A DNA stretch of 64,000 nt, taken from the NCBI RefSeq assembly GCF_000374105.1, contig NZ_KB893650.1:552862-616861 (forward strand). Direction: 5' to 3'. The notes beneath the pieces were generated by a model. That model made no database searches. It had not been told where the DNA came from and saw only the letters and a list, made by a program, of their open reading frames with translations. The position numbers were made by a program, and so were the translations under genes. Origin of the DNA: Kangiella aquimarina DSM 16071. Lineage in GTDB: Bacteria; Pseudomonadota; Gammaproteobacteria; Enterobacterales; Kangiellaceae. Each line of letters opens with the position of its first letter. Position 1 is the stretch's first letter. Positions 1-64,000 of the stretch are shown here, in pieces.

Positions 1-666
1 AAGGTGCATAGTGTTGATGCACGTGATGGTGCGGTATCAGCAGCGCCATACGGCAGCGGCATGATTCTGCCAATCTCATGGGCCTATATCAAAATGTTAG
101 GTCGTGAAGGCTTGCGTAAATCCACAGAAGTGGCCTTGTTGAACGCTAACTACCTGAAGAATAAGTTGGCACCACATTACCCAGTACTGTATATGGGCCG
201 TAACGATAAGGTCGCGCACGAGTGCATCATCGACTTGCGTCAGATAAAAGCAGAAACCGGTATCAGCGAAGTGGATTTCGCTAAGCGTCTAATGGATTAT
301 GGTTTCCATGCACCTACTATGAGTTTCCCGGTAGCCGGCACTTTCATGATCGAGCCAACTGAGAGTGAATCAAAGTACGAACTGGATCGTTTCATTGATG
401 CCATGATCAGTATTCGTCAGGAAGTTGAAAAAGTACGCTCAGGCGAGTGGGAGGCGGATAATAATCCGCTGAAAAATGCGCCGCATACACAGGCTGACGT
501 GCGTCACTGGGATAAGCCTTATTCAATTGCCGAAGCGGTTTACCCATCTGAGTCGACCATTGATGCAAAATTCTGGCCAACCGTAAATCGTATTGATGAT
601 GTGTACGGTGACAGAAACCTGATTTGTAGCTGTCCAAGCATTGAAAGCTACCAGGATCAGGACTAG
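1..666 (+). CDS. gcvP: Glycine dehydrogenase (P protein of the glycine cleavage system), C-terminal part
   Basis: This is the last 221 codons of glycine dehydrogenase; the frame is open at base 1, so the N-terminal three quarters, including the pyridoxal-phosphate lysine, lie outside the window. The enzyme decarboxylates glycine and passes the aminomethyl group to the lipoyl H protein. Family-typical blocks are visible: SAAPYGS near the start, [33 protein letters not shown], and the terminal [20 protein letters not shown]. The full-length E. coli protein is about 957 residues, so this is roughly the last 23 percent. The stop at 664-666 is followed within 15 nt by a strong terminator. No damage is seen; the truncation is only the window edge. 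Confidence 0.97.
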
Positions 667-680
667 TCAATAAACAGAAA

Positions 681-702
681 AGCCAGCGTTTGCTGGCTTT
701 TT
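681..702 (+). terminator. Rho-independent terminator after gcvP
   Basis: A perfect 7-bp stem (681-687 with 692-698) closes a 4-nt GTTT loop and runs straight into a T5 tract. It ends the glycine cleavage transcript. Only 32 nt separate it from the start of the next gene, so the promoter of the following cassette must be tucked into or overlap this terminator, or the cassette depends on read-through. Confidence 0.9.
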
Positions 703-734
703 GCTATTAAAAGAAAAAGAAGGAAGCTGAATTA

Positions 735-1535
735 ATGGCTGAATCAAAAGGTGAATTTATCGCCGTTAGTACGGGTATGAATTTAGGGGGGCAAATCTCT
801 GTAATAGCTAAGGACTACATTCAAAAAGCAGATGTAGTTTATGCCTTAATGCCTCATACATTGGCTGAACGATGGTTAGAAAGGTTAAATCCTAACTTAA
901 AAAGCCTACAACCCTTTTACGGAGTGGGTAAATATCGCATGCAATCATACGAAGAAATGATTGAGGTGATGATGGATGAAGTTAGAGAGGGTAAGAAAGT
1001 ATGTGGGGCATTTTATGGTCATGCTGGAGTATTTGCCTGTGTGCCACGATTAACAATAGATAAAGCCCGTAAAGAAGGTTTTCGCGCTCTAATGGAACCA
1101 GGTATTTCTGCAGAAGCCTGTTTATACGCCGATATTGGTATTGATCCCGGAGTTCATGGCATTCAGGGTTATGAAGCTTCCCAATTTTTATTCTACAATC
1201 AATCAATTAACAACGCTGCCTATGCAATTATGTGGCAAATTGGCATAGTAGGAGAGCATACGGCTACGCAATTTGAAACCAAGCCAGAGTGGGTTGAGGT
1301 TTTTGTTGAGCGATTGAAAGAGTGGTATCCGTTATCTCATGAAGTCATTCTTTACGAAGCCGCGGTACTTCCTATTGAGGAGCCGAGAATAGAGCGTCTA
1401 CAACTAAAAGATTTGCCACAAGCGGAAATGTCTACTAAAAGCACGCTGGTTATCCCACCAGCTAGAGCTCTCGAATTGAATATCGAAGTTCTGGAAAAAA
1501 TGGGATTGAAACCAGAAGATATTGCTCACGGGTAG
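735..1535 (+). CDS. Borosin-type peptide-backbone alpha-N-methyltransferase (split borosin, SonM-like)
   Basis: A 266-residue SAM-dependent enzyme of the tetrapyrrole (precorrin) methylase fold. I read it as a borosin N-methyltransferase, which methylates backbone amides of a ribosomal peptide, not as a cobalamin enzyme. The segment FYGHAGVF (93-100) matches the FYGHPGVF block of the fungal omphalotin enzyme OphMA as I recall it. Tyr62, Arg68, Tyr72 and Tyr94 fall at a constant offset of four from the OphMA catalytic residues Tyr66, Arg72, Tyr76 and Tyr98. The position equivalent to Tyr63 is Gln59. The glycine-rich SAM loop is VSTGMNLGG (11-19), and MEPGISAEACLYADIG (from about 119) is the second cofactor segment. 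It lacks a C-terminal core peptide, and a separate small peptide gene follows 69 nt downstream, as in split borosins such as Shewanella SonM/SonA. The Shine-Dalgarno AAGGAAG lies 8 nt before the ATG. The coding sequence is visibly AT-rich compared with gcvP. Confidence 0.88.
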   Translation: MAESKGEFIAVSTGMNLGGQISVIAKDYIQKADVVYALMPHTLAERWLERLNPNLKSLQPFYGVGKYRMQSYEEMIEVMMDEVREGKKVCGAFYGHAGVFACVPRLTIDKARKEGFRALMEPGISAEACLYADIGIDPGVHGIQGYEASQFLFYNQSINNAAYAIMWQIGIVGEHTATQFETKPEWVEVFVERLKEWYPLSHEVILYEAAVLPIEEPRIERLQLKDLPQAEMSTKSTLVIPPARALELNIEVLEKMGLKPEDIAHG

Positions 1536-1604
1536 TGAGTTGGAAGTTGGTAAAAAATACTGTATAAACAGTAGCTTATTATTTTAATAAAGAGGGAGTT
1601 CACT

Positions 1605-1826
1605 ATGTCGAAGCAAAAACTAGAAGAGTTCATCATTCAATTGAGCGAGGACTCAGAGTTAAAACAGTCTTATATTGAAAATCCAATGGCGGTTATGCAG
1701 AAGATTGGCTTAGAAGAACAAGAAATAAAGGCTATTATGTCAGGAGATAAAAGACAGATATCAGCAATGCTTGGGCAGGATGCTGAGTTGATTGTTACAG
1801 GAATAATACACTTAGTTAAAAAGTAA
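1605..1826 (+). CDS. Split-borosin precursor peptide (SonA-like)
   Basis: A 73-residue peptide preceded by a strong ribosome site (AGGGAG, 6-7 nt before the ATG). Residues 4-57 look like a small acidic helical bundle: LEEFIIQLSEDSELKQSY, then NPMAVMQKIGL, then EEQEIKAIMSGD. This resembles the borosin-binding domain of bacterial split-borosin precursors, which automatic annotation often mislabels LigA-like or Nif11-like. It ends in a hydrophobic tail, LIVTGIIHLVKK (62-73), which I infer is the core that carries the backbone N-methyl groups. The branched residues Leu62, Ile63, Val64, Ile67 and Ile68 are candidate sites. There is no obvious protease site such as a double Gly before the core. Position directly after the methyltransferase supports the pairing. 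Which residues are methylated cannot be read from sequence. Confidence 0.85.
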   Translation: MSKQKLEEFIIQLSEDSELKQSYIENPMAVMQKIGLEEQEIKAIMSGDKRQISAMLGQDAELIVTGIIHLVKK

Positions 1827-1865
1827 AATATTTATAATATAGTTTAAATAACGTACAGTTAAGCA

Positions 1866-1893
1866 AGCTGTGTGCTAAGCTAAGCATACAGCT
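1866..1893 (+). other. Stem-loop after the borosin precursor gene
   Basis: An 11-bp stem (1866-1876 with 1883-1893, one G-U pair) closes a 6-nt loop, 40 nt after the precursor stop codon. It is not followed by a T tract, so it is not a standard terminator. It could stabilise the precursor mRNA 3' end or attenuate read-through into the TPR genes, giving more peptide than TPR protein. A smaller dyad (ACTGT/ACAGT, 1559-1572) lies between the methyltransferase and precursor genes. Confidence 0.5.
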
Positions 1894-1937
1894 CGTTACT
1901 AGGAAATTATAGATAAGGATGTTGGGACTCGTACTGA

Positions 1938-3002
1938 ATGAAGGCTTTAATAAAAAAATCATGCATTACATTGGCGCTACTATTCTTTGCGTCAGTAGCT
2001 ATTTCTGTCCAAAGTTTAGAGGAAAAGCTAAACGAGGCACATCGACTGTTAACTTCAAGCCCAGAAGAGAGTGGTAGATACCTTAGTGAACTAGAAGCTG
2101 AACAGCTAAACTTAAATGATAATCAAAAAGAAAGATTCCTACTGTATAAGGGGCACAACTCATTACTACAAGGAAAGCATGATGAGTCAATTCTCTATTT
2201 AAATAAATTAGTGGAAGAGAGTAAAAACAAAGCAGCGAAAGCACAAGCCTATTCGATGTTGGCAGTGGTATATACCAATACCTCAGAGTTTATGAATGCT
2301 TTCGTGAATATAGAGAAAGCAAGATTAATGTTAGATGGTTTAACGGATGAGAAAGCAATTAAAACTGTTTTAGCAAATGCTGCCACAATTTATACAGAAG
2401 TAGGCTTCGTTGACAAGGCTTATGAGTATTCAAACAGTTATCTAAAAGAGGTAGGTAAATCAGGGGTAGAAAAGGAGTTATGCTACGCATACTTTAATTC
2501 GGCATATATTGAAATTCAGCTTCAGAATTATGAAAAAGCCCAAGAGTATTTTTCAATTGCGTTAGATAATTGTGAAAAGTCGAAGCAAAAGCTTTTTCAT
2601 ACAGTAGCCGCACAAGAAATAGCATCTTTATTAATTATGAAAGACAATGATGTCAGTCATTTGGAAAGTTTAAAAAATCTACAGGATGAGATCCAAGAAA
2701 TAAACTGGGATATTGCTGAGGCTGGCGGCTTGATTAAAATTGCTGAAGCAAATTTAAAATTAAAGAAAAATGAAGAAGCAGTAAAATATGCAGAAAAGGC
2801 ATTTACTACTAAAACCACTGATAGTTATCTTCCTCATAAAAAAGAAGCCACTCGAATACTCGCGACTGCGTATTCTAATCTTGGGAATAACGATAAAGCA
2901 ATTGAGTATTATCAATTGTATATCGACACGGAAAGACAAATTCAGTTGCAATTAAAACAGCGTAAAATGGCTTATTTTATTGCAATGCAGAGTATGGAAT
3001 AA
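1938..3002 (+). CDS. Exported TPR-repeat protein, first of a paralogous pair in the borosin cassette
   Basis: A 354-residue protein with an N-terminal signal peptide (Lys-rich start, hydrophobic core about 9-23, likely cleavage near residues 24-26), so probably periplasmic. The rest is almost wholly helical tetratricopeptide repeats. Recognisable units include AQAYSMLAVVYTNTSEFMNA, YFNSAYIEIQLQNYEKAQEY and ILATAYSNLGNNDKAIEYY near the end. The C-terminal stretch QRKMAYF resembles the coiled-coil linker that follows TPRs in sensor kinases and diguanylate cyclases, but no catalytic domain follows. It shares blocks with the next gene (N-QKE-F-L-KGH, GK-DES, KRKMAYY-like end), so the two are tandem duplicates. 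A stop codon lies directly before the ATG, which fixes the start; the ribosome site is weak. Function is unknown; association with borosin maturation, export or sensing is inferred from position only. Confidence 0.8.
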   Translation: MKALIKKSCITLALLFFASVAISVQSLEEKLNEAHRLLTSSPEESGRYLSELEAEQLNLNDNQKERFLLYKGHNSLLQGKHDESILYLNKLVEESKNKAAKAQAYSMLAVVYTNTSEFMNAFVNIEKARLMLDGLTDEKAIKTVLANAATIYTEVGFVDKAYEYSNSYLKEVGKSGVEKELCYAYFNSAYIEIQLQNYEKAQEYFSIALDNCEKSKQKLFHTVAAQEIASLLIMKDNDVSHLESLKNLQDEIQEINWDIAEAGGLIKIAEANLKLKKNEEAVKYAEKAFTTKTTDSYLPHKKEATRILATAYSNLGNNDKAIEYYQLYIDTERQIQLQLKQRKMAYFIAMQSME

Positions 3003-3011
3003 GGCTGGAAT

Positions 3012-4118
3012 ATGAGTAAATCTTATTTTGAAAAAGCAATGAAAACTACCGTCACTATAATCTATGGCATGTTAATGCTGATAGGCTTTAACAATGTTGC
3101 GCAGTCTGAAGAAATTCTAGAGCCTCATGGTTATTCCAATATTCTAGAAGCAATTGAAATTGATAAGACATCAAATATTGAGTCGGCAAAGAAATATATA
3201 GAGTTACTTGAGAAAGACTACGAAAAATTAAATACAGATCAAAAAGAATTATTCACACTCTTCAAAGGACATGCCTTAGCTCTTGAAGGTAAATTTGATG
3301 AATCAACTCAGCAGCTCGAAGAACTTATCCGGAACTCAAAGAATGAAACTTTGGTCACTCGAGCACATGCATTAGTTGCTAACATTTATTTGTTTTCAGG
3401 AAACTATGAGCAGGCTTACCAGCATGCTTCTGATGCTATTGAAGGACTGGAGTCTATGGACTCTCATCCTTGGCATAAGTATGCAGCATTACAGAATTTA
3501 ACAAGCTTGTTTAGACAATCTGGAATGACAAACACGGCTATTGGCTATGCAAGACAAATGCTAAAGGTTGTCAGTCAAAACAAGCATCCATTGCAACTGT
3601 GTGGTAGTTATTTTGAGTTGGCAGATTTAGAGTTAAGCATAAAGAGTGTAGATATGGCGCGCATTCATAGTGAAGAAGCTATGCTGCATTGCAACGAAGC
3701 CAACGATCCTATTTATTACACGCTGGCTTTAGATTTACAAACAAAGTTAATGGCTCAGGCTAACAAAAGTGATAAAGCGTTAGAATTGCTCAAAGAGCAC
3801 TATCCTGTAGTGAAGTCAGTTGATTATAAAACAATGACCAATGTTTTTGAGATAAGACTCGCTTCAACGTATCTTGAATTAAAAGATTTTAGTAATGCTC
3901 AGACAATTGCAGAATTAGCTTACCAAAGGGCGGAAGAATTAAACGATAAAGTTCGTCTAATGGAACTTTCAAAAATTTTGGCGAGTGTTTATTCTGAAAC
4001 CGGTGAGTTAAAGAAAGCCGTTGAGTATTATCGTCAATACATCGATCTTGAAAAAGAAATTGATATTATGACCAACAAACGCAAAATGGCGTACTATATG
4101 GTGAGTCGTAGGAAGTAA
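3012..4118 (+). CDS. Exported TPR-repeat protein, second of a paralogous pair in the borosin cassette
   Basis: A 368-residue TPR protein starting 9 nt after the previous stop, so the two are cotranscribed. A hydrophobic segment (about 13-29, TIIYGMLMLIGFNN) followed by AQSEE suggests a signal peptide with cleavage near Ala-Gln-Ser, although the N-terminal region is longer than usual. TPR units include RAHALVANIYLFSGNYEQAY, ALQNLTSLFRQSGMTNTAI, IRLASTYLELKDFSNAQT and ILASVYSETGELKKAVEYY. The terminal KRKMAYYMVSRRK is basic and matches the end of the upstream paralogue. It is AT-rich like the rest of the cassette. It ends 4 nt from the convergent mutH stop, which marks the right edge of the cassette. 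No enzymatic motif is seen; a scaffold, receptor or chaperone role is a guess. Confidence 0.8.
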   Translation: MSKSYFEKAMKTTVTIIYGMLMLIGFNNVAQSEEILEPHGYSNILEAIEIDKTSNIESAKKYIELLEKDYEKLNTDQKELFTLFKGHALALEGKFDESTQQLEELIRNSKNETLVTRAHALVANIYLFSGNYEQAYQHASDAIEGLESMDSHPWHKYAALQNLTSLFRQSGMTNTAIGYARQMLKVVSQNKHPLQLCGSYFELADLELSIKSVDMARIHSEEAMLHCNEANDPIYYTLALDLQTKLMAQANKSDKALELLKEHYPVVKSVDYKTMTNVFEIRLASTYLELKDFSNAQTIAELAYQRAEELNDKVRLMELSKILASVYSETGELKKAVEYYRQYIDLEKEIDIMTNKRKMAYYMVSRRK

Positions 4119-4122
4119 TACG

Positions 4123-4797
4123 TTATTGTTGAGCGAAAGTATCTTCCAGTATTAGACGGGTAAAAGACGGTCTTAAATAGAATCCTCTTGGTAAAGTTTT
4201 AATCGTTTCTCCTTCTGGGCCTATTGCTTCAGTTAACGCTTTTGCATTGGCAGCTTTTGGCCTGACCTGCATCACTTCCCCAAAGCGTGCATCAATCTGC
4301 TCAATCTGACCGAGCGCAACGGTTTCAATCGTATCCTCAAAATCCTTCCTGAGTAAGTTTTCCTGTTGCGCAGTAGGTTGCCAGATAAAGGGCATAGCAA
4401 CCTGACGCTGTTCTACGGGAATGGTGCGTTCGGCTAAAATTGGAATCCAGAGAACCTGCATAAGTTTGTGTCTTACTACCGAGTTATGCCAATGCAGGCC
4501 ATGTAGATCCTTGAGCGGAACAACGCTGACGTAAGTAGATTCGAGTGGACGCCCCGAACTATCAATGGGTAGTGTTTTAAGTTCAACACCCAACTCAACA
4601 AAGTCAGGCTGTGCCAGTGAACCTGAGGTTGCTCCCAGCAGGTATTCGAAGAACTGGCCAATTCGACCTTTCTCGCGTAACAAGTGGGAAGGAAGTTCAG
4701 ATTGATACTTCTCTGCCAGTTCGCCAAGCGTAAAGCCAGAAAGTGATTGGGCTTTCTCAAGCAGTTCTTGCTGTGTAGCGTAGGTCTGGTGGTTCAT
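4123..4797 (-). CDS. mutH: DNA mismatch repair endonuclease MutH
   Basis: A 224-residue protein of normal MutH length. MutH nicks the unmethylated strand at hemimethylated GATC sites during MutS/MutL-directed mismatch repair. The catalytic triad is visible at the expected spacing in PDFVELGVELKTLPI: Asp65, Glu72 and Lys74, each five residues before E. coli Asp70, Glu77 and Lys79. The N-terminal GFTLGELAEKY and REKGRIGQFFEYLLG blocks and the C-terminal PRGFYLRPSFT block are also typical. Its presence implies that the organism uses Dam methylation for strand discrimination. It is divergent from rppH, the same neighbourhood as in E. coli, and convergent with the TPR cassette. Confidence 0.97.
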   Translation of the reverse strand: MNHQTYATQQELLEKAQSLSGFTLGELAEKYQSELPSHLLREKGRIGQFFEYLLGATSGSLAQPDFVELGVELKTLPIDSSGRPLESTYVSVVPLKDLHGLHWHNSVVRHKLMQVLWIPILAERTIPVEQRQVAMPFIWQPTAQQENLLRKDFEDTIETVALGQIEQIDARFGEVMQVRPKAANAKALTEAIGPEGETIKTLPRGFYLRPSFTRLILEDTFAQQ

Positions 4798-4875
4798 AGG
4801 CCGAGGATTTTTTTATTGTCGAAATTCTAAGTCTGTGGAACAATGATAACAAAGTTTTATGATTTGGATAGATCG

Positions 4876-5547
4876 ATGATCGACGCAGAAGGCTTTAGAG
4901 CCAACGTCGGCATCATCATTTGTAATGACCAGGGCCAGTTGCTCTGGACACGCCGCTTCGGACAAACATCATGGCAGTTTCCACAGGGAGGAGTGCATCC
5001 CGGCGAAAGCGCGGAACAGACCATGTACCGAGAATTATATGAAGAAGTCGGCCTTGAAAAAGATGATGTCCGTATTCTAGGGAGTACGCAGCATTGGTAT
5101 AAATACCGATTGCCCCAGCGTTTAGTAAGACAAAATTCGCAGCCGTTGTGTATTGGACAGAAGCAAAAATGGTTCCTGCTGCAGCTGTTGGCTGATGAAA
5201 GCAAGATCGATTTTGCTGCCACTGACCATCCGGAATTTGATGGCTTCATCTGGGTTAATTACTGGTACCCAGTACGCAATGTGGTGAACTTTAAGCGTGA
5301 TGTTTATCGGGCAGCTTTGTCAGAATTGATGGGAAGCATGTTCCGGTTTCAGTTTAAAGGCAAACCGTCCAAGCACTATAAGTCGGATAAAAATGATGCC
5401 AATCAACGGGGCGTCACGCCACCCAGCGAGGAGTCAAGACCTCGCCCTAACCATCAGCATCGTAATGAGGGTGGCAATAAGCAGGGCAAGCGAAAACGGC
5501 GCCCGCGTCACCCTTACCGAGGTAATAAAGATCAACAGAGCAGCTAA
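4876..5547 (+). CDS. rppH: RNA 5'-pyrophosphohydrolase RppH (Nudix) with a long basic tail
   Basis: RppH removes pyrophosphate from the 5' triphosphate of mRNAs and so triggers RNase E-dependent decay. The Nudix box runs from Gly38 to Leu60 with Glu44, Arg52-Glu53 and Glu56-Glu57 in the expected pattern, and the family start [13 protein letters not shown] matches E. coli. I therefore choose the ATG at 4876; an in-frame ATG at 4843 would add 11 residues, and its upstream GTGGAAC is a possible ribosome site, so that start is not excluded. The catalytic part ends near residue 160. A tail of about 60 residues follows, rich in Lys, Arg, Asn, Gln and Pro (for example [13 protein letters not shown]) and probably disordered; E. 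coli RppH (176 residues) has no comparable extension. The tail may bind RNA or the degradosome. Confidence 0.95.
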
Positions 5548-5564
5548 TCAGCTGCTCTTTTTTT
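5538..5564 (+). terminator. Terminator of rppH, overlapping its stop codon
   Basis: An 8-bp perfect stem (5538-5545 with 5550-5557) with loop AATC and a T7 tract. The left arm contains the end of rppH, and the element overlaps the 3' end of the convergent small membrane-protein gene. Confidence 0.92.
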
Positions 5565-5921
5565 ATCTATATTCTTTCTATGGGTTAACGCCAGGACAAG
5601 GGTATGAAAAGTGGGTAGAGCGCAAAACAAACACAAAAATACCGCTAAATATAGCGTAAAATCATTGCTCAAATAGAACATAGCCACAATAACGCTCACG
5701 GCACAAAAGAAATATGCTATGAAATACACTATGTGGGAGTAAGGCTTGTTAGCGTTAAAAAGAATGATACTGAAAGGTAATAAAAAGATGCAGGCCAAGA
5801 TCAAGATAAAAGAAATAATGATAAGCAAATCTTCTACCAGGTAGGGATTGGAATCACCACAGGCCAAAACGTTAAAACTTATACAGCATAAAACGATAAA
5901 AACAGTAATTTTGGTAAACAT
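5544..5921 (-). CDS. Small membrane protein of unknown function
   Basis: A 125-residue protein with no family that I recognise. It has an excellent ribosome site (AAGGAGG, 6 nt before the ATG at 5921), which argues that it is real. The N-terminus is a hydrophobic segment ending in NVLAC, which could be a lipobox-like signal (Cys21) or an uncleaved anchor. Three further hydrophobic stretches follow (about 32-55, 64-84 and 88-110), so it is probably an inner-membrane protein with a short basic tail ([11 protein letters not shown]). Its stop codon overlaps the end of convergent rppH by 4 nt. Confidence 0.7.
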
Positions 5922-6005
5922 AATTCCTCCTTCTTAAAGGTCGTATTAGACACTGAAAAAAGGAGGTTTTGATGGCTGAAAAATGATGAATTCTGGTGGT
6001 CGAAT

Positions 6006-6605
6006 CTAGAAAGCTGAACTCTTTTCATAAGCCAATAGCATGTTATTAGCTGGCATATCATGACGCTTTATCAGAGAGAAACCATTGTGGCGTGCCACTC
6101 GGTTCATATCATCATAATCGCGAATGCCGCTTTCGGGATCGCGATGCTTCAATGAAGCATCGAATTCCTTGTTAGATTCGGAAGTGTATTCGCCATTGAC
6201 GTTAAAAGGGCCATAGATTAGCAGGTGGCCACCAGGTTTGAGTACACGATTGGCACCCTCGAACATATCGCGAACCCGCTCCCAGGACATGATATGGCAG
6301 GTATTGGCGGTAAAAATGGCATCGACCTGGTTGACCGGCCAGACCCCTTGCCCGACATTGAGGGTACGTGGTTTTCTGAGGTTTGGCAGCTCGCTGGACT
6401 CAATCCAGGCAATGATCGAAGGATGGTTATCTCGCAGATCGCTGGTATGCCAGATCAAATGTGGCATGGCGCCAGCAAACCAGACCGCGTGCTGACCTGT
6501 GCCTGAGCCGATCTCCAGCACTTCTTTGCTGTGATCAAGATAGGGTTTTATAACATCCAGAATGGGCCCTTTATTGCGTTCGCAGGCTTCGCTGAATTGG
6601 CGCAT
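6006..6605 (-). CDS. DUF938 class I SAM-dependent methyltransferase
   Basis: A 199-residue protein matching the DUF938 family of small class I methyltransferases of unknown substrate. The SAM-binding motif I is VLEIGSGTGQHAVWFA (about 29-44), followed by the family-typical HTSDLRD, the acidic VDAIFTANTCHIMSWE and the post-motif VLKPGGHLLIYGPF. These proteins are about 200 residues long, so the gene is full length. It stands alone between the small membrane-protein gene and the divergent TauE gene. The substrate is unknown. Confidence 0.9.
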   Translation of the reverse strand: MRQFSEACERNKGPILDVIKPYLDHSKEVLEIGSGTGQHAVWFAGAMPHLIWHTSDLRDNHPSIIAWIESSELPNLRKPRTLNVGQGVWPVNQVDAIFTANTCHIMSWERVRDMFEGANRVLKPGGHLLIYGPFNVNGEYTSESNKEFDASLKHRDPESGIRDYDDMNRVARHNGFSLIKRHDMPANNMLLAYEKSSAF

Positions 6606-6738
6606 GAGTCGTCCTTTTACATATCATTTATATGCCTTAATAGTAACTGATCGCGCAGAAACAGGACAAGTTACGTGTTGGCATTAAACCTGTCTGATTA
6701 ACACTTTTGCCTATCAAGGCATCATTCGTCATAATGCC

Positions 6739-7572
6739 ATGCAATCAAATAACACACTGGCTTGCATGGGACTTGAACCTGAATTCTTACTGCTTCTTCT
6801 GGCGCTTGGCCTGTTAAACGGCATTCTGGCCGGATTATTTGGTATTGGCGGTGGGTTGGTGATTGTGCCGGCCATGGTCTGGTTATTGCCGCAAATTGGC
6901 GTCCCAGATCAGCACATTATGCATATGGCGTTGGCAACCTCGATGGCAACTATCTGTTTTATCGCGGTTTCATCGGCCTTATCCCATTATCGACGTGGCT
7001 CGGTCTCCATACGGTTATTGAAGCTGCTGGTGCCCGGTATCATGTTCGGGGCGCTACTCGGTTCCTATCTGGCCAAACTGATGAATACCGAATGGTTAGC
7101 CTGGATTTTCGGCTTTTTCTCGATTCTTATGGGCCTACGCATGATGATCGACAGGTTGCCAGTTGCCAAAGGCGAACGGTTGCACTGGCAGCAGGCAGCA
7201 CCGAGTGCGGTAGTCATGGGGGCATTATCCTCGCTGGTTGGAATCGGTGGCGGCAGTCTGGTGGTGCCTTATTTATTGTTCCATAAGGAAAAATTAGTGC
7301 TTTCGATTGGCACGGCAGCGGCCTGTGGTCTACCTTTGGCGATTATGGCCGCGGTAGGGTATATCGCATTGGGCTGGAATGTGGCGGAGTTACCCGATTA
7401 TCATTTGGGATATGTCTATCTGCCTGCTATGATTGCGATTGCTGTCGGCTCAATCGTCACCGCGCCTTTTGGTGCCTATTTGGCGCACCGTTTGCCTACC
7501 AAGGTCATTAAACGATTTTTCGCGTTGTTGCTTATCGTAGTCGGCATAAAAATTATTACAGAATACTTATAA
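6739..7572 (+). CDS. TauE/SafE (TSUP) family membrane transporter
   Basis: A 277-residue membrane protein with about eight hydrophobic segments. The repeated glycine-rich motif of the TauE/SafE family appears twice: GLFGIGGGLVIVPAM near residue 33 and SLVGIGGGSLVVPYL near 160. This internal duplication is diagnostic. Members export sulfite, sulfoacetate or related organosulfur anions; the substrate here is not evident. Neither the ATG at 6739 nor an in-frame ATG at 6766 has a clear ribosome site, so the start is uncertain by nine codons. It precedes lgt by 16 nt, probably as one operon, as in other gammaproteobacteria. Confidence 0.9.
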   Translation: MQSNNTLACMGLEPEFLLLLLALGLLNGILAGLFGIGGGLVIVPAMVWLLPQIGVPDQHIMHMALATSMATICFIAVSSALSHYRRGSVSIRLLKLLVPGIMFGALLGSYLAKLMNTEWLAWIFGFFSILMGLRMMIDRLPVAKGERLHWQQAAPSAVVMGALSSLVGIGGGSLVVPYLLFHKEKLVLSIGTAAACGLPLAIMAAVGYIALGWNVAELPDYHLGYVYLPAMIAIAVGSIVTAPFGAYLAHRLPTKVIKRFFALLLIVVGIKIITEYL

Positions 7573-7588
7573 GACGTTAGAGAGATTC

Positions 7589-8377
7589 ATGAACTTTCCA
7601 AAAATTGACCCGATTATCTTTGAGTTAGGCCCGATTGCCCTGCGCTGGTATGGACTCATGTATTTGTTAGGCTTTATTGCGGCCTGGGTGCTGGGTAATT
7701 ACCGCGCCAAACAGCCGAACTCAGGCTGGACCCAGGACCAGGTGGCAGACTTTCTGTTTTATGCCTTTATCGGTGTCATCATTGGTGGTCGCCTAGGCTA
7801 TGTCATGTTCTATGGTATGCAGTGGTGGAAAGAGGACTTCTGGTATCTGTTTAAGATCTGGCAGGGCGGCATGTCCTTCCACGGCGGTCTTCTGGGTGTG
7901 ATCGGTGGAGCTCTCTACTATCAATACAAAAGTAAAAAAACATTCTTTGAAATTGCTGATTTCATAGCTCCATTGGCGCCACTTGGGCTGATGTTCGGTC
8001 GAATCGGTAACTTTATCAATGGTGAGTTATGGGGCCGACAAGCTAGCGCAGATTTCCCGCTGGCGATGCGCTTCCCGGATGATCCGCTTGGCTTATTACG
8101 CCATCCGTCGCAGTTGTATGAGGCGGTGTTTGAGGGTCTGGTTTTATTCATTGTGTTGTGGATTTACTCGGCTAAGCCACGTCCAAGAATGGCGGTGTCA
8201 GGGGTGTTCCTCTTAGGCTATGGTGCGGCACGTTTCGGGGTGGAGTTTTTCCGCGAGCCGGATGCGCATCTTGGTGAAATCATTTCCTGGCTGACCATGG
8301 GGCAGGTACTCAGTGCTCCTATGATTATCATTGGCATATATTTATTAATTGCTGCGTATAGCAAAAAGACAAAATAG
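7589..8377 (+). CDS. lgt: Prolipoprotein diacylglyceryl transferase
   Basis: A 262-residue inner-membrane enzyme that transfers diacylglycerol from phosphatidylglycerol to the lipobox cysteine of prolipoproteins, the first step of lipoprotein maturation. The signature GRIGNFINGELWG (137-149) and the essential HGG motif (His98 in MSFHGGL) are present, with Arg138 in the position of E. coli Arg143. About seven hydrophobic segments are seen. It lies between the TauE gene and thyA, the classic lgt-thyA arrangement. The window holds lipoprotein substrates such as BamE and the DUF4382 protein. Confidence 0.97.
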   Translation: MNFPKIDPIIFELGPIALRWYGLMYLLGFIAAWVLGNYRAKQPNSGWTQDQVADFLFYAFIGVIIGGRLGYVMFYGMQWWKEDFWYLFKIWQGGMSFHGGLLGVIGGALYYQYKSKKTFFEIADFIAPLAPLGLMFGRIGNFINGELWGRQASADFPLAMRFPDDPLGLLRHPSQLYEAVFEGLVLFIVLWIYSAKPRPRMAVSGVFLLGYGAARFGVEFFREPDAHLGEIISWLTMGQVLSAPMIIIGIYLLIAAYSKKTK

Positions 8378-8408
8378 CGTTAACTGACAGGGTAGAACGG
8401 TAGTCACT

Positions 8409-9203
8409 ATGAAACAGTATCTCGATATGATGCGCCATGTCCTTGAGAATGGCGAAGATAAAGGCGATAGAACCGGAACGGGAACGCGTAGCGTGTTTGG
8501 TTATCAGATGCGCTTTAATCTACAGGACGGTTTTCCATTGGTTACCACCAAGAAATTACATCTTCGTTCAATCATTTATGAATTACTGTGGTTCTTGAAT
8601 GGCGATACCAACATCAAGTATCTGAAAGACAATGGCGTTTCGATCTGGGACGAATGGGCAGACGACAATGGCGACCTTGGGCCAGTTTATGGTGAGCAAT
8701 GGCGCTCATGGAAAAAGCCTGACGGAACAACCATTGATCAGATTTCAAATGTACTCCATCAGATTAAAAACAATCCGGACAGTCGTCGTCTGATGGTGGT
8801 TGCCTACAATCCTGGGGTTGCCGATGAAATGGCCTTACCGCCGTGTCATTCACTGTTCCAATTCTATGTAGCTAACGGCAAACTGTCCTGCCAGCTCTAT
8901 CAGCGTAGCGCGGATATTTTCCTGGGCGTACCTTTCAATATTGCTTCTTATGCTTTGCTAACCCATATGGTTGCGCAGCAGGCGGGATTGGATGTCGGTG
9001 AGTTTATCTGGACAGGTGGTGATACCCATCTGTATAGCAATCACTTTGAACAGGCTAAAGAGCAGTTGTCTCGCCAGCCATTGCCGTTGCCAACACTAAA
9101 CATCAAGCGTAAACCTGACTCACTGTTCGACTATCAGTTCGAAGACTTTGAAATCGTCGGCTATGAAAGCCATCCGCATATCAAAGCACCGGTGGCAGTC
9201 TAG
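8409..9203 (+). CDS. thyA: Thymidylate synthase
   Basis: A 264-residue enzyme, exactly the E. coli length, that methylates dUMP to dTMP with methylenetetrahydrofolate. The catalytic cysteine is Cys146 in the motif [12 protein letters not shown], at the same number as in E. coli. RTGTGT (21-26), the phosphate-binding [23 protein letters not shown] and GDTHLYSNH are all intact. It is followed 9 nt later by folA, which regenerates the dihydrofolate that ThyA produces; the two are clearly one transcription unit. Confidence 0.98.
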
Positions 9204-9212
9204 GAAGGAATT

Positions 9213-9725
9213 ATGAGTAAGCCTATCATCAGCTTGATTGTGGCCATGGCTAATGAGCGAGTTATTGGTAAAGACAATCAAATGCCGTGGCATTTACCCG
9301 CTGATCTCAAGCATTTTAAAGCAGTAACACTAGGCAAGCCGGTCATCATGGGCCGTAAAACCCATGAGTCGATTGGCATGGTCTTACCGGGTCGCGACAA
9401 TATCATCATCAGCCGCAATCCGGATTACCGCTCAGAGTTTCATAATGAACGCTGTCAGGTAGTAACCAGCTTAGAAGAAGCCTTTGCGGCCGCCGGTGAT
9501 GCACAAGAAGTGATGATCATTGGTGGATCTAATATCTATCACCAGATGATCGACCATGCGGATAAGCTCTATTTGACCTTCATTGATTTAGATACAGAGG
9601 GTGATGCACACTTTCCCGACTGGACGCATTTGCAATGGCAGGAAGTTTCGCGCGAGAAACATCAGCCGGATGAAAAGAATCCCTATCATTATCAGTTCGT
9701 TGAATTGGCAAGGATAAGAGATTAA
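9213..9725 (+). CDS. folA: Dihydrofolate reductase
   Basis: A 170-residue type I dihydrofolate reductase, which reduces dihydrofolate to tetrahydrofolate with NADPH and is the target of trimethoprim. IGKDNQMPWHLPADLKHF (18-35) contains the Met20-like loop and the catalytic acid Asp31 (E. coli Asp27). KPVIMGRKTHESIG and the nucleotide-binding MIIGGSNIYHQM are intact. The ribosome site is GAAGGAAT just after the thyA stop. Cotranscription with thyA couples production and recycling of dihydrofolate. A REP-like hairpin follows. Confidence 0.97.
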   Translation: MSKPIISLIVAMANERVIGKDNQMPWHLPADLKHFKAVTLGKPVIMGRKTHESIGMVLPGRDNIIISRNPDYRSEFHNERCQVVTSLEEAFAAAGDAQEVMIIGGSNIYHQMIDHADKLYLTFIDLDTEGDAHFPDWTHLQWQEVSREKHQPDEKNPYHYQFVELARIRD

Positions 9726-9737
9726 TCTTCATATCGG

Positions 9738-9763
9738 GTAGGGGCAGGCTAATGTGCCTGCCC
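9738..9763. repeat. REP-like palindrome, copy 1
   Basis: GTAG (9738-9741) followed by a perfect 8-bp palindrome GGGCAGGC/GCCTGCCC with a 6-nt loop. A near-identical copy at 39751-39776 differs by one base over 28 nt. The layout (GTAG head, then hairpin, in an intergenic region just after a gene) is that of REP elements mobilised by RAYT (TnpA-REP) transposases. No RAYT gene is in this window. It could also act as a terminator or mRNA stabiliser for folA. Confidence 0.6.
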
Positions 9764-9782
9764 ATTTTGAATCATCGTTTGA

Positions 9783-9854
9783 TTACCTTAATAATAAGAT
9801 CACAATCCCCACCAGCATCAACACCAATAAAATCCCCTGAATTAAACGTTTCAT
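9783..9854 (-). CDS. Unannotated 23-residue single-span membrane peptide
   Basis: A small open frame on the minus strand: ATG at 9854, stop at 9783-9785. The product begins MKRLIQG and continues with a run of Leu, Val, Ile, Met and Gly ending in Arg, a typical one-span membrane microprotein. A good ribosome site (GAGGAG) lies 7 nt before the ATG. It is downstream of the sortase gene on the same strand. Positive charges at both ends flank the hydrophobic run. Codon-level conservation in relatives would be needed for certainty. Confidence 0.45.
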   Translation of the reverse strand: MKRLIQGILLVLMLVGIVILLLR

Positions 9855-9927
9855 AACAAACTCCTCATCGATATTGTTTTTATATAACGAGGAGCATCGG
9901 AATTTATTCCACTTTAATATAATTTAA

Positions 9928-10497
9928 TCAAACTTTCTCCGCATGGACCAGATAACGTAATGGCCCTCCCACTTCCAGTGTGTTGAAAGGATAACAGGTG
10001 ACCAGCGTCAGCTGATTGATGCCCCTATCCTGAATCTGATCGGTTTCTATATTGTGAATTTCTATCTGAGTCACCTTGTAATGGTGGGTCACTCCTAGCT
10101 TATCCTGAATGACGAGCTCATCACCTGCTTTGAGGTATTGCAGGAACTCAAAATGAGTATCTCGATGTCCGCCTAAAATCGTATGACCGGGCTGTTCGGG
10201 CAAATTACTTGATAGAAGATGCCCTGGGCCAAAAGCCAGGTTGCGGCCTGAAGCACCCGAGAGAACTAGCTGCTCAATGTTCTGGCTTGGCACTGTTAGT
10301 TTGGCTACCGGGAAGGTATCGGCCCAGTCCCAGGGCTTATGTGGCTGGCCATCATCAAGCGTCTGTTGCCAGGCGTCTTCAAGCAAATATTGCGCAAGTA
10401 TGGCCTTGGCTTTGATGTAACCGGCCTGACCAAAAGCGGTCAGGCTAATGGCCAGGAGTGCACAGAGAACACCGTATTTGCGAATGAAGGTTTTCAT
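9928..10497 (-). CDS. Class GN (marine proteobacterial) sortase
   Basis: A 189-residue sortase with an N-terminal membrane segment (about 9-24). The catalytic residues are visible: His111 in GGHRDTHF, Cys168 in LTLVTCYPF and Arg181 in GGPLRYLV. Class GN sortases are the Gram-negative marine family, usually encoded beside one dedicated target. Here the VIT/VWA protein is encoded 11 nt upstream on the same strand, an exact match to that pairing. The enzyme would cleave the target near its C-terminus and attach it to an unknown acceptor, or release it, on the periplasmic side. Confidence 0.93.
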   Translation of the reverse strand: MKTFIRKYGVLCALLAISLTAFGQAGYIKAKAILAQYLLEDAWQQTLDDGQPHKPWDWADTFPVAKLTVPSQNIEQLVLSGASGRNLAFGPGHLLSSNLPEQPGHTILGGHRDTHFEFLQYLKAGDELVIQDKLGVTHHYKVTQIEIHNIETDQIQDRGINQLTLVTCYPFNTLEVGGPLRYLVHAEKV

Positions 10498-10508
10498 AAT
10501 TGACTCGC

Positions 10509-12569
10509 TTACGCTTGGGTACGGTTACGACGATTCATTGTGTACTGGTAGGCCAGGGCGAGTAGCAGGGCCAGTAAGCCAATCAGCATGGCAAGATTGG
10601 CAGCTGTACCACCCTGAGGGTAGCCATGAGGTGCTTTCCAGCCATCAGGAGTACGATTAGCCAACTGTAATTTCTTTAACTCTTCCATGACACGAGCGGG
10701 CGTCTTATCAACCGCAACCAGACTGGTGAAATCGGAAACCAGGTGATAGTCGAGTGCCGTTTGTAGGATTTGCTCACGCGACTGGTCATAGCTAAGATTG
10801 AAGTCACTCTTGATAGCATCGATTTTCATCCGGGCCCACAGTCGTGCGATACCTTTATCTCGGCCATTGGTCACCGGTGGTAATTTAAATGACCAGTCAT
10901 AGGAGTCGGCCTTTCCTTTGACCTGAATGTTGTGATTAATGCCTTTTGGGGTGCGATAGGATACAAACAAAGGTTCGCCCAGATATAAGTCACGCAAGTG
11001 GCCAGGATAAAGTTCTAATTTGCTGGCGGCGCCATTTTCCAGAGACGGGTTCTCAAGTGATAAGTTCTCTAATGCGGGATAGCGCAATTTCTTGAACAGT
11101 TTTTCCAGCTGAGACTGCACCTCAGATGCCTTACCGATATAGGTGAAAGTACCGCGCCCATAGTTGGCGGCTTTACTCATAAAGTAGCTGTTTGGAGCTG
11201 CACCAATACCAATGGTAAATAAACGGTTATTGCCTAATTGATTTTCGATCATCTGGAAGATCTGACGCTCATTGCCAATGCTACCATCAGTCAAAAATAC
11301 CACCTGACGTAACAAAGTACTGTTGGGTTTATCAAGCGCCAGATTAATCGCCTTAGCAATCTCTGTGCCGCCGTCGGCTTCAAGAGTCGCGACAAAATAT
11401 TTTGCCATTTCTAGATTGGATTGAGTGGCTGGTACGGCTTCATCAAACAGCTTTGTCGCCTCATGATCAAAGTCGATGATATTAAAGGTATCCTCGCTGC
11501 CCAATTGTGTCAGCGCATAATACAAACCCTGTTTAGCCTGTTGCATAGAGTCGCCTGACATGGAGCCAGAAGAGTCGATAACAAAAATCATTTCGCGAGG
11601 TTGTGTTTTTTGCTGAACAAAATCATGAGTCGGCGGTAACATCATCAATATGTGATAGTTGTGTCCTTCATAACTTTCGCTAAACAAAGCAACTTTGGGT
11701 TCCTGACCTAACTGGGGTTGCCAGTTTAGAACAAAGTCACGCTCAGCCTGCGCAGGGTTTTCCAGTTGGATGGTGTATTGTTCGCCAGTCTGCTGAGTGA
11801 CGATTTGATGATAAGGGCTTTCCAGTAATGACAGATCAAAACCTGGGTTTAAGTGAACTGTAACATTGACCGGACGATCAGGCTGGCCACCAGTATTAAA
11901 TAACGTCGTTGCTGGTGAAAGTTGAGCGCTATCATGATCAGATACAATGGTTTCAGAAGCTGAAGGCTTTGCATCCGAAGAAAGGTAATTATAGTCATCT
12001 ACAGATGTGGAAATGGCTTGAGAGGGTTCATAGCGAGGAGTAATGCCTAAAGGCATACGCACAGAAAAGTGCGTGCCATCATTATGAACAAGCTGCTGAA
12101 ATTCGATGTGGATGGTGATGCTTTCGCCAGGAGCAATATTAGCCAGTTTGGTGGTAAATAAGTTATCACGAACCTGTTCGACCAGACTTGCGCGCTTACC
12201 CTCCGCTTTAGCTTTCTCATAAGTCCGCTGGGCCTGTTGCTTCTCCTGAACCTCACCCTCAATGATGCGTTGGCCAATGTGCATTTTTAAAGTGTCGACT
12301 GCGGCATTCTCAGGCAATGGAAATTGATAGACACCTTCCAGCCATTGGTCTGATTCATTAGAAAAGGTCTGCTTGACGGAAACTCGAGAAACGACACTGT
12401 TGATGTGCATCTCAATGTCCGTTGAAAGCGGTAGTTGTTTGAAGGTCAGGTCACTTTCCAGCGAGCGATAGTTTATGCTGGAAGGAAACAGTTCATCATC
12501 GGCTATGCTGACTGCGTTAATGCTTAATAAGAATGTTCCCCAAAATAAAAAGAATAGTACGCGTTTCAT
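10509..12569 (-). CDS. Sortase target protein with VIT and von Willebrand A domains
   Basis: A 686-residue exported protein. The signal peptide covers about 1-23. A VIT (vault inter-alpha-trypsin) domain follows (about 40-170, containing GVYQFPLPENAAVD and FTTKLANIAPGE). A VWA domain begins near residue 325 with an intact MIDAS, FVIDSSGSMSGDS, and continues with VFLTDGSIGNE. The C-terminus is a sorting signal: a PQGGT motif at about 651-655, one hydrophobic span, then RRNR. As I recall, targets of this sortase family usually carry an LPxT-like motif, so Tyr-Pro-Gln-Gly-Gly-Thr (650-655) is a variant. This is the partner of the class GN sortase encoded 11 nt downstream. The metal-binding VWA suggests adhesion or ligand binding. 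Confidence 0.93.
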   Translation of the reverse strand: MKRVLFFLFWGTFLLSINAVSIADDELFPSSINYRSLESDLTFKQLPLSTDIEMHINSVVSRVSVKQTFSNESDQWLEGVYQFPLPENAAVDTLKMHIGQRIIEGEVQEKQQAQRTYEKAKAEGKRASLVEQVRDNLFTTKLANIAPGESITIHIEFQQLVHNDGTHFSVRMPLGITPRYEPSQAISTSVDDYNYLSSDAKPSASETIVSDHDSAQLSPATTLFNTGGQPDRPVNVTVHLNPGFDLSLLESPYHQIVTQQTGEQYTIQLENPAQAERDFVLNWQPQLGQEPKVALFSESYEGHNYHILMMLPPTHDFVQQKTQPREMIFVIDSSGSMSGDSMQQAKQGLYYALTQLGSEDTFNIIDFDHEATKLFDEAVPATQSNLEMAKYFVATLEADGGTEIAKAINLALDKPNSTLLRQVVFLTDGSIGNERQIFQMIENQLGNNRLFTIGIGAAPNSYFMSKAANYGRGTFTYIGKASEVQSQLEKLFKKLRYPALENLSLENPSLENGAASKLELYPGHLRDLYLGEPLFVSYRTPKGINHNIQVKGKADSYDWSFKLPPVTNGRDKGIARLWARMKIDAIKSDFNLSYDQSREQILQTALDYHLVSDFTSLVAVDKTPARVMEELKKLQLANRTPDGWKAPHGYPQGGTAANLAMLIGLLALLLALAYQYTMNRRNRTQA

Positions 12570-12674
12570 GATTGCTCCTTACTCATTAGTTGTTATTGTT
12601 TATTAGAGCAATAGAGTGTGGCTTGATATGTTTACTAAAATGGAAGGTAATTATGAAATGTGGCAGAAAAGTGG

Positions 12675-12703
12675 CAGGTGCTTTTACCTATTAAAAGCAC
12701 CTG
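12675..12703 (-). terminator. Strong hairpin after the SIMPL gene
   Basis: A perfect 12-bp stem (12675-12686 with 12692-12703) with a 5-nt loop, 19 nt downstream of the minus-strand SIMPL gene stop. The T tract after it on the minus strand is short (CTTTTC). It is probably a terminator or mRNA 3'-end protector that separates this gene from the sortase-target operon. Confidence 0.6.
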
Positions 12704-12722
12704 ATATTGGGTTTATCGAAAA

Positions 12723-13433
12723 TCAATCGACTAAATAGTATTGCAATGTAGATACCACCCGAACGTTTTTTATGTGTGGGGTATTGCTGTCCCTATCGGA
12801 TATGCTGAATTGGCCCTGACTTGCAGTTCTTAACTTACCCAGGGCACTGTTCGAGTCTTGGGCAAATTTCTCAGCAACCATCCGGGCATTCTGTGTCGCC
12901 TCTTCGATCATGACTGGCTTGATATCATTTAATCCACTGAATAAAAACTCCGTGCGGGCCATATAGTCATCACTATTAATGACGATACCTTTCTCGGTAA
13001 GGTCGATTAATTTCTTACGAGTTTCAATAACTTTATCTACCTGCGACGTATAAACATTCACTGTGATATTCGCGGTATAGCGAAATCCGCCTCGTTCCCC
13101 GCCGTATTGCTGCGCCTGTTTATCAAAAATGGTTGGCGCACCTGTTGTAATTTCTTCTTCTGTGAAGCCTTGATTGATCAAGAAGGCTTTTATATCTGAG
13201 GTTTGTTGAGTGATGGTTTTGTATAGCTCTTCAAGTTGATTGCTGCCGGTATTAAAGCGAATAGGGAATATGGCAATATCGGCTTTAACCTCTCGCTCAG
13301 CTAAACCTTTCACCGTAACTACTCGATCCATCTTTTTAAAGTCAATTAAGGCATTAGCCATTAAGTAACCGGTCGCAAGAATGCCAAGACCGACAAAAAG
13401 ACCAGCTAAAGCAACAGATAGTTTTTTACCCAT
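12723..13433 (-). CDS. SIMPL-domain (DUF541) periplasmic protein
   Basis: A 236-residue protein with an N-terminal hydrophobic anchor or signal (about 8-29) and a SIMPL/DUF541 domain filling the rest. Typical elements are VTVKGLAEREVKADIAIFPIRF, where the family usually has V-G-G-x-V-x-x-x-P-D/N, and the ANITVNVYTS strand. Related proteins (BP26 of Brucella, E. coli YggE) form ring-like or channel-like oligomers and are linked to oxidative stress resistance, but the molecular role is unclear. It is transcribed alone between two hairpin terminators. Confidence 0.85.
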   Translation of the reverse strand: MGKKLSVALAGLFVGLGILATGYLMANALIDFKKMDRVVTVKGLAEREVKADIAIFPIRFNTGSNQLEELYKTITQQTSDIKAFLINQGFTEEEITTGAPTIFDKQAQQYGGERGGFRYTANITVNVYTSQVDKVIETRKKLIDLTEKGIVINSDDYMARTEFLFSGLNDIKPVMIEEATQNARMVAEKFAQDSNSALGKLRTASQGQFSISDRDSNTPHIKNVRVVSTLQYYLVD

Positions 13434-13521
13434 AACGATTCCTTGTGATTGTTGGTGATATATTGTTCATCATAGCAGAGCTTTGTTATAGGAAAAGTAG
13501 AACAATCGGATAAATTTTGAC

Positions 13522-13547
13522 AAAAAAATGGCCTGCAAAAGCAGGCC
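13522..13547 (-). terminator. Terminator of yccF
   Basis: A 7-bp stem (13530-13536 with 13541-13547), four-base loop, and on the minus strand a T7 tract (13523-13529). It sits 40 nt after the yccF stop. Confidence 0.88.
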
Positions 13548-13586
13548 GAACAGTCTCTTTGGGTAGAGAGGTTATGAAACGTTCTT

Positions 13587-13985
13587 TTAGGCTGGTTGCA
13601 GTGACTTTAGATCGACAATGACTCGACCAAAAGGCCACACACCAAGTTTAACCATCTTGAAGTGTTGGATACCGAATGGGATACCGATAATAGTCAGGCA
13701 TAGGAACAGACCCCAGAACAAGTGGTTGAGAACCACCCAGAATCCACCAAACACTAACCAGATAACATTCAGTAAAACATTGGGTACGCCTGCGAAGGGC
13801 TGGTTGTCACGCATTCGGGTATCCTGTCCGAACGGGAACAGCGAGAAAATGGCCAGCTTGAACAACTGTACACCCCACGGAATACCTATCAAAGTTAGGC
13901 ATAAAGCTATGCCACCAGCGATATAGCCTAAAAAGACAAAAATACCGCCAAATAATAGCCATAGAATATTTAATAAGAGTGACAT
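13587..13985 (-). CDS. yccF: YccF-family inner-membrane protein
   Basis: A 132-residue membrane protein made of two copies of the YccF domain, each with the motif CLTLIGIPWG or CLTIIGIPFG and an N-terminal NILWLLFGG or NVIWLVFGG. I choose the ATG at 13985 because AAGGGG lies 8 nt upstream and the product then starts MSLLLNILWL, like E. coli YccF (148 residues). A longer frame to 14048 would add an unsupported 21-residue leader. About four membrane spans are predicted. The function of the family is unknown. A terminator follows directly. Confidence 0.88.
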   Translation of the reverse strand: MSLLLNILWLLFGGIFVFLGYIAGGIALCLTLIGIPWGVQLFKLAIFSLFPFGQDTRMRDNQPFAGVPNVLLNVIWLVFGGFWVVLNHLFWGLFLCLTIIGIPFGIQHFKMVKLGVWPFGRVIVDLKSLQPA

Positions 13986-14103
13986 AGCTTTACCCCTTGC
14001 TGTAACTATAGTTTTATTTAAGCGCAGTTGATGAAAGGTATAAAGCAATCAAACGCAACAAAGGGGCACAAAGTGTTAGTAAATATTGCAGGTATGTCAT
14101 AAA

Positions 14104-14128
14104 GAAAAAAGCTCCCGAAGGAGCTTTT
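14104..14128 (-). terminator. Terminator of the small exported-protein gene
   Basis: A 9-bp stem (14107-14115 with 14120-14128) with loop CGAA, followed on the minus strand by a T-rich stretch. It lies 9 nt after the stop of the 141-residue gene. Confidence 0.85.
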
Positions 14129-14136
14129 GTTAGAAC

Positions 14137-14562
14137 TTATTTATTTTGTTTTTCTTTCTTGTCTTTAAACTCTGGGATGTATTGAGATTGGGTCGAAAAG
14201 CCTACATTGGTACACTCATCATTTTCATCCCAACCAAAACTGATATATGAAAAGTCGTTAATATTAGACATTTTGTCTAGTAAGGCTGGATTGGTAGTTG
14301 AGCAAATCTTAGATGTTTCAGCATCAATTCTAGCCTGACAAAATCCCCATGAATACTCATAGCCGTCGCTGAAAGCATAGTTACGAACACCGCAACCAAT
14401 CAGTTCTTCTGAATTATCAGAAAAGCGAGCGCTAACCATATTGCCATAGGCAAGGTTATTCTCATTATCAATCGTTACAGGGACGTCTGAGCTAAAACCG
14501 GCATGAGCCGAACTTATGGCTAGAGCTAAAGCTAGAGTGGCAAATAATGATTTCATATACAT
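14137..14562 (-). CDS. Exported protein of unknown function with four cysteines
   Basis: A 141-residue protein with a clear signal peptide (hydrophobic 4-18, cleavage after AHA, about residue 21). The mature part of about 120 residues contains four cysteines (in GCGVRN, FCQAR, KICST and DECTN), consistent with two disulfides in the periplasm. The tail is highly charged (KDKKEKQNK). The ribosome site AAGGA is about 9 nt before the first ATG. I do not recognise a family. The upstream gene on the same strand ends 16 nt before it, so the two may be cotranscribed. A terminator follows. Confidence 0.7.
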   Translation of the reverse strand: MYMKSLFATLALALAISSAHAGFSSDVPVTIDNENNLAYGNMVSARFSDNSEELIGCGVRNYAFSDGYEYSWGFCQARIDAETSKICSTTNPALLDKMSNINDFSYISFGWDENDECTNVGFSTQSQYIPEFKDKKEKQNK

Positions 14563-14578
14563 TGTGTTTTTCCTTGTG

Positions 14579-15070
14579 TTAGTGGGTAATTATTGCTGAG
14601 TAATTAGTTGCATTCTTTGCAAGTATTTGAATCACCTTCTGACGCTCGGCTTGGTTCATGGTGGCCATTGAGCGTTCAATGTTTTTTAATTCTGACTCAG
14701 ATATGATGCCATCGCTCATATATCCAATCATTTGATTATTAATTTCGGCTATCACATTATCATCAACTGAATAGTGATTGCTTATAGAGCTGTTCAGAGA
14801 TTCTTGAGAAGGAATCTGAACTTTGGATAAGGCTAGGTCAAGTTCTTCTGCTACGATGGCGCGGATTATGTCTGCTTCAATCTGGTTGTTGGGAGTAGGC
14901 TGTAACACTCTTGCCTCGTTTGCAGAAGGGTATTGAGGTGTTGCAACTTTATTAGGTGTGATTTGCAACTCTTGGCTTTTTGATAATTGACTTTCAAGAG
15001 TGATCAGCTTGTAACTTATGAAGGCAAGAAGAAGCAATTGCAGTCCATTGAAAAGAGATTGCATTTTCAT
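14579..15070 (-). CDS. Membrane-anchored protein of unknown function
   Basis: A 163-residue protein with one N-terminal hydrophobic span (about 6-24), then a polar, low-complexity linker (25-65) and a helical, acidic C-terminal half. The linker has many Gln, Pro, Asn and Ser, and the helical part reads as amphipathic segments (IIRAIVAEELDLAL, ESELKNIERSMATMNQAERQ). It is probably tethered to the inner membrane with its soluble part in the periplasm. No known family. The start has no good ribosome site; the second Met (two codons in) is an alternative. It is followed 16 nt later by the four-cysteine exported protein, suggesting a shared function. Confidence 0.6.
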   Translation of the reverse strand: MKMQSLFNGLQLLLLAFISYKLITLESQLSKSQELQITPNKVATPQYPSANEARVLQPTPNNQIEADIIRAIVAEELDLALSKVQIPSQESLNSSISNHYSVDDNVIAEINNQMIGYMSDGIISESELKNIERSMATMNQAERQKVIQILAKNATNYSAIITH

Positions 15071-15170
15071 ATTATTATGTAGTTAATTCCATTTTGCAGA
15101 AAGCATAAAGTGATATGAGTAGAAGGTCAAGGGGGCTTGTGACATAACCCTCCCTGATGCGATTTTCTGG

Positions 15171-15683
15171 TTAGCTAAAGGTTAGTAAATAGACGAGGGT
15201 TGGCTCCGTTGAGTCATCCAGAAATTCTTCTCGATTGAATGTGAAGTTAAGTGAGAGGAGAAGTTTTTGAGAGGCGATATTATCATGAATTGTGATCGCG
15301 TAAATATGAGGAATGCCTAGCGTCATTGCAAAATCAATCACTGCTAGTGACGATTCTTTAGCAAAACCTTTTCCGCAGTACTCAGGTATAAGAGCAAAGC
15401 CAATGTCTGGAGCGTCGAGATAATCCCGTTGTATAAGACCATTAACCCCGAGTGGTTGCCGGGTCTCTTTATCTTCCACCAGATACAGCCAGAAACCAAA
15501 CTGTTGGTAGTTGTCTTCGACTTTTGAGATAAAAGCTTCGGCATCTTGTACCGAATGGATACCGCGATCACCAATGTATTTAATAAAGCTGGGTTGGTTA
15601 TAAAGTTGATAAATAAATTCTGCGTCAGACTTCCTAAAATGACGAAGACGTAATCGTTCAGTTTCTGCGATGATCATGGACAA
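15171..15683 (-). CDS. GNAT family N-acetyltransferase (RimJ-like)
   Basis: A 170-residue GNAT acetyltransferase. It begins with the RimJ-type strand TERLRLRHFRKSDAEFIYQLY. The acetyl-CoA motif is the segment PEYCGKGFAKESSLAVIDFA (about 114-133), followed by the IHDNIASQKLLLSLNF strand-helix that is usual for this subfamily. Such proteins acetylate ribosomal protein N-termini or small molecules; the substrate cannot be told. It is a single-gene unit, separated from mdh by about 160 nt that hold the mdh terminator. Confidence 0.88.
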   Translation of the reverse strand: MSMIIAETERLRLRHFRKSDAEFIYQLYNQPSFIKYIGDRGIHSVQDAEAFISKVEDNYQQFGFWLYLVEDKETRQPLGVNGLIQRDYLDAPDIGFALIPEYCGKGFAKESSLAVIDFAMTLGIPHIYAITIHDNIASQKLLLSLNFTFNREEFLDDSTEPTLVYLLTFS

Positions 15684-15793
15684 CAGTCTTTGGTGAGTTC
15701 AGCTTACTTTGCCATAAAGTTTTAGAGAAAAGAAATAATATATGTCGTTCATCCCAACTCAAAGATGTAGGTTACTGACACAACTTTTAAAAG

Positions 15794-15825
15794 TTATAAA
15801 AAAACCGGCTACTGGAGCCGGTTTT
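15794..15825 (-). terminator. Terminator of mdh
   Basis: A 10-bp stem (15801-15810 with 15816-15825) with 5-nt loop ACTGG, flanked on the minus-strand 3' side by a run of T (complement of the A run at 15798-15804). It lies 17 nt past the mdh stop. Confidence 0.9.
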
Positions 15826-15842
15826 CTCAAAGCTTAAAAGAC

Positions 15843-16820
15843 TTAGAACAAGTCTTTGCAGGTTTCAGCTTCTTCCTGCAATTCTTTTTGTGACTCAATC
15901 ATTTTGTCTTTAATGAAGTCTGACACTTCCAGACCTTGTACGATTTCATAGTCACCGTTTTTGCACACTACTGGGTAGGAGTAGATTAAACCTTCTTGAA
16001 TACCGTAGCTGCCATCTGAAGGAACGGCCATGCTAACCCAGTCGCCTTCTGCTGAACCTAGTACCCAGTCATGCATATGATCAAGGATAGCGTTGGCAGC
16101 TGAAGCTGCTGATGAAGCACCACGTGCTGCAATTACTGCTGCGCCACGCTTGGCAACGATTGGCATAAACTCTTCTTTAGCCCATGTAGCATCAACTTTA
16201 TCTGCTGCTTGATCGCCGTTCACAGTCGCGAAAGAAATGTCAGGTACCTGAGTTACTGAGTGGTTACCCCAGATAATCATTTTCTTGATTGCTGCGATTT
16301 CAGCATCTGCTTTTTCAGCAAGCTGATAAATAGCACGATTATGGTCAAGGCGAGTTAATGCTGTGATGTTGCGCTGGTTGATGCTCGGTGCATTCTTAGC
16401 AAGGATGTAAGCATTGGTATTAGCTGGGTTACCAACCACACAGATTTTGATGTTTTTGTCAGCAACCTGATCAATTACTTTACCCAGGGCGCTGAAAATT
16501 TTGCCGTTATCGGTTAACAGGTCTTTACGCTCCATGCCTGGGCCACGCGGTTTAGCACCAACCATCAGGCCGATGTTTGCGTCTTTGAAAGCAACCGCAG
16601 GATCGTCAGTCACAACGATGTCTTTAACCAATGGGAATGCACAGTCATTCAACTCCATAGCAACCGCTTCACACACTTTAAGTGCTGGAGTGATTTCTAG
16701 AAGGTTAAGAATTACTGGCTGATCTTTGCCTAGCATTTCACCGCTGGCGATGCGGAATAATAGAGAGTAACAAATTTGGCCGGCTGCACCGGTAACAGTA
16801 ACGCGAACAGGCTGTTTCAT
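15843..16820 (-). CDS. mdh: Malate dehydrogenase (NAD-dependent)
   Basis: A 325-residue malate dehydrogenase of the cytosolic-like type found in many proteobacteria, not the 312-residue E. coli type. It interconverts malate and oxaloacetate in the TCA cycle. The NAD fold starts [14 protein letters not shown] (8-21). The substrate loop [17 protein letters not shown] carries the arginines that select dicarboxylates. [12 protein letters not shown] is the cofactor strand, and the catalytic His is in [13 protein letters not shown]. The C-terminal [12 protein letters not shown] is usual. A ribosome site GAGGAT lies just before the ATG. Confidence 0.96.
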
Positions 16821-16960
16821 TCCTGAATCCTCAGTTGATTGAGATGATGAAATTAAGGGCGCAACTTTACCATAAACAAAGGCTAAATCCTATGATCGAC
16901 GGGCTATAAAGCGAGGGTTTGCAGGAAAATTTGATAGGATTTTACAATAAAGCGCTAAGC

Positions 16961-19063
16961 CTAAACGTCAGCAAATTCCTGACGAGAACCCAGCCAGCGT
17001 TGGCAGATTTTATGGGCTAGCTCATTATTTTCAGCAATTAAATCATGTGCTTGTTGCTGTATGGCCGGAATCAATTCTGCATCGCGTACCAGATCGGCGA
17101 ATCGCAGGCTGACTTCTCCAGTCTGACGCGTGCCCAGCATTTCACCGGGGCCCCGTAAGCGCAGGTCTTCTTCGGCAATGACAAAGCCGTCATTGGTTTC
17201 GCGCATAACTTGGATGCGGGCCTTGGCATTATCCGATAAAGGGTGTTGATATAGCAGTACGCAATGGCTTTCCACAGAGCCGCGTCCGACACGACCGCGT
17301 AATTGATGAAGCTGTGATAATCCGAGTCGTTCGGGGTTTTCGATGACCATTAAACTGGCATTAGGCACATCCACTCCGACTTCGATAACAGTAGTGGCTA
17401 CCAGAATATCCAGTTCACCCTGTTTGAACTTATCCATCACCATCTGTTTTTGTTCAGGCTTAAGTCGACCGTGCAGCAGGCCAACACGGCAAGCCGGCAG
17501 TTGTTGGGTTAGCAAGTTGGCGGCAGATTCGGCGGCTTGGCATTGAATTTCTTCGGATTCATCGATCAATGTGCATACCCAATAGACCTGACGGTTTTCA
17601 TCTCGACAGGCAGTTTCAATACGCTTGATAACTTGCTCGCGTTTTTGATCGGACAGGGCAACAGTCTGCACCGGTGTCCGCCCGGGAGGTAGCTCATCAA
17701 TAATCGAAACATCCATATCGGCATAAACAGTCATGGCTAAGGTGCGCGGAATCGGTGTTGCAGTCATCATCAATTGATGCAATTGCATCCCTTCGGGTGC
17801 TTTTTGCTTAAGCATCAGACGCTGATTGACACCAAAGCGGTGTTGTTCATCAATGATGGCCAGCCCTAAATTATGATATTCGACGCCTTTCTGGAACAGT
17901 GCATGAGTACCGACAATCAATTTGGCCTCTCCACTAGCGATGACTTCTAGCGCAGCCTTACGTTGGCTTGCATTAAGCTTACTGGCCAAGAAGACGCACG
18001 GAATATTCATCGCTTCAAACCACTGGCTAAAGGACTGATAGTGCTGATCGGCTAACAGCTCGGTGGGCGCCATAACTGCTACCTGAAAGCCTGCCTCAAT
18101 GGCCTGTAGTGCGGCTTGAGCTGCAACCAGGGTTTTACCGGCACCAACATCGCCCTGCAGTAGACGCAACATGGGATGCGGTTGCTCAAGGTCATGGATG
18201 ATTTCCTGTATCACTCTTTTTTGCGCTGCAGTAGGTTTAAAGGGCAACTGTTTTAGCAACTGAGACTGCAATTTACCGGAATGCTTAAATACCGGAGCAG
18301 AGTAATCTTTTTGCTGATTGCGCTGCAGTAATAAACTTAATTGCTGGGCCAGTAATTCTTCACTGATCAGGCGACGCACCGCGGGTGTCTGGTTCGATTG
18401 CAGTTGTGCCAGATCAGCATCTTTCGGTGGTGAGTGAATCCAGGCAAGGGAGGCGTTGATGTCAGGCAACTTTAGCGACTGCAAAATTGATGATGGCAAC
18501 AGGTTATCTATTGGGTGTTGTTTTAGTAGTGTGACCGCCTGACGCATCATATGGCGAAAGCTGGCTTGATGCAGACCTTCAGTGGCTGGATAAATAGGTG
18601 TTAAGGATTCCAATAAAGGTGCTGAGGTGCCTGAGTTGATGGCGGTCAGTTCAGGATGCACCATGGAAAACTGAAAACCATAACGTCTGACTTCGCCAAA
18701 AGCATAAAACTCAGCGCCACGCTGCAGTCTTTGTTGCTGCCCTTTGTTGAAATAGAAAAACCGAAAATCAATACTGGCGCTTTCATCGCTGGCGCGACAA
18801 ACCAAAGAGCGGCGTTTGCCGAATTTTACTTGCGCCAGTTCAACTGTGACTTTAATTAAAGCCCGCTCACCATCTTTGAGAGAAGCAATCGTTCTGACGC
18901 GGGTTCTGTCTTCATAACGTAAAGGCAGGTGAAACAGTAAATCCAGAACCGACTGGATATGAAGCTTTTCCAATTTCTCAGCAACTTTGGGACCTACTCC
19001 TTTTAAGCTGGTGCAGGGTAGTTTTTCCAAATTGATATCTGCTGCGAGTTTGGAAATAGCCAT
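16961..19063 (-). CDS. recG: ATP-dependent DNA helicase RecG
   Basis: A 700-residue RecG that remodels stalled replication forks and Holliday junctions. The N-terminal wedge/OB region (1-160) contains GVGPKVAEKL and LLFHLPLRYEDRT. The helicase motifs are Walker A GDVGAGKTLVA (about 302), the DExH-type IIDEQHRFGVNQR, TATPIPRTLAM, and motif VI QLRGRVGRG. It is of normal length. Its ATG overlaps the oxyR stop (TGATG), so it is translationally coupled to oxyR, and this unit joins repair with the peroxide response. Confidence 0.98.
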   Translation of the reverse strand: MAISKLAADINLEKLPCTSLKGVGPKVAEKLEKLHIQSVLDLLFHLPLRYEDRTRVRTIASLKDGERALIKVTVELAQVKFGKRRSLVCRASDESASIDFRFFYFNKGQQQRLQRGAEFYAFGEVRRYGFQFSMVHPELTAINSGTSAPLLESLTPIYPATEGLHQASFRHMMRQAVTLLKQHPIDNLLPSSILQSLKLPDINASLAWIHSPPKDADLAQLQSNQTPAVRRLISEELLAQQLSLLLQRNQQKDYSAPVFKHSGKLQSQLLKQLPFKPTAAQKRVIQEIIHDLEQPHPMLRLLQGDVGAGKTLVAAQAALQAIEAGFQVAVMAPTELLADQHYQSFSQWFEAMNIPCVFLASKLNASQRKAALEVIASGEAKLIVGTHALFQKGVEYHNLGLAIIDEQHRFGVNQRLMLKQKAPEGMQLHQLMMTATPIPRTLAMTVYADMDVSIIDELPPGRTPVQTVALSDQKREQVIKRIETACRDENRQVYWVCTLIDESEEIQCQAAESAANLLTQQLPACRVGLLHGRLKPEQKQMVMDKFKQGELDILVATTVIEVGVDVPNASLMVIENPERLGLSQLHQLRGRVGRGSVESHCVLLYQHPLSDNAKARIQVMRETNDGFVIAEEDLRLRGPGEMLGTRQTGEVSLRFADLVRDAELIPAIQQQAHDLIAENNELAHKICQRWLGSRQEFADV

Positions 19064-19980
19064 CAGTCGAGAGGTTTGGCACCTTCAATGGTGATTTGCG
19101 AAAGGGCATTATTGATAATTTCCAAAGCCTTTTTGCGTGGGAAACTGCGACGAAATGCCAATGCAACTTTGCGGCTGGGTTTTGGGATATCAAATTCGCG
19201 CGTGACCAGCCCCAGTTTCTCATTGTGGAAGTTGGCGGCCGAACGAGGAATAACGCTAATACCTAAACCACTGGCAACCATCTGACGAATCGTTTCAATG
19301 GAGCTGCCGGTAATCCAGTCTTTTTGTGGGTTCAGGCTAGAGTCTTTGCATTGTGGACAGGCTTCAATCACTTGATCGCGGAAACAATGACCTGCGCCTA
19401 GCATGATCATGACTTCATCCGCGATATCGACAATGTGCAACTTATCGCGTTTCACCCAGGGATGTTTTTCGGGTAACAGAGCGATGAACTCTTCTTCATA
19501 CAGCGGAATAACATCGACTTCGGGCTCTTCAAAAGGAAGAGCTACAAATATCACATCCAGTTCGCCATTACGCAGCTTGGTGCGTAGATTGTGGGTGTAA
19601 TCCTCGTCAATGTGCAAAGGCATCTTGGGTGCCAGTTTTTTCAGCATGGGGATTAACGATGGTAATAGATAGGGGCCGATCGTGAAAATTGCGCCAATTT
19701 TTAATGGGCCATCCAGCTGATCTGAATTTTGCTTGGCCATCTGCTTTAACTGGCTTACCTGCTCAAGAATATGTTGAGCCTGTTCAATGATTGGTTTGCC
19801 TTCAGGAGTGACTTTAACGTCAGATTTGCTACGCTCAAACAGGGTAACGCCAAGCTGTTCTTCAAGCTTGCGTACGCCAACACTTAAAGTGGGTTGACTG
19901 ACAAAGCAGGCTTCAGCGGCACGCCCAAAGTGGCGTTCGCGAGCAACTGCAACAATATATCTAAACTCTGTTAATGTCAT
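19063..19980 (-). CDS. oxyR: Hydrogen peroxide-inducible transcription activator OxyR
   Basis: A 305-residue LysR-type regulator. The DNA-binding helix-turn-helix is at about 16-42 (HFGRAAEACFVSQPTLSVGV). The redox cysteines are Cys199 and Cys208 in GHCFRDQVIEAC, the same numbers and spacing as in E. coli OxyR, where they form the peroxide-sensing disulfide. This is direct evidence for OxyR rather than a generic LysR protein. Its stop overlaps the recG start, so recG is cotranscribed; whether it is thereby peroxide-responsive is inference. Confidence 0.97.
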   Translation of the reverse strand: MTLTEFRYIVAVARERHFGRAAEACFVSQPTLSVGVRKLEEQLGVTLFERSKSDVKVTPEGKPIIEQAQHILEQVSQLKQMAKQNSDQLDGPLKIGAIFTIGPYLLPSLIPMLKKLAPKMPLHIDEDYTHNLRTKLRNGELDVIFVALPFEEPEVDVIPLYEEEFIALLPEKHPWVKRDKLHIVDIADEVMIMLGAGHCFRDQVIEACPQCKDSSLNPQKDWITGSSIETIRQMVASGLGISVIPRSAANFHNEKLGLVTREFDIPKPSRKVALAFRRSFPRKKALEIINNALSQITIEGAKPLD

Positions 19981-20068
19981 ATTTGATAGCCTCTGCCTAT
20001 CTATGATCAGGAAGTGACGCTAAGAAGTCAACGACTATCAGGCTTATCACGTCATTTAAATGTGAAGA

Positions 20069-20905
20069 TCAGTAAGGCTTGCGAGCAATAAACAAGGATA
20101 GCGGTCGCTTGTCATTAAGTACATGGATTTGGTCCAGTAATATGTCCCAGTCGGCAAACTGATTTGCAAGTTCACCGGGTTCTAAAAGGAAAGCTGGTTT
20201 TTTAGGGCTACCGTACTTGGCTGCGTCTTTCATAAAGGTATGAATGGCAACCATACTGCCAGCAGGTAAGTGCTGATGGTAAAGATCGAGTAATGGGCGA
20301 TGCAAATAGCGGCACTGTAAAACTAACGATGGTTTCTGCAGATGAATCAATTGAATGAGCTGCTCATAGTCTTCTTCGCAATTGAGTTTGATTGGGGTGA
20401 CGTCAACCTGCCAACGTTCGATGAAATTACTGATTCGCTCCATGGCCATTGGATTGCGATCAATCGCCAGAACCTGAAAGCCATGTAAGCCCAAAAAGAT
20501 ACTGTCTCGGCCAGAGCCACAGCCAATATCAAAAGCCAGTGGGTCAGTACCTGGCAAATGCTGCTCGATCAATTCGATATAGTCTTCCAGTAAAGGGCTC
20601 GCGCGCCATAGACGGCGACTATTGGGATCCTTAACCAGTTCATCCTGCTCGAAGTCTTCAGCCAATAATATTGCTTCAATCGGATATTGCTGGCGTTCGA
20701 ACAAGTCTTTAACTTCCTGTTGCTCGTCAGACGAGGTAAATAAAATTAACGGGGAGCCTTTAGGTGGAAGCTCATACCAGCAATCTTCGATTTCCGACAA
20801 AGGGAGATTGGTAGCACCCTGAATATGGCCCTGTCGAAAATCTTCAACAGGGCGCAAATCAATAATGGGTAAATCAGTGTTTTCTAAAAGCTTGGAATTT
20901 GCCAT
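20069..20905 (-). CDS. Rhodanese-like domain fused to SAM-dependent methyltransferase
   Basis: A 278-residue two-domain protein. Residues 1-85 fold like a rhodanese (PIIDLRPVEDFRQGHIQGATNLP), but the active-site loop reads LFTSSDEQ where an active enzyme has Cys, so sulfur transfer is unlikely. Residues about 105-278 are a class I methyltransferase (motif I FDIGCGSGRDSIFLG) related to TehB-type enzymes; the substrate is unknown. The start overlaps the upstream DUF418 gene by 32 nt with no clear ribosome site, so translation is probably coupled or the true start is slightly further in. Confidence 0.82.
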   Translation of the reverse strand: MANSKLLENTDLPIIDLRPVEDFRQGHIQGATNLPLSEIEDCWYELPPKGSPLILFTSSDEQQEVKDLFERQQYPIEAILLAEDFEQDELVKDPNSRRLWRASPLLEDYIELIEQHLPGTDPLAFDIGCGSGRDSIFLGLHGFQVLAIDRNPMAMERISNFIERWQVDVTPIKLNCEEDYEQLIQLIHLQKPSLVLQCRYLHRPLLDLYHQHLPAGSMVAIHTFMKDAAKYGSPKKPAFLLEPGELANQFADWDILLDQIHVLNDKRPLSLFIARKPY

Positions 20906-22097
20906 AAGTGAGTGAGCGCCATAGCCATTCGAGAGGGCCGTAGTGGAAGCGGTTTAGCCACCATGACGACCAGAAAAGTTGTACTAAAAACACTATCGCA
21001 ACAATACCCATCAACTGCAAGCGTCCTAGTTCGGTGAATAGACCAAAACCAAAACTATAGAAGATACTGGTGCAGATTAAACTTTGCGCAATGTAGTTGG
21101 TGAAAGCCATGCGACCTACCGCTGCAAAGGCATTACGGATAGCTCCTCTGGTTGATGACTTGACCCATAAAGCTAACAGAGCGATGTAGCCAAAAGCTAT
21201 AAACATCGCCGCCACATTGGTCATTGTCATATAAGACAGCAACAAGGCATCAAAAGAGAATTCTTTTGCCAGCAACTGGCTCATGTCGTAGGCCGTTAAC
21301 AGGAAGCCAATAGTGAAACCTGTGATAAGAAGTAACCAGTAGAATTTAGTGGAGCGAGCTGCGGTAAGCACACCGTATTGATAGAGCGCCATCCCTATCA
21401 GCATGCTACCGCCTATGCGGAAAATACCAAAGGTAAGTCCCATCGATAAAACGTTTTCGGCGAAGAAATCAATTCGGTCGCTCACCTGTGCGGCATAACT
21501 GGTCAAGTAAGGCAGGGTTTCATCCTGAATGGTTGCCTGATCGGGGTAGAACATGCTGAGCATGAACTCTAAATCTTCGGCAGGGATACGATCAATATAA
21601 ATGCTGGCCATCGACATGTAGGCGCTGTAAAGCACAATCAGCACGATTCCAGTAATCAGTTTGGTTTTAGGACTCGTATCGGTAAACAGAAATACCCACA
21701 AGCCCATGCAGGCGTAAATAAAAAGAATGTCACCAAGCCAGATTAACAGGCCGTGGATAAGGCCAAAAATAATCAGCCAGAACATCCGGCGATAATGATA
21801 TTTGGCGGCGGAAATACCCTGAGCATTGGCTCGCTCTGCCATCAGCATGATGCCTGCGCCAAACAACATGGAGAACAGCGTATAAAACTTCTGATCGGCA
21901 AAAATATGAGTCACTGACCAGACCCAGACATCGGAAACCGATGGTTCGCCCAGCGCATAGGGATTCATGTAATAGGCAAATATATTGGCGAAGCCATAAA
22001 TATTCATAATCAGAATACCTAAAACGGCTACACCACGAATCAGATCCAGGGCTTGATAGCGTTGCTCAGAAGAAGTTGGCAGTAAAGCGGTTGTCAT
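20874..22097 (-). CDS. DUF418 family membrane protein
   Basis: A 407-residue integral membrane protein of the DUF418/YeiB type. The N-terminus reads RYQALDLIRGVAVLGILIMN, the family's signature start. About ten hydrophobic segments follow, ending in the DUF418 domain (FAAVGRMAFTNYIAQSLI) and the FHYGPLEWLWRSLTYG block. Members are thought to be transporters or acyltransferase-like proteins, but no function is established. It is cotranscribed with the rhodanese/methyltransferase gene, which it overlaps. Confidence 0.9.
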   Translation of the reverse strand: MTTALLPTSSEQRYQALDLIRGVAVLGILIMNIYGFANIFAYYMNPYALGEPSVSDVWVWSVTHIFADQKFYTLFSMLFGAGIMLMAERANAQGISAAKYHYRRMFWLIIFGLIHGLLIWLGDILFIYACMGLWVFLFTDTSPKTKLITGIVLIVLYSAYMSMASIYIDRIPAEDLEFMLSMFYPDQATIQDETLPYLTSYAAQVSDRIDFFAENVLSMGLTFGIFRIGGSMLIGMALYQYGVLTAARSTKFYWLLLITGFTIGFLLTAYDMSQLLAKEFSFDALLLSYMTMTNVAAMFIAFGYIALLALWVKSSTRGAIRNAFAAVGRMAFTNYIAQSLICTSIFYSFGFGLFTELGRLQLMGIVAIVFLVQLFWSSWWLNRFHYGPLEWLWRSLTYGKFQAFRKH

Positions 22098-22311
22098 GAC
22101 TAATCCTTTAGTGAATTGATCTTAGAGTTATGAAATCAATATATAACAAGATGAGTTGGAGAAACAGCTTTAAGGGTTTTATTAATCTCTATGAAAAATA
22201 AGCAGTGCGTAATGTGACACAAAATGTTCCTCAGACTAGTAAGAATCAAGGCTAAGAGCTACTTACCTAGCTAGGCAAATGTAGGTGATTTGGCATAAAT
22301 GGTAGTTTAGG

Positions 22312-22325
22312 TGTCATTTATGACA
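22312..22325. promoter_or_regulatory. Palindrome upstream of the AraC-type regulator gene
   Basis: A perfect dyad TGTCAT-TT-ATGACA lies 48 nt before the regulator start in the 276-nt spacer 22098-22373, a suitable place for an operator. A second short palindrome, CCTAGCTAGG, is at 22266-22275. No clear sigma-70 promoter was picked out. The rest of the spacer holds nothing I recognise. Confidence 0.35.
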
Positions 22326-22373
22326 TTAAAGACTGTAATATGATGCCATTCATAGATTCATTAAGAGAAAAAG

Positions 22374-23330
22374 ATGGTCAGGAAAACAATCGCCTTTCTT
22401 GTGTATAACGACATGGAGCTGCTGGATATGGCTGGCTCGCAGACCGCTTTTTACGAAGCAAGCCAATACGCAAAAGAAAGCTACTCGGTGGAGGTTGTCG
22501 GGTTTGATGAGCAGCTAGTGGTTAGTGAAGCGGGAACCCAGATACAACCCAACACGACCATTGATGCTTTGCAGGATTGTCACACACTGGTTATTCCGGG
22601 CGGTAAAGGTGCTAGACATAATCTACTCACTGCAGACTCAGTTGCAAAACTCAGGCAGTTAATGGCGCGATGTCAAAGGGTCGTTAGCATCTGCACCGGT
22701 GCATTTCTATTAGCAGAAACCGGTTTACCCAAAGGAACACAAGTTGCAACTCACTGGGCCTTTGTTGAGGAGCTGGCTAAGCGCTTTCCAGAATTGCAGG
22801 TGGATAAAAAAAGTCTCTATGTTGAGGACGGAAAATATTGGTCATCAGCTGGCGTCACCGCCTGTATTGACCTTACCTTGCGATTAATAGAATTGGACCT
22901 TGGTATTAAAGCTGCAATGCACGTGGCGCAGCATATGGTGGTCTATTTGAAAAGAACTGGCTCACAACAACAGTACTCAGATTTTTTGAGCCTTCAGACC
23001 CCCAGCGATGAGCGGCTGATTTCCATTGTGAACTGGCTTAAGCACAATCTGGACAAACAGATAACGGTAGAGATGATTGCAGATAAGGCGCACATGAGTG
23101 AGCGTCAGTTACACCGGTCGTTTGTGAAAGAAGTTGGTAAGCCACCCGCCCATTATCTGGAAGAACTGCGAATGGATCTGGCGCGCACTTTATTAGTCAG
23201 CTCGGATGAAAACCTGAAGAAAATAGCGCTTTCGGTGGGTTACCGATCCTATGACGGGTTTAAAAGGGCCTTTGAAAGAAACTTTTCAATTTCACCGCTG
23301 AGATACCGACAAGCATTTACTGCGAAATGA
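22374..23330 (+). CDS. GlxA-type transcriptional regulator (DJ-1/PfpI plus AraC HTH)
   Basis: A 318-residue regulator with two domains. Residues about 4-170 are a DJ-1/PfpI (glutamine-amidotransferase-like) domain; VSICTGAFLLAETGL contains the nucleophile-elbow cysteine. Residues about 220-318 are an AraC-type DNA-binding domain with two helix-turn-helix units (MIADKAHMSERQLHRSF and KKIALSVGYRSYDGFKRAF). GlxA-like proteins sense amino-acid or quaternary-amine metabolites. It precedes a secreted hydrolase by 27 nt and probably shares a transcript with it. Confidence 0.9.
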   Translation: MVRKTIAFLVYNDMELLDMAGSQTAFYEASQYAKESYSVEVVGFDEQLVVSEAGTQIQPNTTIDALQDCHTLVIPGGKGARHNLLTADSVAKLRQLMARCQRVVSICTGAFLLAETGLPKGTQVATHWAFVEELAKRFPELQVDKKSLYVEDGKYWSSAGVTACIDLTLRLIELDLGIKAAMHVAQHMVVYLKRTGSQQQYSDFLSLQTPSDERLISIVNWLKHNLDKQITVEMIADKAHMSERQLHRSFVKEVGKPPAHYLEELRMDLARTLLVSSDENLKKIALSVGYRSYDGFKRAFERNFSISPLRYRQAFTAK

Positions 23331-23357
23331 AACATGTCAAATCAATAAGGAAAGAAT

Positions 23358-24275
23358 ATGAAATTAATAATCAGGGCAATAGTATTATGGTTAAGCTTCA
23401 ATGCGACGACTGTATTAGCCGACAAGATAAACATAGAATCAGGCTCAGGCAGTTTTGTCATTGCTGGGGGTGAAGAACATCCAGAAAAATCAATAGAGGT
23501 TTATTATCACAAGCCAGAGTCATTCAGTAGTGATACCAAGGTTTTATTTGTTATACCGGGGGCTGGAAGAAATGGTTGGAGTTACCGAGATGCCTGGAAG
23601 GAAGCCTCGGAGCAATACGACATACTAATCCTATCTCCAAGTTATTCGGAAAAAAATTATCCTGAGTTTTGGAGTTATAACCTTGCAGGCATGATTAGCA
23701 ATGTGGTGATCAATGAACAGCGGACGGCTATTAATTCGTACCAGATAGTACACAATGAGAATGTATGGATATATTCGGACTTTGACCGAATCTTTGATGA
23801 GGTGGTCAATTCGCTATCACTTGAAGCGAAGACTTACGATATGTTTGGTCACTCCGCAGGAGGACAAGTCTTACACCGTTTGGCGTTATTTTATCCGATG
23901 AATAAAGCCAATAGGATTCTGGCCGGTAATTCGGGTTGGTACACGGTACCGGATTGTTCGCAAGATTTTCCCTATGGCTTAAATCAGGCTCCTATTGCTG
24001 ATAAAGCACTTGCAAAAAGTTTTCAGCAAAAGTTGACGGTATTTTTGGGTGAAAAGGATGATCAGAATGAAACAAGAGGGCATTTAGTGCGTAATGATGT
24101 GATTGATAAACAGGGCACTTACCGTCTTGCCAGAGGCAAATATTTTTACCAACAGGCAAAGCAATTTGCAGAAGGTAATGGTTACGACTTTAATTGGGAG
24201 ATAACAATAATCCCCGGGGTTGGACACAATTACCGAGCAATGAGTGAGGCTGCGGGACGCTATCTTTATGAATAA
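23358..24275 (+). CDS. Secreted alpha/beta hydrolase
   Basis: A 305-residue exported protein: signal peptide about 1-21 (cleavage after VLA), then an alpha/beta hydrolase fold. The nucleophile elbow is GHSAGGQ (Ser in the GxSxG pattern, about residue 168), and the likely catalytic His is in the C-terminal GVGHNYRAM. VLFVIPGAGRNGWSYRD supplies the oxyanion-hole strand. It resembles polyhydroxybutyrate-depolymerase-like and esterase families; the substrate is unknown. Ribosome site AAGGAAAG precedes the ATG. It follows the AraC-type regulator on the same strand, so that protein may control it. Confidence 0.82.
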   Translation: MKLIIRAIVLWLSFNATTVLADKINIESGSGSFVIAGGEEHPEKSIEVYYHKPESFSSDTKVLFVIPGAGRNGWSYRDAWKEASEQYDILILSPSYSEKNYPEFWSYNLAGMISNVVINEQRTAINSYQIVHNENVWIYSDFDRIFDEVVNSLSLEAKTYDMFGHSAGGQVLHRLALFYPMNKANRILAGNSGWYTVPDCSQDFPYGLNQAPIADKALAKSFQQKLTVFLGEKDDQNETRGHLVRNDVIDKQGTYRLARGKYFYQQAKQFAEGNGYDFNWEITIIPGVGHNYRAMSEAAGRYLYE

Positions 24276-24301
24276 ACTCACTTGTCATAGAAGTTGGCAA
24301 T

Positions 24302-24334
24302 CAGTCGTTAAGTGGCAGAGAAACTTAACGACTG
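24302..24334. terminator. Hairpin between convergent hydrolase and trmH genes
   Basis: A perfect 12-bp stem (24302-24313 with 24323-24334) with a 9-nt loop, between two convergent genes. There is no strong T tract on either side, so it is a probable but not ideal shared terminator. Confidence 0.55.
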
Positions 24335-24344
24335 CTGCAAAATG

Positions 24345-25037
24345 CTAACGTGAGATTTGTTTGCGCAATTTATTCCATTCGGGATCATCAATGTCACCAA
24401 ACTCATCCATTTTGGGATAGCGAATTTGGTGTTTATCGCAAAACTTAGTAATGGTGGGATGTAATGCTTTGAAGCAGATCTCATCGACTTCTGCCTGAGG
24501 AATTTTGCACTCGCCGTACATGTTGGCATTAGAACGTTGGCGTTGTGCTTCGTAAAGAATCAGTGCGGTTGCAACCGAAACATTAAGCGATTGGACCATA
24601 CCGACCATGGGAATGATTACGTGCTCATCAGCAAGGTCTGCAGCTTCATCGGAAACCCCGACTAGCTCGGAACCAACTAAAATACAGGTGGGTTTGGTGT
24701 AGTCGATAGAACGAAAATCAACTGCCTTATCGGATAGATGGGCAGCCAGAACTTGCATACCCTGTGCCTTCATTTCTGCGATTCCAGACTTTAGGGTTTC
24801 ATGCTTATGAGTAGTAACCCAACGTTTACTGCCGCTTGAGGTGTGATGACCTGAGTAGCGCACGCCTTCAGGAAATACCGCATGAACATGTCCGATGCCA
24901 ACCGCATCAGCGGTGCGAACGATAGCAGCAAGGTTATGGGGTTTATGGACCTCATCCATGAAAACCGTCAGATCAGGCTGACGGTTTGATAATAAAGTTA
25001 GAATCTTTTGTAAACGCTCAGGACTTCGCGGTTGCAC
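24345..25037 (-). CDS. trmH: tRNA (guanosine-18-2'-O)-methyltransferase TrmH
   Basis: A 230-residue SPOUT methyltransferase that methylates the ribose of G18 in the D-loop of tRNAs. N-terminal QPDLTVFMDEVHKPHNLAAI and the SPOUT knot motifs NLAAIVRTADAVG, LVGSELVGVSDEA and IIPMVGMVQSLNVSVA match E. coli TrmH. The start is a GTG at 25037 with GAGGA upstream, lying immediately after the ridA stop. In E. coli this gene is also next to spoT, and here it lies in the same spoT cluster. Confidence 0.95.
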   Translation of the reverse strand: MQPRSPERLQKILTLLSNRQPDLTVFMDEVHKPHNLAAIVRTADAVGIGHVHAVFPEGVRYSGHHTSSGSKRWVTTHKHETLKSGIAEMKAQGMQVLAAHLSDKAVDFRSIDYTKPTCILVGSELVGVSDEAADLADEHVIIPMVGMVQSLNVSVATALILYEAQRQRSNANMYGECKIPQAEVDEICFKALHPTITKFCDKHQIRYPKMDEFGDIDDPEWNKLRKQISR

Positions 25038-25040
25038 ACT

Positions 25041-25427
25041 TTAGTCCTCATCTAAACTAACAATAGCATCCATTTCAATTTGCGCACCTTTCGGTAGTTC
25101 TTTAACACCAATAGCTGCACGAGATGGATAAGGTTGTTCGAAATACTGTGCCATGATTTCGTTGACGGTAGCAAAGTGACCAAGATCGGTCATGAAGATA
25201 TTCAATTTAGAAATATGATTTAAGGTGGCGCCTGCTGCTTCACAGACCGCGCTAAGATTTTTGAATACCTGATGGACCTGATCGTCAAAAGACTCAACCA
25301 ATTCCATAGTTTCAGGTATCAATGGAATTTGACCAGAAAGGTAAACGGTATTTCCTGCTTTGACGGCTTGCGAATAAGTGCCAATGGCAGCTGGTGCTTT
25401 ATCAGTTTGAATAATGGTTTTGCTCAC
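25041..25427 (-). CDS. ridA: Reactive intermediate deaminase RidA
   Basis: A 128-residue RidA/YjgF protein that hydrolyses reactive enamines and imines formed by PLP-dependent threonine and serine dehydratases. The signature [22 protein letters not shown] (from about residue 16) and the conserved Arg and Glu in [22 protein letters not shown] are present. It is between spoT and trmH on the same strand, with 3 nt to trmH, the arrangement often seen beside spoT. Confidence 0.96.
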
Positions 25428-25462
25428 AGCAGTTTCCTTAAAGAGGTTGTATAAAGTTCTAA

Positions 25463-27580
25463 TTAAGGGTGACGATGAACTTTGTTGACGAAAGGAATGA
25501 CCCTTAATTTTTTGATGATGTTTGCCAGATGAACACGGTTTCTAACGCCCATCTGGAAGGTAAGAATATTGGTTGAACCATCCAGTTCATTAATATCGAC
25601 ATTGACGATATTGGCTTCCTGATTGGAGATAATATTGGTAATTTGAGCCAATACTCCGCGTTGATTGAATACTTCAATTCGAAGCTCGGCAATAAAGTCA
25701 CCTTGCACATCGTCTGACCATTGCACAGGGACGTAGCGATCATTGTGCTTGTGTGCGCGTTGCACGTTAGGACAGGTTTCTCGATGAATGGTAAAGCCTT
25801 TACCGGCGCTAACATAAGCCAGAATCGGATCGCCGGGGATGGGACGGCAGCAGCGTGCATATTTGACCACCAGACCTTCAGTACCTTTAATGGCCAATGG
25901 AGCCTGATCCTTCTGTGGCATGTCGACAACCGTATCGTCACTGTCATCTTTGCCACTAGTCAGGCGGTGCGCTACCAGAACGCTGGCTATTTTGCCGAGG
26001 CCGATGCCTGCCAACATGTCATCCACGGTATCGTGATGAGTAATTTTGGCGACGGACTCGAGTTGCTCGGGCGGGAAATCTTCAAGCTGACTTTTGAGTA
26101 CTTGTTCAAGTAGACGTCGACCAAGATGGACGGCCTCATCCTGACGGATGTTCTTAACAAAGTTACGGATGTTGGAGCGCGCTTTACCGGTCACCACATA
26201 GCTGAGCCAGGCCGGATTCGGTTTGGCTCCGGGAGCGGTGATAATCTCAACGGTTTTACCATTGCTCAATGGCGTACTTAGTGGTGAAAACTGCTTATCA
26301 ATTTTACAGGCGATGCAACTATTACCGACATCGGTGTGAATAGCATAAGCAAAATCAACCGGGGTTGCGCCTTTCGGTAATTCAATAATTTTGCCTTTCG
26401 GTGTGAAGACATAGACTTCATCAGGGTAGAGATCAATCTTGACGTTTTCGACGAACTCTATCGAATCACCGGCGTTTTGTTGCAACTCAATGAGGCTTTG
26501 CAGCCACTCACGCGCTTTGGTTTCTGCTGGGTGAGCACTGCCGGTTTTATACAGCCAATGTGCTGCTACCCCATGCTCCGCCATTTGATTCATCAGCTCG
26601 GTACGGATCTGTACTTCAATATGCATGCCGGTTTTATTGCGCAGCACTGTATGCAGTGATTGATAGCCGTTGGCTTTAGGGATAGCGATGTAATCTTTGA
26701 AGCGACCAGGAATGGGTTTGAACAGGTTATGGATTTGACCAAGGATGCGGTAACAGGAGTCTTCGGAATCGGTGATGACGCGGAAGGCGTAAATGTCCAT
26801 CACCTCGTTAAATGTTCCCACCTTGTCGCGCATTTTTTTATAAATACTGTATACGCTTTTTTCGCGACCAATCACCTTGCAGGTAATGCGGGAATCTTTC
26901 AGTCGCGTTCGTAACTGTTCGGTAATGCGTTCAACGATTTCCTTACGGTGGCCGCGCACTTTTCTGACCGAATGCTGTAGGATTCGGTAACGCAAAGGAT
27001 ACATATTCGCAAAGCCCAACAGTTCCAGTTGTTCTTTAAGTCGATATATACCCAGACGATTGGCAATTGGTGCGTAAATCTCCAGAGTTTCACGTGCAAT
27101 ACGGCGACGCTTATCTGGGCGCAATGCGCCAAGAGTCTGCATGTTGTGCAGGCGATCAGCGAGCTTGATAAGAATGACGCGAATATCCTGCGTCATAGCC
27201 ATCATCATTTTACGAAAGTTTTCCGCCTGAGCCTGTTCTTTCGATTGGAAATCAATTTGGGTCAGTTTACTGACACCTTCCACCAGATCGGCAACCGTCT
27301 CACCAAACTCTGTCGTCAGGTCCTGTTTGGTTACGTCACAGTCTTCGATCACATCATGCATCAAAGCAGCCATGATGGTCTGATGATCAAGGTGTAACTC
27401 AGCAAGAATATGCGCAGCGGCGACGGGGTGAGTTATATAAGGGTCACCGCTGGAGCGCATTTGTCCTTCATGTGCGCGTTCCGCTAACTTATAAGCGCGC
27501 TCAATATCGGCAACCTGATTGGGTTCCAGGTAACCGCCGAGCACATCCCGTAAGCTTTCGAAATGCGACATATCGGACAT
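25463..27580 (-). CDS. spoT: Bifunctional (p)ppGpp synthetase/hydrolase SpoT
   Basis: A 705-residue RelA/SpoT homologue with an intact hydrolase: HD domain about 50-150 ([19 protein letters not shown]) and [11 protein letters not shown]. The synthetase domain follows (about 235-345, with VYSIYKKM and YQSLHTVL), then TGS (about 390-450, [25 protein letters not shown]), the zinc-finger/helical region with [10 protein letters not shown], and a C-terminal ACT domain. The ATG at 27580 is one codon inside a TTG; the alternative ATG at 27571 aligns best with E. coli SpoT, so the start is uncertain by up to three codons. rpoZ and gmk precede it on the same strand as in E. coli. Confidence 0.97.
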
Positions 27581-27608
27581 CAATAATAAACCTTAATTTG
27601 CGGGCTTA

Positions 27609-27857
27609 TTAAAATAGAACCGGTCTTTGCTCGCGCTCACGCTTGGCCGCACGTTCGTCTGCTTCAACCGTTTCACGAGTCGTTAACTCTTCTTCAATTT
27701 CACGTAAAGCAACAACCGTTGGTTTGTCGTTGTCCCAATCCACTTTAGGATCGTGGCCACCAGTTGCGATTTGACGAGCGCGTTTTGCCGCTAACATAAT
27801 CAAATCAAAACGATTACCAACTTTCTCAACAGCATCTTGTACCGTTACACGTGCCAT
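27609..27857 (-). CDS. rpoZ: RNA polymerase omega subunit
   Basis: An 82-residue omega subunit that aids RNA polymerase assembly and forms part of the ppGpp site 1. The conserved start [19 protein letters not shown] and the helix [16 protein letters not shown] are present; the end carries the charged [15 protein letters not shown]. It lies 28 nt upstream of spoT and is almost certainly cotranscribed with it, a functional pairing because omega is part of the ppGpp target. A 14-nt perfect palindrome (27882-27895) lies just upstream. Confidence 0.97.
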
Positions 27858-27881
27858 AATTTACCTCTTACACTCAAAATG

Positions 27882-27895
27882 TGGCGAATTCGCCA
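27882..27895. promoter_or_regulatory. Perfect palindrome upstream of rpoZ
   Basis: TGGCGAATTCGCCA is a perfect 14-nt palindrome 25 nt before the rpoZ start, in the spacer between gmk and rpoZ. It could be a protein-binding site or a short hairpin in the 5' leader. A weak stem (27921-27938) lies close by. No function is established. Confidence 0.35.
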
Positions 27896-28003
27896 GGGGG
27901 TTAATTCAGTGCTTTAAGTCGGCTTTTAGCAAAAAGCCAGTGAATAAAGCGTAAAAAAAGACTGTATAAATGCGTATAGAATAAGTGTACCGTAAAAAAC
28001 CGC

Positions 28004-28919
<916 letters not shown>

Positions 28920-29459
28920 CTACTGAGTATCGTTAGTAATGAGCTCTAGAGGGTCAAGCTTCATGGGCGACTGACTTTCCAGCGCATAGTACAGTGAAAT
29001 TATTTTCCAGCTTTTGCCATCGAAGGCCAGTTGAATGGAGTTGATGCCTTTGTAAGTTTCAGTATTACCATCCTGAACACGCTTGGATAACGCAATGCTT
29101 TGAACCGAAGCCCAGTTGTCATAAAGGTAGGTGTTACGGTCAAGTTCTATCTCGGTAAACGAATAGGGATTGACTTTATTGATTCGAGACAGAAATTCTG
29201 TCTTGGAAAGTTGCGACAATTCACTTTGGTTTAATGGCTGTCTGATTCCAGTGATCACGGCCTTGTCATGCAATAAATGATCTAACCCTTTTATATCAGG
29301 ACTGCCGTTTGCTTGATGGGACAGGGCAGTCCATAACTGTTTGACTGCCTGGTCTAGTTGACTCGCCTTTTCATCTTGGGGATAGTTATCCTTGGCGCAA
29401 GTAGTACCTATTGCCAAGAACATCAAAAATAAAAGTGCTGCATATAAGTTGAACTTCAT
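28920..29459 (-). CDS. Exported NTF2-like protein of unknown function
   Basis: A 179-residue protein with a signal peptide (1-22, hydrophobic, then KDNYPQDEK). The mature region has the strand and helix pattern of a small NTF2/SnoaL-like domain: the helix VKQLWTALSHQ, the strand LLHDKAVITGIRQP, and the final paired strands INSIQLAFDGKSWKIISLYYALE. This fold recognition is by eye and not certain. No catalytic residues are obvious. It stands alone between gmk and the Sua5-like gene. Confidence 0.6.
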   Translation of the reverse strand: MKFNLYAALLFLMFLAIGTTCAKDNYPQDEKASQLDQAVKQLWTALSHQANGSPDIKGLDHLLHDKAVITGIRQPLNQSELSQLSKTEFLSRINKVNPYSFTEIELDRNTYLYDNWASVQSIALSKRVQDGNTETYKGINSIQLAFDGKSWKIISLYYALESQSPMKLDPLELITNDTQ

Positions 29460-29562
29460 TTTATCGGAACCGATTGATTTTATTGAAGTATCATATCTGA
29501 AAAATGTCTTTTGTACTGCGGGATTGTGTTTCTAAATATAACTGGAAAAGCAAATATAAGGC

Positions 29563-30534
29563 TTACTTCTGAGCTGCGCGGGTTAAGCGATCCCAGATAT
29601 CAAGCCAGGAAAGGCCGGTTGGTGGTGCTTCAATCCACAGTTCATTGCAGCCTTTGCAGTCCATTTCATACAAAGCAGCAAAGAGCCTTTTGCGATAGGA
29701 CTGGTGATCATTGGGCATCAAGGATAAGTGATGGCATTTGATGGTTTTTAGCTCGGGGGAGTAGGCCATGACACCAACCTTACTGTTCTTGGGTATGGCG
29801 CGCGTAGCAATTTCCTGGGCGGATAACAGCATGATTCTGGCGTCAGGCTGATAGTGTCTTTTCTTGTTGCCTGAGACTGAGTACTGGTGCTTTTCAGGAG
29901 TGACTACCGGCACTGTCAGATGAGGTGCAAGATCAATTTCAGAGATTGGCCCTGAACGTAGTATTTGTGCACGGTTTTGACTAACTTTCAATATGGTCGA
30001 CTCTGTGCCAACCATACAATTACCGCCATCAAGGACTGCTGCAATTTTGCCATCCATACAGGCCATAACCTGTTCAGCGCTGGTGGGGCTGAGTTTTTGG
30101 TAGGGATTGGCCGATGGCGCTGCTATTGCCATATTAAAATTCCTGAGCAGTTCAAGTAACACGGGATGAGCCGGCATTCTTATACCAATGGTTTGCAGGC
30201 CACCAGTGATGACATCGGGCGCATTAGGATGGCGCTCAAAAATCAGGGTCAAAGGGCCTGGCCAGAAGCATTGTGTCAGGCTCTCTACCCATTCAGGAAT
30301 ATCGGCTGCCCAGTTTGCCAATTGCTCAAAACTACCAATATGCGTGATTAATGGGTGATCCGTAGGGCGTCCCTTGGCCTTAAATATCTTTGCTACTGCT
30401 TCAGGGTTGGATGCATCGGCTGCCAGTCCATAAACAGTTTCAGTGGGCACCGCAACCAGCTCGCCAGCTTGCAGGAGTTCTCCGGCAAGCTGAACGTCGG
30501 CTGGTTTGTTTGCATCAAGTCGTAGCGTTTTCAT
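29563..30534 (-). CDS. L-threonylcarbamoyladenylate synthase, Sua5 type
   Basis: A 323-residue Sua5/YciO/YrdC protein that makes threonylcarbamoyl-AMP for the t6A modification of tRNAs reading ANN codons. The YrdC domain (about 12-200) carries AVPTETVYGLAADAS and KAKGRPTDHPLITHI with the KxR and SxN nucleotide-binding motifs (APSANPYQKLSPTSA). A C-terminal Sua5 domain follows (about 230-323), unlike E. coli TsaC, which stops after YrdC. It starts 8 nt after the dabA stop, so it is in the dab transcript. Confidence 0.92.
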   Translation of the reverse strand: MKTLRLDANKPADVQLAGELLQAGELVAVPTETVYGLAADASNPEAVAKIFKAKGRPTDHPLITHIGSFEQLANWAADIPEWVESLTQCFWPGPLTLIFERHPNAPDVITGGLQTIGIRMPAHPVLLELLRNFNMAIAAPSANPYQKLSPTSAEQVMACMDGKIAAVLDGGNCMVGTESTILKVSQNRAQILRSGPISEIDLAPHLTVPVVTPEKHQYSVSGNKKRHYQPDARIMLLSAQEIATRAIPKNSKVGVMAYSPELKTIKCHHLSLMPNDHQSYRKRLFAALYEMDCKGCNELWIEAPPTGLSWLDIWDRLTRAAQK

Positions 30535-30542
30535 TACTGGAT

Positions 30543-33014
30543 TCAGTTAGCCTGCGAGTCGGCATCAGATAACGACTGTATTTGCCAACTGCCCTGGTTA
30601 TAAAAATATAGTTTGCCTTGCTCAATGCGCGCCAGGTGCATCCATTGATTGTTGATCAGTGAAGCAACTACAGGTTGCTCATTGATGACTTTTTCGATGT
30701 GTTCTTGTGGTGCGTCAATCACTACGGTGGTTCGCAAAGGCTCATGACGCCACTGCTCTCCATCATGAACTGATTGTATTGCCAGGCCGATCCGTAAATC
30801 ACCACCATTGCCTTCGAATACCCCTATACGACCGCCGACCACGTTGTGCAGCGTTTTGTTACCACTGCCATATCGATGGTTATCGACGGTCGAGGCAAAG
30901 TACTGCATATTAATCCAGTTAATAACGACCATTGGCGCGGTCATAATTTGGGTTAACAGGCTGGCATCAGTATCTTGTGAAGCATCATACTCGTGAAGAA
31001 ATGCTCGTCCCTCGAGGTTCAGGTTGCGAGTTAATGAACGTTTCCCAACGATAAAGCAGGCATTGTTGGCAAGCCCCCATTCGGGCCGTGTTTGCGCCCA
31101 GTCATTGGCACGCTTAACAACTGCCTTTTGCAGAGCCGCAGGTTTTTGAGCTAACTTGCCAAGCCCAAGCGCCGGAGCACGTTCTGCTCGACAGGCTTTT
31201 CCAGCTTCACTCAAAGCATCATTAAGAGCGGGTAGAACTCCCTCAGCTTCTGCGCTGAGATTGTCTGCGTCAAACAGGTTGACCTGGTCAGTGGTGGTGT
31301 TATGCAGAGCGGCAATAAAGCGGGTGCCTTCGGGCAGCTTAACCCCTTTTGCATGCAAGCCTTTGCGAACCTCGGGGTCATTGAGGATACCGGCTAAAGC
31401 TCGCGCATTGACTTCGCCTGTCTGGCCGCAACAGGCACCACAGTCCAGGCCAGATTTCTGCGGATTATTGGCTGTCTGGCTGCCGTGACCGACCAACAGA
31501 ACAAGCGGTGCGATTCGCTGTGTTAAGCCCATGCCTTGAAGGACTCCCTCGGCAAGCGCAATGCGTTGTGATAGGTCTGCCTGTAAGCGTGGGCGTAGCT
31601 GCTGTGCCTGACGTTGGTTTAAACCAAGTGCTGGCTTTGTTGAATGCGTATTGCGCGCGCGCGAACGATTGAGCAGGGTGTTCACATAGCTAATGCCAAG
31701 GCTTTCTACCATATTAAAGGCTGAACCTGGCAACGATAGGAAGGACTTCCAGCTCGAAAGACTGCGCAGAGTTGTTTGTCGTTGTTGGCTTATGGACTCG
31801 TCTACTGAGGCCGTGCCGCTAGTGTCCGTGACAACCATCTGTGGAGCTAGCAAGCCTGGAAGTTGAGGGCGAGCAGCATCGGTACCCAGCGGGGTGTAGC
31901 TTACTGGAAGGCCAAAGAATCCGGCAAAACCAATCGTCTCGATATCATCAGACTGGCTTTCCAGATGGCGTCTGAAAACTTCCGAGCGAACGTCGATACA
32001 GAAAGCTGCCTGAACCTTTACCGATTCTGATTGCTGGTTGTCCGAAACCGAGGATTGCTTTAGGGTTTGCGCCAGCTCCTGTTGATAGCTGATTTCATGA
32101 GCTCGTTGCCACACCAGTTTAGTGATGGTTTGCTGAGGATTATAATGTTCAAAATGGCTTTGCCATTGGGTCTGCCAGAGATGCCAGATCGAGCCTTCTT
32201 CACGTTTGCCATCATCAATCAGCGCTTCCCAGGTCAGGCGAATGGCCAGCAACTGAAGCAAATTATCGTCATCGTTACCTTGCAATTGGGCCTGCCATTT
32301 CAGATATGCACACCAGGCGGCCCAGCCACTGATACGGTACATAACAGCTTGTAAATAATCTGCCCAGTTTTGCTTAGGAATATCGAGCTTGTTTAAAGCA
32401 ATCTGTATTTGCTTGCGTGGGTTTTCTTCGAGTTGTTTGGCAGCTTTGGGAATTCTGCTGGCCTGCATTAACAGGCTGATACTGTGATCATCGCTTAGTG
32501 TATGACACCAGCTGGCATATAGTGGGGCCGGGTCGCTGGGATTCCAGTCTGACTGATCCTTATCGAAGTATGCTGCGCAAAACTGCGCAACCTGATGGGT
32601 GATGGCGTCACACCAGGCGGGTTTATGCTGTAAGTCACGTTGACTATCCAATGTATCGCATAACAGTGGCACAGGAGTGAGTAACTGATCGTCCCCATTC
32701 AGGGCCTCGACCAATTGCTCAATGGTCAAATCGGTATTCAGATCCTGAGCTGCCTGTTGCAGGTGCGCTTTGCTGATACTGCCTTCTGACCACCGCTTTT
32801 GATAATAAAACAGTGGCATGGCCATCGGAGAGCCTGCAAGCGTCGCCAGGTGGTGCGCTGTTTCGGAAAAACTGTGCTCAAGGTGAGTCCAGTAGGGATT
32901 TACTGCAATCATCTTATCCAGTGGCCAGTTCGGTGCGATGCTGCTGGTTGCAATTTCAATCGCCTCGTCCAGTTCGCGCTCAAAGCTGGCACTTTTTTGT
33001 TGAAGATTATTCAT
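30543..33014 (-). CDS. dabA: DabA, DUF2309 subunit of the DAB inorganic-carbon accumulation complex
   Basis: An 823-residue cytoplasmic protein with a beta-carbonic-anhydrase-like site. The zinc ligands and catalytic pair fall where expected: Cys339 and Asp341 in FCIDVRSE, and His510 (LVGHGSQT) and Cys525 (LDCGACCG). In Halothiobacillus DabA, as I recall, these are Cys351, Asp353, His524 and Cys539, with the same 2- and 15-residue spacings. DabA with DabB takes up CO2 and converts it to bicarbonate, driven by a cation gradient. dabB overlaps its start by 4 nt. No carboxysome or RuBisCO gene is in the window, so the bicarbonate may feed heterotrophic carboxylations. Confidence 0.95.
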   Translation of the reverse strand: MNNLQQKSASFERELDEAIEIATSSIAPNWPLDKMIAVNPYWTHLEHSFSETAHHLATLAGSPMAMPLFYYQKRWSEGSISKAHLQQAAQDLNTDLTIEQLVEALNGDDQLLTPVPLLCDTLDSQRDLQHKPAWCDAITHQVAQFCAAYFDKDQSDWNPSDPAPLYASWCHTLSDDHSISLLMQASRIPKAAKQLEENPRKQIQIALNKLDIPKQNWADYLQAVMYRISGWAAWCAYLKWQAQLQGNDDDNLLQLLAIRLTWEALIDDGKREEGSIWHLWQTQWQSHFEHYNPQQTITKLVWQRAHEISYQQELAQTLKQSSVSDNQQSESVKVQAAFCIDVRSEVFRRHLESQSDDIETIGFAGFFGLPVSYTPLGTDAARPQLPGLLAPQMVVTDTSGTASVDESISQQRQTTLRSLSSWKSFLSLPGSAFNMVESLGISYVNTLLNRSRARNTHSTKPALGLNQRQAQQLRPRLQADLSQRIALAEGVLQGMGLTQRIAPLVLLVGHGSQTANNPQKSGLDCGACCGQTGEVNARALAGILNDPEVRKGLHAKGVKLPEGTRFIAALHNTTTDQVNLFDADNLSAEAEGVLPALNDALSEAGKACRAERAPALGLGKLAQKPAALQKAVVKRANDWAQTRPEWGLANNACFIVGKRSLTRNLNLEGRAFLHEYDASQDTDASLLTQIMTAPMVVINWINMQYFASTVDNHRYGSGNKTLHNVVGGRIGVFEGNGGDLRIGLAIQSVHDGEQWRHEPLRTTVVIDAPQEHIEKVINEQPVVASLINNQWMHLARIEQGKLYFYNQGSWQIQSLSDADSQAN

Positions 33015-34549
33015 GCGCTTTCTCCTGAGGTGTTGATGCGACGATTGACTTTGGTTTCAGCCTGAACCGGACTGAGCTTTAACGGCCAGATTTTAAAAGT
33101 CAGACGGGTAAAGGTTTCATCCAGATAAAAGCCGTTATAAATCCAGGGGAAGCAGACTCTCAATAAGCGACTGTCTGAATATTTGATAACCGCAATCTGG
33201 GCGAAATAAAGCAATCCAAAGCTCAAAGTAATCCAAATTAACTGAGGTAAATTGTCACTGGCGGCTGACGGCATGACCTGACTAAAAATGAGGTGCCAGA
33301 CATAATATAAGTTAGCTACACCCAGCACTCTTAGAATGCCAAGCGAAAATAGTTTCGCCGAGAAAGATTTTTGATACCAGAGCAAAGGAGCCAGTGCAAA
33401 AACCAGGATAACGATGATTTCTGAGGCTAATATAAAACTGGGTAAAACCCATTGCCAAATCAGTAGTGAGCCTATAATCAGACCCGAGCTCACAAATAAG
33501 GAAATAATGATGCCTTTTGGCGCAGCCCACGAGGGCAAATAGTCTTTGTGTTCAGCTTGTTTCACCGCATCACCGGCTGCCAGAAATGCATGGCCTTTGT
33601 AAATAGAGTGAGCGATGAGATGCAGGAAGGCCAGCTCATAAAGACCAAGACCAATTTCCATCAGCATAAAGCCCATCTGTGCGCAGGTTGACCAGGCAAG
33701 TCTGACTTTAATACTGATACGGGTCATCATGACCCAGCCTGCCAATACAGCAGTAATACTACCCACCACTACCAATAGCAGCTGGGCAGGGATGGACATA
33801 TTGATCAGGGTGGCCATGGTAATCAGAACATAGCCGCCGATATTGACGACGCCCGCATGCATGAGTGCAGAAACAGGCGTTGGCGCTTCCATCACCTGAA
33901 TGATCCAGCCGTGCAGCGGCAGCTGGGCTGTTTTAAGGATTGCAGCCAGGGCAAAGAGCGCTGCGGCAAACTGTAAAGAGACCGACAGTTCACTCATAGC
34001 CGAAAGAGATGCTGTAATCGTGTTAATAGAAAGAGTATCAAGCTCAAGATAAATCAGAATCAACGCGACGCCTAAGGCAATTTCGCCAAGGCGGCTGACA
34101 ATAAACTTTTTATGAGCCACTACCTGTGCCGCTTTACGTTCACGGTAAAAGGTCAGCAAATAATGCAGGCTGATGCTGGTGCCAGTCCAGGCGATAGCCA
34201 GAATTAAAAGATGAGTGGTAGAGATTAGGGTAAAGACACAGGCGATGGTAAAAAGAATCGCGTGGACAAACATCCGCTCGCGGGATTCACCCTCAAGATA
34301 GCGGGATGAGTAACCGATAATCACCCAGCCCAGCAAGGCGACCAGTAGCCCCATGATAACCGGGATCAAGGCAGGCGTTTGGCCGGTTATAAGCCATTCG
34401 ATAAGAGGGTAAGCAATACTGACCAGCAGGGCCAGAAAAGCAGTTGCTCTAGCAACAAGCCAATGATGTCTGCCAGGGAGATAGCTCACAATAAATCCGA
34501 TAAAGAATATTGCAGCTAATGCTAACCCGCTGGCCACAAATAAAGACAT
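33011..34549 (-). CDS. dabB: DabB, MrpA/NuoL-like membrane subunit of the DAB complex
   Basis: A 512-residue, roughly 13-span membrane protein of the proton-conducting antiporter family (NuoL/MrpA-like). The family block TAQLPLHGWIIQVMEAPTPVSALMHAG (about 216-242) is intact and includes the conserved Lys-type and His residues of the channel. As DabB it couples an ion gradient to CO2 conversion by DabA. The ATG is at 34549; its stop overlaps the dabA start (ATGA), so translation is coupled. A LysR gene is divergent with 117 nt between. Confidence 0.92.
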   Translation of the reverse strand: MSLFVASGLALAAIFFIGFIVSYLPGRHHWLVARATAFLALLVSIAYPLIEWLITGQTPALIPVIMGLLVALLGWVIIGYSSRYLEGESRERMFVHAILFTIACVFTLISTTHLLILAIAWTGTSISLHYLLTFYRERKAAQVVAHKKFIVSRLGEIALGVALILIYLELDTLSINTITASLSAMSELSVSLQFAAALFALAAILKTAQLPLHGWIIQVMEAPTPVSALMHAGVVNIGGYVLITMATLINMSIPAQLLLVVVGSITAVLAGWVMMTRISIKVRLAWSTCAQMGFMLMEIGLGLYELAFLHLIAHSIYKGHAFLAAGDAVKQAEHKDYLPSWAAPKGIIISLFVSSGLIIGSLLIWQWVLPSFILASEIIVILVFALAPLLWYQKSFSAKLFSLGILRVLGVANLYYVWHLIFSQVMPSAASDNLPQLIWITLSFGLLYFAQIAVIKYSDSRLLRVCFPWIYNGFYLDETFTRLTFKIWPLKLSPVQAETKVNRRINTSGESA

Positions 34550-34639
34550 AACGACTCTCTTATTAAAGTTGGATTGCTTGACGGGGCGTATTTTTGCATC
34601 GCTTCATGTGTTTTGTAAAATATATAGATGTGATATAAA

Positions 34640-34658
34640 CGTTCTATAAAACAGAACG
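34640..34658. promoter_or_regulatory. Inverted repeat operator at the dab/LysR divergent promoter
   Basis: A perfect CGTTCT-N7-AGAACG dyad ends 8 nt before the LysR-type gene start and within the 117-nt spacer to dabB. It fits a LysR-type binding site used for autoregulation and control of the divergent dab genes. Identification is by pattern only. Confidence 0.45.
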
Positions 34659-34666
34659 GTTAATAT

Positions 34667-35542
34667 ATGCGTAATCTTAACTTTCATCATCTGCACTATT
34701 TCTGGACTGTTGCAAAAGAAGGTCATCTGACTCGTGCAGCAGAAAAACTCAACGTTTCCCAGTCGGCGCTTTCGTCGCAAATCCGTCAACTTGAAGGTCA
34801 GCTTGAACATGATCTTTTCCTACGTCAAGGGCGAAGCCTGCAACTGACGGAGGTTGGACACGTGGTTCTGCAATATGCGGAAAGCATTTTTAATTTGGGC
34901 AGTGAGCTGATGTCGGTAATGAAAAGCGGTGAGCATCAGCAGGTACAACAGATTAAAATTGGATCGGTTGCGACCCTATCGCGAAACTTTTTGGAAAACT
35001 TCCTGCGGCCGGTATTTGGTAACTCTGAAATTAAGCTGGAATTAAAATCTTCCAATCTTGAGGACCTGTTAAGCAAACTGGAAGTCCATAAGCTGGATTT
35101 GATTCTGTCTAATCGGCCGGTGGTTTCTGATTCAGCAACCCCTTGGCGCTGTAAACTGATTGATAAACAAAGAGTCTGTCTTGTGGGGCCAAAGGATAGT
35201 TATCTGGAAAGCCTGTCTTTCCCTAAGGATTTGGATAAAGTTAAAGTACTGGTTCCGGGGCCGGATAGTGAGATACGTACCCAGTTTGATCTGTACTGCG
35301 AGGAACACGGGGTATTGGTAACGCCCTATGCAGAAGTTGACGATATGGCAATGCTGAGACTATTAGCGAGGGATTCAGGTGGTGTAACGGTGGTTCCCGA
35401 AGTTGTGGTGCAGGACGAGATAGTCAGTGGGATCTTGAAGAAATACACAACCTTCTCGACAGTGACAGAGAGCTTCTATGCCATAACAGCTAAACGACAT
35501 TTTGATTTGCCGATTATTAAATCTTTGCTGGATTTGGAATAG
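34667..35542 (+). CDS. LysR-type regulator, divergent from dab genes (NhaR-like)
   Basis: A 291-residue LysR-type activator. The winged helix-turn-helix starts NFHHLHYFWTVAKEGHLTRAAEKLNVSQ (4-31), the pattern of the NhaR subgroup, which often control cation/proton transport genes. The effector domain spans about 90-291. It is divergent from dabB across a 117-nt spacer that holds an inverted repeat, so it is probably the regulator of dabBA in response to CO2 or ions. No other candidate target is adjacent. Confidence 0.88.
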   Translation: MRNLNFHHLHYFWTVAKEGHLTRAAEKLNVSQSALSSQIRQLEGQLEHDLFLRQGRSLQLTEVGHVVLQYAESIFNLGSELMSVMKSGEHQQVQQIKIGSVATLSRNFLENFLRPVFGNSEIKLELKSSNLEDLLSKLEVHKLDLILSNRPVVSDSATPWRCKLIDKQRVCLVGPKDSYLESLSFPKDLDKVKVLVPGPDSEIRTQFDLYCEEHGVLVTPYAEVDDMAMLRLLARDSGGVTVVPEVVVQDEIVSGILKKYTTFSTVTESFYAITAKRHFDLPIIKSLLDLE

Positions 35543-35603
35543 TGATTGGAACCGTGATTAATACAATGACTCCGCAGGTGGCAGAGCCATCGTATGTATT
35601 CAA

Positions 35604-36470
35604 TTATTCGATATTCTGAACCTGCTCGCGCATCTGCTCGATTAGCACCTTAATTTCAACGGCACTGGCTGTAATATCTGCATTGATGGATTTAGAGCCA
35701 AGCGTATTAGCTTCTCGGTTAAATTCCTGCATCAAAAAATCCAGACGTCGACCAATTGGGCCGCCCTTCTTGAGCATACGCTGAGCTTCAATTACATGAG
35801 TTTTCAAGCGATCAAGTTCTTCAGCGACATCCAGTTTCTGCGCCAGGAAAACCAGCTCCTGTTCGAGACGCTCTGGATCCAGCTCGACTTCTGCTTCTTT
35901 AAACCGGTTGAGTAATTTGTCGCGCTGCCATTGCATGACCTGTGGCATCTGCTCGGACACTTTATCCACTTCAACACCAATGCCAGCCAGGCGCTGCTCA
36001 ATCATTTCAGCTAGTGCTGCTCCTTCACGTTCGCGAACCGTGATCAGTTGCTTTACGGCTTCTTCGAAGGCGTTACGTACATCCTGCTCCATGGTATCCG
36101 TATCCGCTTCTTCCTGTTGCAGAATGCCAGGCCAACGAAGCAGTTGAGTCAGGTCTGGGGATTGGTTGTCCTGCGCCAGAACCTGTAATTCTTCATGAGC
36201 GGTCAGCAGCTGTTGCGCCATTTCCTGATCCAGCTTGATCTTGCCCGCACTTTTCGAGTCCATTTCAACGCGCAGCGTACAATCGAGCTTGCCACGACTG
36301 AGTTGTTTGCGCAGTACTTCACGCAGCGAGAACTCAAGATGACGGAAGGTTTCCGGCATTCTGAAGTTTGGTTCAAGGAATCGCTGATTAACGGATTTGA
36401 TTTCCCAGGTTACGTTGCCCCACTCAGTCGCCACTTGTTGGCGAGCGAAGGCTGTCATGCTTCTAACCAT
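35604..36470 (-). CDS. yicC: YicC/YloC family endoribonuclease
   Basis: A 288-residue YicC protein. The E. coli protein is a stress-related endoribonuclease that influences small-RNA decay. The N-terminus MVRSMTAFARQQ matches E. coli MIRSMTAYARRE, so I take the ATG at 36470; a longer frame from a TTG at 36506 would add 12 residues with no family counterpart. Typical blocks are WEIKSVNQRFLEPNFRMPE and the C-terminal GRRLDFLMQEFNREANTLGSK. It is alone on its transcript. Confidence 0.93.
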   Translation of the reverse strand: MVRSMTAFARQQVATEWGNVTWEIKSVNQRFLEPNFRMPETFRHLEFSLREVLRKQLSRGKLDCTLRVEMDSKSAGKIKLDQEMAQQLLTAHEELQVLAQDNQSPDLTQLLRWPGILQQEEADTDTMEQDVRNAFEEAVKQLITVREREGAALAEMIEQRLAGIGVEVDKVSEQMPQVMQWQRDKLLNRFKEAEVELDPERLEQELVFLAQKLDVAEELDRLKTHVIEAQRMLKKGGPIGRRLDFLMQEFNREANTLGSKSINADITASAVEIKVLIEQMREQVQNIE

Positions 36471-36595
36471 GTATCTTAATGACCTTTTGCAGTATGTTCG
36501 GCTCAATTTACGAGCGAAAGCCCAATATTATGGGCGAAAAAGGCAATTGTACCGATCTTTGCGAGGATTGGCGATAGGGTATCCGAGAGGGCAAA

Positions 36596-37405
36596 CTATA
36601 GCGCTTTAACACTAAAGCGCTTTTCATCTTCCAGACGAAGGGCAGTCAGCTTGTTGCCCCAGACGCAACCAGTATCGAGAGCGTGTAAGTTAGCTATCGG
36701 GCACTTGCCATTCAATGCCGCCCAATGGCCGAATACCAGCCTGGTTTGGTGGCCGATTTCAGTCATTTCGTACCAGGGGAATAGTCCTTTTGCCTGCTTT
36801 CCCGGCGAAGATTTACTCTTGAAGTCCAGGGTGCCATCGTGATGGACAAAACGCATTCGGGTCAGAGCATTAGTTATGAAGCGCAGACGTTCGATACCTT
36901 CAAGCTTATTGCTCCAGAGTGCTGGCTTGTTACCGTACATGTGTTTGAAGAAGTCTTTGGCACTAGCTTTTTTATTTAACACCTCTTCCAACTCATAGGC
37001 GCAGGCAAGTGTTGTTTTCAGCCCCCATTGTGGTGGCACCCCGGCATGAGTCATAAGTGCGTTCAGGTTCTTGTCGTAAATCGCCATCGGCTGTTTGCGC
37101 AGCCACTTCATCAGTTGCTTGATGTTGGGGGCAGCGAATATGGCATGCAGATCGCTTTTCTTAGGTAGTTTGGCTTTGGTGTAAAAGCTGGCGAGCATGC
37201 TTAAATCATGATTGCCAAGAACCACCTGACAAACATCCTGATGCTCATAGACGAACTGCAACACATCCAGTGATTTGGGGCCACGATTAACCAGATCACC
37301 TGCTAACCATAGAGTGTCGTGTGCTGGGTTAAATTGAATCTTTTTCAGGAGCAGGCGGAATTCATCATAACAACCTTGAATATCGCCGATTGCATAGGTC
37401 GCCAT
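36596..37405 (-). CDS. apaH: Symmetrical bis(5'-nucleosyl)-tetraphosphatase
   Basis: A 269-residue metallophosphatase that hydrolyses Ap4A to two ADP and removes Np4 caps from RNA. Phosphoesterase motifs are intact: YAIGDIQGCYDEF (4-16), LAGDLVNRGPKSLDVL, LGNHDLSML, and the family-typical MTHAGVPPQW. It starts 5 nt after apaG, so apaG-apaH is one operon, as in E. coli. With RppH it forms a pair of enzymes acting on RNA 5' ends. Confidence 0.97.
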   Translation of the reverse strand: MATYAIGDIQGCYDEFRLLLKKIQFNPAHDTLWLAGDLVNRGPKSLDVLQFVYEHQDVCQVVLGNHDLSMLASFYTKAKLPKKSDLHAIFAAPNIKQLMKWLRKQPMAIYDKNLNALMTHAGVPPQWGLKTTLACAYELEEVLNKKASAKDFFKHMYGNKPALWSNKLEGIERLRFITNALTRMRFVHHDGTLDFKSKSSPGKQAKGLFPWYEMTEIGHQTRLVFGHWAALNGKCPIANLHALDTGCVWGNKLTALRLEDEKRFSVKAL

Positions 37406-37410
37406 AAAAT

Positions 37411-37788
37411 CTAATGAAGTGCTCCGGGCGCGGCCAGGCTAAATACTGGAATCGGGGTATCAAATTGGGTGCCGCTATCGGTTTCCATCTGATAGCTACC
37501 CTGCATGGTACCAATAGGAGTATTAAGCACTGCACCGCTTGAGTATTCGTAACTTTTTCCGGGTGCAATGTAGGGCTGTTCACCAACAACACCCTGACCT
37601 TTGACTTCGGTCACTTCGCCGTTGGCATCGGTGATCACCCAGTGGCGGGCATTCAATGTCGCACCATGTGAGCCAGTATTAGTGATCTGGATGGTGTAGG
37701 CAAAAACATAGCGTTCGTTCTCTGGCTCGGACTGTTCTTCAATATATTGCGTCTGAACGCTAATCTGAAATTGATATTCTTGAGTCAT
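37411..37788 (-). CDS. apaG: ApaG protein
   Basis: A 125-residue single-domain ApaG of the beta-sandwich (fibronectin III-like) fold. YVFAYTIQITNTGSHGATLNARHW (27-50) and the GVVGEQPYIAPGKSYEYSSG segment match the family closely. The function is still poorly defined. Encoded just before apaH on the same strand, the usual pairing. ksgA and pdxA, which often precede it, are absent here. Confidence 0.96.
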   Translation of the reverse strand: MTQEYQFQISVQTQYIEEQSEPENERYVFAYTIQITNTGSHGATLNARHWVITDANGEVTEVKGQGVVGEQPYIAPGKSYEYSSGAVLNTPIGTMQGSYQMETDSGTQFDTPIPVFSLAAPGALH

Positions 37789-38004
37789 TATCTATTCTGT
37801 GTCTTATTAATTTACGAGAATGTGAAAGTACGAATGAGCAATGTGGGATTACTCTTTATAACTGCATTGTCTATGGTTCATGGGGATGGCGCAACCCTCG
37901 ATCAAGAGTTCCGTTGCCCTTGTGGAGGGATTTGCCGATGTGAAAGCTATAAGCCTGTGCTAATATTCGAGCAATTCACTGTGGTATTAGAAGAGTAGTA
38001 AACA

Positions 38005-38787
38005 ATGAGTGATCTGAAAGATAAAACGGTAATGGTTACTGGGGCAAGCTCTGGATTTGGTCTGGCCTGTGCAAAATCATTTGCTCAAAAGGGTTGCAAA
38101 GTCATTGCAGCAGCCCGTCGGAAAGAACGATTAGATGATTTGAAACAGGAGCTAAAGCAGGAGCTTGGCGAAGATAGAGTATTTGTTCTGCCATTGGACG
38201 TGACATCGGAAGAGCAGGTTAACTCCATGTTTGATGCCATTCCTGAAGAGTATTCTAAAATTGATATTCTGGTTAACAATGCAGGTTTGGCATTGGGGCT
38301 TGAGCCTGCGCATCAGGCTGATTTAACTGACTGGAACCGCATGGTGGACACCAATATCAAAGGCCTGTATCTGATGACCCGGAAAATTCTGCCTGGCATG
38401 GTCGAGCGTAAATCGGGGCATATCATCAATATCGGTTCAATTGCAGGTAATTATGCTTACCCTGGTGGTAATGCATACGGTGCAACCAAGGCATTTGTTA
38501 AACAGTTCAGCCGCAATCTTCGTGCTGATTTACTGGGCACTCAGGTGCGCGTCACTAATATTGAGCCCGGCCTTGCTGAAACGGAATTTTCCTTGGTGCG
38601 CTTCCATGGCGACAAAGATAAGGCAGACAATGTCTATAAAGGTGCCAACCCACTGACTGCTGAAGATATCGCAGAATCGGTGTTGTGGGCTGCTGAGCAA
38701 CCACAACACGTCAATATCAATAGCATCGAGTTAATGCCAACCTCGCAGGCCTGGGCTGCGTTGGCGATTGATAAAGTGCTTGGTTAA
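38005..38787 (+). CDS. Short-chain dehydrogenase, YdfG-like
   Basis: A 260-residue classical SDR. The NADP-binding TGASSGFGLACAKS (12-25), the LVNNAGLA motif, and the catalytic Ser/Tyr/Lys in IGSIAGNYAYPGGNAYGATKAF are intact. EPGLAETEFSLVRFHGD and the overall length match the YdfG branch, which oxidises L-allo-threonine and 3-hydroxy acids. The paralogue's true substrate is unknown. It leads a tight run with a MAPEG gene and slyD. Confidence 0.93.
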   Translation: MSDLKDKTVMVTGASSGFGLACAKSFAQKGCKVIAAARRKERLDDLKQELKQELGEDRVFVLPLDVTSEEQVNSMFDAIPEEYSKIDILVNNAGLALGLEPAHQADLTDWNRMVDTNIKGLYLMTRKILPGMVERKSGHIINIGSIAGNYAYPGGNAYGATKAFVKQFSRNLRADLLGTQVRVTNIEPGLAETEFSLVRFHGDKDKADNVYKGANPLTAEDIAESVLWAAEQPQHVNINSIELMPTSQAWAALAIDKVLG

Positions 38788-38812
38788 GACTCCTCAAAAG
38801 TAAGGAATTAAA

Positions 38813-39241
38813 ATGATACAACCAATCATACTACCACTGGTTGCGATGGTTTTTTTAACACTGATCGTTGCCATTGTGATGTACCGTCGCCGCGTTAGCT
38901 ACATGAAAGCTGAACGAATTCATCCACAGAAGGTACACTCAAGAAAAGGTGGACTTGAGCATTTCGCCGACACTCGCGCGTCGGATAATTACATGAACCT
39001 GTTCGAACTACCTATTCTCTTTTATACCGCTATTTTTACCATCATGCTGACCAATAACAGCTCGACCTTGATGGTGGCATTAGCTTGGGCTTTCGTTGCT
39101 TTTCGAATTGCTCACAGCGTCATTCATTGTACCTACAACAAAGTCATGCACCGTTTTACCGCATTCATTTTAAGCTTTATTACGCTGACAGCTTTGTGGC
39201 TAGTGTTGGCATCTAACCTGATTTTAGGAACTCAATTTTAA
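38813..39241 (+). CDS. MAPEG family membrane protein
   Basis: A 142-residue four-helix membrane protein of the MAPEG superfamily (membrane glutathione transferase/FLAP). The signature ASDNYMNLFELPILFY (about 56-71) contains the conserved Asn-x-x-E-x-P. The RIAHSVIHCTYNKVMHR segment is the usual loop after helix 3. Bacterial members are glutathione-dependent detoxification enzymes of uncertain substrate. It lies 25 nt after the SDR gene and 2 nt before slyD. Confidence 0.9.
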   Translation: MIQPIILPLVAMVFLTLIVAIVMYRRRVSYMKAERIHPQKVHSRKGGLEHFADTRASDNYMNLFELPILFYTAIFTIMLTNNSSTLMVALAWAFVAFRIAHSVIHCTYNKVMHRFTAFILSFITLTALWLVLASNLILGTQF

Positions 39242-39243
39242 TT

Positions 39244-39726
39244 ATGAATATTGAAAAAAATACCGTTGTTGAATTGGACTACAAATTAATGGATCAGGAA
39301 GGGCAGGTTTGGGAAAGCTCTGCTGAAGGTGGGCCATGGGTTTATTTACATGGTTATGGTGAAGTGATGCCTGGACTGGAAAAGGAACTGACCGGCAAAG
39401 CCATTGGCCAAAAGGTTAAGGTCGAACTACCACCAAATGAAGCTTACGGTGAATACGAAAATGATTTACGCACAGAAGTCCCGCGCGAAGCTTTTGCCGA
39501 AGTTCAGAATCTGTGTGAAGGTATGCGACTGGCGGCAGAAAGCAGTGATGGAGTACATGCCGTAGTGGTTCGCGAGATTCACGACGACAAAGTGGTGATC
39601 GATGCCAATCACCCTTTGGCCGGCCAAACCGTTAAAGTTGAAGTAAAAATTCTGTCGGTTCGCAAAGCCTCAGATGAAGAAGTGGCACATGGTCACGTCC
39701 ATCATCATGGTCATTGTGGGGAGTAG
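39244..39726 (+). CDS. slyD: FKBP-type peptidyl-prolyl isomerase SlyD
   Basis: A 160-residue SlyD with FKBP domain halves (1-68 and 125-148) around the insert-in-flap chaperone domain (about 70-124). YLHGYGEVMPGLEKELTGK and NEAYGEYEND are typical. The C-terminus is His-rich (HGHVHHHGHCGE) and can bind nickel, but it is much shorter than the E. coli tail of about 45 residues. SlyD supports protein folding and [NiFe]-hydrogenase nickel delivery in E. coli. A REP-like hairpin follows the stop. Confidence 0.95.
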   Translation: MNIEKNTVVELDYKLMDQEGQVWESSAEGGPWVYLHGYGEVMPGLEKELTGKAIGQKVKVELPPNEAYGEYENDLRTEVPREAFAEVQNLCEGMRLAAESSDGVHAVVVREIHDDKVVIDANHPLAGQTVKVEVKILSVRKASDEEVAHGHVHHHGHCGE

Positions 39727-39750
39727 GAAGATTATTATTTGAATGAGTTG

Positions 39751-39776
39751 GTAGGGGCAGGCCAATGTGCCTGCCC
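39751..39776. repeat. REP-like palindrome, copy 2
   Basis: GTAG (39751-39754) followed by an 8-bp palindrome GGGCAGGC/GCCTGCCC, differing from copy 1 (9738-9763) by a single loop base (C for T) over 28 nt. As in copy 1 it lies a few tens of bases after a gene, between convergent slyD and rph. Confidence 0.6.
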
Positions 39777-39808
39777 AGTATTTTGTCAATATCAGTGTGA
39801 TTTGAATA

Positions 39809-40525
39809 CTAAACCGCAACAGACTTGCGTTGCAGGTCAAAAATTTCACGAATACCCTGTTTGCCTAATTCCAGCATTTGCATCAATTCATCACCAGAGA
39901 AGGTTTCGCCTTCGGCAGTGCCTTGGATCTCAATAAAGCCACCATTTTCATCCATAACCAGATTCATATCGGTTTCGGCCGATGAGTCTTCGATATAATC
40001 CAGATCAAGAATTGGGGTACCTTTATAGATGCCTACCGATACTGAGCCAACCATATGACGAAGAGGGTTGGTTTTAATCATGCCTTTTTTGCGCATATGG
40101 AATAATGCGTCATGAAGGGCAATGCTGGCACCAGAAATTGAAGCGGTACGAGTGCCGCCATCGGCTTGAATGACATCGCAGTCGACATAAATAGTATTTT
40201 CACCCAGCTGACTAAGATCCACTGCTGCGCGCAGAGAGCGACCAATCAAACGCTGAATTTCCAGCGTGCGCCCGCCCTGTTTGCCTCGGGAAGCCTCTCG
40301 GTCCATACGAGAATGGGTTGAGCGTGGCAACATACCGTACTCAGCAGTGACCCAGCCCTGACCTTTGCCTTTTAAGAAGCGTGGAACACCTTCAACCACA
40401 CTGGCATTGCAAAGCACTTTGGTTTCACCGAACTCGATCAGAACAGAGCCTTCTGCGTGTTTGGTGAATTGGCGTGTGATGGTAATTGGACGAAGTTGAT
40501 TGCTAGTGCGGCCACTCGGTCTCAT
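39809..40525 (-). CDS. rph: Ribonuclease PH
   Basis: A 238-residue phosphorolytic 3'-5' exoribonuclease that trims tRNA 3' ends. The RPITI[27 protein letters not shown] start, the MLPRSTHSR[14 protein letters not shown] loop with conserved arginines, and [17 protein letters not shown] are intact. The catalytic core matches the full-length family, and no frameshift like that of E. coli K-12 is seen. It is convergent with slyD and alone on its transcript. Confidence 0.97.
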
Positions 40526-40797
40526 GTGAATCCCTATATTTGGATGGAGTTAAGTGGCGCAATTATACGAAAAAGCCAGTGATATTCCTATGGTAAAAGG
40601 AATAAGGTTTGGGCTCAAAGTAGACTATAACAGTGATATAAGTTTTTGTTTTGTGAGGTTGATTGTCAGTATTTTTGACATTGCTCACAGTTTTAGTAGC
40701 AAGCAAGGCGGGCTCTGTCGGCTTTGCGATTTGTATCACAATGTATCCAAATCTGTTGCGCTAACCTAGCCCTCACTCAAAAGTGGAGGTAAATAAT
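40526..40797. other. Intergenic region between rph and the DUF4382 lipoprotein gene
   Basis: A 272-nt divergent spacer. It must carry the promoters of rph (minus) and of the lipoprotein (plus). A good ribosome site (GGAGGT, 40785-40790) decides the lipoprotein start. An open frame at 40554-40769 is not convincing as a gene. No strong promoter pair or riboswitch-like structure was found. Confidence 0.4.
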
Positions 40798-41667
40798 ATG
40801 AAATTTAAACATGGCTTAGTACTAGCCAGTGTTTTATTAGCGTTGGCTGGTTGTAAATCAGAGGACCCTGACAAGGGTAAATTGGCTGTTGCGATCACAG
40901 ATGCTCCAGTAGACGGTGCGGAAGCGGTCGTGGTTGAGTTTACTGGCATAGAGGTTCAAGGACCAGGTGAACGCTTGAATTTCGATTTTGATACGCCAAA
41001 AACAATCGACTTACTGCAACTTACAGGTGATGAATCACTTGAGCTAATGCCTGAGACAACTGTTAATGCGGGCCAATATCAATGGATTCGTCTGAAAGTG
41101 AACGCCAATCAGGGTGTGACTGACTCGTATATCGATATTGATGGTGCTCGTTATTCGCTTTATGTACCTAGCGGTGCGCAAACTGGTTTGAAGCTAAATC
41201 GCCCGTTTACTATCGCAGCTGGTGGTATAACAGACTTTACGATTGATTTTGATTTAAGAAAATCAGTACATGAACCACAAAACGGTAGCGGCGACTATTT
41301 CCTGCGCCCAACCTTGCGTATCGTAGATAATTTAGAGGTTGGCCATATCAATGGCTTAGTTGACGAAACTCTACTCAATGCAGAAGGTTGTTCGGAAACC
41401 AGTGGTGTATACCTGTTTGCTGGCTACGATGCCGAAACAGATGACATCGATGCTAATGAGCCAGAGCCAATTACAACGACAACCGTTGAGATGAATACTG
41501 ATGGTTTGTATGAATATGAGATTGGTTTTGTTCAGGCCGGTGATTACACTCTAGCGTTTACCTGTGAAGCAGCTAATGATAATCCGGAAACGGACGATAC
41601 CATTAACTTTAGTGTTACACAGAATGTTACTGTGACTGTGGATGAAACGGCAACCGTTGACTTCTAG
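40798..41667 (+). CDS. DUF4382 lipoprotein
   Basis: A 289-residue lipoprotein. The signal ends in a lipobox, LLALAGC, so the lipidated Cys is about residue 19 and Lgt acts on it. The DUF4382 domain covers about 28-185 and begins KLAVAITDAPVDGAEAVVVEF. The C-terminal part (about 190-289) reads as a separate beta-rich domain with DUF4382-typical NGLVDETLLN. I choose the ATG at 40798 (GGAGGT 7 nt before) over an upstream GTG at 40783, which falls inside the ribosome site. A terminator follows. The function is unknown; members are outer-surface proteins. Confidence 0.9.
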   Translation: MKFKHGLVLASVLLALAGCKSEDPDKGKLAVAITDAPVDGAEAVVVEFTGIEVQGPGERLNFDFDTPKTIDLLQLTGDESLELMPETTVNAGQYQWIRLKVNANQGVTDSYIDIDGARYSLYVPSGAQTGLKLNRPFTIAAGGITDFTIDFDLRKSVHEPQNGSGDYFLRPTLRIVDNLEVGHINGLVDETLLNAEGCSETSGVYLFAGYDAETDDIDANEPEPITTTTVEMNTDGLYEYEIGFVQAGDYTLAFTCEAANDNPETDDTINFSVTQNVTVTVDETATVDF

Positions 41668-41686
41668 TTAGTAGCTGTAACTATTG

Positions 41687-41715
41687 AAAAGGTCGGTATT
41701 TACCGACCTTTTTTT
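41687..41715 (+). terminator. Terminator of the DUF4382 lipoprotein gene
   Basis: A stem around GGTCGG/CCGACC (41691-41696 with 41703-41708), which extends through flanking A and T runs, followed by T7. It lies 19 nt past the stop. Confidence 0.9.
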
Positions 41716-41725
41716 ATGGCTAGTT

Positions 41726-42574
41726 CTAATGGTATTGTGAGTTAGGGGAGCCTCTGAGCAGCCCACGTCCTGAGCGGTAGATGAGCCACAGGAAAAACAG
41801 TGGAAACAGAATCGTTTGCACTATAAAAACGGTGATTAGCTCAATCACATTCTGACTGGCGCGTTCGGCTGCGTCCTGATATGCCTGAATTTGCTTTTTA
41901 ATATCCAGCTGGCTTATCGCATTACTAAACCACTCTTTTGCGCCTTGATAGGCAGACTTTTCCTGTTGACCTGCGGCATCCTGTTCTGGTGTATTGTTCT
42001 CAATGGTCTGGCTGACCCCCTCTAACTCCGTAGTCGCCTGCTGGTAGTTAGTTGCCAGAAATAACTGATAGAGTCCTTCGTTAGTTAGCGCCATGGCTGG
42101 TGTGGCAAATCGAACCAATATTAGAAATATAACGGTTTTATGCCATAGCGGGTGCAGGCCTTTTGGATTGTTTCTTTTTAGGATCAGCATGACGCCATAA
42201 ATGAGCCAGAAGCCGATCACCAAATAGTTAAACAGGTCCCAGGCGGAAATGGATAGCAGAAGTTTTTGTACGCCGATGGCGGATGCGGCCACCAGCATCA
42301 CCAATGAAAAGCGTTCGATAAGGTCATTCACCGGATCAAGAATTTCTCCAGGTGACACATTTAGCCCAACCCCCGCTGGCTGCATGGCAATTTCAGCCTC
42401 CTGGGCCACTGAAATAAGCCCATTGAGAGTGCGGGCAACTGCAAAAGAAATTAAAGCACGTTTTAAGGCTTGGTCGGCGTATTCTTCGCCGAAATGATCA
42501 AGAGCCTTGCTACCAGCTAATAATGAAGCCAGCAATAAACCTAAAATATAAATAGAAAGATTGAGTTTTTTCAT
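41726..42574 (-). CDS. Membrane protein of unknown function
   Basis: A 282-residue protein with an N-terminal hydrophobic segment (8-22), three central spans (about 93-112, 117-134, 148-166), a long soluble helical region (170-245) with Gln and Ala, and a last span (about 245-268) ending in a short basic tail. I do not recognise a family. The central helical region may form a coiled coil. The gene follows the LVIVD gene on the same strand across a structured 220-nt spacer. Confidence 0.7.
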   Translation of the reverse strand: MKKLNLSIYILGLLLASLLAGSKALDHFGEEYADQALKRALISFAVARTLNGLISVAQEAEIAMQPAGVGLNVSPGEILDPVNDLIERFSLVMLVAASAIGVQKLLLSISAWDLFNYLVIGFWLIYGVMLILKRNNPKGLHPLWHKTVIFLILVRFATPAMALTNEGLYQLFLATNYQQATTELEGVSQTIENNTPEQDAAGQQEKSAYQGAKEWFSNAISQLDIKKQIQAYQDAAERASQNVIELITVFIVQTILFPLFFLWLIYRSGRGLLRGSPNSQYH

Positions 42575-42688
42575 AGATTTACCTCGCTATGATGAGAATA
42601 TCCTAGCAAGAGGTCATGCAGAATTCCTTAAAAAGCTTTAGGGATTGAGCAGCAGTTTTGATTTGAGAAAAGCAAAGAGCAACTGGGG

Positions 42689-42762
42689 CCGCGCTGCTAC
42701 CCATCCTGCCAGAGGTTTGGAGGGGTAGGATTTCCAGCAATGGATAGCAGCATAATGCGGCG
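42689..42762. other. Long imperfect inverted repeat in the spacer after the LVIVD gene
   Basis: GCCGCGCTGCTA (42689-42700) pairs with TAGCAGC plus GCGGC (42746-42752 and 42758-42762, 5-nt bulge), and an inner ATCCTGCC/GGTAGGAT pairing can also form. CTCCTC-CTT-GAGGAG follows at 42778-42792. The region is untranslated. It may be an RNA structure, a processed mRNA end or a relic repeat. Confidence 0.4.
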
Positions 42763-42794
42763 CTTCCCAGACTTGCTCCTCCTTGAGGAGATGG

Positions 42795-44588
42795 TTACTG
42801 CGGCATAAGTTTCCGTCTTAAGCCGAACAGTGTTAGTCCTAATAAAAGCCATAATGACGTGGAACCACCGCCGCCACCGCCAGAATCAGGCTCAGGCTGG
42901 GGCACTGGTGGCGGTTCTGTGCCACCAATCTGGCTATTATCTTTCAAAACAAATAGACCATTGGAAATATCGCTAACCAGAATATTGCCACTGGGCAAAT
43001 AGGGATAAGCGCCCCAAGCTCCATCAAACTGTGGATCGTTTGCTTCTGGAATTGGGTAGGTATCAAAGAAGCCAATTTCTTTTGGAGTCGCAGGGTTTGA
43101 TACATCGAGTATGGTTAAACCGCGCTTATAGTTGGACATATAGTACTTATCACCTAAGGTGAAACCATTATGATCGATGGCTGGAGTGGACCCAACATAA
43201 GAGCCAACGACGCGGGGCGAGGTAAGATCTTGAATATCCATGACGTAAAGTGTTGTGTTTACGCCACGATTGCGCTCATCCAGTTCGTCTTGAACAAAGA
43301 CATAGTTTTTGTCATCTGAATACCAACCAGAATGGGTATAACTGGCACCAGCATAACTGGTGCTGCTAATTTTGAAGGGGGCAGACTTGTTGGTGGTATC
43401 CCAGATATCAACGGTGTTCTCATTGAAATCAACGAAAATCTCGCAAGGATTATGTCCATCAGAACACTGTGCCGTTCGAGCATCATTGATGATCAAATTA
43501 GTTGCATCATGCACATAGCCGGCAGAACTTGGGGTTGTGACAAGTGCTGGATTGACCGGGTCACTTAGGTCAAACACTCGGTAGGAGCCGTTATCAATAT
43601 TGGAACCAGCGATGTACAGGTAGGCTTCATGGCCATCTAGAGCCGTGCCATTAGCATAGTCGATGTTGCCAAGGTAAACATTATGGGCTGTCTGGAAAAC
43701 ATTGATGGTATTAACCAGCTCAATAGATTCTGGTGCGTTACTCAAGTCGATGATTTGTAATCCGCCCTGGCCTTCGGTAGTGACGTAGGCATAGGCTTTG
43801 TATTGTTGGGCAGCATCGTCGAAATATTGATAGACTTTAACGTCACGCCAAGTGCTATTTGCGCCAGTTACCGTATCTACCTCGACCGGATTAACCGGAT
43901 CACTGACATCAATTAATACCGTACCGTTGAATAGTCCCATCACTGCATATTCACGGTTATTGTTCAAATCCACATAACCCCAGATATCATTTGCACTGGA
44001 GGGGCTTGAGCTTAACTGACTTAATGGAAGGTGTGACTCTAGATCGACGTTGTAGCAAGGATATTCACCTGCCTGACCACCTGAACAGGTTAATTGCTTT
44101 TCAACGCTGGTGGTGATTTTCTGATAGCGATCGAGTAGCTTGAGGTATTCGGGCTTGAGGCGCTGTTCAGGAAGCCCCTTAGCGTCCTGCAACAAATGAA
44201 AACCTTTGCTATCTAATTTTTCGCGGTACTCGGCAGGTATGCCAGTAATGGTTGTCAGGTTCTTTTCAGGATTTTGTTTGGCGAACTGGTCCTTGGTAGA
44301 AAAGCCACCTTTCACTGCCACCATGTCATTCAATAAATAGAAGATATCCATCTCGCCGGCATGGTAAGTGCCTGATGCGACATAGATCTTATCGCCTTTG
44401 CTGGATTGATTAACCGCATAAGCAATGCTGGCGCAAGGCGCTGAAGGTTTGGAACAATCACCCTGATCGGTGCCGTTGGCTGCAACATAACGCACCGGAT
44501 GCGAGCCGCTATGGGCCGAAACTGGTGGGTGCAGTAAAGAGATGAGTACTAACCCAAGACTTCCTGTGACTGTAATTATTGATTTCAT
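42795..44588 (-). CDS. Choice-of-anchor B (LVIVD repeat) surface protein with GlyGly-CTERM-like tail
   Basis: A 597-residue exported protein. A signal peptide (1-25, cleavage after AHS) is followed by a beta-helix-like start (AANGTDQGDCSKPSAPC, 35-52). Then comes a long run of LVIVD-type beta-propeller units that repeat phrases such as INVFQTAHNVYLGN, LIDVSDPVNPVEVDTV and ILDVSNPATPKEIGFF. The C-terminus is GGGGGG, a hydrophobic span (LWLLLGLTLFGL) and RRK. This is a GlyGly-CTERM-like sorting signal, processed by rhombosortase in other bacteria; no rhombosortase is in this window. The function is unknown; surface anchoring is inferred. Confidence 0.9.
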   Translation of the reverse strand: MKSIITVTGSLGLVLISLLHPPVSAHSGSHPVRYVAANGTDQGDCSKPSAPCASIAYAVNQSSKGDKIYVASGTYHAGEMDIFYLLNDMVAVKGGFSTKDQFAKQNPEKNLTTITGIPAEYREKLDSKGFHLLQDAKGLPEQRLKPEYLKLLDRYQKITTSVEKQLTCSGGQAGEYPCYNVDLESHLPLSQLSSSPSSANDIWGYVDLNNNREYAVMGLFNGTVLIDVSDPVNPVEVDTVTGANSTWRDVKVYQYFDDAAQQYKAYAYVTTEGQGGLQIIDLSNAPESIELVNTINVFQTAHNVYLGNIDYANGTALDGHEAYLYIAGSNIDNGSYRVFDLSDPVNPALVTTPSSAGYVHDATNLIINDARTAQCSDGHNPCEIFVDFNENTVDIWDTTNKSAPFKISSTSYAGASYTHSGWYSDDKNYVFVQDELDERNRGVNTTLYVMDIQDLTSPRVVGSYVGSTPAIDHNGFTLGDKYYMSNYKRGLTILDVSNPATPKEIGFFDTYPIPEANDPQFDGAWGAYPYLPSGNILVSDISNGLFVLKDNSQIGGTEPPPVPQPEPDSGGGGGGSTSLWLLLGLTLFGLRRKLMPQ

Positions 44589-44763
44589 GTGAGCTACCCC
44601 GCTTCTATCATGTCAATTTATCGGAGAAACTTTATCCGTACTTACGACAATATCACATTAAAACAATTAGACGCTGAACAGTTACAATCTGTTACAGAAA
44701 TCTGCATTAAATCAGAGGCTTAGTACATAGAATGATGACTGGAACAGAAGTTCGGAGTTGCCC

Positions 44764-45792
44764 ATGGTGCGCGTCATATTTTTAGTTATGTTTGTACAGT
44801 TAGCAGGACCGGTTATAGCAGCAAATGAATCAACCGATAAAGCAGAGGTTTTACCCCAAGGCAGTGAACTGATAAATCTTAATGGTCACAGTCTGCACAT
44901 TCGGAAATTAGGAAATCCTATAATTTCAAAGCCTTATCTATTGTTATTATCGGGTCCAACCGATAACTGGCATAGCGATAGTGGCTGGTGGGCGTTAGCG
45001 CAAAATGTGCTGGCAGAAGATTATTACACGGTTGCCATAGACCGTGCCGGGCACAGCTGGTCAGAACCCGTTGCTAAACCCTCCTACCAACAGTTTGGCA
45101 AAGACGTATCAAGTTATATCAGACAACAGCGAGAGCCGGTCATTATTGTGGCTTTCGCAAGTTCAAACTTGTCACTGCACATGGCAATGCAAGATACAGA
45201 AGCAACTCAATACATCAAAGGTGCGGTACTGATTGATCCGGATGTATTGACTGACCACTCCATTAATCATTATTCAACAGAAACTGAGCGCTATCGTGAA
45301 GGTTGGCAAGAGATAGAGCAGTACATAACATCGGGTCAGTACGATGAAAATATTCAACAGAAAATTATTGCTGAGAAGGAACATTTAAAAACGATAATTC
45401 CGGAAGCGTTTGAAAACCATATGGACTGGGATTATTACGAAGCCGTAGAAGCGATTCGAAACACCAGAAGTTTTCAGCTGGAGAAATTTCGAGAAACAAC
45501 TCATTACCGAAACGATCTATTGCAAGCGAAAAAACATCCTTTGCCGGAAAGTTTACCGCTGGTAGTGATCGATAGTGATTTTGAGACGGCTTATTTGCCC
45601 AAGATTGAGGATGAATCAGTGAAAGCCTCTATCGTCCAATGGCGAGATGAAGGAAGAGATTGGTTTTTTAAATTAGCACAGAATAGTCAATGTGGTGCTT
45701 ACTGGCCACTAGAAAGTCAGGAGCACTTAATTATGATGGAACAGCCCGAGCTTATCACTCGGGCTGTAGAGAAATTGCTGCTATGTGAATAA
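44764..45792 (+). CDS. Exported alpha/beta-hydrolase-like protein with atypical nucleophile elbow
   Basis: A 342-residue protein with a signal peptide (1-20, cleavage after VIA). The body has the alpha/beta hydrolase pattern: LLLLSGPTDNWHSDSGWW (oxyanion strand), YYTVAIDRAGHSWSEPV, and the elbow strand VIIVAFASSNLSLHM. The elbow reads A-F-A-S-S-N, not the canonical G-x-S-x-G, so Ser activity is doubtful although the spacing fits. The start is the ATG at 44764, with GGAG 6 nt upstream; a TTG at 44758 is less likely. The last 25 codons contain a hairpin that serves the convergent malic enzyme gene. Confidence 0.72.
   Translation: MVRVIFLVMFVQLAGPVIAANESTDKAEVLPQGSELINLNGHSLHIRKLGNPIISKPYLLLLSGPTDNWHSDSGWWALAQNVLAEDYYTVAIDRAGHSWSEPVAKPSYQQFGKDVSSYIRQQREPVIIVAFASSNLSLHMAMQDTEATQYIKGAVLIDPDVLTDHSINHYSTETERYREGWQEIEQYITSGQYDENIQQKIIAEKEHLKTIIPEAFENHMDWDYYEAVEAIRNTRSFQLEKFRETTHYRNDLLQAKKHPLPESLPLVVIDSDFETAYLPKIEDESVKASIVQWRDEGRDWFFKLAQNSQCGAYWPLESQEHLIMMEQPELITRAVEKLLLCE
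45741..45767 (-). terminator. Hairpin inside the hydrolase 3' end, 30 nt past the malic enzyme stop
   Basis: A 10-bp perfect stem (45741-45750 with 45758-45767), 7-nt loop, inside the 3' coding end of the convergent hydrolase. It is a probable end of the malic enzyme transcript. No T run is seen, so it is weak. Confidence 0.5.
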
Positions 45793-45796
45793 TGAA

Positions 45797-46990
45797 TTAA
45801 AGCGGACGCTGAACGCCATCTTTGATGGCTTGTTCTCTAACTGCTTCGGCAACTTTCTGCGCCACATTGCGGTTTAGCGGATCAGGTAACACATGGTCTG
45901 CTGCCAGGTGATTTACCGCATCAGCTAACGCATAAGCAGCGGCAATTTTCATGGCTTCGGTAATCCGTGTTGCGCGTGCTTCAAGAGCGCCGCGGAATAT
46001 CCCCGGGAAAGCCAAAACATTATTAACCTGGTTTGGGAAGTCACTGCGACCCGTGCCAACCACTGATGCTCCGGCGGCTATAGCTTCATCAGGCATGATT
46101 TCTGGAATAGGATTTGCCATTGCCAGGATAATCGGGCCTTGGTTCATCAGCTTGATATCGTCACCAGTCAGCAGGTTGCCTTTTGATACGCCGATGAATA
46201 CATCGGAATCTTTCAAGGCATCAAGCAATTTGCCACTGCGATTGTGACGATTGGTATAAGCCAGAAGCTTTTTCTTCTCGTCGTTTAAGTCGGAACGATC
46301 AGGCGAAATGATACCCTGTGAATCACAGACCAGTACATCCTCGACAGGAATACAGGCGGCTTCATCATGACCCACGCAGCGCAGCAATTTGGCAATTGCG
46401 GTTCCAGCTGCTCCAGCGCCATTAATAACCACTTTAAGTTCTTTAATGTCTTTACCAGTGACTTTGCAGGCGTTGATTAAGGCTGCCAGCAACACGATCG
46501 CGGTGCCGTGTTGGTCGTCATGGAAAACTGGGATGCCAATATCCTGCAAGGCTTCTTCAATTTCGAAGCACTTGGGTGCAGCAATATCTTCAAGATTGAT
46601 ACCACCAAACGTTGGTGCGATGGCTTTAACCGCAGTGATAATTTCAGCAGCACCTTTGGCATCAAGCACTAACGGCACACCGTCAATATCGGCAAATTCT
46701 TTAAACAGAATGGCCTTGCCTTCCATCACCGGCAAGGCTGCTTCCGGACCAATATTGCCAAGTCCCAATACTGCCGAACCATCCGATACGATGGCTACTG
46801 AATTACCTTTCATGGTGTAGAGGTAACTGGAGTTTTTGTCTTTTGCAATATGATTGGAAACAGCGGCTACACCCGGAGTGTAGGCAATGGAAAGGTCTTC
46901 ACGGTTTTGCAATGGGACCTTGCTTTTGATAGCCCATTTGCCACGTAAATAACGATGAATATCTAAAGATTTTTTGAAATAGTCGCTCAT
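45797..46990 (-). CDS. Malic enzyme (malate dehydrogenase, decarboxylating)
   Basis: A 397-residue malic enzyme, converting malate to pyruvate and CO2 with NAD(P). It is the short form: E. coli MaeB has a further C-terminal phosphotransacetylase-like domain that is absent here. Motifs are AYTPGVAAVSNHI, VLGLGNIGPEAALPVMEGKA, FHDDQHGTAIV and the nucleotide-binding VINGAGAAGTAIAKLL. It may provide NADPH and pyruvate, linked to mdh. The gene is monocistronic, convergent with the hydrolase gene 4 nt away. Confidence 0.95.
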   Translation of the reverse strand: MSDYFKKSLDIHRYLRGKWAIKSKVPLQNREDLSIAYTPGVAAVSNHIAKDKNSSYLYTMKGNSVAIVSDGSAVLGLGNIGPEAALPVMEGKAILFKEFADIDGVPLVLDAKGAAEIITAVKAIAPTFGGINLEDIAAPKCFEIEEALQDIGIPVFHDDQHGTAIVLLAALINACKVTGKDIKELKVVINGAGAAGTAIAKLLRCVGHDEAACIPVEDVLVCDSQGIISPDRSDLNDEKKKLLAYTNRHNRSGKLLDALKDSDVFIGVSKGNLLTGDDIKLMNQGPIILAMANPIPEIMPDEAIAAGASVVGTGRSDFPNQVNNVLAFPGIFRGALEARATRITEAMKIAAAYALADAVNHLAADHVLPDPLNRNVAQKVAEAVREQAIKDGVQRPL

Positions 46991-47098
46991 AAGTTAGCTT
47001 GGTTCGCGATAAATGGCTGCAATGATACGCTTATTGTAAGGTATTTGTGGTCGGATTAGCAGGTAATGATCGTGATAGTGGGTAATAAATCAGATCAA

Positions 47099-47129
47099 TG
47101 CAAAGACTGGTTATTTATTGATCTTTGCA
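47099..47129. promoter_or_regulatory. Inverted repeat between malic enzyme and DoxX genes
   Basis: TGCAAAGA (47099-47106) and TCTTTGCA (47122-47129) form a perfect 8-bp dyad with a 15-nt spacer, downstream of the minus-strand DoxX gene and 109 nt upstream of the malic enzyme start. It could terminate one gene or regulate the other. No T tract follows. Confidence 0.35.
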
Positions 47130-47145
47130 CTGACCTGTATATAAC

Positions 47146-47745
47146 TTAATTTGTCTGCTGTTTCTTGGGAAAGATTTTGCTCAACCAGTAGTCAGCTGAG
47201 AAGTAACGCCCAGCTCCGGTAAAGAACAAGGATAGCAACACGATAAAGTAAGTTGCTGCAAATTCGATACCATTTTGCAGGATTACGATATTACCCTTTT
47301 CGGTTAACCAGCTGTAATTACCATGGTCTTGCAGAATAGTTCTTGCCCTGGCCAGTCGTTCTGAAATTTCAGGATCGGTTGATTGGGCAATCGCAAACCA
47401 GCCGTTATCCCAATGCACAGCAAAAATAGCGACCAGCATGGTTATCATCAGTGGGATGGTAATCCAGCGAACAGCCAGACCAACCAGTAGTAAAATAGCG
47501 CCGACTGTTTCGGTACTCGCTGCAAGAAAGGTCATCACTTCAGGAAAAGGCAATCCTAATCCCCATTCGCTATTGCCAAACCAGTTAGCTGTACTCTCAA
47601 AATTGGCAAATTTGCGGGTTCCTGCTTCCCAGAAAGGAAAGAATAATAATAGACGAAACATCAGAGGGGGTAACCCATCAAGGTGCTTGACTGAGTTACA
47701 GACTGCCCCAGTAAAACTGTAGTACTTATCCGCTAGCGTTTGCAT
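47146..47745 (-). CDS. DoxX family membrane protein
   Basis: A 199-residue four-span membrane protein of the DoxX family. The family start LFFPFWEAGTRKFANFESTANW, followed by WFGNSEWGLGLPFPEVMTFLAASTETVGAILLLVGLAVR, is typical. It contains a long loop (about 120-165). DoxX proteins are linked to quinol oxidation and to oxidative stress, but the activity is uncertain. It is 14 nt downstream of the FMN glutamate-synthase-like gene on the same strand. Confidence 0.88.
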   Translation of the reverse strand: MQTLADKYYSFTGAVCNSVKHLDGLPPLMFRLLLFFPFWEAGTRKFANFESTANWFGNSEWGLGLPFPEVMTFLAASTETVGAILLLVGLAVRWITIPLMITMLVAIFAVHWDNGWFAIAQSTDPEISERLARARTILQDHGNYSWLTEKGNIVILQNGIEFAATYFIVLLSLFFTGAGRYFSADYWLSKIFPKKQQTN

Positions 47746-47759
47746 TGATTAGCTCCTGT

Positions 47760-49280
47760 TTATAGATTCTTGGTCGGAATCTTGTTCTCTTGATAAGGAT
47801 GAACCTTATCAATTGGAGTCGAAAGGCCGGATTCTGTTACAACCCGCATGTGGTGACGTTTAAGCTGACGTGGCTCCTTGACGCCGCAGGAGTGCGCAAT
47901 CATGCCCACCGCTTTCACCATATTCTTGTGATAATGATGAACGCGGACTGATTTGTCTGTGATGTCGAGCCCCTTTTGTAAATCCGGATTATGGGTGGTG
48001 ACACCGGTTGGGCAGGTGTTCTTATTGCATTGCATGGCCTGAATACAGCCAAGCGCAAACATGAAACCGCGTGCAGATAACACAAAGTCGGCACCCATCG
48101 CCAAAGCCCAGGCGACCATGGATGGGGTAATCATCTTTCCTGAGCCAATGACTTTGATACGATTGCGGAGCCCTTGCTGTTGCAAAATATCAATTACCAT
48201 CGGTAAGCTCTCTTTTAGAGTCAGGCCGACGTAGTCAAACAGCGGCTGCGGGGCAGCGCCAGAGCCTCCGTCTGCACTGTCGATAGTGATGAAATCGGGT
48301 GCGAATTCAATACCTCGTTTATGAATTTCGGCGCACAGTTCATACAGAAAATGCTCGCTACCCAGCACAGTCTTAAAACCAACCGGCTTGCCAGTAATTT
48401 CGCGGATATGATTGATTAAATCCAATAAGTCACCGACGGTATGAATTTCTCTGTGACCGTTGGGACTGATGGAGGCTTCGCCTGCTGGAATGCCACGAAT
48501 TTTTGCAATTTCTTCGGTGACTTTCTCAGCAGGAAGGATTCCACCTTTGCCAGGCTTGGCACCTTGGGCCAGCTTTAGCTCAATCATTTTCACTTGAGGA
48601 TGCTCGGCAACTTCCTTGAGCTTATCATCACTCAACTTACCCTCAGCATCTCGAACCCCATACTTTGCAGTGCCAATCTGAAAAACCACATCGCCACCAC
48701 CGGTTAAATGATAAGGAGAAAGACCGCCTTCACCGGTATTGATCCAGCAACCGGCTCGAGCCGCGCCTCGTGCTAAGGCTTCCACTGCGACTTTAGAAAG
48801 GGCTCCGTAACTCATGCCGGAAATATTGAAAAAGCTTTGTGCCAGATAAGGCGTACGACAATAGGGACCAATCATGACGGGTGGCGCTTCTACCGCATCC
48901 TCCTCCTGCGTCGGAAACTGATCATTCATAAATAGAACGGTACCCACCTGGTTTAAATTGCGGGTGGAGCCAAAAGCCTGAGTGCGACTGATATCTTTCG
49001 CCGCGCGATAAACCCAGGAGCGCTCAGCGCGATTAAAAGGCAGCTCCTCTCGATCCATGGAAAAGAAATACTGGCGGAAGAATTCGCCAAGGTGTTCGAA
49101 CCAATAGCGGAAACGACCAATCACTGGGAAGTTGTGGCGAATGGCATGTTTCTTCTGGGTTGAGTCAATGATGTAAAAAACAATGATTGTCAGAAGCAGT
49201 AAGATAATCGCGACCACGAAGAGTCCGGCTATCCACTCCATAGTGGTTTTGACAAACGACATAAAACCTTCTGATTGCAT
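47760..49280 (-). CDS. Membrane-anchored FMN-binding glutamate synthase family protein
   Basis: A 506-residue GltB2-like protein. An N-terminal membrane segment (about 12-34) is followed by the glutamate synthase FMN-binding barrel. Key blocks are FFNISGMSYGALSKVAVEAL, INTGEGGLSPYHL, LAQGAKPGKGG, SADGGSGAAP, and the Fe-S type cysteine cluster at CIQAMQCNKNTCPTG. It lacks the glutaminase domain, so it is not a normal glutamate synthase. I choose the ATG at 49280, which has AAAGGA 6 nt before; a longer frame to 49331 lacks support. The redox partner is unknown. Confidence 0.9.
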   Translation of the reverse strand: MQSEGFMSFVKTTMEWIAGLFVVAIILLLLTIIVFYIIDSTQKKHAIRHNFPVIGRFRYWFEHLGEFFRQYFFSMDREELPFNRAERSWVYRAAKDISRTQAFGSTRNLNQVGTVLFMNDQFPTQEEDAVEAPPVMIGPYCRTPYLAQSFFNISGMSYGALSKVAVEALARGAARAGCWINTGEGGLSPYHLTGGGDVVFQIGTAKYGVRDAEGKLSDDKLKEVAEHPQVKMIELKLAQGAKPGKGGILPAEKVTEEIAKIRGIPAGEASISPNGHREIHTVGDLLDLINHIREITGKPVGFKTVLGSEHFLYELCAEIHKRGIEFAPDFITIDSADGGSGAAPQPLFDYVGLTLKESLPMVIDILQQQGLRNRIKVIGSGKMITPSMVAWALAMGADFVLSARGFMFALGCIQAMQCNKNTCPTGVTTHNPDLQKGLDITDKSVRVHHYHKNMVKAVGMIAHSCGVKEPRQLKRHHMRVVTESGLSTPIDKVHPYQENKIPTKNL

Positions 49281-49370
49281 AGTAGTCCTTTGGCTGATTT
49301 GCGATAGGCGCTGACAGGATGAAGTATTCAATATACTATTGATAATGAAAACTGCAATTGCCAGCTAAAT

Positions 49371-49410
49371 GTAATAACTTGGAATATTGTTACTCTAGTA
49401 CCGTTATTAC
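49371..49410. promoter_or_regulatory. Inverted repeat upstream of the ECF sigma gene
   Basis: GTAATAAC (49371-49378) and GTTATTAC (49403-49410) form a perfect 8-bp dyad with a 24-nt spacer, 50-90 nt before the ECF sigma start. It could be an operator for the sigma operon. No ECF-type -35 (GGAAC) was found. Confidence 0.35.
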
Positions 49411-49459
49411 TGTGTGAATGATTGCGGATAGTTGAAGTAGAAAGCAAAAGAATGGCCCA

Positions 49460-50110
49460 ATGAATCATAAAGATCGATCCACAACCCAAGAACTACCAGA
49501 AGAGTCTGAGCTCGTTCAGAGGCTTATTGCCAATGATCAGCAGCTGTTTATGGCTGTAGTCAAAGCCTGGCACCCGTCGCTCTATGGTGTTGCTGCGGCT
49601 ATTGTAGGACACTCAATTGCCGATGAAGTGGTGCAGGAAGCATGGGTCTCCGTTATCAAGGCACTGCCAAAGTTTGAGGGGCGCTCTACACTAAAAACTT
49701 GGGTCACGCGAATTGTGGCAAATGAAGCCAAAAACCGATATCGCAAAGAATCTCGCTCTGTATCTATGGAATCTGTGGATGAACACTGGGCGACCGACTC
49801 AAGAATAGCGACCGATCCACGTTTTGATAGCAGTGGACACTGGAATCAACGAAACCCAGCATGGGATATCGGCTCCCCCGATGAACTACTGGCTGCAAAA
49901 GAACTGCAGGATTGTGTGGATAAACATCTAAGTCGTTTACCAGAGCAGCAGAAATACATTATGGAGCTGCGAGATACAGCCGGAATGGAATTTGAAGAAA
50001 TTTGTAACATTCTGGAGGTTAGTTCATCCAATGCCAGAGTGCTGTTGCACCGGGCTCGCGATAAAATTCAGCAGGTAGTGGCAAAATTTCAGAGGACAGG
50101 CGAATGTTAA
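49460..50110 (+). CDS. ECF-type RNA polymerase sigma factor
   Basis: A 216-residue sigma-70 family factor. Region 2 (about 25-95) contains VVQEAWVSVIKALPKFEGRSTLKTWVTRIVANEAKNRYR and region 4 (about 155-210) contains LPEQQKYIMELRDTAGMEFEEICNIL, with the DNA-binding SSNARVLLHRAR helix. The domain linker (95-150) is unusually long and polar. It overlaps the following anti-sigma gene by 7 nt, so the two are made together. Target promoters are not identified. Confidence 0.92.
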   Translation: MNHKDRSTTQELPEESELVQRLIANDQQLFMAVVKAWHPSLYGVAAAIVGHSIADEVVQEAWVSVIKALPKFEGRSTLKTWVTRIVANEAKNRYRKESRSVSMESVDEHWATDSRIATDPRFDSSGHWNQRNPAWDIGSPDELLAAKELQDCVDKHLSRLPEQQKYIMELRDTAGMEFEEICNILEVSSSNARVLLHRARDKIQQVVAKFQRTGEC

Positions 50111-50346
50111 GTTGCAAACATCTGGTCGAGCAGGCCAGTGACTACATTGATGACCAAATGACTATGGGCAAAAAAATCCAGGTCAAAATGCATCTGTTTG
50201 TCTGCGTGAGCTGTCGCCGATATTTAAAGCAACTGAAACTGACCATCGCAATGTTGGGCCGTAGAAATCAGCATGATGCGCCTGAAGCCATGTGCCATCA
50301 TTTACTGAAAGAGTATCAAAAAACCCTGCCGAAGCAGGGTTCATGA
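50104..50346 (+). CDS. Small zinc-finger anti-sigma factor, cytoplasmic
   Basis: An 80-residue zinc-binding anti-sigma (ZAS/zf-HC2). The signature H-x3-C-x2-C is MHLFVCVSCRRY (about 31-42), plus CKHLVEQASDYID at the start. Most of these proteins have a membrane domain, but this one has no hydrophobic span, so it is cytoplasmic and should be controlled by redox or zinc. Its start overlaps the sigma gene by 7 nt. The last codons contain the bamE terminator. Confidence 0.85.
   Translation: MLSCKHLVEQASDYIDDQMTMGKKIQVKMHLFVCVSCRRYLKQLKLTIAMLGRRNQHDAPEAMCHHLLKEYQKTLPKQGS
50317..50341 (-). terminator. Terminator of bamE, within the anti-sigma 3' end
   Basis: An 8-bp stem (50322-50329 with 50334-50341) with loop CGAA, followed on the minus strand by a run of seven T. 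It ends the bamE transcript inside the 3' coding end of the convergent anti-sigma gene. Confidence 0.88.
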
Positions 50347-50363
50347 ACGAATATATTTAAAGC

Positions 50364-50684
50364 TTATTCTTCAGTTTCAGGCTTGATAGTACCTTCCATT
50401 GATCGCAGAACATCACCGTTAAAGTGCAGAATCAGACGCTCTTCACGCTTCTCGCCGCTTGATGGCACCATGTAATACAGATAGTACCAAGTGTCTGAAT
50501 TAAGATTGGTGTTTAATGCAGGATTCCCTAAAACATAGGAAATCTGATCCTTGGTCATGCCAGGTTTAATCTTATTCACTTCAGACTGTTCAAGGATATT
50601 TCCCTGCTGGATGGTGGGTTTATAGACACAAGCACTTAATAAACTGAAACAAAGCAAAAGCGCAGATAGAAAAATAGTTTTCAT
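50364..50684 (-). CDS. bamE: Outer membrane assembly lipoprotein BamE
   Basis: A 106-residue SmpA/OmlA-type lipoprotein of the BAM complex, which folds outer-membrane beta-barrels. The lipobox is LLSAC (Cys19). VNKIKPGMTKDQISYVLGNPALN and DTWYYLYYMVPSSG are typical of the fold. It is divergent from fur, the arrangement common in gammaproteobacteria. The C-terminal tail (about 95-106) is short and acidic. Confidence 0.95.
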   Translation of the reverse strand: MKTIFLSALLLCFSLLSACVYKPTIQQGNILEQSEVNKIKPGMTKDQISYVLGNPALNTNLNSDTWYYLYYMVPSSGEKREERLILHFNGDVLRSMEGTIKPETEE

Positions 50685-50766
50685 GAAAATCCTGATAGTT
50701 AGTGTTTTTTGCTGAAATCACCATTCACAAGTATACTGAATGGCTTTTCATAAATTCTTGGCATAG

Positions 50767-50772
50767 TATAAT
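50767..50772 (+). promoter_or_regulatory. Candidate -10 box of fur
   Basis: TATAAT (50767-50772) is a perfect sigma-70 -10 hexamer 36 nt before the fur start. A matching -35 is not clear (CTTTTC at about 50744-50749 is poor), so the promoter may need an activator. Confidence 0.4.
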
Positions 50773-50807
50773 CATTTTGCCGCGCAAATCTATTGGAGGA
50801 TGAGTTT

Positions 50808-51209
50808 TTGGAAAATCAGCAATTAAAAAAAGCCGGATTAAAGGTCACCCTACCGAGGGTTAAGATATTACAAATCCTGGAAAGTTCCGATGATCGTCAC
50901 CTCAGCGCGGAAGACGTCTACAAACTATTGCTCGAAGCCGGAGATGATGTCGGCCTTGCAACTGTCTATCGAGTTCTGACCCAGTTTGAGTCAGCAGGAC
51001 TGGTCACTCGCCACAACTTCGAAGGTGGCCATTCCGTCTTTGAAATTGACGATGGTGAGCACCACGACCACATGGTCAATGTTGATGACGGTACCGTCAT
51101 CGAATTCTTCAGCGAAGAGATTGAAGAATTACAGCACAAGATTGCTGAGAAGCATGGTGTGGAGATCGTAGACCACAGTCTCGTCCTTTACGTCAAAAAC
51201 AAAAAATAA
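50808..51209 (+). CDS. fur: Ferric uptake regulator Fur, cysteine-free variant
   Basis: A 133-residue Fur repressor that uses Fe(II) as corepressor. The DNA-binding half has LKKAGLKVTLPRVKILQIL and LATVYRVLTQFESAGLV. The metal region EIDDGEHHDHMV and the C-terminal HSLVLYV are intact. Unlike E. coli Fur, whose structural zinc site uses Cys93 and Cys96, the equivalent stretch HHDHMVNVDDGTVIEF has none, and the whole protein contains no cysteine. I choose the TTG at 50808 because GGAGGA lies 7 nt upstream and the product then starts MENQQLKKAGL, like the family; a TTG at 50793 is less likely. Confidence 0.94.
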   Translation: MENQQLKKAGLKVTLPRVKILQILESSDDRHLSAEDVYKLLLEAGDDVGLATVYRVLTQFESAGLVTRHNFEGGHSVFEIDDGEHHDHMVNVDDGTVIEFFSEEIEELQHKIAEKHGVEIVDHSLVLYVKNKK

Positions 51210-51528
51210 CCTTAAACTTGTCTTTTCTTTCGATAACTTTGTTAAAAATCTCTTCTAGGCTAGTCATTTACAGGTTGTAATCTCCTAGCCTCTCATCATT
51301 TTTTGCCTCGTTCTCGAAAGAAAGTCCTGCGTTTAAGACTATGAATGGACAGTCGCCTCCGATTTTTCGCCACTTACGCCTTGCTCTTGAGTCCGATTGT
51401 AAAATCTCCCTTAATTGATTGATTTTTGTACAGTTGTAAGTATGCTTATGGCTACTTTGGTGTCGATTTGATGCCTGTAGCTTGTGCTTGTCTGGGGATG
51501 GACTAAACAACTAACAAGGAGTTTTACC
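51210..51528. other. Intergenic region after fur
   Basis: A 319-nt spacer between fur and the secreted-protein gene. It is not coding in any convincing frame; no strong terminator or riboswitch-like fold was found. It contains scattered T runs and the 10-mer GCCTTGCTCT, which recurs at about 55027 and 62535 and may be chance. The strong ribosome site AAGGAG at 51515-51520 belongs to the next gene. Confidence 0.4.
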
Positions 51529-52302
51529 ATGTACAAGCAGTCTCTCATAAAGCTCGCGATCATCGCGTTCTTCGCTTTATTATTAAATCCATTAATTGTA
51601 TTTGCCGCGGAGGAAAAACCACCTGAGCTGGTTAATATGTGGGTGATGGAAGTAGATTCTGATAATTTTGAAAAGTTTGAAAAAGGATTCAAGGAACACA
51701 TCAAGGATAGGGTCAAGGCCGGTGATAAATTTAACTGGCAAGTCTATACGCCTCACACTGGCTCAAATATGAATAGCTACATTATTCGTGCCTGTTGTTT
51801 CAAATGGGCTGAGATGGATGATTACGCTAAATGGGCGAATGACTCAAAAATCATGGATGGATGGAGTAAAGGGCCGGGTCAATATGTAGAGAAGTACCAT
51901 CATCAATACAGTTGGATTGATATGAAAAACAGTCATTGGAAAGATGGTGCTAAGTATAAGTATGTTGGTGTCACAAAATACTATCTCAAACATGATGCAA
52001 AGGATGTTGATAAATCCGTTAAAGAAATCAGCGATCTGGCTAAAGATATTAAATGGGATATGAGCTGGAGCTGGGAATCTGATGTAACTGGTAAGGGTGA
52101 TACTCTGTATGTTGCGTTTGGGTTTGAAAATTTTGCTGCCATGGATCCGTCTGGTCCAAGTTTTGGTGAATTAGCAGAAAAGCATCTGGGATCAAAAGAA
52201 AAGGTTGATGAGATTTTTGACCGTTTTGCAGAAAAATATAAAGGTACGCACTACGAGATTTATCGTCATAGGCCTGACCTGTCGATGCCATCAGACAAGT
52301 AA
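51529..52302 (+). CDS. Secreted protein of unknown function with two dimeric-barrel-like halves
   Basis: A 257-residue exported protein with a signal peptide (about 1-26, cleavage near VFA). Two halves look alike: each has a strand (NMWVMEVDSDNF or GVTKYYLKHDAK), a helix, then a second strand (NSYIIRACCF or TLYVAFGFENF) followed by a helix (MDDYAKW or MDPSGPSF). This is the pattern of a duplicated alpha+beta (dimeric ferredoxin-like) barrel. The start is the ATG at 51529 with AAGGAG 8 nt upstream; a frame reaching 51484 would add 15 unsupported residues. I recognise no named family. A terminator follows. Confidence 0.72.
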   Translation: MYKQSLIKLAIIAFFALLLNPLIVFAAEEKPPELVNMWVMEVDSDNFEKFEKGFKEHIKDRVKAGDKFNWQVYTPHTGSNMNSYIIRACCFKWAEMDDYAKWANDSKIMDGWSKGPGQYVEKYHHQYSWIDMKNSHWKDGAKYKYVGVTKYYLKHDAKDVDKSVKEISDLAKDIKWDMSWSWESDVTGKGDTLYVAFGFENFAAMDPSGPSFGELAEKHLGSKEKVDEIFDRFAEKYKGTHYEIYRHRPDLSMPSDK

Positions 52303-52309
52303 GAAAGTG

Positions 52310-52334
52310 AAAAGAGCGGGATTGCCGCTCTTTT
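52310..52334. terminator. Bidirectional terminator between the secreted-protein gene and recN
   Basis: A 10-bp stem (52310-52319 with 52325-52334), 5-nt loop, with T and A runs on both sides, so it can end both convergent transcripts. Confidence 0.85.
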
Positions 52335-53993
52335 TTATGCTGTTTTGAGAAGTTCTTTGGCGTGTTGGCGAATGGTGTCTGTAATTTCGATACCGCCTAT
52401 CATGCGGGCAATTTCTTCGATGCGCTGAGTTTCGCTGATTTCTAGCAGCTGGGTTTGAGTGGCTTTTTTGTCCTGCGACTTGCTGACCTGCAGGTGGTGA
52501 TGCCCTTGAGCGGCAACCTGAGCCTGATGAGTGACGCAAAGGATTTGTGCTTTTTTGCCAAGTTCGGCCAATAACTTTCCGACTATTTCTGCAGTACCAC
52601 CACCAATACCAACATCCACCTCATCAAATATCAAAGTCGGTAGCTGGGTCGTTTGAGCATTAATGACCTGAAGAGCCAAACTGATGCGAGACAATTCACC
52701 GCCGGAGGCGACTTTGCGCAATGGCATCGGTTTCTGGCCCGGGTTGGTGCTGACCATGAATTCAGCGGTTTCAAGACCTGTGCTTTTGAATGAGCTTGCA
52801 TCCTGTTGATTAAAAGCGACTTCAAATACGCCATTACCCAAGCCAAGTTGCTGCATTAATTTTACCACTTCCTGGTTAAGCTTTTTGGCTGCGGCTTGAC
52901 GTTTGGAGCTCAGAGTTTTTGCAAGTTCTTGATAATGCTTTTCTAGTTTGTTCAGTTCCTTTTCCAGATCGTCGAACGTTTGCTCATCGCCTTCTAGCTC
53001 TTCCAGTTCCTGTTGTAACGCCTGTAAGGTCTGCGGCAATTCTTCCATACTGACCTGATGCTTGCGTGCCAGATCGTGTAGCGCTGCAATCTGCTGATCC
53101 AGTTCATGATAGGCCTGTGGATCGATATCCAGGCTTTCCAGATAGTCGCGCAGTTCGTGACTGGCTTCATCGATTTCGACCAGTGCCGATTGCAAAAGGT
53201 CATGAGTATTTTTTAGGCCTTCATCAACCGCCAGCATGTCGCTGATCTGGTGAACGATTCGTCCAAGGTTCGAAGAGAGGTTATCCTCATCTTCGCTTAA
53301 AGCGGACAGGCTTTGCTGACCTTTTTCTAACAGACGGCTGGCGTTAGCGGCTCGCTTATGTTCCAGTTCAATATCAGCGGCTTTATCAATCGGTGCCTGC
53401 TCCAGCTCCTGCAACTGAAAGCTGATTAAATCCTTGCGATCATTTTTGTCTTTTAAAGCAGTTTGAAAGGCTTTTAGTTTTCCGGAGATGCTACTAATTT
53501 TGCTGGCGACTTTGGCCAGTTCGGCGCTTTGTTCGGTGAGTCCTGCGTAGCGATCAAGTAGCTGTAGATGTACTTGTGACTTAAACAGGGATTGATGTTC
53601 ATGCTGGCCATGAATATCGACCAGAAAATCGCCGAGTTCGGAGACCTGCGCCAGATTTACCGGCTGACCATTAACGAAGGCCTTGGAACGACCATCATGG
53701 TTAATAACCCGGCGCAGAATGCAATGGTCATCATCATCCAGCATCTGTTCTTCCAGCCAGTCTTTAACGTGTGGCAACTGCTGGATATCAAAGTAGGCGC
53801 TGATTTCAGCGCGCTTGGCGCCATTGCGCACCACGCCGCTGTCGGCGCGTTCGCCGAGCGCGTAAGACAGGGCATCGACCATGATCGATTTACCGGCACC
53901 GGTTTCCCCGGTAATGACGGTCATGCCGGATTTCAGGTCGAGATCCAGCTGGTCGATAATGGCGAAATCTTTGATATGAATACTGGTTAGCAT
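52335..53993 (-). CDS. recN: DNA repair protein RecN
   Basis: A 552-residue SMC-like ATPase in double-strand break repair. Walker A GETGAGKSIMVDAL (about 29-42) and the C-terminal signature KVASGGELSRISLALQV plus Walker B LIFDEVDVGIGG are intact, with a long coiled-coil middle (about 150-370). The start MLTSIHIKDFAIIDQL matches E. coli. nadK lies 41 nt upstream on the same strand. Confidence 0.97.
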   Translation of the reverse strand: MLTSIHIKDFAIIDQLDLDLKSGMTVITGETGAGKSIMVDALSYALGERADSGVVRNGAKRAEISAYFDIQQLPHVKDWLEEQMLDDDDHCILRRVINHDGRSKAFVNGQPVNLAQVSELGDFLVDIHGQHEHQSLFKSQVHLQLLDRYAGLTEQSAELAKVASKISSISGKLKAFQTALKDKNDRKDLISFQLQELEQAPIDKAADIELEHKRAANASRLLEKGQQSLSALSEDEDNLSSNLGRIVHQISDMLAVDEGLKNTHDLLQSALVEIDEASHELRDYLESLDIDPQAYHELDQQIAALHDLARKHQVSMEELPQTLQALQQELEELEGDEQTFDDLEKELNKLEKHYQELAKTLSSKRQAAAKKLNQEVVKLMQQLGLGNGVFEVAFNQQDASSFKSTGLETAEFMVSTNPGQKPMPLRKVASGGELSRISLALQVINAQTTQLPTLIFDEVDVGIGGGTAEIVGKLLAELGKKAQILCVTHQAQVAAQGHHHLQVSKSQDKKATQTQLLEISETQRIEEIARMIGGIEITDTIRQHAKELLKTA

Positions 53994-54034
53994 AGCGTGT
54001 TGTCAGTTGTTATAGCCGATGATACAAGCCCGGT

Positions 54035-54910
54035 TTAGAGCTTTGATCCCCAGCCTAATTTGGTTCTGAGTAAGCGGAAGTAATCATAATCTTTTGGATG
54101 TAATAACCACAAGTCTTCTTTGCGTTTACGCACACAGATTTTCTCACCGGGTTGCACCGGAAAGCGGACCTGCCCATCGCAGCTCAAGCGCGCTTCATGG
54201 GGATTCGATTTGCTGAAAACGATCTCTACTTTGCTGTCTGCGTCTATTGCAATCGGGCGGCTGGACAAAGTGTGCGGAAACATGGGGACTAACGAGATGG
54301 CATTAATCGAAGGCGATAAAATCGGCCCGCCAGCGGATAAAGAGTAGGCGGTGGAGCCGGTTGGCGTTGAGATAATGAGACCATCGCCGCGCGCGCTGTA
54401 AACGAATGAGTCATCAATGTAGACTTCAAACTCAATCATGCGCGAAATTTCACCGGGATAGAGCACGATGTCATTGAGTGCATCACTGTATCGATCATCG
54501 CCATCGATGTTAGCCTCCAGCAGGAAGCGGCGTTCTTCGGTGTAATCACCTGCCAGAATTTCACTGACTTTTTCAGTGACCTGCTGCGGCTGGATATCCG
54601 TCAGGAAACCGAGATAACCGCGATTCACGCCTAACAGCGGTTTATTGTATTGTGCCATCAGGCGCGAGGCATACAGCATACTACCATCACCACCGACCAC
54701 AATGATGAGGTCACACTCTTCACCCAGAGTTTTCCAGTCGCACTGAAAGTCTTGCGGCACTGACAGGTCATTGGCTACGGTTTCTTCAACTCGCACCGAA
54801 TATTGCTCCTGCTGTAAAAAGGAGAATAGGGTGACAATGGTTTCGCCAACTTCGTGATGTTTTGGCTTGCCCATGATGCCAATGGTTGCAAAATTCAGAT
54901 GTGACGGCAT
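54035..54910 (-). CDS. nadK: NAD kinase
   Basis: A 291-residue NAD kinase that makes NADP. The catalytic GGDG motif is VVGGDGSMLYASR, followed by NRGYLGFLTD, and STPTGSTAYSLSAGGPI is the NAD-binding block. It is divergent from hrcA and upstream of recN. The neighbourhood with grpE and recN is conserved in gammaproteobacteria. Confidence 0.97.
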   Translation of the reverse strand: MPSHLNFATIGIMGKPKHHEVGETIVTLFSFLQQEQYSVRVEETVANDLSVPQDFQCDWKTLGEECDLIIVVGGDGSMLYASRLMAQYNKPLLGVNRGYLGFLTDIQPQQVTEKVSEILAGDYTEERRFLLEANIDGDDRYSDALNDIVLYPGEISRMIEFEVYIDDSFVYSARGDGLIISTPTGSTAYSLSAGGPILSPSINAISLVPMFPHTLSSRPIAIDADSKVEIVFSKSNPHEARLSCDGQVRFPVQPGEKICVRKRKEDLWLLHPKDYDYFRLLRTKLGWGSKL

Positions 54911-55064
54911 GATAAGTAGTCAGTAACTTGTAATTGTCATATTGAGCCACATTTAAGAATATATGGAGCAAATAGGCAAGCCGTCTGCCATAATTTGTGG
55001 TTTTATCGATAGGGTATGCCTCTATGCCTTGCTCTTACTGGGAATTTTGAATTGATTAGCAACT

Positions 55065-56093
55065 ATGTCTAAATTTGATCAGCGCGCACAAACACTGATG
55101 AAAGCACTGGTGGAATCCTACATTGCCACCGGCCAGCCCGTGGGCTCGAAAAAGCTGCTTGAGCAGACTGGATTGGCGGTCAGTCCGGCCACGGTGCGCA
55201 ATGTGATGCAGGATCTGGAAGCCATGGGCCTGCTAACGGCGCCACATACTTCCGCCGGCCGAATTCCGACCGCGCAAGGCGTGCGCGTATTTGTCGACCA
55301 GTTGCTGACGGTTTCTAATGTTGAGGAAGTTTATTTGCAGCAATTACAGCAGCAATTGGGGCGTGCATCAGAAACCGGTGAAATGCTGGCCAGTGTTAGC
55401 CGTATGCTGTCCAACATGACCAATATGGCGGGGCTTATTCGCGTGCCAAGCCGAGATGTTACTCGGGTTAAGCATGTAGAATTCCTGCCTTTATCACAGA
55501 ACAAGATTCTAGTGATACTGATTCTGGACGACGGTGAAGTTCAGAATCGAGTCATTCAGCTGGATTCAGAAGTGTCGCGCGATGAGTTGCAACAGGCCTC
55601 CAATTACGTGAATCATCATTTCGCTGGCAAAGAGCTGAATACGGTTCGACAAGAGCTGTTACAGGAGTTGAAAAGTGACCGTGCACAGATGGATGCGATG
55701 ATGGCTTCGATGATGGAAGTCGCCGAAAAAGGCTTTTCCAAAGACGACAACGATGACGAAGTGCAGGTGACCGGCAAGTCTCAGTTACTGAATTACACTG
55801 GCGATATCTCCGACCTGAAGTCTCTGTTCGATGCTTTTGCCGAAAAAACTCAGATGCTGAGCTTGCTGGATAAATGCTTGAGTGCCGATGGGGTACAGCT
55901 CTTTATCGGTGAAGAATCGGGGTATGATGTCTTCTCACAATGCAGCGTGGTGGGTGCGCCTTATTCGATCGAAGGCAAGGCAGTTGGAGTGTTGGCAGTA
56001 GTAGGGCCCACTCGAATGGCCTACGATAAAGTGATACCCATGGTCGATATCACGGCCAAATTAATCAGTTCAGCCTTGAAAAAGGGCAGCTAA
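55065..56093 (+). CDS. hrcA: Heat-inducible repressor HrcA
   Basis: A 342-residue HrcA, which binds CIRCE elements and is stabilised by GroEL. The winged helix is LMKALVESYIATGQPVGSKKLLEQTGLAVSPATVRNVM (10-47). The GAF-like middle and the C-terminal dimerisation part (PYSIEGKAVGVLAVVGPTRMAYDKVIPMVD) are intact. HrcA in gammaproteobacteria is uncommon. The only CIRCE-like sequence in the window is a half-site at grpE. The start has no good ribosome site. Confidence 0.94.
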   Translation: MSKFDQRAQTLMKALVESYIATGQPVGSKKLLEQTGLAVSPATVRNVMQDLEAMGLLTAPHTSAGRIPTAQGVRVFVDQLLTVSNVEEVYLQQLQQQLGRASETGEMLASVSRMLSNMTNMAGLIRVPSRDVTRVKHVEFLPLSQNKILVILILDDGEVQNRVIQLDSEVSRDELQQASNYVNHHFAGKELNTVRQELLQELKSDRAQMDAMMASMMEVAEKGFSKDDNDDEVQVTGKSQLLNYTGDISDLKSLFDAFAEKTQMLSLLDKCLSADGVQLFIGEESGYDVFSQCSVVGAPYSIEGKAVGVLAVVGPTRMAYDKVIPMVDITAKLISSALKKGS

Positions 56094-56143
56094 ACCCTAA
56101 TATATCCGCCAATTACGAATTTCATTGAACGCATAGTCGGAGA

Positions 56144-56152
56144 GAGTGCTAA
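56144..56152 (+). promoter_or_regulatory. CIRCE right half-site at the grpE start
   Basis: GAGTGCTAA, a perfect right arm of the HrcA operator CIRCE, overlaps the grpE ATG. The left arm, expected at 56126-56134, matches only 4 of 9 bases (TGAACGCAT for TTAGCACTC). It is a degenerate site or a coincidence; the position suggests the former. Confidence 0.35.
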
Positions 56153-56787
56153 TGTCTGAAAAAGACAATAAAAATCAATCGGTTGAAGAACAGCTCGATG
56201 AGAAGCTTGAAGAAATTAAGAATGCTGCTAATCAAGAAGCGGCTGAAGCTGAACAGAATGAAACCGAGCAACCAACAGTGGATGCCGGTCAGGTATTTGA
56301 AGATATGACTGAAGAAGACCGTCAGATTGCCGAACTGGAAGCTGCTCTGGAAGCTGCTCGCCAGGAAGCTGCCGACAATAAAGATTTAGCGCTCCGCACT
56401 AAAGCCGAAGCGGAAAATATTCGCCGCCGCGCAGAAAACGATGTAGTCAGCGCGCGCAAATACGCGATTGAGAAATTCGCTGGCGAACTGTTGGCGGTAG
56501 TTGACAGTATCGAGCAAGGCTTACAGCTCAAAGCAGAGAATGATGAAAGCAAAGCGATTCAGGATGGCATGGAGCTGACTCTGAAAATGATGCTCTCAAC
56601 CCTCGAGAAATTTGGGGTTGAACAATTGAACCCACTTGAAGAAGTGTTCGACCCGCAACTGCACGAAGCCATGACCATGGTGCCAAGCCCAGATCATGAA
56701 TCGAATACTGTAATTGATGTCTTCCAGAAAGGTTATACGCTGAATGGGCGTTTGATTCGTCCGGCGAGAGTGGTTGTTGCTCAGTAG
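56152..56787 (+). CDS. grpE: GrpE, nucleotide exchange factor for DnaK
   Basis: A 211-residue GrpE with the acidic N-terminal coiled coil (about 5-80) and the four-helix/beta-wing domain (VEQLNPLEEVFDPQLHEAMTMVPSPDHE). The ATG at 56152 has GGAGAG upstream; an earlier GTG at 56146 is less likely. GrpE releases ADP from DnaK. The HutD gene, not dnaK, follows directly, so this organism splits the usual grpE-dnaK order. Confidence 0.95.
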   Translation: MSEKDNKNQSVEEQLDEKLEEIKNAANQEAAEAEQNETEQPTVDAGQVFEDMTEEDRQIAELEAALEAARQEAADNKDLALRTKAEAENIRRRAENDVVSARKYAIEKFAGELLAVVDSIEQGLQLKAENDESKAIQDGMELTLKMMLSTLEKFGVEQLNPLEEVFDPQLHEAMTMVPSPDHESNTVIDVFQKGYTLNGRLIRPARVVVAQ

Positions 56788-56838
56788 TTGACTAACTTTC
56801 TGGTCAGCTTTAGCTGCTGAAAAAACTAAGGATATTGA

Positions 56839-57486
56839 TTGTTTACCATAATACCTCCTCAACGGTTCAAGCAGATCCCTTGGAAAAATGGCAAAGGAAT
56901 GACCACTGAATTAGCAATCAGTGATGGTGGAGATGTAAACGATTTTGACTGGCGGCTGAGCATTGCTGGTGTGACTGAAGATGGCGCTTTTTCAAACTTT
57001 ACAGGTATACAACGCTATCTATTTTTACTTACCGGAAATGGCATCAAACTTACCCATCAGCCCAGTCCTAAGTCTGATAATGCTGAACAGGTAAGCTCTC
57101 ACTGCTTGTTAGAACCCTTAGATTTAGCCACTTTCGATGGTGGCTTCATAACTAACGCTACTTTAACTGATGGTCCTATCACTGACTTTAACCTAATGGT
57201 GAAGCAAGGTGCTTTTGAAGTTTATACACAAGTACTAACAGATATTGGGCGGATAGAAGACTTTCCACTAGCAGATGTTAATTTTGTCTATGCAGTTAAC
57301 GGCGATTGCCAAGTGAGCGGTCCACAACAAGAAGCTACTCCAGAAAAGATACTGTTACAATCAGGTCACTTGTTGAAAATAGAGCCGAAGATATCGCATT
57401 CAGATAAGCAATCAATTGATGTTGATGGTAAACAAACCATTGTGGTTGCGTTGAAAAAAGTTTGCACCAACCCCGCAGAGGAGTAA
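56839..57486 (+). CDS. HutD/Ves family cupin protein
   Basis: A 215-residue HutD-family protein (beta-barrel). Typical blocks are PWKNGKGMTTELAI, FDWRLSIAGVTEDGAFSNFTGIQRYLFLLTG and the C-terminal HLLKIEPK. E. coli Ves is a cold- and stress-linked relative; HutD elsewhere regulates histidine catabolism. No hut genes are in this window, so the role is open. It starts at TTG 56839 with AAGGA 6 nt upstream, and lies between grpE and the YeeN-type gene, an unusual position. Confidence 0.85.
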   Translation: MFTIIPPQRFKQIPWKNGKGMTTELAISDGGDVNDFDWRLSIAGVTEDGAFSNFTGIQRYLFLLTGNGIKLTHQPSPKSDNAEQVSSHCLLEPLDLATFDGGFITNATLTDGPITDFNLMVKQGAFEVYTQVLTDIGRIEDFPLADVNFVYAVNGDCQVSGPQQEATPEKILLQSGHLLKIEPKISHSDKQSIDVDGKQTIVVALKKVCTNPAEE

Positions 57487-57568
57487 ACTTCGGTGCTTCA
57501 AGCAGGGCGCAACTGTGTAGCGCCACGACTAATTAACACCAATATATTTTAAGTAAAAGGTATCAATA

Positions 57569-58285
57569 ATGGGACGCGCTTTCCAGAACCGCAAAGAATC
57601 TATGGCTAAAACCTCGGACCAAAATGCCAAGGTTTACAGTAAATACAGCCGCGAAATCTATGTTTGTGCCAAACAGGGCGGCGTTGAGCCAGAAAGTAAC
57701 TTGGCCCTACGCAGCTTGATGGACCGCGCCAAACGGGATCAGGTTCCGGCGCACGTTATCCAAAAGGCTTTGGATAAAGCGCAGGGCGGTGCTGGTGAAG
57801 ACTTCGCCGTAGCGCGTTATGAAGGTTATGCGCCGGGAAATGTGATGGTGATTGTGGACTGCCTGACCGACAACCCAAACCGTACCTTTGGTGAAGTACG
57901 TCAGTGCTTCGTTAAGACCAAATCCAAGATTGGTACTGAAGGCAGCGTCATGCACATGTTCGACCACAGCGCGATTTTCGTCTTTAAAAGCGATGATGAA
58001 GAAGGCGCACTTGAAGCTTTAATGATGGCTGACGTAGACGTCACTGACATCGAACACGAAGAGGGCAAAATCACCGTCTTTGCTCCGCAAACCGATTATT
58101 TCAAAGCCAAGCAGGCGTTACAGGAACACTTTGGCGATATTGAGTTTGAAGTGGACGAAATTCAATTTGTACCTAAAGTCATGACACAAATTTCAGGTGA
58201 AGACCTGGAAATGTTCGAGAAATTCCTCGACATGGCCAATGACCAGGACGACGTGCAGAACATCTATCACAACGCTGAATTCTAA
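57569..58285 (+). CDS. YebC/PmpR family transcriptional regulator (YeeN-type)
   Basis: A 238-residue YebC/PmpR-type protein. [53 protein letters not shown], and [19 protein letters not shown] match the YeeN/YebC family. These proteins regulate transcription or assist translation of proline-rich stretches. The sequence is closer to YeeN than to YebC. It is alone on its transcript, after HutD and before a terminator. Confidence 0.92.
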
Positions 58286-58288
58286 CCA

Positions 58289-58313
58289 TAAAAAAGGGAG
58301 GCTTGGGCCTCCC
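58289..58313. terminator. Terminator between the YeeN-type gene and the serine hydrolase
   Basis: A 7-bp stem GGGAGGC/GCCTCCC (58296-58302 with 58307-58313), loop TTGG. On the minus strand a T run follows, so it is stronger as the serine-hydrolase terminator; on the plus strand the T tract is weak. Confidence 0.75.
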
Positions 58314-58341
58314 TATTACTTTCAGTACCACTTAATACACG

Positions 58342-60234
58342 TTACTTTGTTATTTCATTAACAATATCAGTTACCAGTTGTTGATATCCTGAACCACGAG
58401 TATTGGCACCAAGTGCTATGACAAGATCAGTATCAGGGTATATTCTTAAGTAGTTCCTTCCACCAGTCTGGTCTCCTGCCTTGGCGTACCAATTGATGGC
58501 AGCTCCATCTGTACCCGGATTTACCGCCCACCCATTAGCATATCGGTTTCCACCTCTACGCTGACCATCTGGTGGTGTAATCATATCGTTCTTCTCACTT
58601 TCACTTAAAAGCTTTCCTTTTTCCAGTGCTACTCCAAATCGTGCAATATCATAGACACTGGCTTCCATACCACCACCACCACATTTCCACTCGATACTTT
58701 TGGCTGATACTTTCTTTAAATTACCATCAAAAATACTACTTCTTTCTGAACGGTTTTTATCCAGATCTTCACACTGAATATCAATTCCGAGAGGGTTACT
58801 GATGTAGGTTGCTAATAGGCTGTTGAAAGATTTGTTGGCCTTACGTTCATAAGCATTGGCAGCGATGGTATAGCCATGTGTTGAATAATATAAATCACCT
58901 ACGTCAGCGCTAAAGTCTTTCTTATAAAACTTTTTTACGCCATTCCACATACTATTCTTATCTGACAAGTTAATATTGGTTCCGTCGTACCCATCGCAGT
59001 TGTCATCATAATGACAAACACCTGAGCGAATAGACAGCAGTTGCTCAAGTATGTATTGATGGTCTGAAGGTAGAGCGGATACATAATCTCTTATTGGGGT
59101 ATCCAGCTCTAAAATATTTTTACGCTCTAATATATGCCCCAATGTTCCTGTAATAGCCTTACTAACAGATGCTAGTCGATATAAGGTTTTTGAGTGAGCA
59201 TGCTTGCTTGTACCTTTGTCGGTATAACCCCAGCCTTTCATAAAGCGGTATTTTCCATCTTGATATATGACAAGAGAAAAGCCTTGGGCAGGGTTATCTT
59301 TAAGGTAATCATCGACCAGCTTCTCGACAGCTGCTTTGTGCTTCCATCGGGTTCTTACCGGATTATTTTCAATCCAGACACCGGCATAGCGAGTGCCTCC
59401 TTTACCTGAATAGACCTCAATGTCTTCAAGTCGATAGCCCGCGTCGCGATACTTTGCCCAGTAACTATGAAAGTTGTCGCTGTCCATATCTCTACGAGCA
59501 GCCCACCTTAGAGAATTGCGTGGTTTAACCCAAATGGTGGCAAAGTACAATTCGGACTTATACTTATAGGCGTTTGTATCATACAGGCGGTAGCCTTTAT
59601 CACTCATATCTTTGAAGTGGGAAGAGAAGTCTTTCTGTTTAATATTACGCTTTATCGACCAGCCGATATTGGCATCATTTTTAACGAATATTCCTGAAAA
59701 GCGTAATTTGCCGTTGACTACATAACCGTCAACATCAATAGGCATGCGACCCTTGCTTTTGTTTTCACGGTATTTTTGGTTGAATTCATCGCTGGTCAAA
59801 TTTCGATAACTAGCCCAGGACGTTACAGAATCCTTTATCCATATTCCTGCATAGTACTGTTTGTTTTTATAGGTATAAGACTCAAGATCAATTGGACGAT
59901 ATCCCTTATCTTTGTACTCATTCCATTTTGCAGAAAAGCCATCGTGGGTAAGCTGGGTATGGATAGCCCAAGGAACACGAGCGTTATCTTTTCTCATAAT
60001 CAGAGAATAAGATCTTTGTCTTCCACCATCAATTTCAACATCGATAGGCCGGTAGCCTTTTGCTTTATATTCGTTCAGGTATTGATCATAGGTGGATGTC
60101 GAAAGATTGCGCCAAGATGCCCATTCCAAAGGCCCATCAGGTTGATCCAATACATCTGCAGAACTAATGAATGAAGTGCAAAAAAGGCATGAAAAAATGA
60201 TAAGTGAACTCTGTAGACGAGCAAAAATAGACAT
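58342..60234 (-). CDS. Exported serine hydrolase (beta-lactamase fold) with five BTRD-type repeats
   Basis: A 630-residue exported protein: signal peptide (1-26), then five tandem repeats of about 51 residues starting near Trp38, Trp89, Trp140, Trp192 and Trp244. Each has a W-A-x-x-R-N-L-like start and K-G-Y-R-P-I-D, the pattern of the BTRD1 repeat of fungal polyglycine hydrolases. A class C beta-lactamase-like domain follows, with the SxxK motif Ser356-Val-Ser-Lys359 in LASVSKAITG, and a YSTHGYTIAANAYE motif in the YxN position. The activity is likely esterase or peptidase. It is monocistronic. Confidence 0.88.
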   Translation of the reverse strand: MSIFARLQSSLIIFSCLFCTSFISSADVLDQPDGPLEWASWRNLSTSTYDQYLNEYKAKGYRPIDVEIDGGRQRSYSLIMRKDNARVPWAIHTQLTHDGFSAKWNEYKDKGYRPIDLESYTYKNKQYYAGIWIKDSVTSWASYRNLTSDEFNQKYRENKSKGRMPIDVDGYVVNGKLRFSGIFVKNDANIGWSIKRNIKQKDFSSHFKDMSDKGYRLYDTNAYKYKSELYFATIWVKPRNSLRWAARRDMDSDNFHSYWAKYRDAGYRLEDIEVYSGKGGTRYAGVWIENNPVRTRWKHKAAVEKLVDDYLKDNPAQGFSLVIYQDGKYRFMKGWGYTDKGTSKHAHSKTLYRLASVSKAITGTLGHILERKNILELDTPIRDYVSALPSDHQYILEQLLSIRSGVCHYDDNCDGYDGTNINLSDKNSMWNGVKKFYKKDFSADVGDLYYSTHGYTIAANAYERKANKSFNSLLATYISNPLGIDIQCEDLDKNRSERSSIFDGNLKKVSAKSIEWKCGGGGMEASVYDIARFGVALEKGKLLSESEKNDMITPPDGQRRGGNRYANGWAVNPGTDGAAINWYAKAGDQTGGRNYLRIYPDTDLVIALGANTRGSGYQQLVTDIVNEITK

Positions 60235-60355
60235 TATTACCTCCTTGTAAAATTAAAATGCCAACCCCAGAATACTCCTGAAAGCTAAAAAGGCAACAAT
60301 TTTCGCTATTTCCTTGTTTCCACTCTATTAACCCCAAAAAAAGTAAGTTGAAGGG

Positions 60356-60383
60356 GTTGATCTCTAAAACCCGCCCCCCATAT
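60356..60383 (+). promoter_or_regulatory. Candidate heat-shock (sigma-32) promoter of dnaK
   Basis: GTTGATC (60356-60362) and CCCCATAT (60376-60383) with a 13-nt spacer resemble the sigma-32 consensus (CTTGAAA, CCCCATNT) 40-70 nt before dnaK. The -10 part is a good match; the -35 matches TTGA only. A second TTGAA (60348-60352) lies further upstream with a 23-nt spacer. Confidence 0.55.
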
Positions 60384-60424
60384 ATGTTTCAAGCAAGTTT
60401 TAACGTTATTTTTGGAGTAGTAAC

Positions 60425-62356
60425 ATGGCCAAAATCATTGGTATTGACTTAGGTACAACAAACTCATGTGTTGCCGTTATGGACGGTGACAAGCCACGCG
60501 TTATCGAAAATTCAGAAGGAGCGCGTACAACCCCATCTATTATTGCCTTCACTGATGGCGAGACTTTGGTCGGCCAGTCAGCTAAGCGCCAGGCGGTAAC
60601 GAATCCGCAAAACACCTTGTTTGCTATTAAGCGTTTGATCGGTCGTAAGTTTAAAGACGACGTCGTTCAAAAAGACAAAGGTATGGTGCCATACAAAATT
60701 ATCGAAGCTGATAATGGCGATGCTTGGGTAGAAGCCAATGGCAAGAAAATGGCTCCGCCACAGATTTCTGCTGAAGTTCTTAAGAAAATGAAGAAAACAG
60801 CGGAAGATTTCCTGGGCGAAGAAGTCAAAGAAGCGGTAATTACAGTTCCTGCTTACTTCAACGACTCACAACGTCAGGCCACTAAAGACGCTGGTCGTAT
60901 TGCAGGTCTTGATGTTAAGCGTATTATCAATGAGCCAACAGCTGCAGCCCTTGCCTACGGTATGGACAAAGAACGCGGTGACCGCACGATTGCTGTTTAC
61001 GACTTAGGTGGTGGTACTTTCGATATTTCAATCATCGAAATCGCTGAAGTAGATGGCGAGCACACCTTTGAAGTATTGTCGACTAACGGTGATACTTTCC
61101 TGGGTGGTGAAGATTTCGATATGCGCGTTATCGAATACTTGGCAGCTGAGTTCAAGAAAGATTCTGGTATCGACCTGAAGGGCGATGCATTAGCCATGCA
61201 GCGTTTGAAAGAAGCGGGCGAAAAGGCAAAAATCGAATTGTCTTCAAGCACGCAAACAGAAATCAACCTGCCTTACATCACAGCTGATGCAACAGGTCCT
61301 AAGCACTTAAACTTGAAATTGACTCGCGCTAAATTAGAAGCGTTGGTTGAAGACTTGATTGAGCGCAGCATGGAGCCAGTAAAGCAGGCGCTTAAAGATG
61401 CTGGTCTATCAACTTCTGAAATTAATGACGTCATTCTAGTGGGTGGCCAAACCCGTATGCCTAAAGTACAGGAAGCGGTAGCTGGCTTCTTCGGCAAAGA
61501 CCCACGTAAAGACGTTAACCCAGATGAAGCGGTTGCCGTAGGTGCTGCGATTCAGGGTGCGGTATTGTCTGGTGATGTTAAAGACGTATTGCTACTGGAC
61601 GTAACACCACTATCGCTTGGTATTGAAACCATGGGTGGTGTAATGACTCCGCTGATTGAGAAAAACACAACGATTCCAACCAAGGCATCGCAAACGTTCT
61701 CAACAGCAGAAGATAACCAGACCGCAGTTACCGTTCACGTCTTACAAGGTGAGCGTAAAATGGCTTCTGAGAATAAGTCACTGGGTCGCTTTGACCTGGC
61801 GGACATTCCTCCAGCGCCACGCGGTATGCCGCAAATTGAAGTGACTTTCGATATTGATGCGAACGGTATCATGCACGTATCTGCGAAAGACAAAGCAACC
61901 GGTAAAGAGCAATCGATTCAGATTAAAGCCTCTTCAGGTTTGAGCGACGAAGAAGTCGAACAAATGATTAAAGATGCTGAGGCGCATGCTGAAGAAGATA
62001 AGAAGTTCCAGGAGCTGGTCGAAGCGCGTAACCAGGCTGATGGCTTAGTTCACGCAACTCGCAAGTCGCTGAAAGATGAAAACATCACTTTCGAAGATGG
62101 CGAGAAAGAAGCTATCGAGAAAGCTGCTGAAGAGCTGGAAGAAGCTATCAAAGGCAATGATATTGAAGATATCAAAGCTAAAACTGAAGCGTTAAGTCAG
62201 GCATCAGCCAAGTTAGCAGAGCGTATGTACGCTAATGCTCAGGCCCAAGCTGAAGCTGGCCAACAGGCTGGTGGTGAGCAGGCGCAAGGTCAAGGCGCTG
62301 CTGATGATGTGGTCGACGCGGAGTTTACTGAAGTTAAAGACGAAGACAAAAAGTAA
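60425..62356 (+). CDS. dnaK: Chaperone DnaK (Hsp70)
   Basis: A 643-residue Hsp70. The ATPase domain starts [18 protein letters not shown] and has the phosphate loop [15 protein letters not shown]; the linker [16 protein letters not shown] precedes the substrate-binding domain; the C-terminal lid ends in [16 protein letters not shown]. All catalytic residues are present. It starts with a ribosome site TTGGAG and is under a heat-shock-like promoter. The 357-nt spacer to dnaJ is unusually long and structured. Confidence 0.98.
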
Positions 62357-62713
62357 TTTCTAACTAGCCCTTTTTGCTTCTGACTTTGTTGCAATGTTGG
62401 TTTCGATGCTCAGGCACTATATGTGCATTCCGCGTCTCAACCAACATTGCGTCGCGTCAGAACCCAAAAGTTCTTAGTTAGAGAGTGCTAGAGATTAAAG
62501 TTAGATATTAAGGCGAAAGTTATGTGAAATCTCGCCTTGCTCTCGAACCAAAAATTTCTGCATATTGGGAGCTTGCATTTAGCTTTGAGTCGAAAATGGA
62601 ACAACGATAACGCAGGATAGGACCCTTTGGGATACCGTCCTGCGTTTGCTGTGGTGAGCTGTTTAAGTCAGCCAGAGTTCATCAAAAGAGATAAACAACC
62701 AAAGTAGTTAAGT
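62357..62713. other. Structured dnaK-dnaJ intergenic region with three stem-loops
   Basis: A 357-nt spacer, much longer than the usual about 90 nt. It contains (a) a large imperfect inverted repeat (62360-62481): CTAACTA/TAGTTAG, TTCTGAC/GTCAGAA and 12-bp GCAATGTTGGTT/AACCAACATTGC arms, with GCAC-TATAT-GTGC at the tip; (b) AAGGCGA/TCGCCTT (62510-62538); and (c) AACGCAGGA/TCCTGCGTT (62609-62646), which is terminator-like. A GAGTGCTAG (62483-62491), close to a CIRCE half, lies between. It may be an attenuator, RNA processing site or a mobile relic. Confidence 0.6.
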
Positions 62714-63844
62714 ATGTCAAAAAGAGATTATTACGAAGTATTGGGTGTATCAAAGTCCGCCGATAAAGCCGAGCTGAAAAAGGCTTATCGCCGTTTGGCT
62801 ATGAAGAATCATCCGGATCGTAACCCTGATGACAAGGAAGCCGAAGCGCGTTTTAAAGAAGCCAAAGAGGCCTATGAAGTTCTAACTGATCCACAAAAAC
62901 GTCAGGCTTATGATCAGTATGGTCATGCCGGCGTTGATCCGAATATGGGTGGTGGTCATGGTGGATTCCATGGCGCTGACTTCGGCGATATTTTTGGCGA
63001 TGTGTTTGGTGATATCTTTGGTGGAGGTCGCCGCGGAGGCGGTGGTCGTCGTCAGGCTCGAGGCTCTGACTTACAGTACAACATGGAAATTACTTTGGAA
63101 GAAGCGGTAGCCGGTGTAACCAAGACTATTCGCATTCCAACCATGGTTAACTGTGAAACCTGTGATGGTTCAGGTGCTAAGGCTGGTACGGGCACAGCAA
63201 CCTGTAGTACCTGTCATGGTCAAGGTGCAGTGCGTATGACGCAAGGCTTTTTCTCGGTGCAACAGACCTGTCCCGATTGTCGCGGTACTGGCCAGATCAT
63301 TAAAGATCCTTGTACTGACTGCCATGGTCAGGGACGCGTACAGAAAACCAAAACCCTACAGGTTAAAATCCCTGCCGGCATTGATACAGGTGATCGTATT
63401 CGTTTATCTGGCGAAGGCGAAGCGGGTGGTCCAGGTGCTGCAACGGGTGATCTGTATGTACAGGTGCATGTTAAAGAACATCCAATATTTGTTCGTGATG
63501 GCGCCAACCTTTACTGTGAAGTTCCGGTTAATTTTGTGACGGCTTCGCTGGGCGGTGAGATTGAAGTGCCCACATTGGATGGTCGAGTGTCACTAAAAAT
63601 TCCGGCCGAGACACAAACCGGTAAAATGTTCCGCCTCAAAGGCAAAGGTGTAAAAGCCATGCGCGCTGGCTACACAGGCGATCTGATGTGTCGTGTGGTA
63701 TTGGAAACTCCGGTCAGCTTAAGCAAAGAGCAGAAAGAACTGTTGAAGCAATTTGGTGAAACTTTATCGAGCGGCAAGAACAGCCCAAAAGAAAAAGGCT
63801 GGTTCGATGGGGTGAAAAAGTTCTGGGAAAATATGACCAGTTAA
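62714..63844 (+). CDS. dnaJ: Chaperone DnaJ (Hsp40)
   Basis: A 376-residue type I J-protein. The J domain has [16 protein letters not shown] with HPD (33-35), then a Gly/Phe-rich linker (about 75-110, [18 protein letters not shown]). The zinc-finger has four CxxCxGxG units: [24 protein letters not shown] and CTDCHGQG. C-terminal substrate-binding domains follow. It stimulates the DnaK ATPase. The upstream spacer holds three stem-loops and the ribosome site is weak, so dnaJ is probably made less efficiently than DnaK or has its own promoter. Confidence 0.98.
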
Positions 63845-63863
63845 CATGATTGCTTTATGGAAT

Positions 63864-63892
63864 AAAAAGCCCGCTATTGAGCGGGCTTTTTT
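63864..63892. terminator. Terminator of dnaJ
   Basis: An 11-bp stem (63865-63875 with 63880-63890) with loop ATTG and a T6 tract on the plus strand. The A run on the left makes it usable by a convergent gene on the minus strand. Confidence 0.92.
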
Positions 63893-63922
63893 GTGGCTAG
63901 CATTTAGAACTGAATAAACTAC

Positions 63923-64000
63923 TCAGGAGTCGCCATAAATTGCTTCGAGTGTCTGACTTAATTTGGACTCGACGGTCGATAGCTCAGCATCATTAATATT
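63923..64000 (-). CDS. C-terminal end of an unidentified minus-strand gene (partial)
   Basis: A minus-strand frame open at the window edge, ending at 63923 with TGA; 25 codons are visible, ending SQTLEAIYGDS. It is convergent with dnaJ across a terminator that could serve both. Too short to name, and another frame is possible. Confidence 0.35.
   Translation of the reverse strand, partial: NINDAELSTVESKLSQTLEAIYGDS

Follow-up and report, generated by a model that had tools for sequence, protein, structure and literature searches.

A split borosin locus with adjoining TPR genes in Kangiella aquimarina and its possible role in peptide signalling

The window analysed here, a stretch of 64,000 nucleotides from Kangiella aquimarina DSM 16071, carries between gcvP and mutH an enzyme gene and a small precursor gene that almost certainly form the methyltransferase–precursor pair of a split borosin, followed by two genes for tetratricopeptide repeat (TPR) proteins (Table 1). 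These downstream TPR genes are the more unusual part of the locus and were absent from the preliminary description of this DNA. Since the TPR part of most relatives is the predicted sensor of a cyclase or kinase, the peptide would signal between or within cells. To the reading of the locus as a whole, with an N-methylated peptide as the signal and a TPR protein as its receptor, we give an even chance of being correct.

Table 1 Features of the split borosin locus, with positions counted from the first nucleotide of the window
Feature	Position	Strand	Basis
Stem-loop in the gap after gcvP, possible terminator setting the locus apart from gcvP	678..701	listed on minus strand	terminator-like site
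SonM-type peptide backbone N-methyltransferase, 266 aa	735..1535	+	phmmer SonM 7ltc E 9.9e-93; catalytic residues invariant 22/22
Precursor leader, residues 1-58, five-helix borosin binding domain	1605..1778	+	SonA E 9.9e-10; predicted helices; Foldseek
Precursor tail with core, residues 59-73 (DAELIVTGIIHLVKK), plus stop	1779..1826	+	aligned with SonA-type tails; core boundary and methylated residues inferred
Stable hairpin in the precursor–TPR1 gap, no T-run after it	1866..1893	+	fold of 1820-1940, z-score -2.48
TPR1 (354 aa), output-less TPR protein predicted to be secreted, proposed core partner	1938..3002	+	Pfam TPR; N-terminal hydrophobic segment
TPR2 (368 aa), likewise an output-less TPR protein	3012..4118	+	Pfam TPR

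The methyltransferase and its precursor

The preliminary description had proposed a split-borosin locus made up of reading frames of 266 and 73 residues, and this proposal is borne out: the coordinates of both frames match, the precursor (73 aa, 1605-1826) starts 69 nt after the enzyme gene, and the two products are homologues of SonM and SonA standing side by side. The motif FYGHAGVF is present in the enzyme as had been reported, and the chain is indeed free of a fused core peptide. In sequence searches the enzyme matched OphMA at E about 3e-41 over about 255 residues, and the 25 PDB sequences found at E≤1e-30 were without exception borosin methyltransferases. Pairwise alignment places Y62, R68, Y72 and Y94 opposite Y58, R67, Y71 and Y93 of SonM, and the four residues are invariant in 22/22 aligned relatives, which are a selection among the matches in the genomes examined. 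The catalytic set that had been singled out earlier thus holds with respect to SonM; the constant offset of minus four from the OphMA set, on which the same claim had leaned, depends on numbering that we take to be that of OphMA. Mutation of the four SonM residues by Miller et al. 2021 (PMC8429565) lowers turnover or SAM affinity.

The Pfam family of the enzyme, PF00590, would suit an ordinary tetrapyrrole methylase that happens to lie beside an unrelated small open reading frame, but the exclusively borosin character of the PDB matches and the presence of a SonA homologue next door make this scarcely credible. Tetrapyrrole-methylase models match the enzyme weakly, the best NCBIfam model at E 1.7e-6 and 27.3 bits (cut-off 525) and the cobM/cbiF model at 14.5 bits (cut-off 259.65), so that a place among CobA/CysG-type methylases, which the preliminary description had named as the outcome that would speak against it, was not found. 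The tetrapyrrole-methylase reading is refuted by the SonM and SonA matches, the PDB hits, the catalytic residues and the SonA-like fold of the peptide, along with the NCBIfam scores far below cut-off.

The peptide, described earlier as helical with a hydrophobic tail, is a SonA homologue by sequence and by predicted fold. Helices are predicted at residues 3-15, 17-25, 27-34, 38-46 and 49-56 of the leader, and the structure model (mean pLDDT 76.7) consists of five helices and an extended tail, the latter with values below 60. When this model was searched against the PDB with Foldseek, the 30 best rows were all SonA chains, followed by LigAB (best E 1.5e-3), and the five-helix domain of the model overlays the SonA crystal structures with an rmsd down to 0.6 Å. 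Among five Kangiella genomes, with dS near or at saturation, dN/dS, where defined, ranged over 0.015-0.079 in the enzyme gene and 0.004-0.052 in the precursor gene; because the peptide matches SonA and dN/dS is low, the pair is more than a chance arrangement. The SonM match, the catalytic residues, and the SonA match and fold together argue for a type IV split borosin, and judged by sequence the locus is an added member of this type, in Kangiella.

The SonM–SonA system of Shewanella oneidensis (PMC8429565) likewise has a separate methyltransferase, a precursor of about 70 aa and a five-helix binding domain, and it shares with the Kangiella pair the catalytic residues and the order methyltransferase to precursor. 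The Kangiella enzyme is 49-54% identical to the enzymes of the Shewanella loci compared, its side-clamp loop has three residues fewer than the SonM loop, and its core is unlike the SonA core. In the fused fungal borosin OphMA, clasp and core are part of the enzyme chain (PMC8429565), whereas the Kangiella precursor has its own gene. The Kangiella and Shewanella systems also differ in what follows: two output-less TPR genes in Kangiella, and a TPR-GGDEF gene in the 28 Shewanella and Parashewanella loci, among which MR-1 is not included.

TPR genes at the locus and among its relatives

TPR1 is modelled with a pLDDT of 91.7, and its cysteines 182 and 212 are invariant in 34/34 output-less TPR proteins. 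Neither TPR1 nor TPR2 carries an output domain according to a Pfam and hydropathy survey. TPR2 had no hydrophobic segment over the hydropathy threshold; its orthologues in two other Kangiella genomes (G019, G013) have one. In a Foldseek search with TPR1, the first bacterial proteins were two peptide-pheromone receptors, RapI and the Rap protein of phage Phi3T; NprR came lower (TM about 0.6, similar size). Since the best 25 rows are mostly eukaryotic LGN/Pins chains, this likeness may merely reflect the general TPR fold. Rap and NprR act in the cytoplasm of Gram-positive bacteria, where they bind unmodified peptides taken up from outside. With these RRNPP receptors TPR1 would share a TPR fold of similar size and, as proposed here, a peptide ligand; it differs in that the TPR protein is predicted to be periplasmic and the peptide is proposed to be N-methylated, and the likeness is one of fold.

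Upstream of the locus, the evidence for a terminator is weak, because the window holds two such sites where 2.1 are expected in shuffles. The hairpin between the precursor gene and TPR1 may be an RNA processing or attenuation element, as far as its predicted fold goes. The eight neighbours within 9 kb are gcvP, mutH, Nudix, DUF938, TauE, Lgt and thymidylate synthase genes and a 125-aa reading frame without a Pfam match, and Pfam revealed neither a peptidase nor an evident peptide exporter among them.

At least one borosin methyltransferase match was found in 20/20 Kangiella genomes and in 41/61 genomes examined overall. Of 20 loci compared, 15 (L037-L041 and L043-L052, of which L040 stops short of mutH) resemble the window in having a precursor, an enzyme and one to four TPR genes at the gcvP–mutH site; the other five are four Kangiella loci of a different type and one from another genus (L042). 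In the four Kangiella genomes with the different locus type, the gcvP–mutH site (L194-L197) holds TPR genes, and the models found no enzyme and no precursor reading frame of at least 45 aa there, which suits receptors responding to another locus no less than it suits a separate role. The genome of the window encodes three split-borosin methyltransferases, the other two of which (C1:41.9-45.1 kb) are absent from the preliminary description; each is accompanied by a small precursor of its own and by an acetyltransferase, and the second is followed by a TPR-GGDEF protein of 609 aa. The second split-borosin locus of this genome (L006:3908-9696) comprises two acetyltransferase–enzyme–precursor units and a TPR-GGDEF gene, and its second precursor has an acidic PAEDD-type tail, a pattern found in 20/61 genomes. 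Outside Kangiella, one reading frame each in an uncultured Steroidobacter (L168:7902-9359) and in Povalibacter uvarum (L181:7992-9350) matches both methyltransferase and acetyltransferase models and would, from these matches, be a methyltransferase–acetyltransferase fusion.

The association with TPR genes extends to nearly all related enzymes examined. In two locus sets of 81 and 76 genes, which overlap by ten loci on contigs common to both, and the former of which leans to Gammaproteobacteria because it represents the best 80 of at least 579 confirmed places, a same-strand TPR protein is encoded within 2.5 kb of the methyltransferase gene in 80/81 and 71/76 cases, and a precursor accompanies the enzyme in 80/81 and 70/76. 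Three of the five misses in the smaller set are at 2.56 kb and two (L066, L090) are near contig ends; the single miss in the larger set (L180) is the same place as L090. With a TPR model built from whole proteins, output domains included, 83/170 and 84/172 reading frames of at least 200 aa match within 1.5 kb of the enzyme, as against 2/237 and 8/283 beyond 3.5 kb.

An output domain is present in 143 of the 195 TPR proteins encoded within 4.5 kb of related enzymes, a count that includes duplicates and for which Pfam was run on 10 examples: 128 carry GGDEF, 14 a histidine kinase and one a kinase with receiver, and 52 carry none. Hydropathy indicates exactly one late membrane segment in 119/128 GGDEF and 14/14 kinase proteins, and an N-terminal hydrophobic stretch with no late one in 39/52 output-less proteins. 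The two cysteines are kept in 119/128 GGDEF and 47/52 output-less proteins and are missing in 13/14 kinase proteins. Near related enzymes, the TPR protein is thus mostly a predicted periplasmic sensor fused to GGDEF or histidine kinase.

Covariation of core and sensor, and alternative readings

In the Shewanella set (28 loci, 27 from Shewanella and one from Parashewanella), core and sensor change together, and the methyltransferase and the output domain stay. Mantel tests (5000 permutations, p floor 2e-4), which are liberal with related sequences, gave for core against sensor r 0.746 (p 2e-4, n=28) given methyltransferase and GGDEF, and 0.625 when the leader was corrected for too. After removal of two split reading frames and two near-duplicates (n=24) these values were 0.696 and 0.552. 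No covariation was seen between core and GGDEF, with r 0.017 (n=28, given sensor and enzyme) and 0.061 (n=24). Core against methyltransferase, given sensor and GGDEF, gave 0.206 (p 0.016), or 0.182 (p 0.053) with n=24, and leader against sensor gave 0.608 given core, methyltransferase and GGDEF. The pattern can be followed in single pairs of loci. Between S. oncorhynchi and S. hafniensis (L123/L135) the methyltransferase is 97% and the GGDEF domain 99% identical, as against 33% for the core and 50% for the sensor. In nucleotides, the enzyme gene ends with 91-98% identity; the value is 83% in the leader, 44-61% from about 9001 to 10000, and mostly 90-97% between 10101 and the point where GGDEF ends. 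The divergent block is contiguous and has sharp borders, and two S. benthica records (L115/L120) show a like pattern, with 12-48% identity inside most of the block.

At the window site in Kangiella (n=15), the core covaries with the first TPR protein given methyltransferase, leader and last TPR protein (r 0.458, p 4e-4), does not follow the last TPR protein (-0.267), and gives 0.46 (p 0.0016) with the methyltransferase. In the second Kangiella locus type (9 loci and 2 outside loci, n=11), where the gene order is precursor, TPR-GGDEF, enzyme and core and sensor are again adjacent, r was 0.606 (p 2e-4) for core against sensor and 0.326 (p 0.037) for core against output domain. In the kinase group there was no covariation of core and sensor (0.056, n=8). 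In ten Kangiella loci whose precursor and TPR genes are separated by the enzyme gene, the correlation was not significant, either given the methyltransferase (r 0.222, p 0.18) or given methyltransferase and leader (0.327, p 0.09). Thus the arrangement that would break linkage, with few loci (n=10), does not confirm the link of core and TPR protein, and our confidence in the signal–receptor reading, which had stood a little above even, was lowered to even because of this.

Two core alleles are found at the window site, AELIVTGII in the window and one other genome (G011) and AELVITGII in three (G019, G013, G003), and TPR1 divides accordingly, with nucleotide identities of 82-86% inside the classes and 67-71% between them. 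The enzyme, TPR2, gcvP and mutH do not split by class, TPR2 and mutH of G003 being outside the stretch compared, and in TPR2 the window and G011 are the closest pair (91%). There are 93 positions without a residue common to both classes in TPR1, and 19 in TPR2 and 5 in the enzyme when four genomes are counted. The TPR1 differences cluster at residues 27-114 and 198-274 and are not enriched on the assigned concave-face helices (35/136 versus 36/140). The meaning of the core difference is uncertain, since it is no more than an exchange of Ile and Val.

The most serious competitor of the signal–receptor reading is that the covariation reflects linkage alone, with recombination between conserved flanks swapping the middle of the operon, rapidly evolving parts drifting apart in parallel, and the TPR gene having another role. 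Because core and sensor adjoin in most gene orders, one recombination tract can move both; the contiguous Shewanella block, the covarying leader, the lack of significant covariation with the enzyme gene in between (n=10) and the negative kinase group (n=8) all agree with this. It is harder to see why the GGDEF domain, which is fused to the sensor, should then not covary with the core in Shewanella, and the covariation recurs in a second gene order, even though core and sensor are adjacent there as well. Altogether we consider linkage alone unlikely, yet worth serious weight.

Rather less probable is that the split borosin is real but that the TPR proteins, instead of being receptors, serve in peptide handling or maturation as scaffolds or chaperones. 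Adjacency alone is compatible with such a role, as are the output-less state of the TPR proteins at the window locus and the tandem copies, one to four, in Kangiella, but a scaffold has no need of the GGDEF or kinase domains to which the TPR part is joined in relatives, and in Shewanella the TPR sequence tracks the core more than the enzyme. We regard it as more improbable again that the N-methylated peptide is secreted to inhibit competitors, with the TPR protein as immunity or sequestering partner. Allele-specific toxin–immunity pairs would produce like covariation and allele blocks, and the TPR genes standing alone in four genomes could be orphan immunity genes; fusion of TPR to GGDEF and kinase outputs speaks against this, as does the failure to see a peptide exporter among the eight neighbours.

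Maturation, signalling and meaning for the family

By homology to SonM–SonA, the methyltransferase would bind the five-helix leader of the precursor and, using S-adenosylmethionine, N-methylate amides of the hydrophobic tail at about residues 62-70. A protease would then free the methylated tail, and the neighbouring TPR protein would bind the freed peptide. The TPR proteins of the window itself may be secreted and serve as partners in binding, as co-receptors or as decoys.

A pepsin-like aspartic protease gene with a frame of 428 aa is present in the genome of the window (C1:492200-493363; L186, L187). The pepsin family is absent from 14 control genomes, and among the 61 genomes it occurs exclusively together with a borosin methyltransferase (24/41 genomes with the enzyme, 0/20 without), with a match within 0.8 kb of the borosin enzyme in seven genomes. 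Shewasin A reportedly cleaves a borosin precursor. Within Kangiella, pepsin occurs in 11/11 genomes with a PAEDD-type core by pattern and in 1/9 others (G003). Because it is paired there with the acidic-core locus, it was set aside as processing enzyme of the pair in the window.

In pherotype systems of the agr and ComX kind, a variable signal and its sensor change in step while the flanking genes are conserved; these systems have another chemistry, another class of receptor and another output, and the likeness is one of analogy alone. As of 2021, no split-borosin pathway had been tied to a final natural product (PMC8429565). Our literature search, which did not extend to the main papers on split-borosin diversity, returned no report joining borosin with Kangiella, tetratricopeptide, diguanylate cyclase or pepsin homolog, no mention of SO1480, and nothing related on a periplasmic TPR diguanylate cyclase with a peptide signal. 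PMC11285071 cites diversity papers by Imani and by Cho, PMC11395268 cites a study that mined genomes for borosins with RODEO, and the linkage of TPR genes to split borosins may already be in print.

Somewhat more tentatively than for the locus itself, it can be envisaged that gammaproteobacterial split borosins in general are N-methylated pheromones read by periplasmic TPR sensors with c-di-GMP or histidine-kinase output, that the core–sensor blocks are pherotypes, and that the window holds an output-less Kangiella version of the system. The presence of a TPR sensor beside nearly every enzyme examined, and the way in which it follows the core in Shewanella, provide a testable function with c-di-GMP as readout in Shewanella. 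If the proposal is true, a class of backbone N-methylated peptide pheromones would be added to Gram-negative bacteria.
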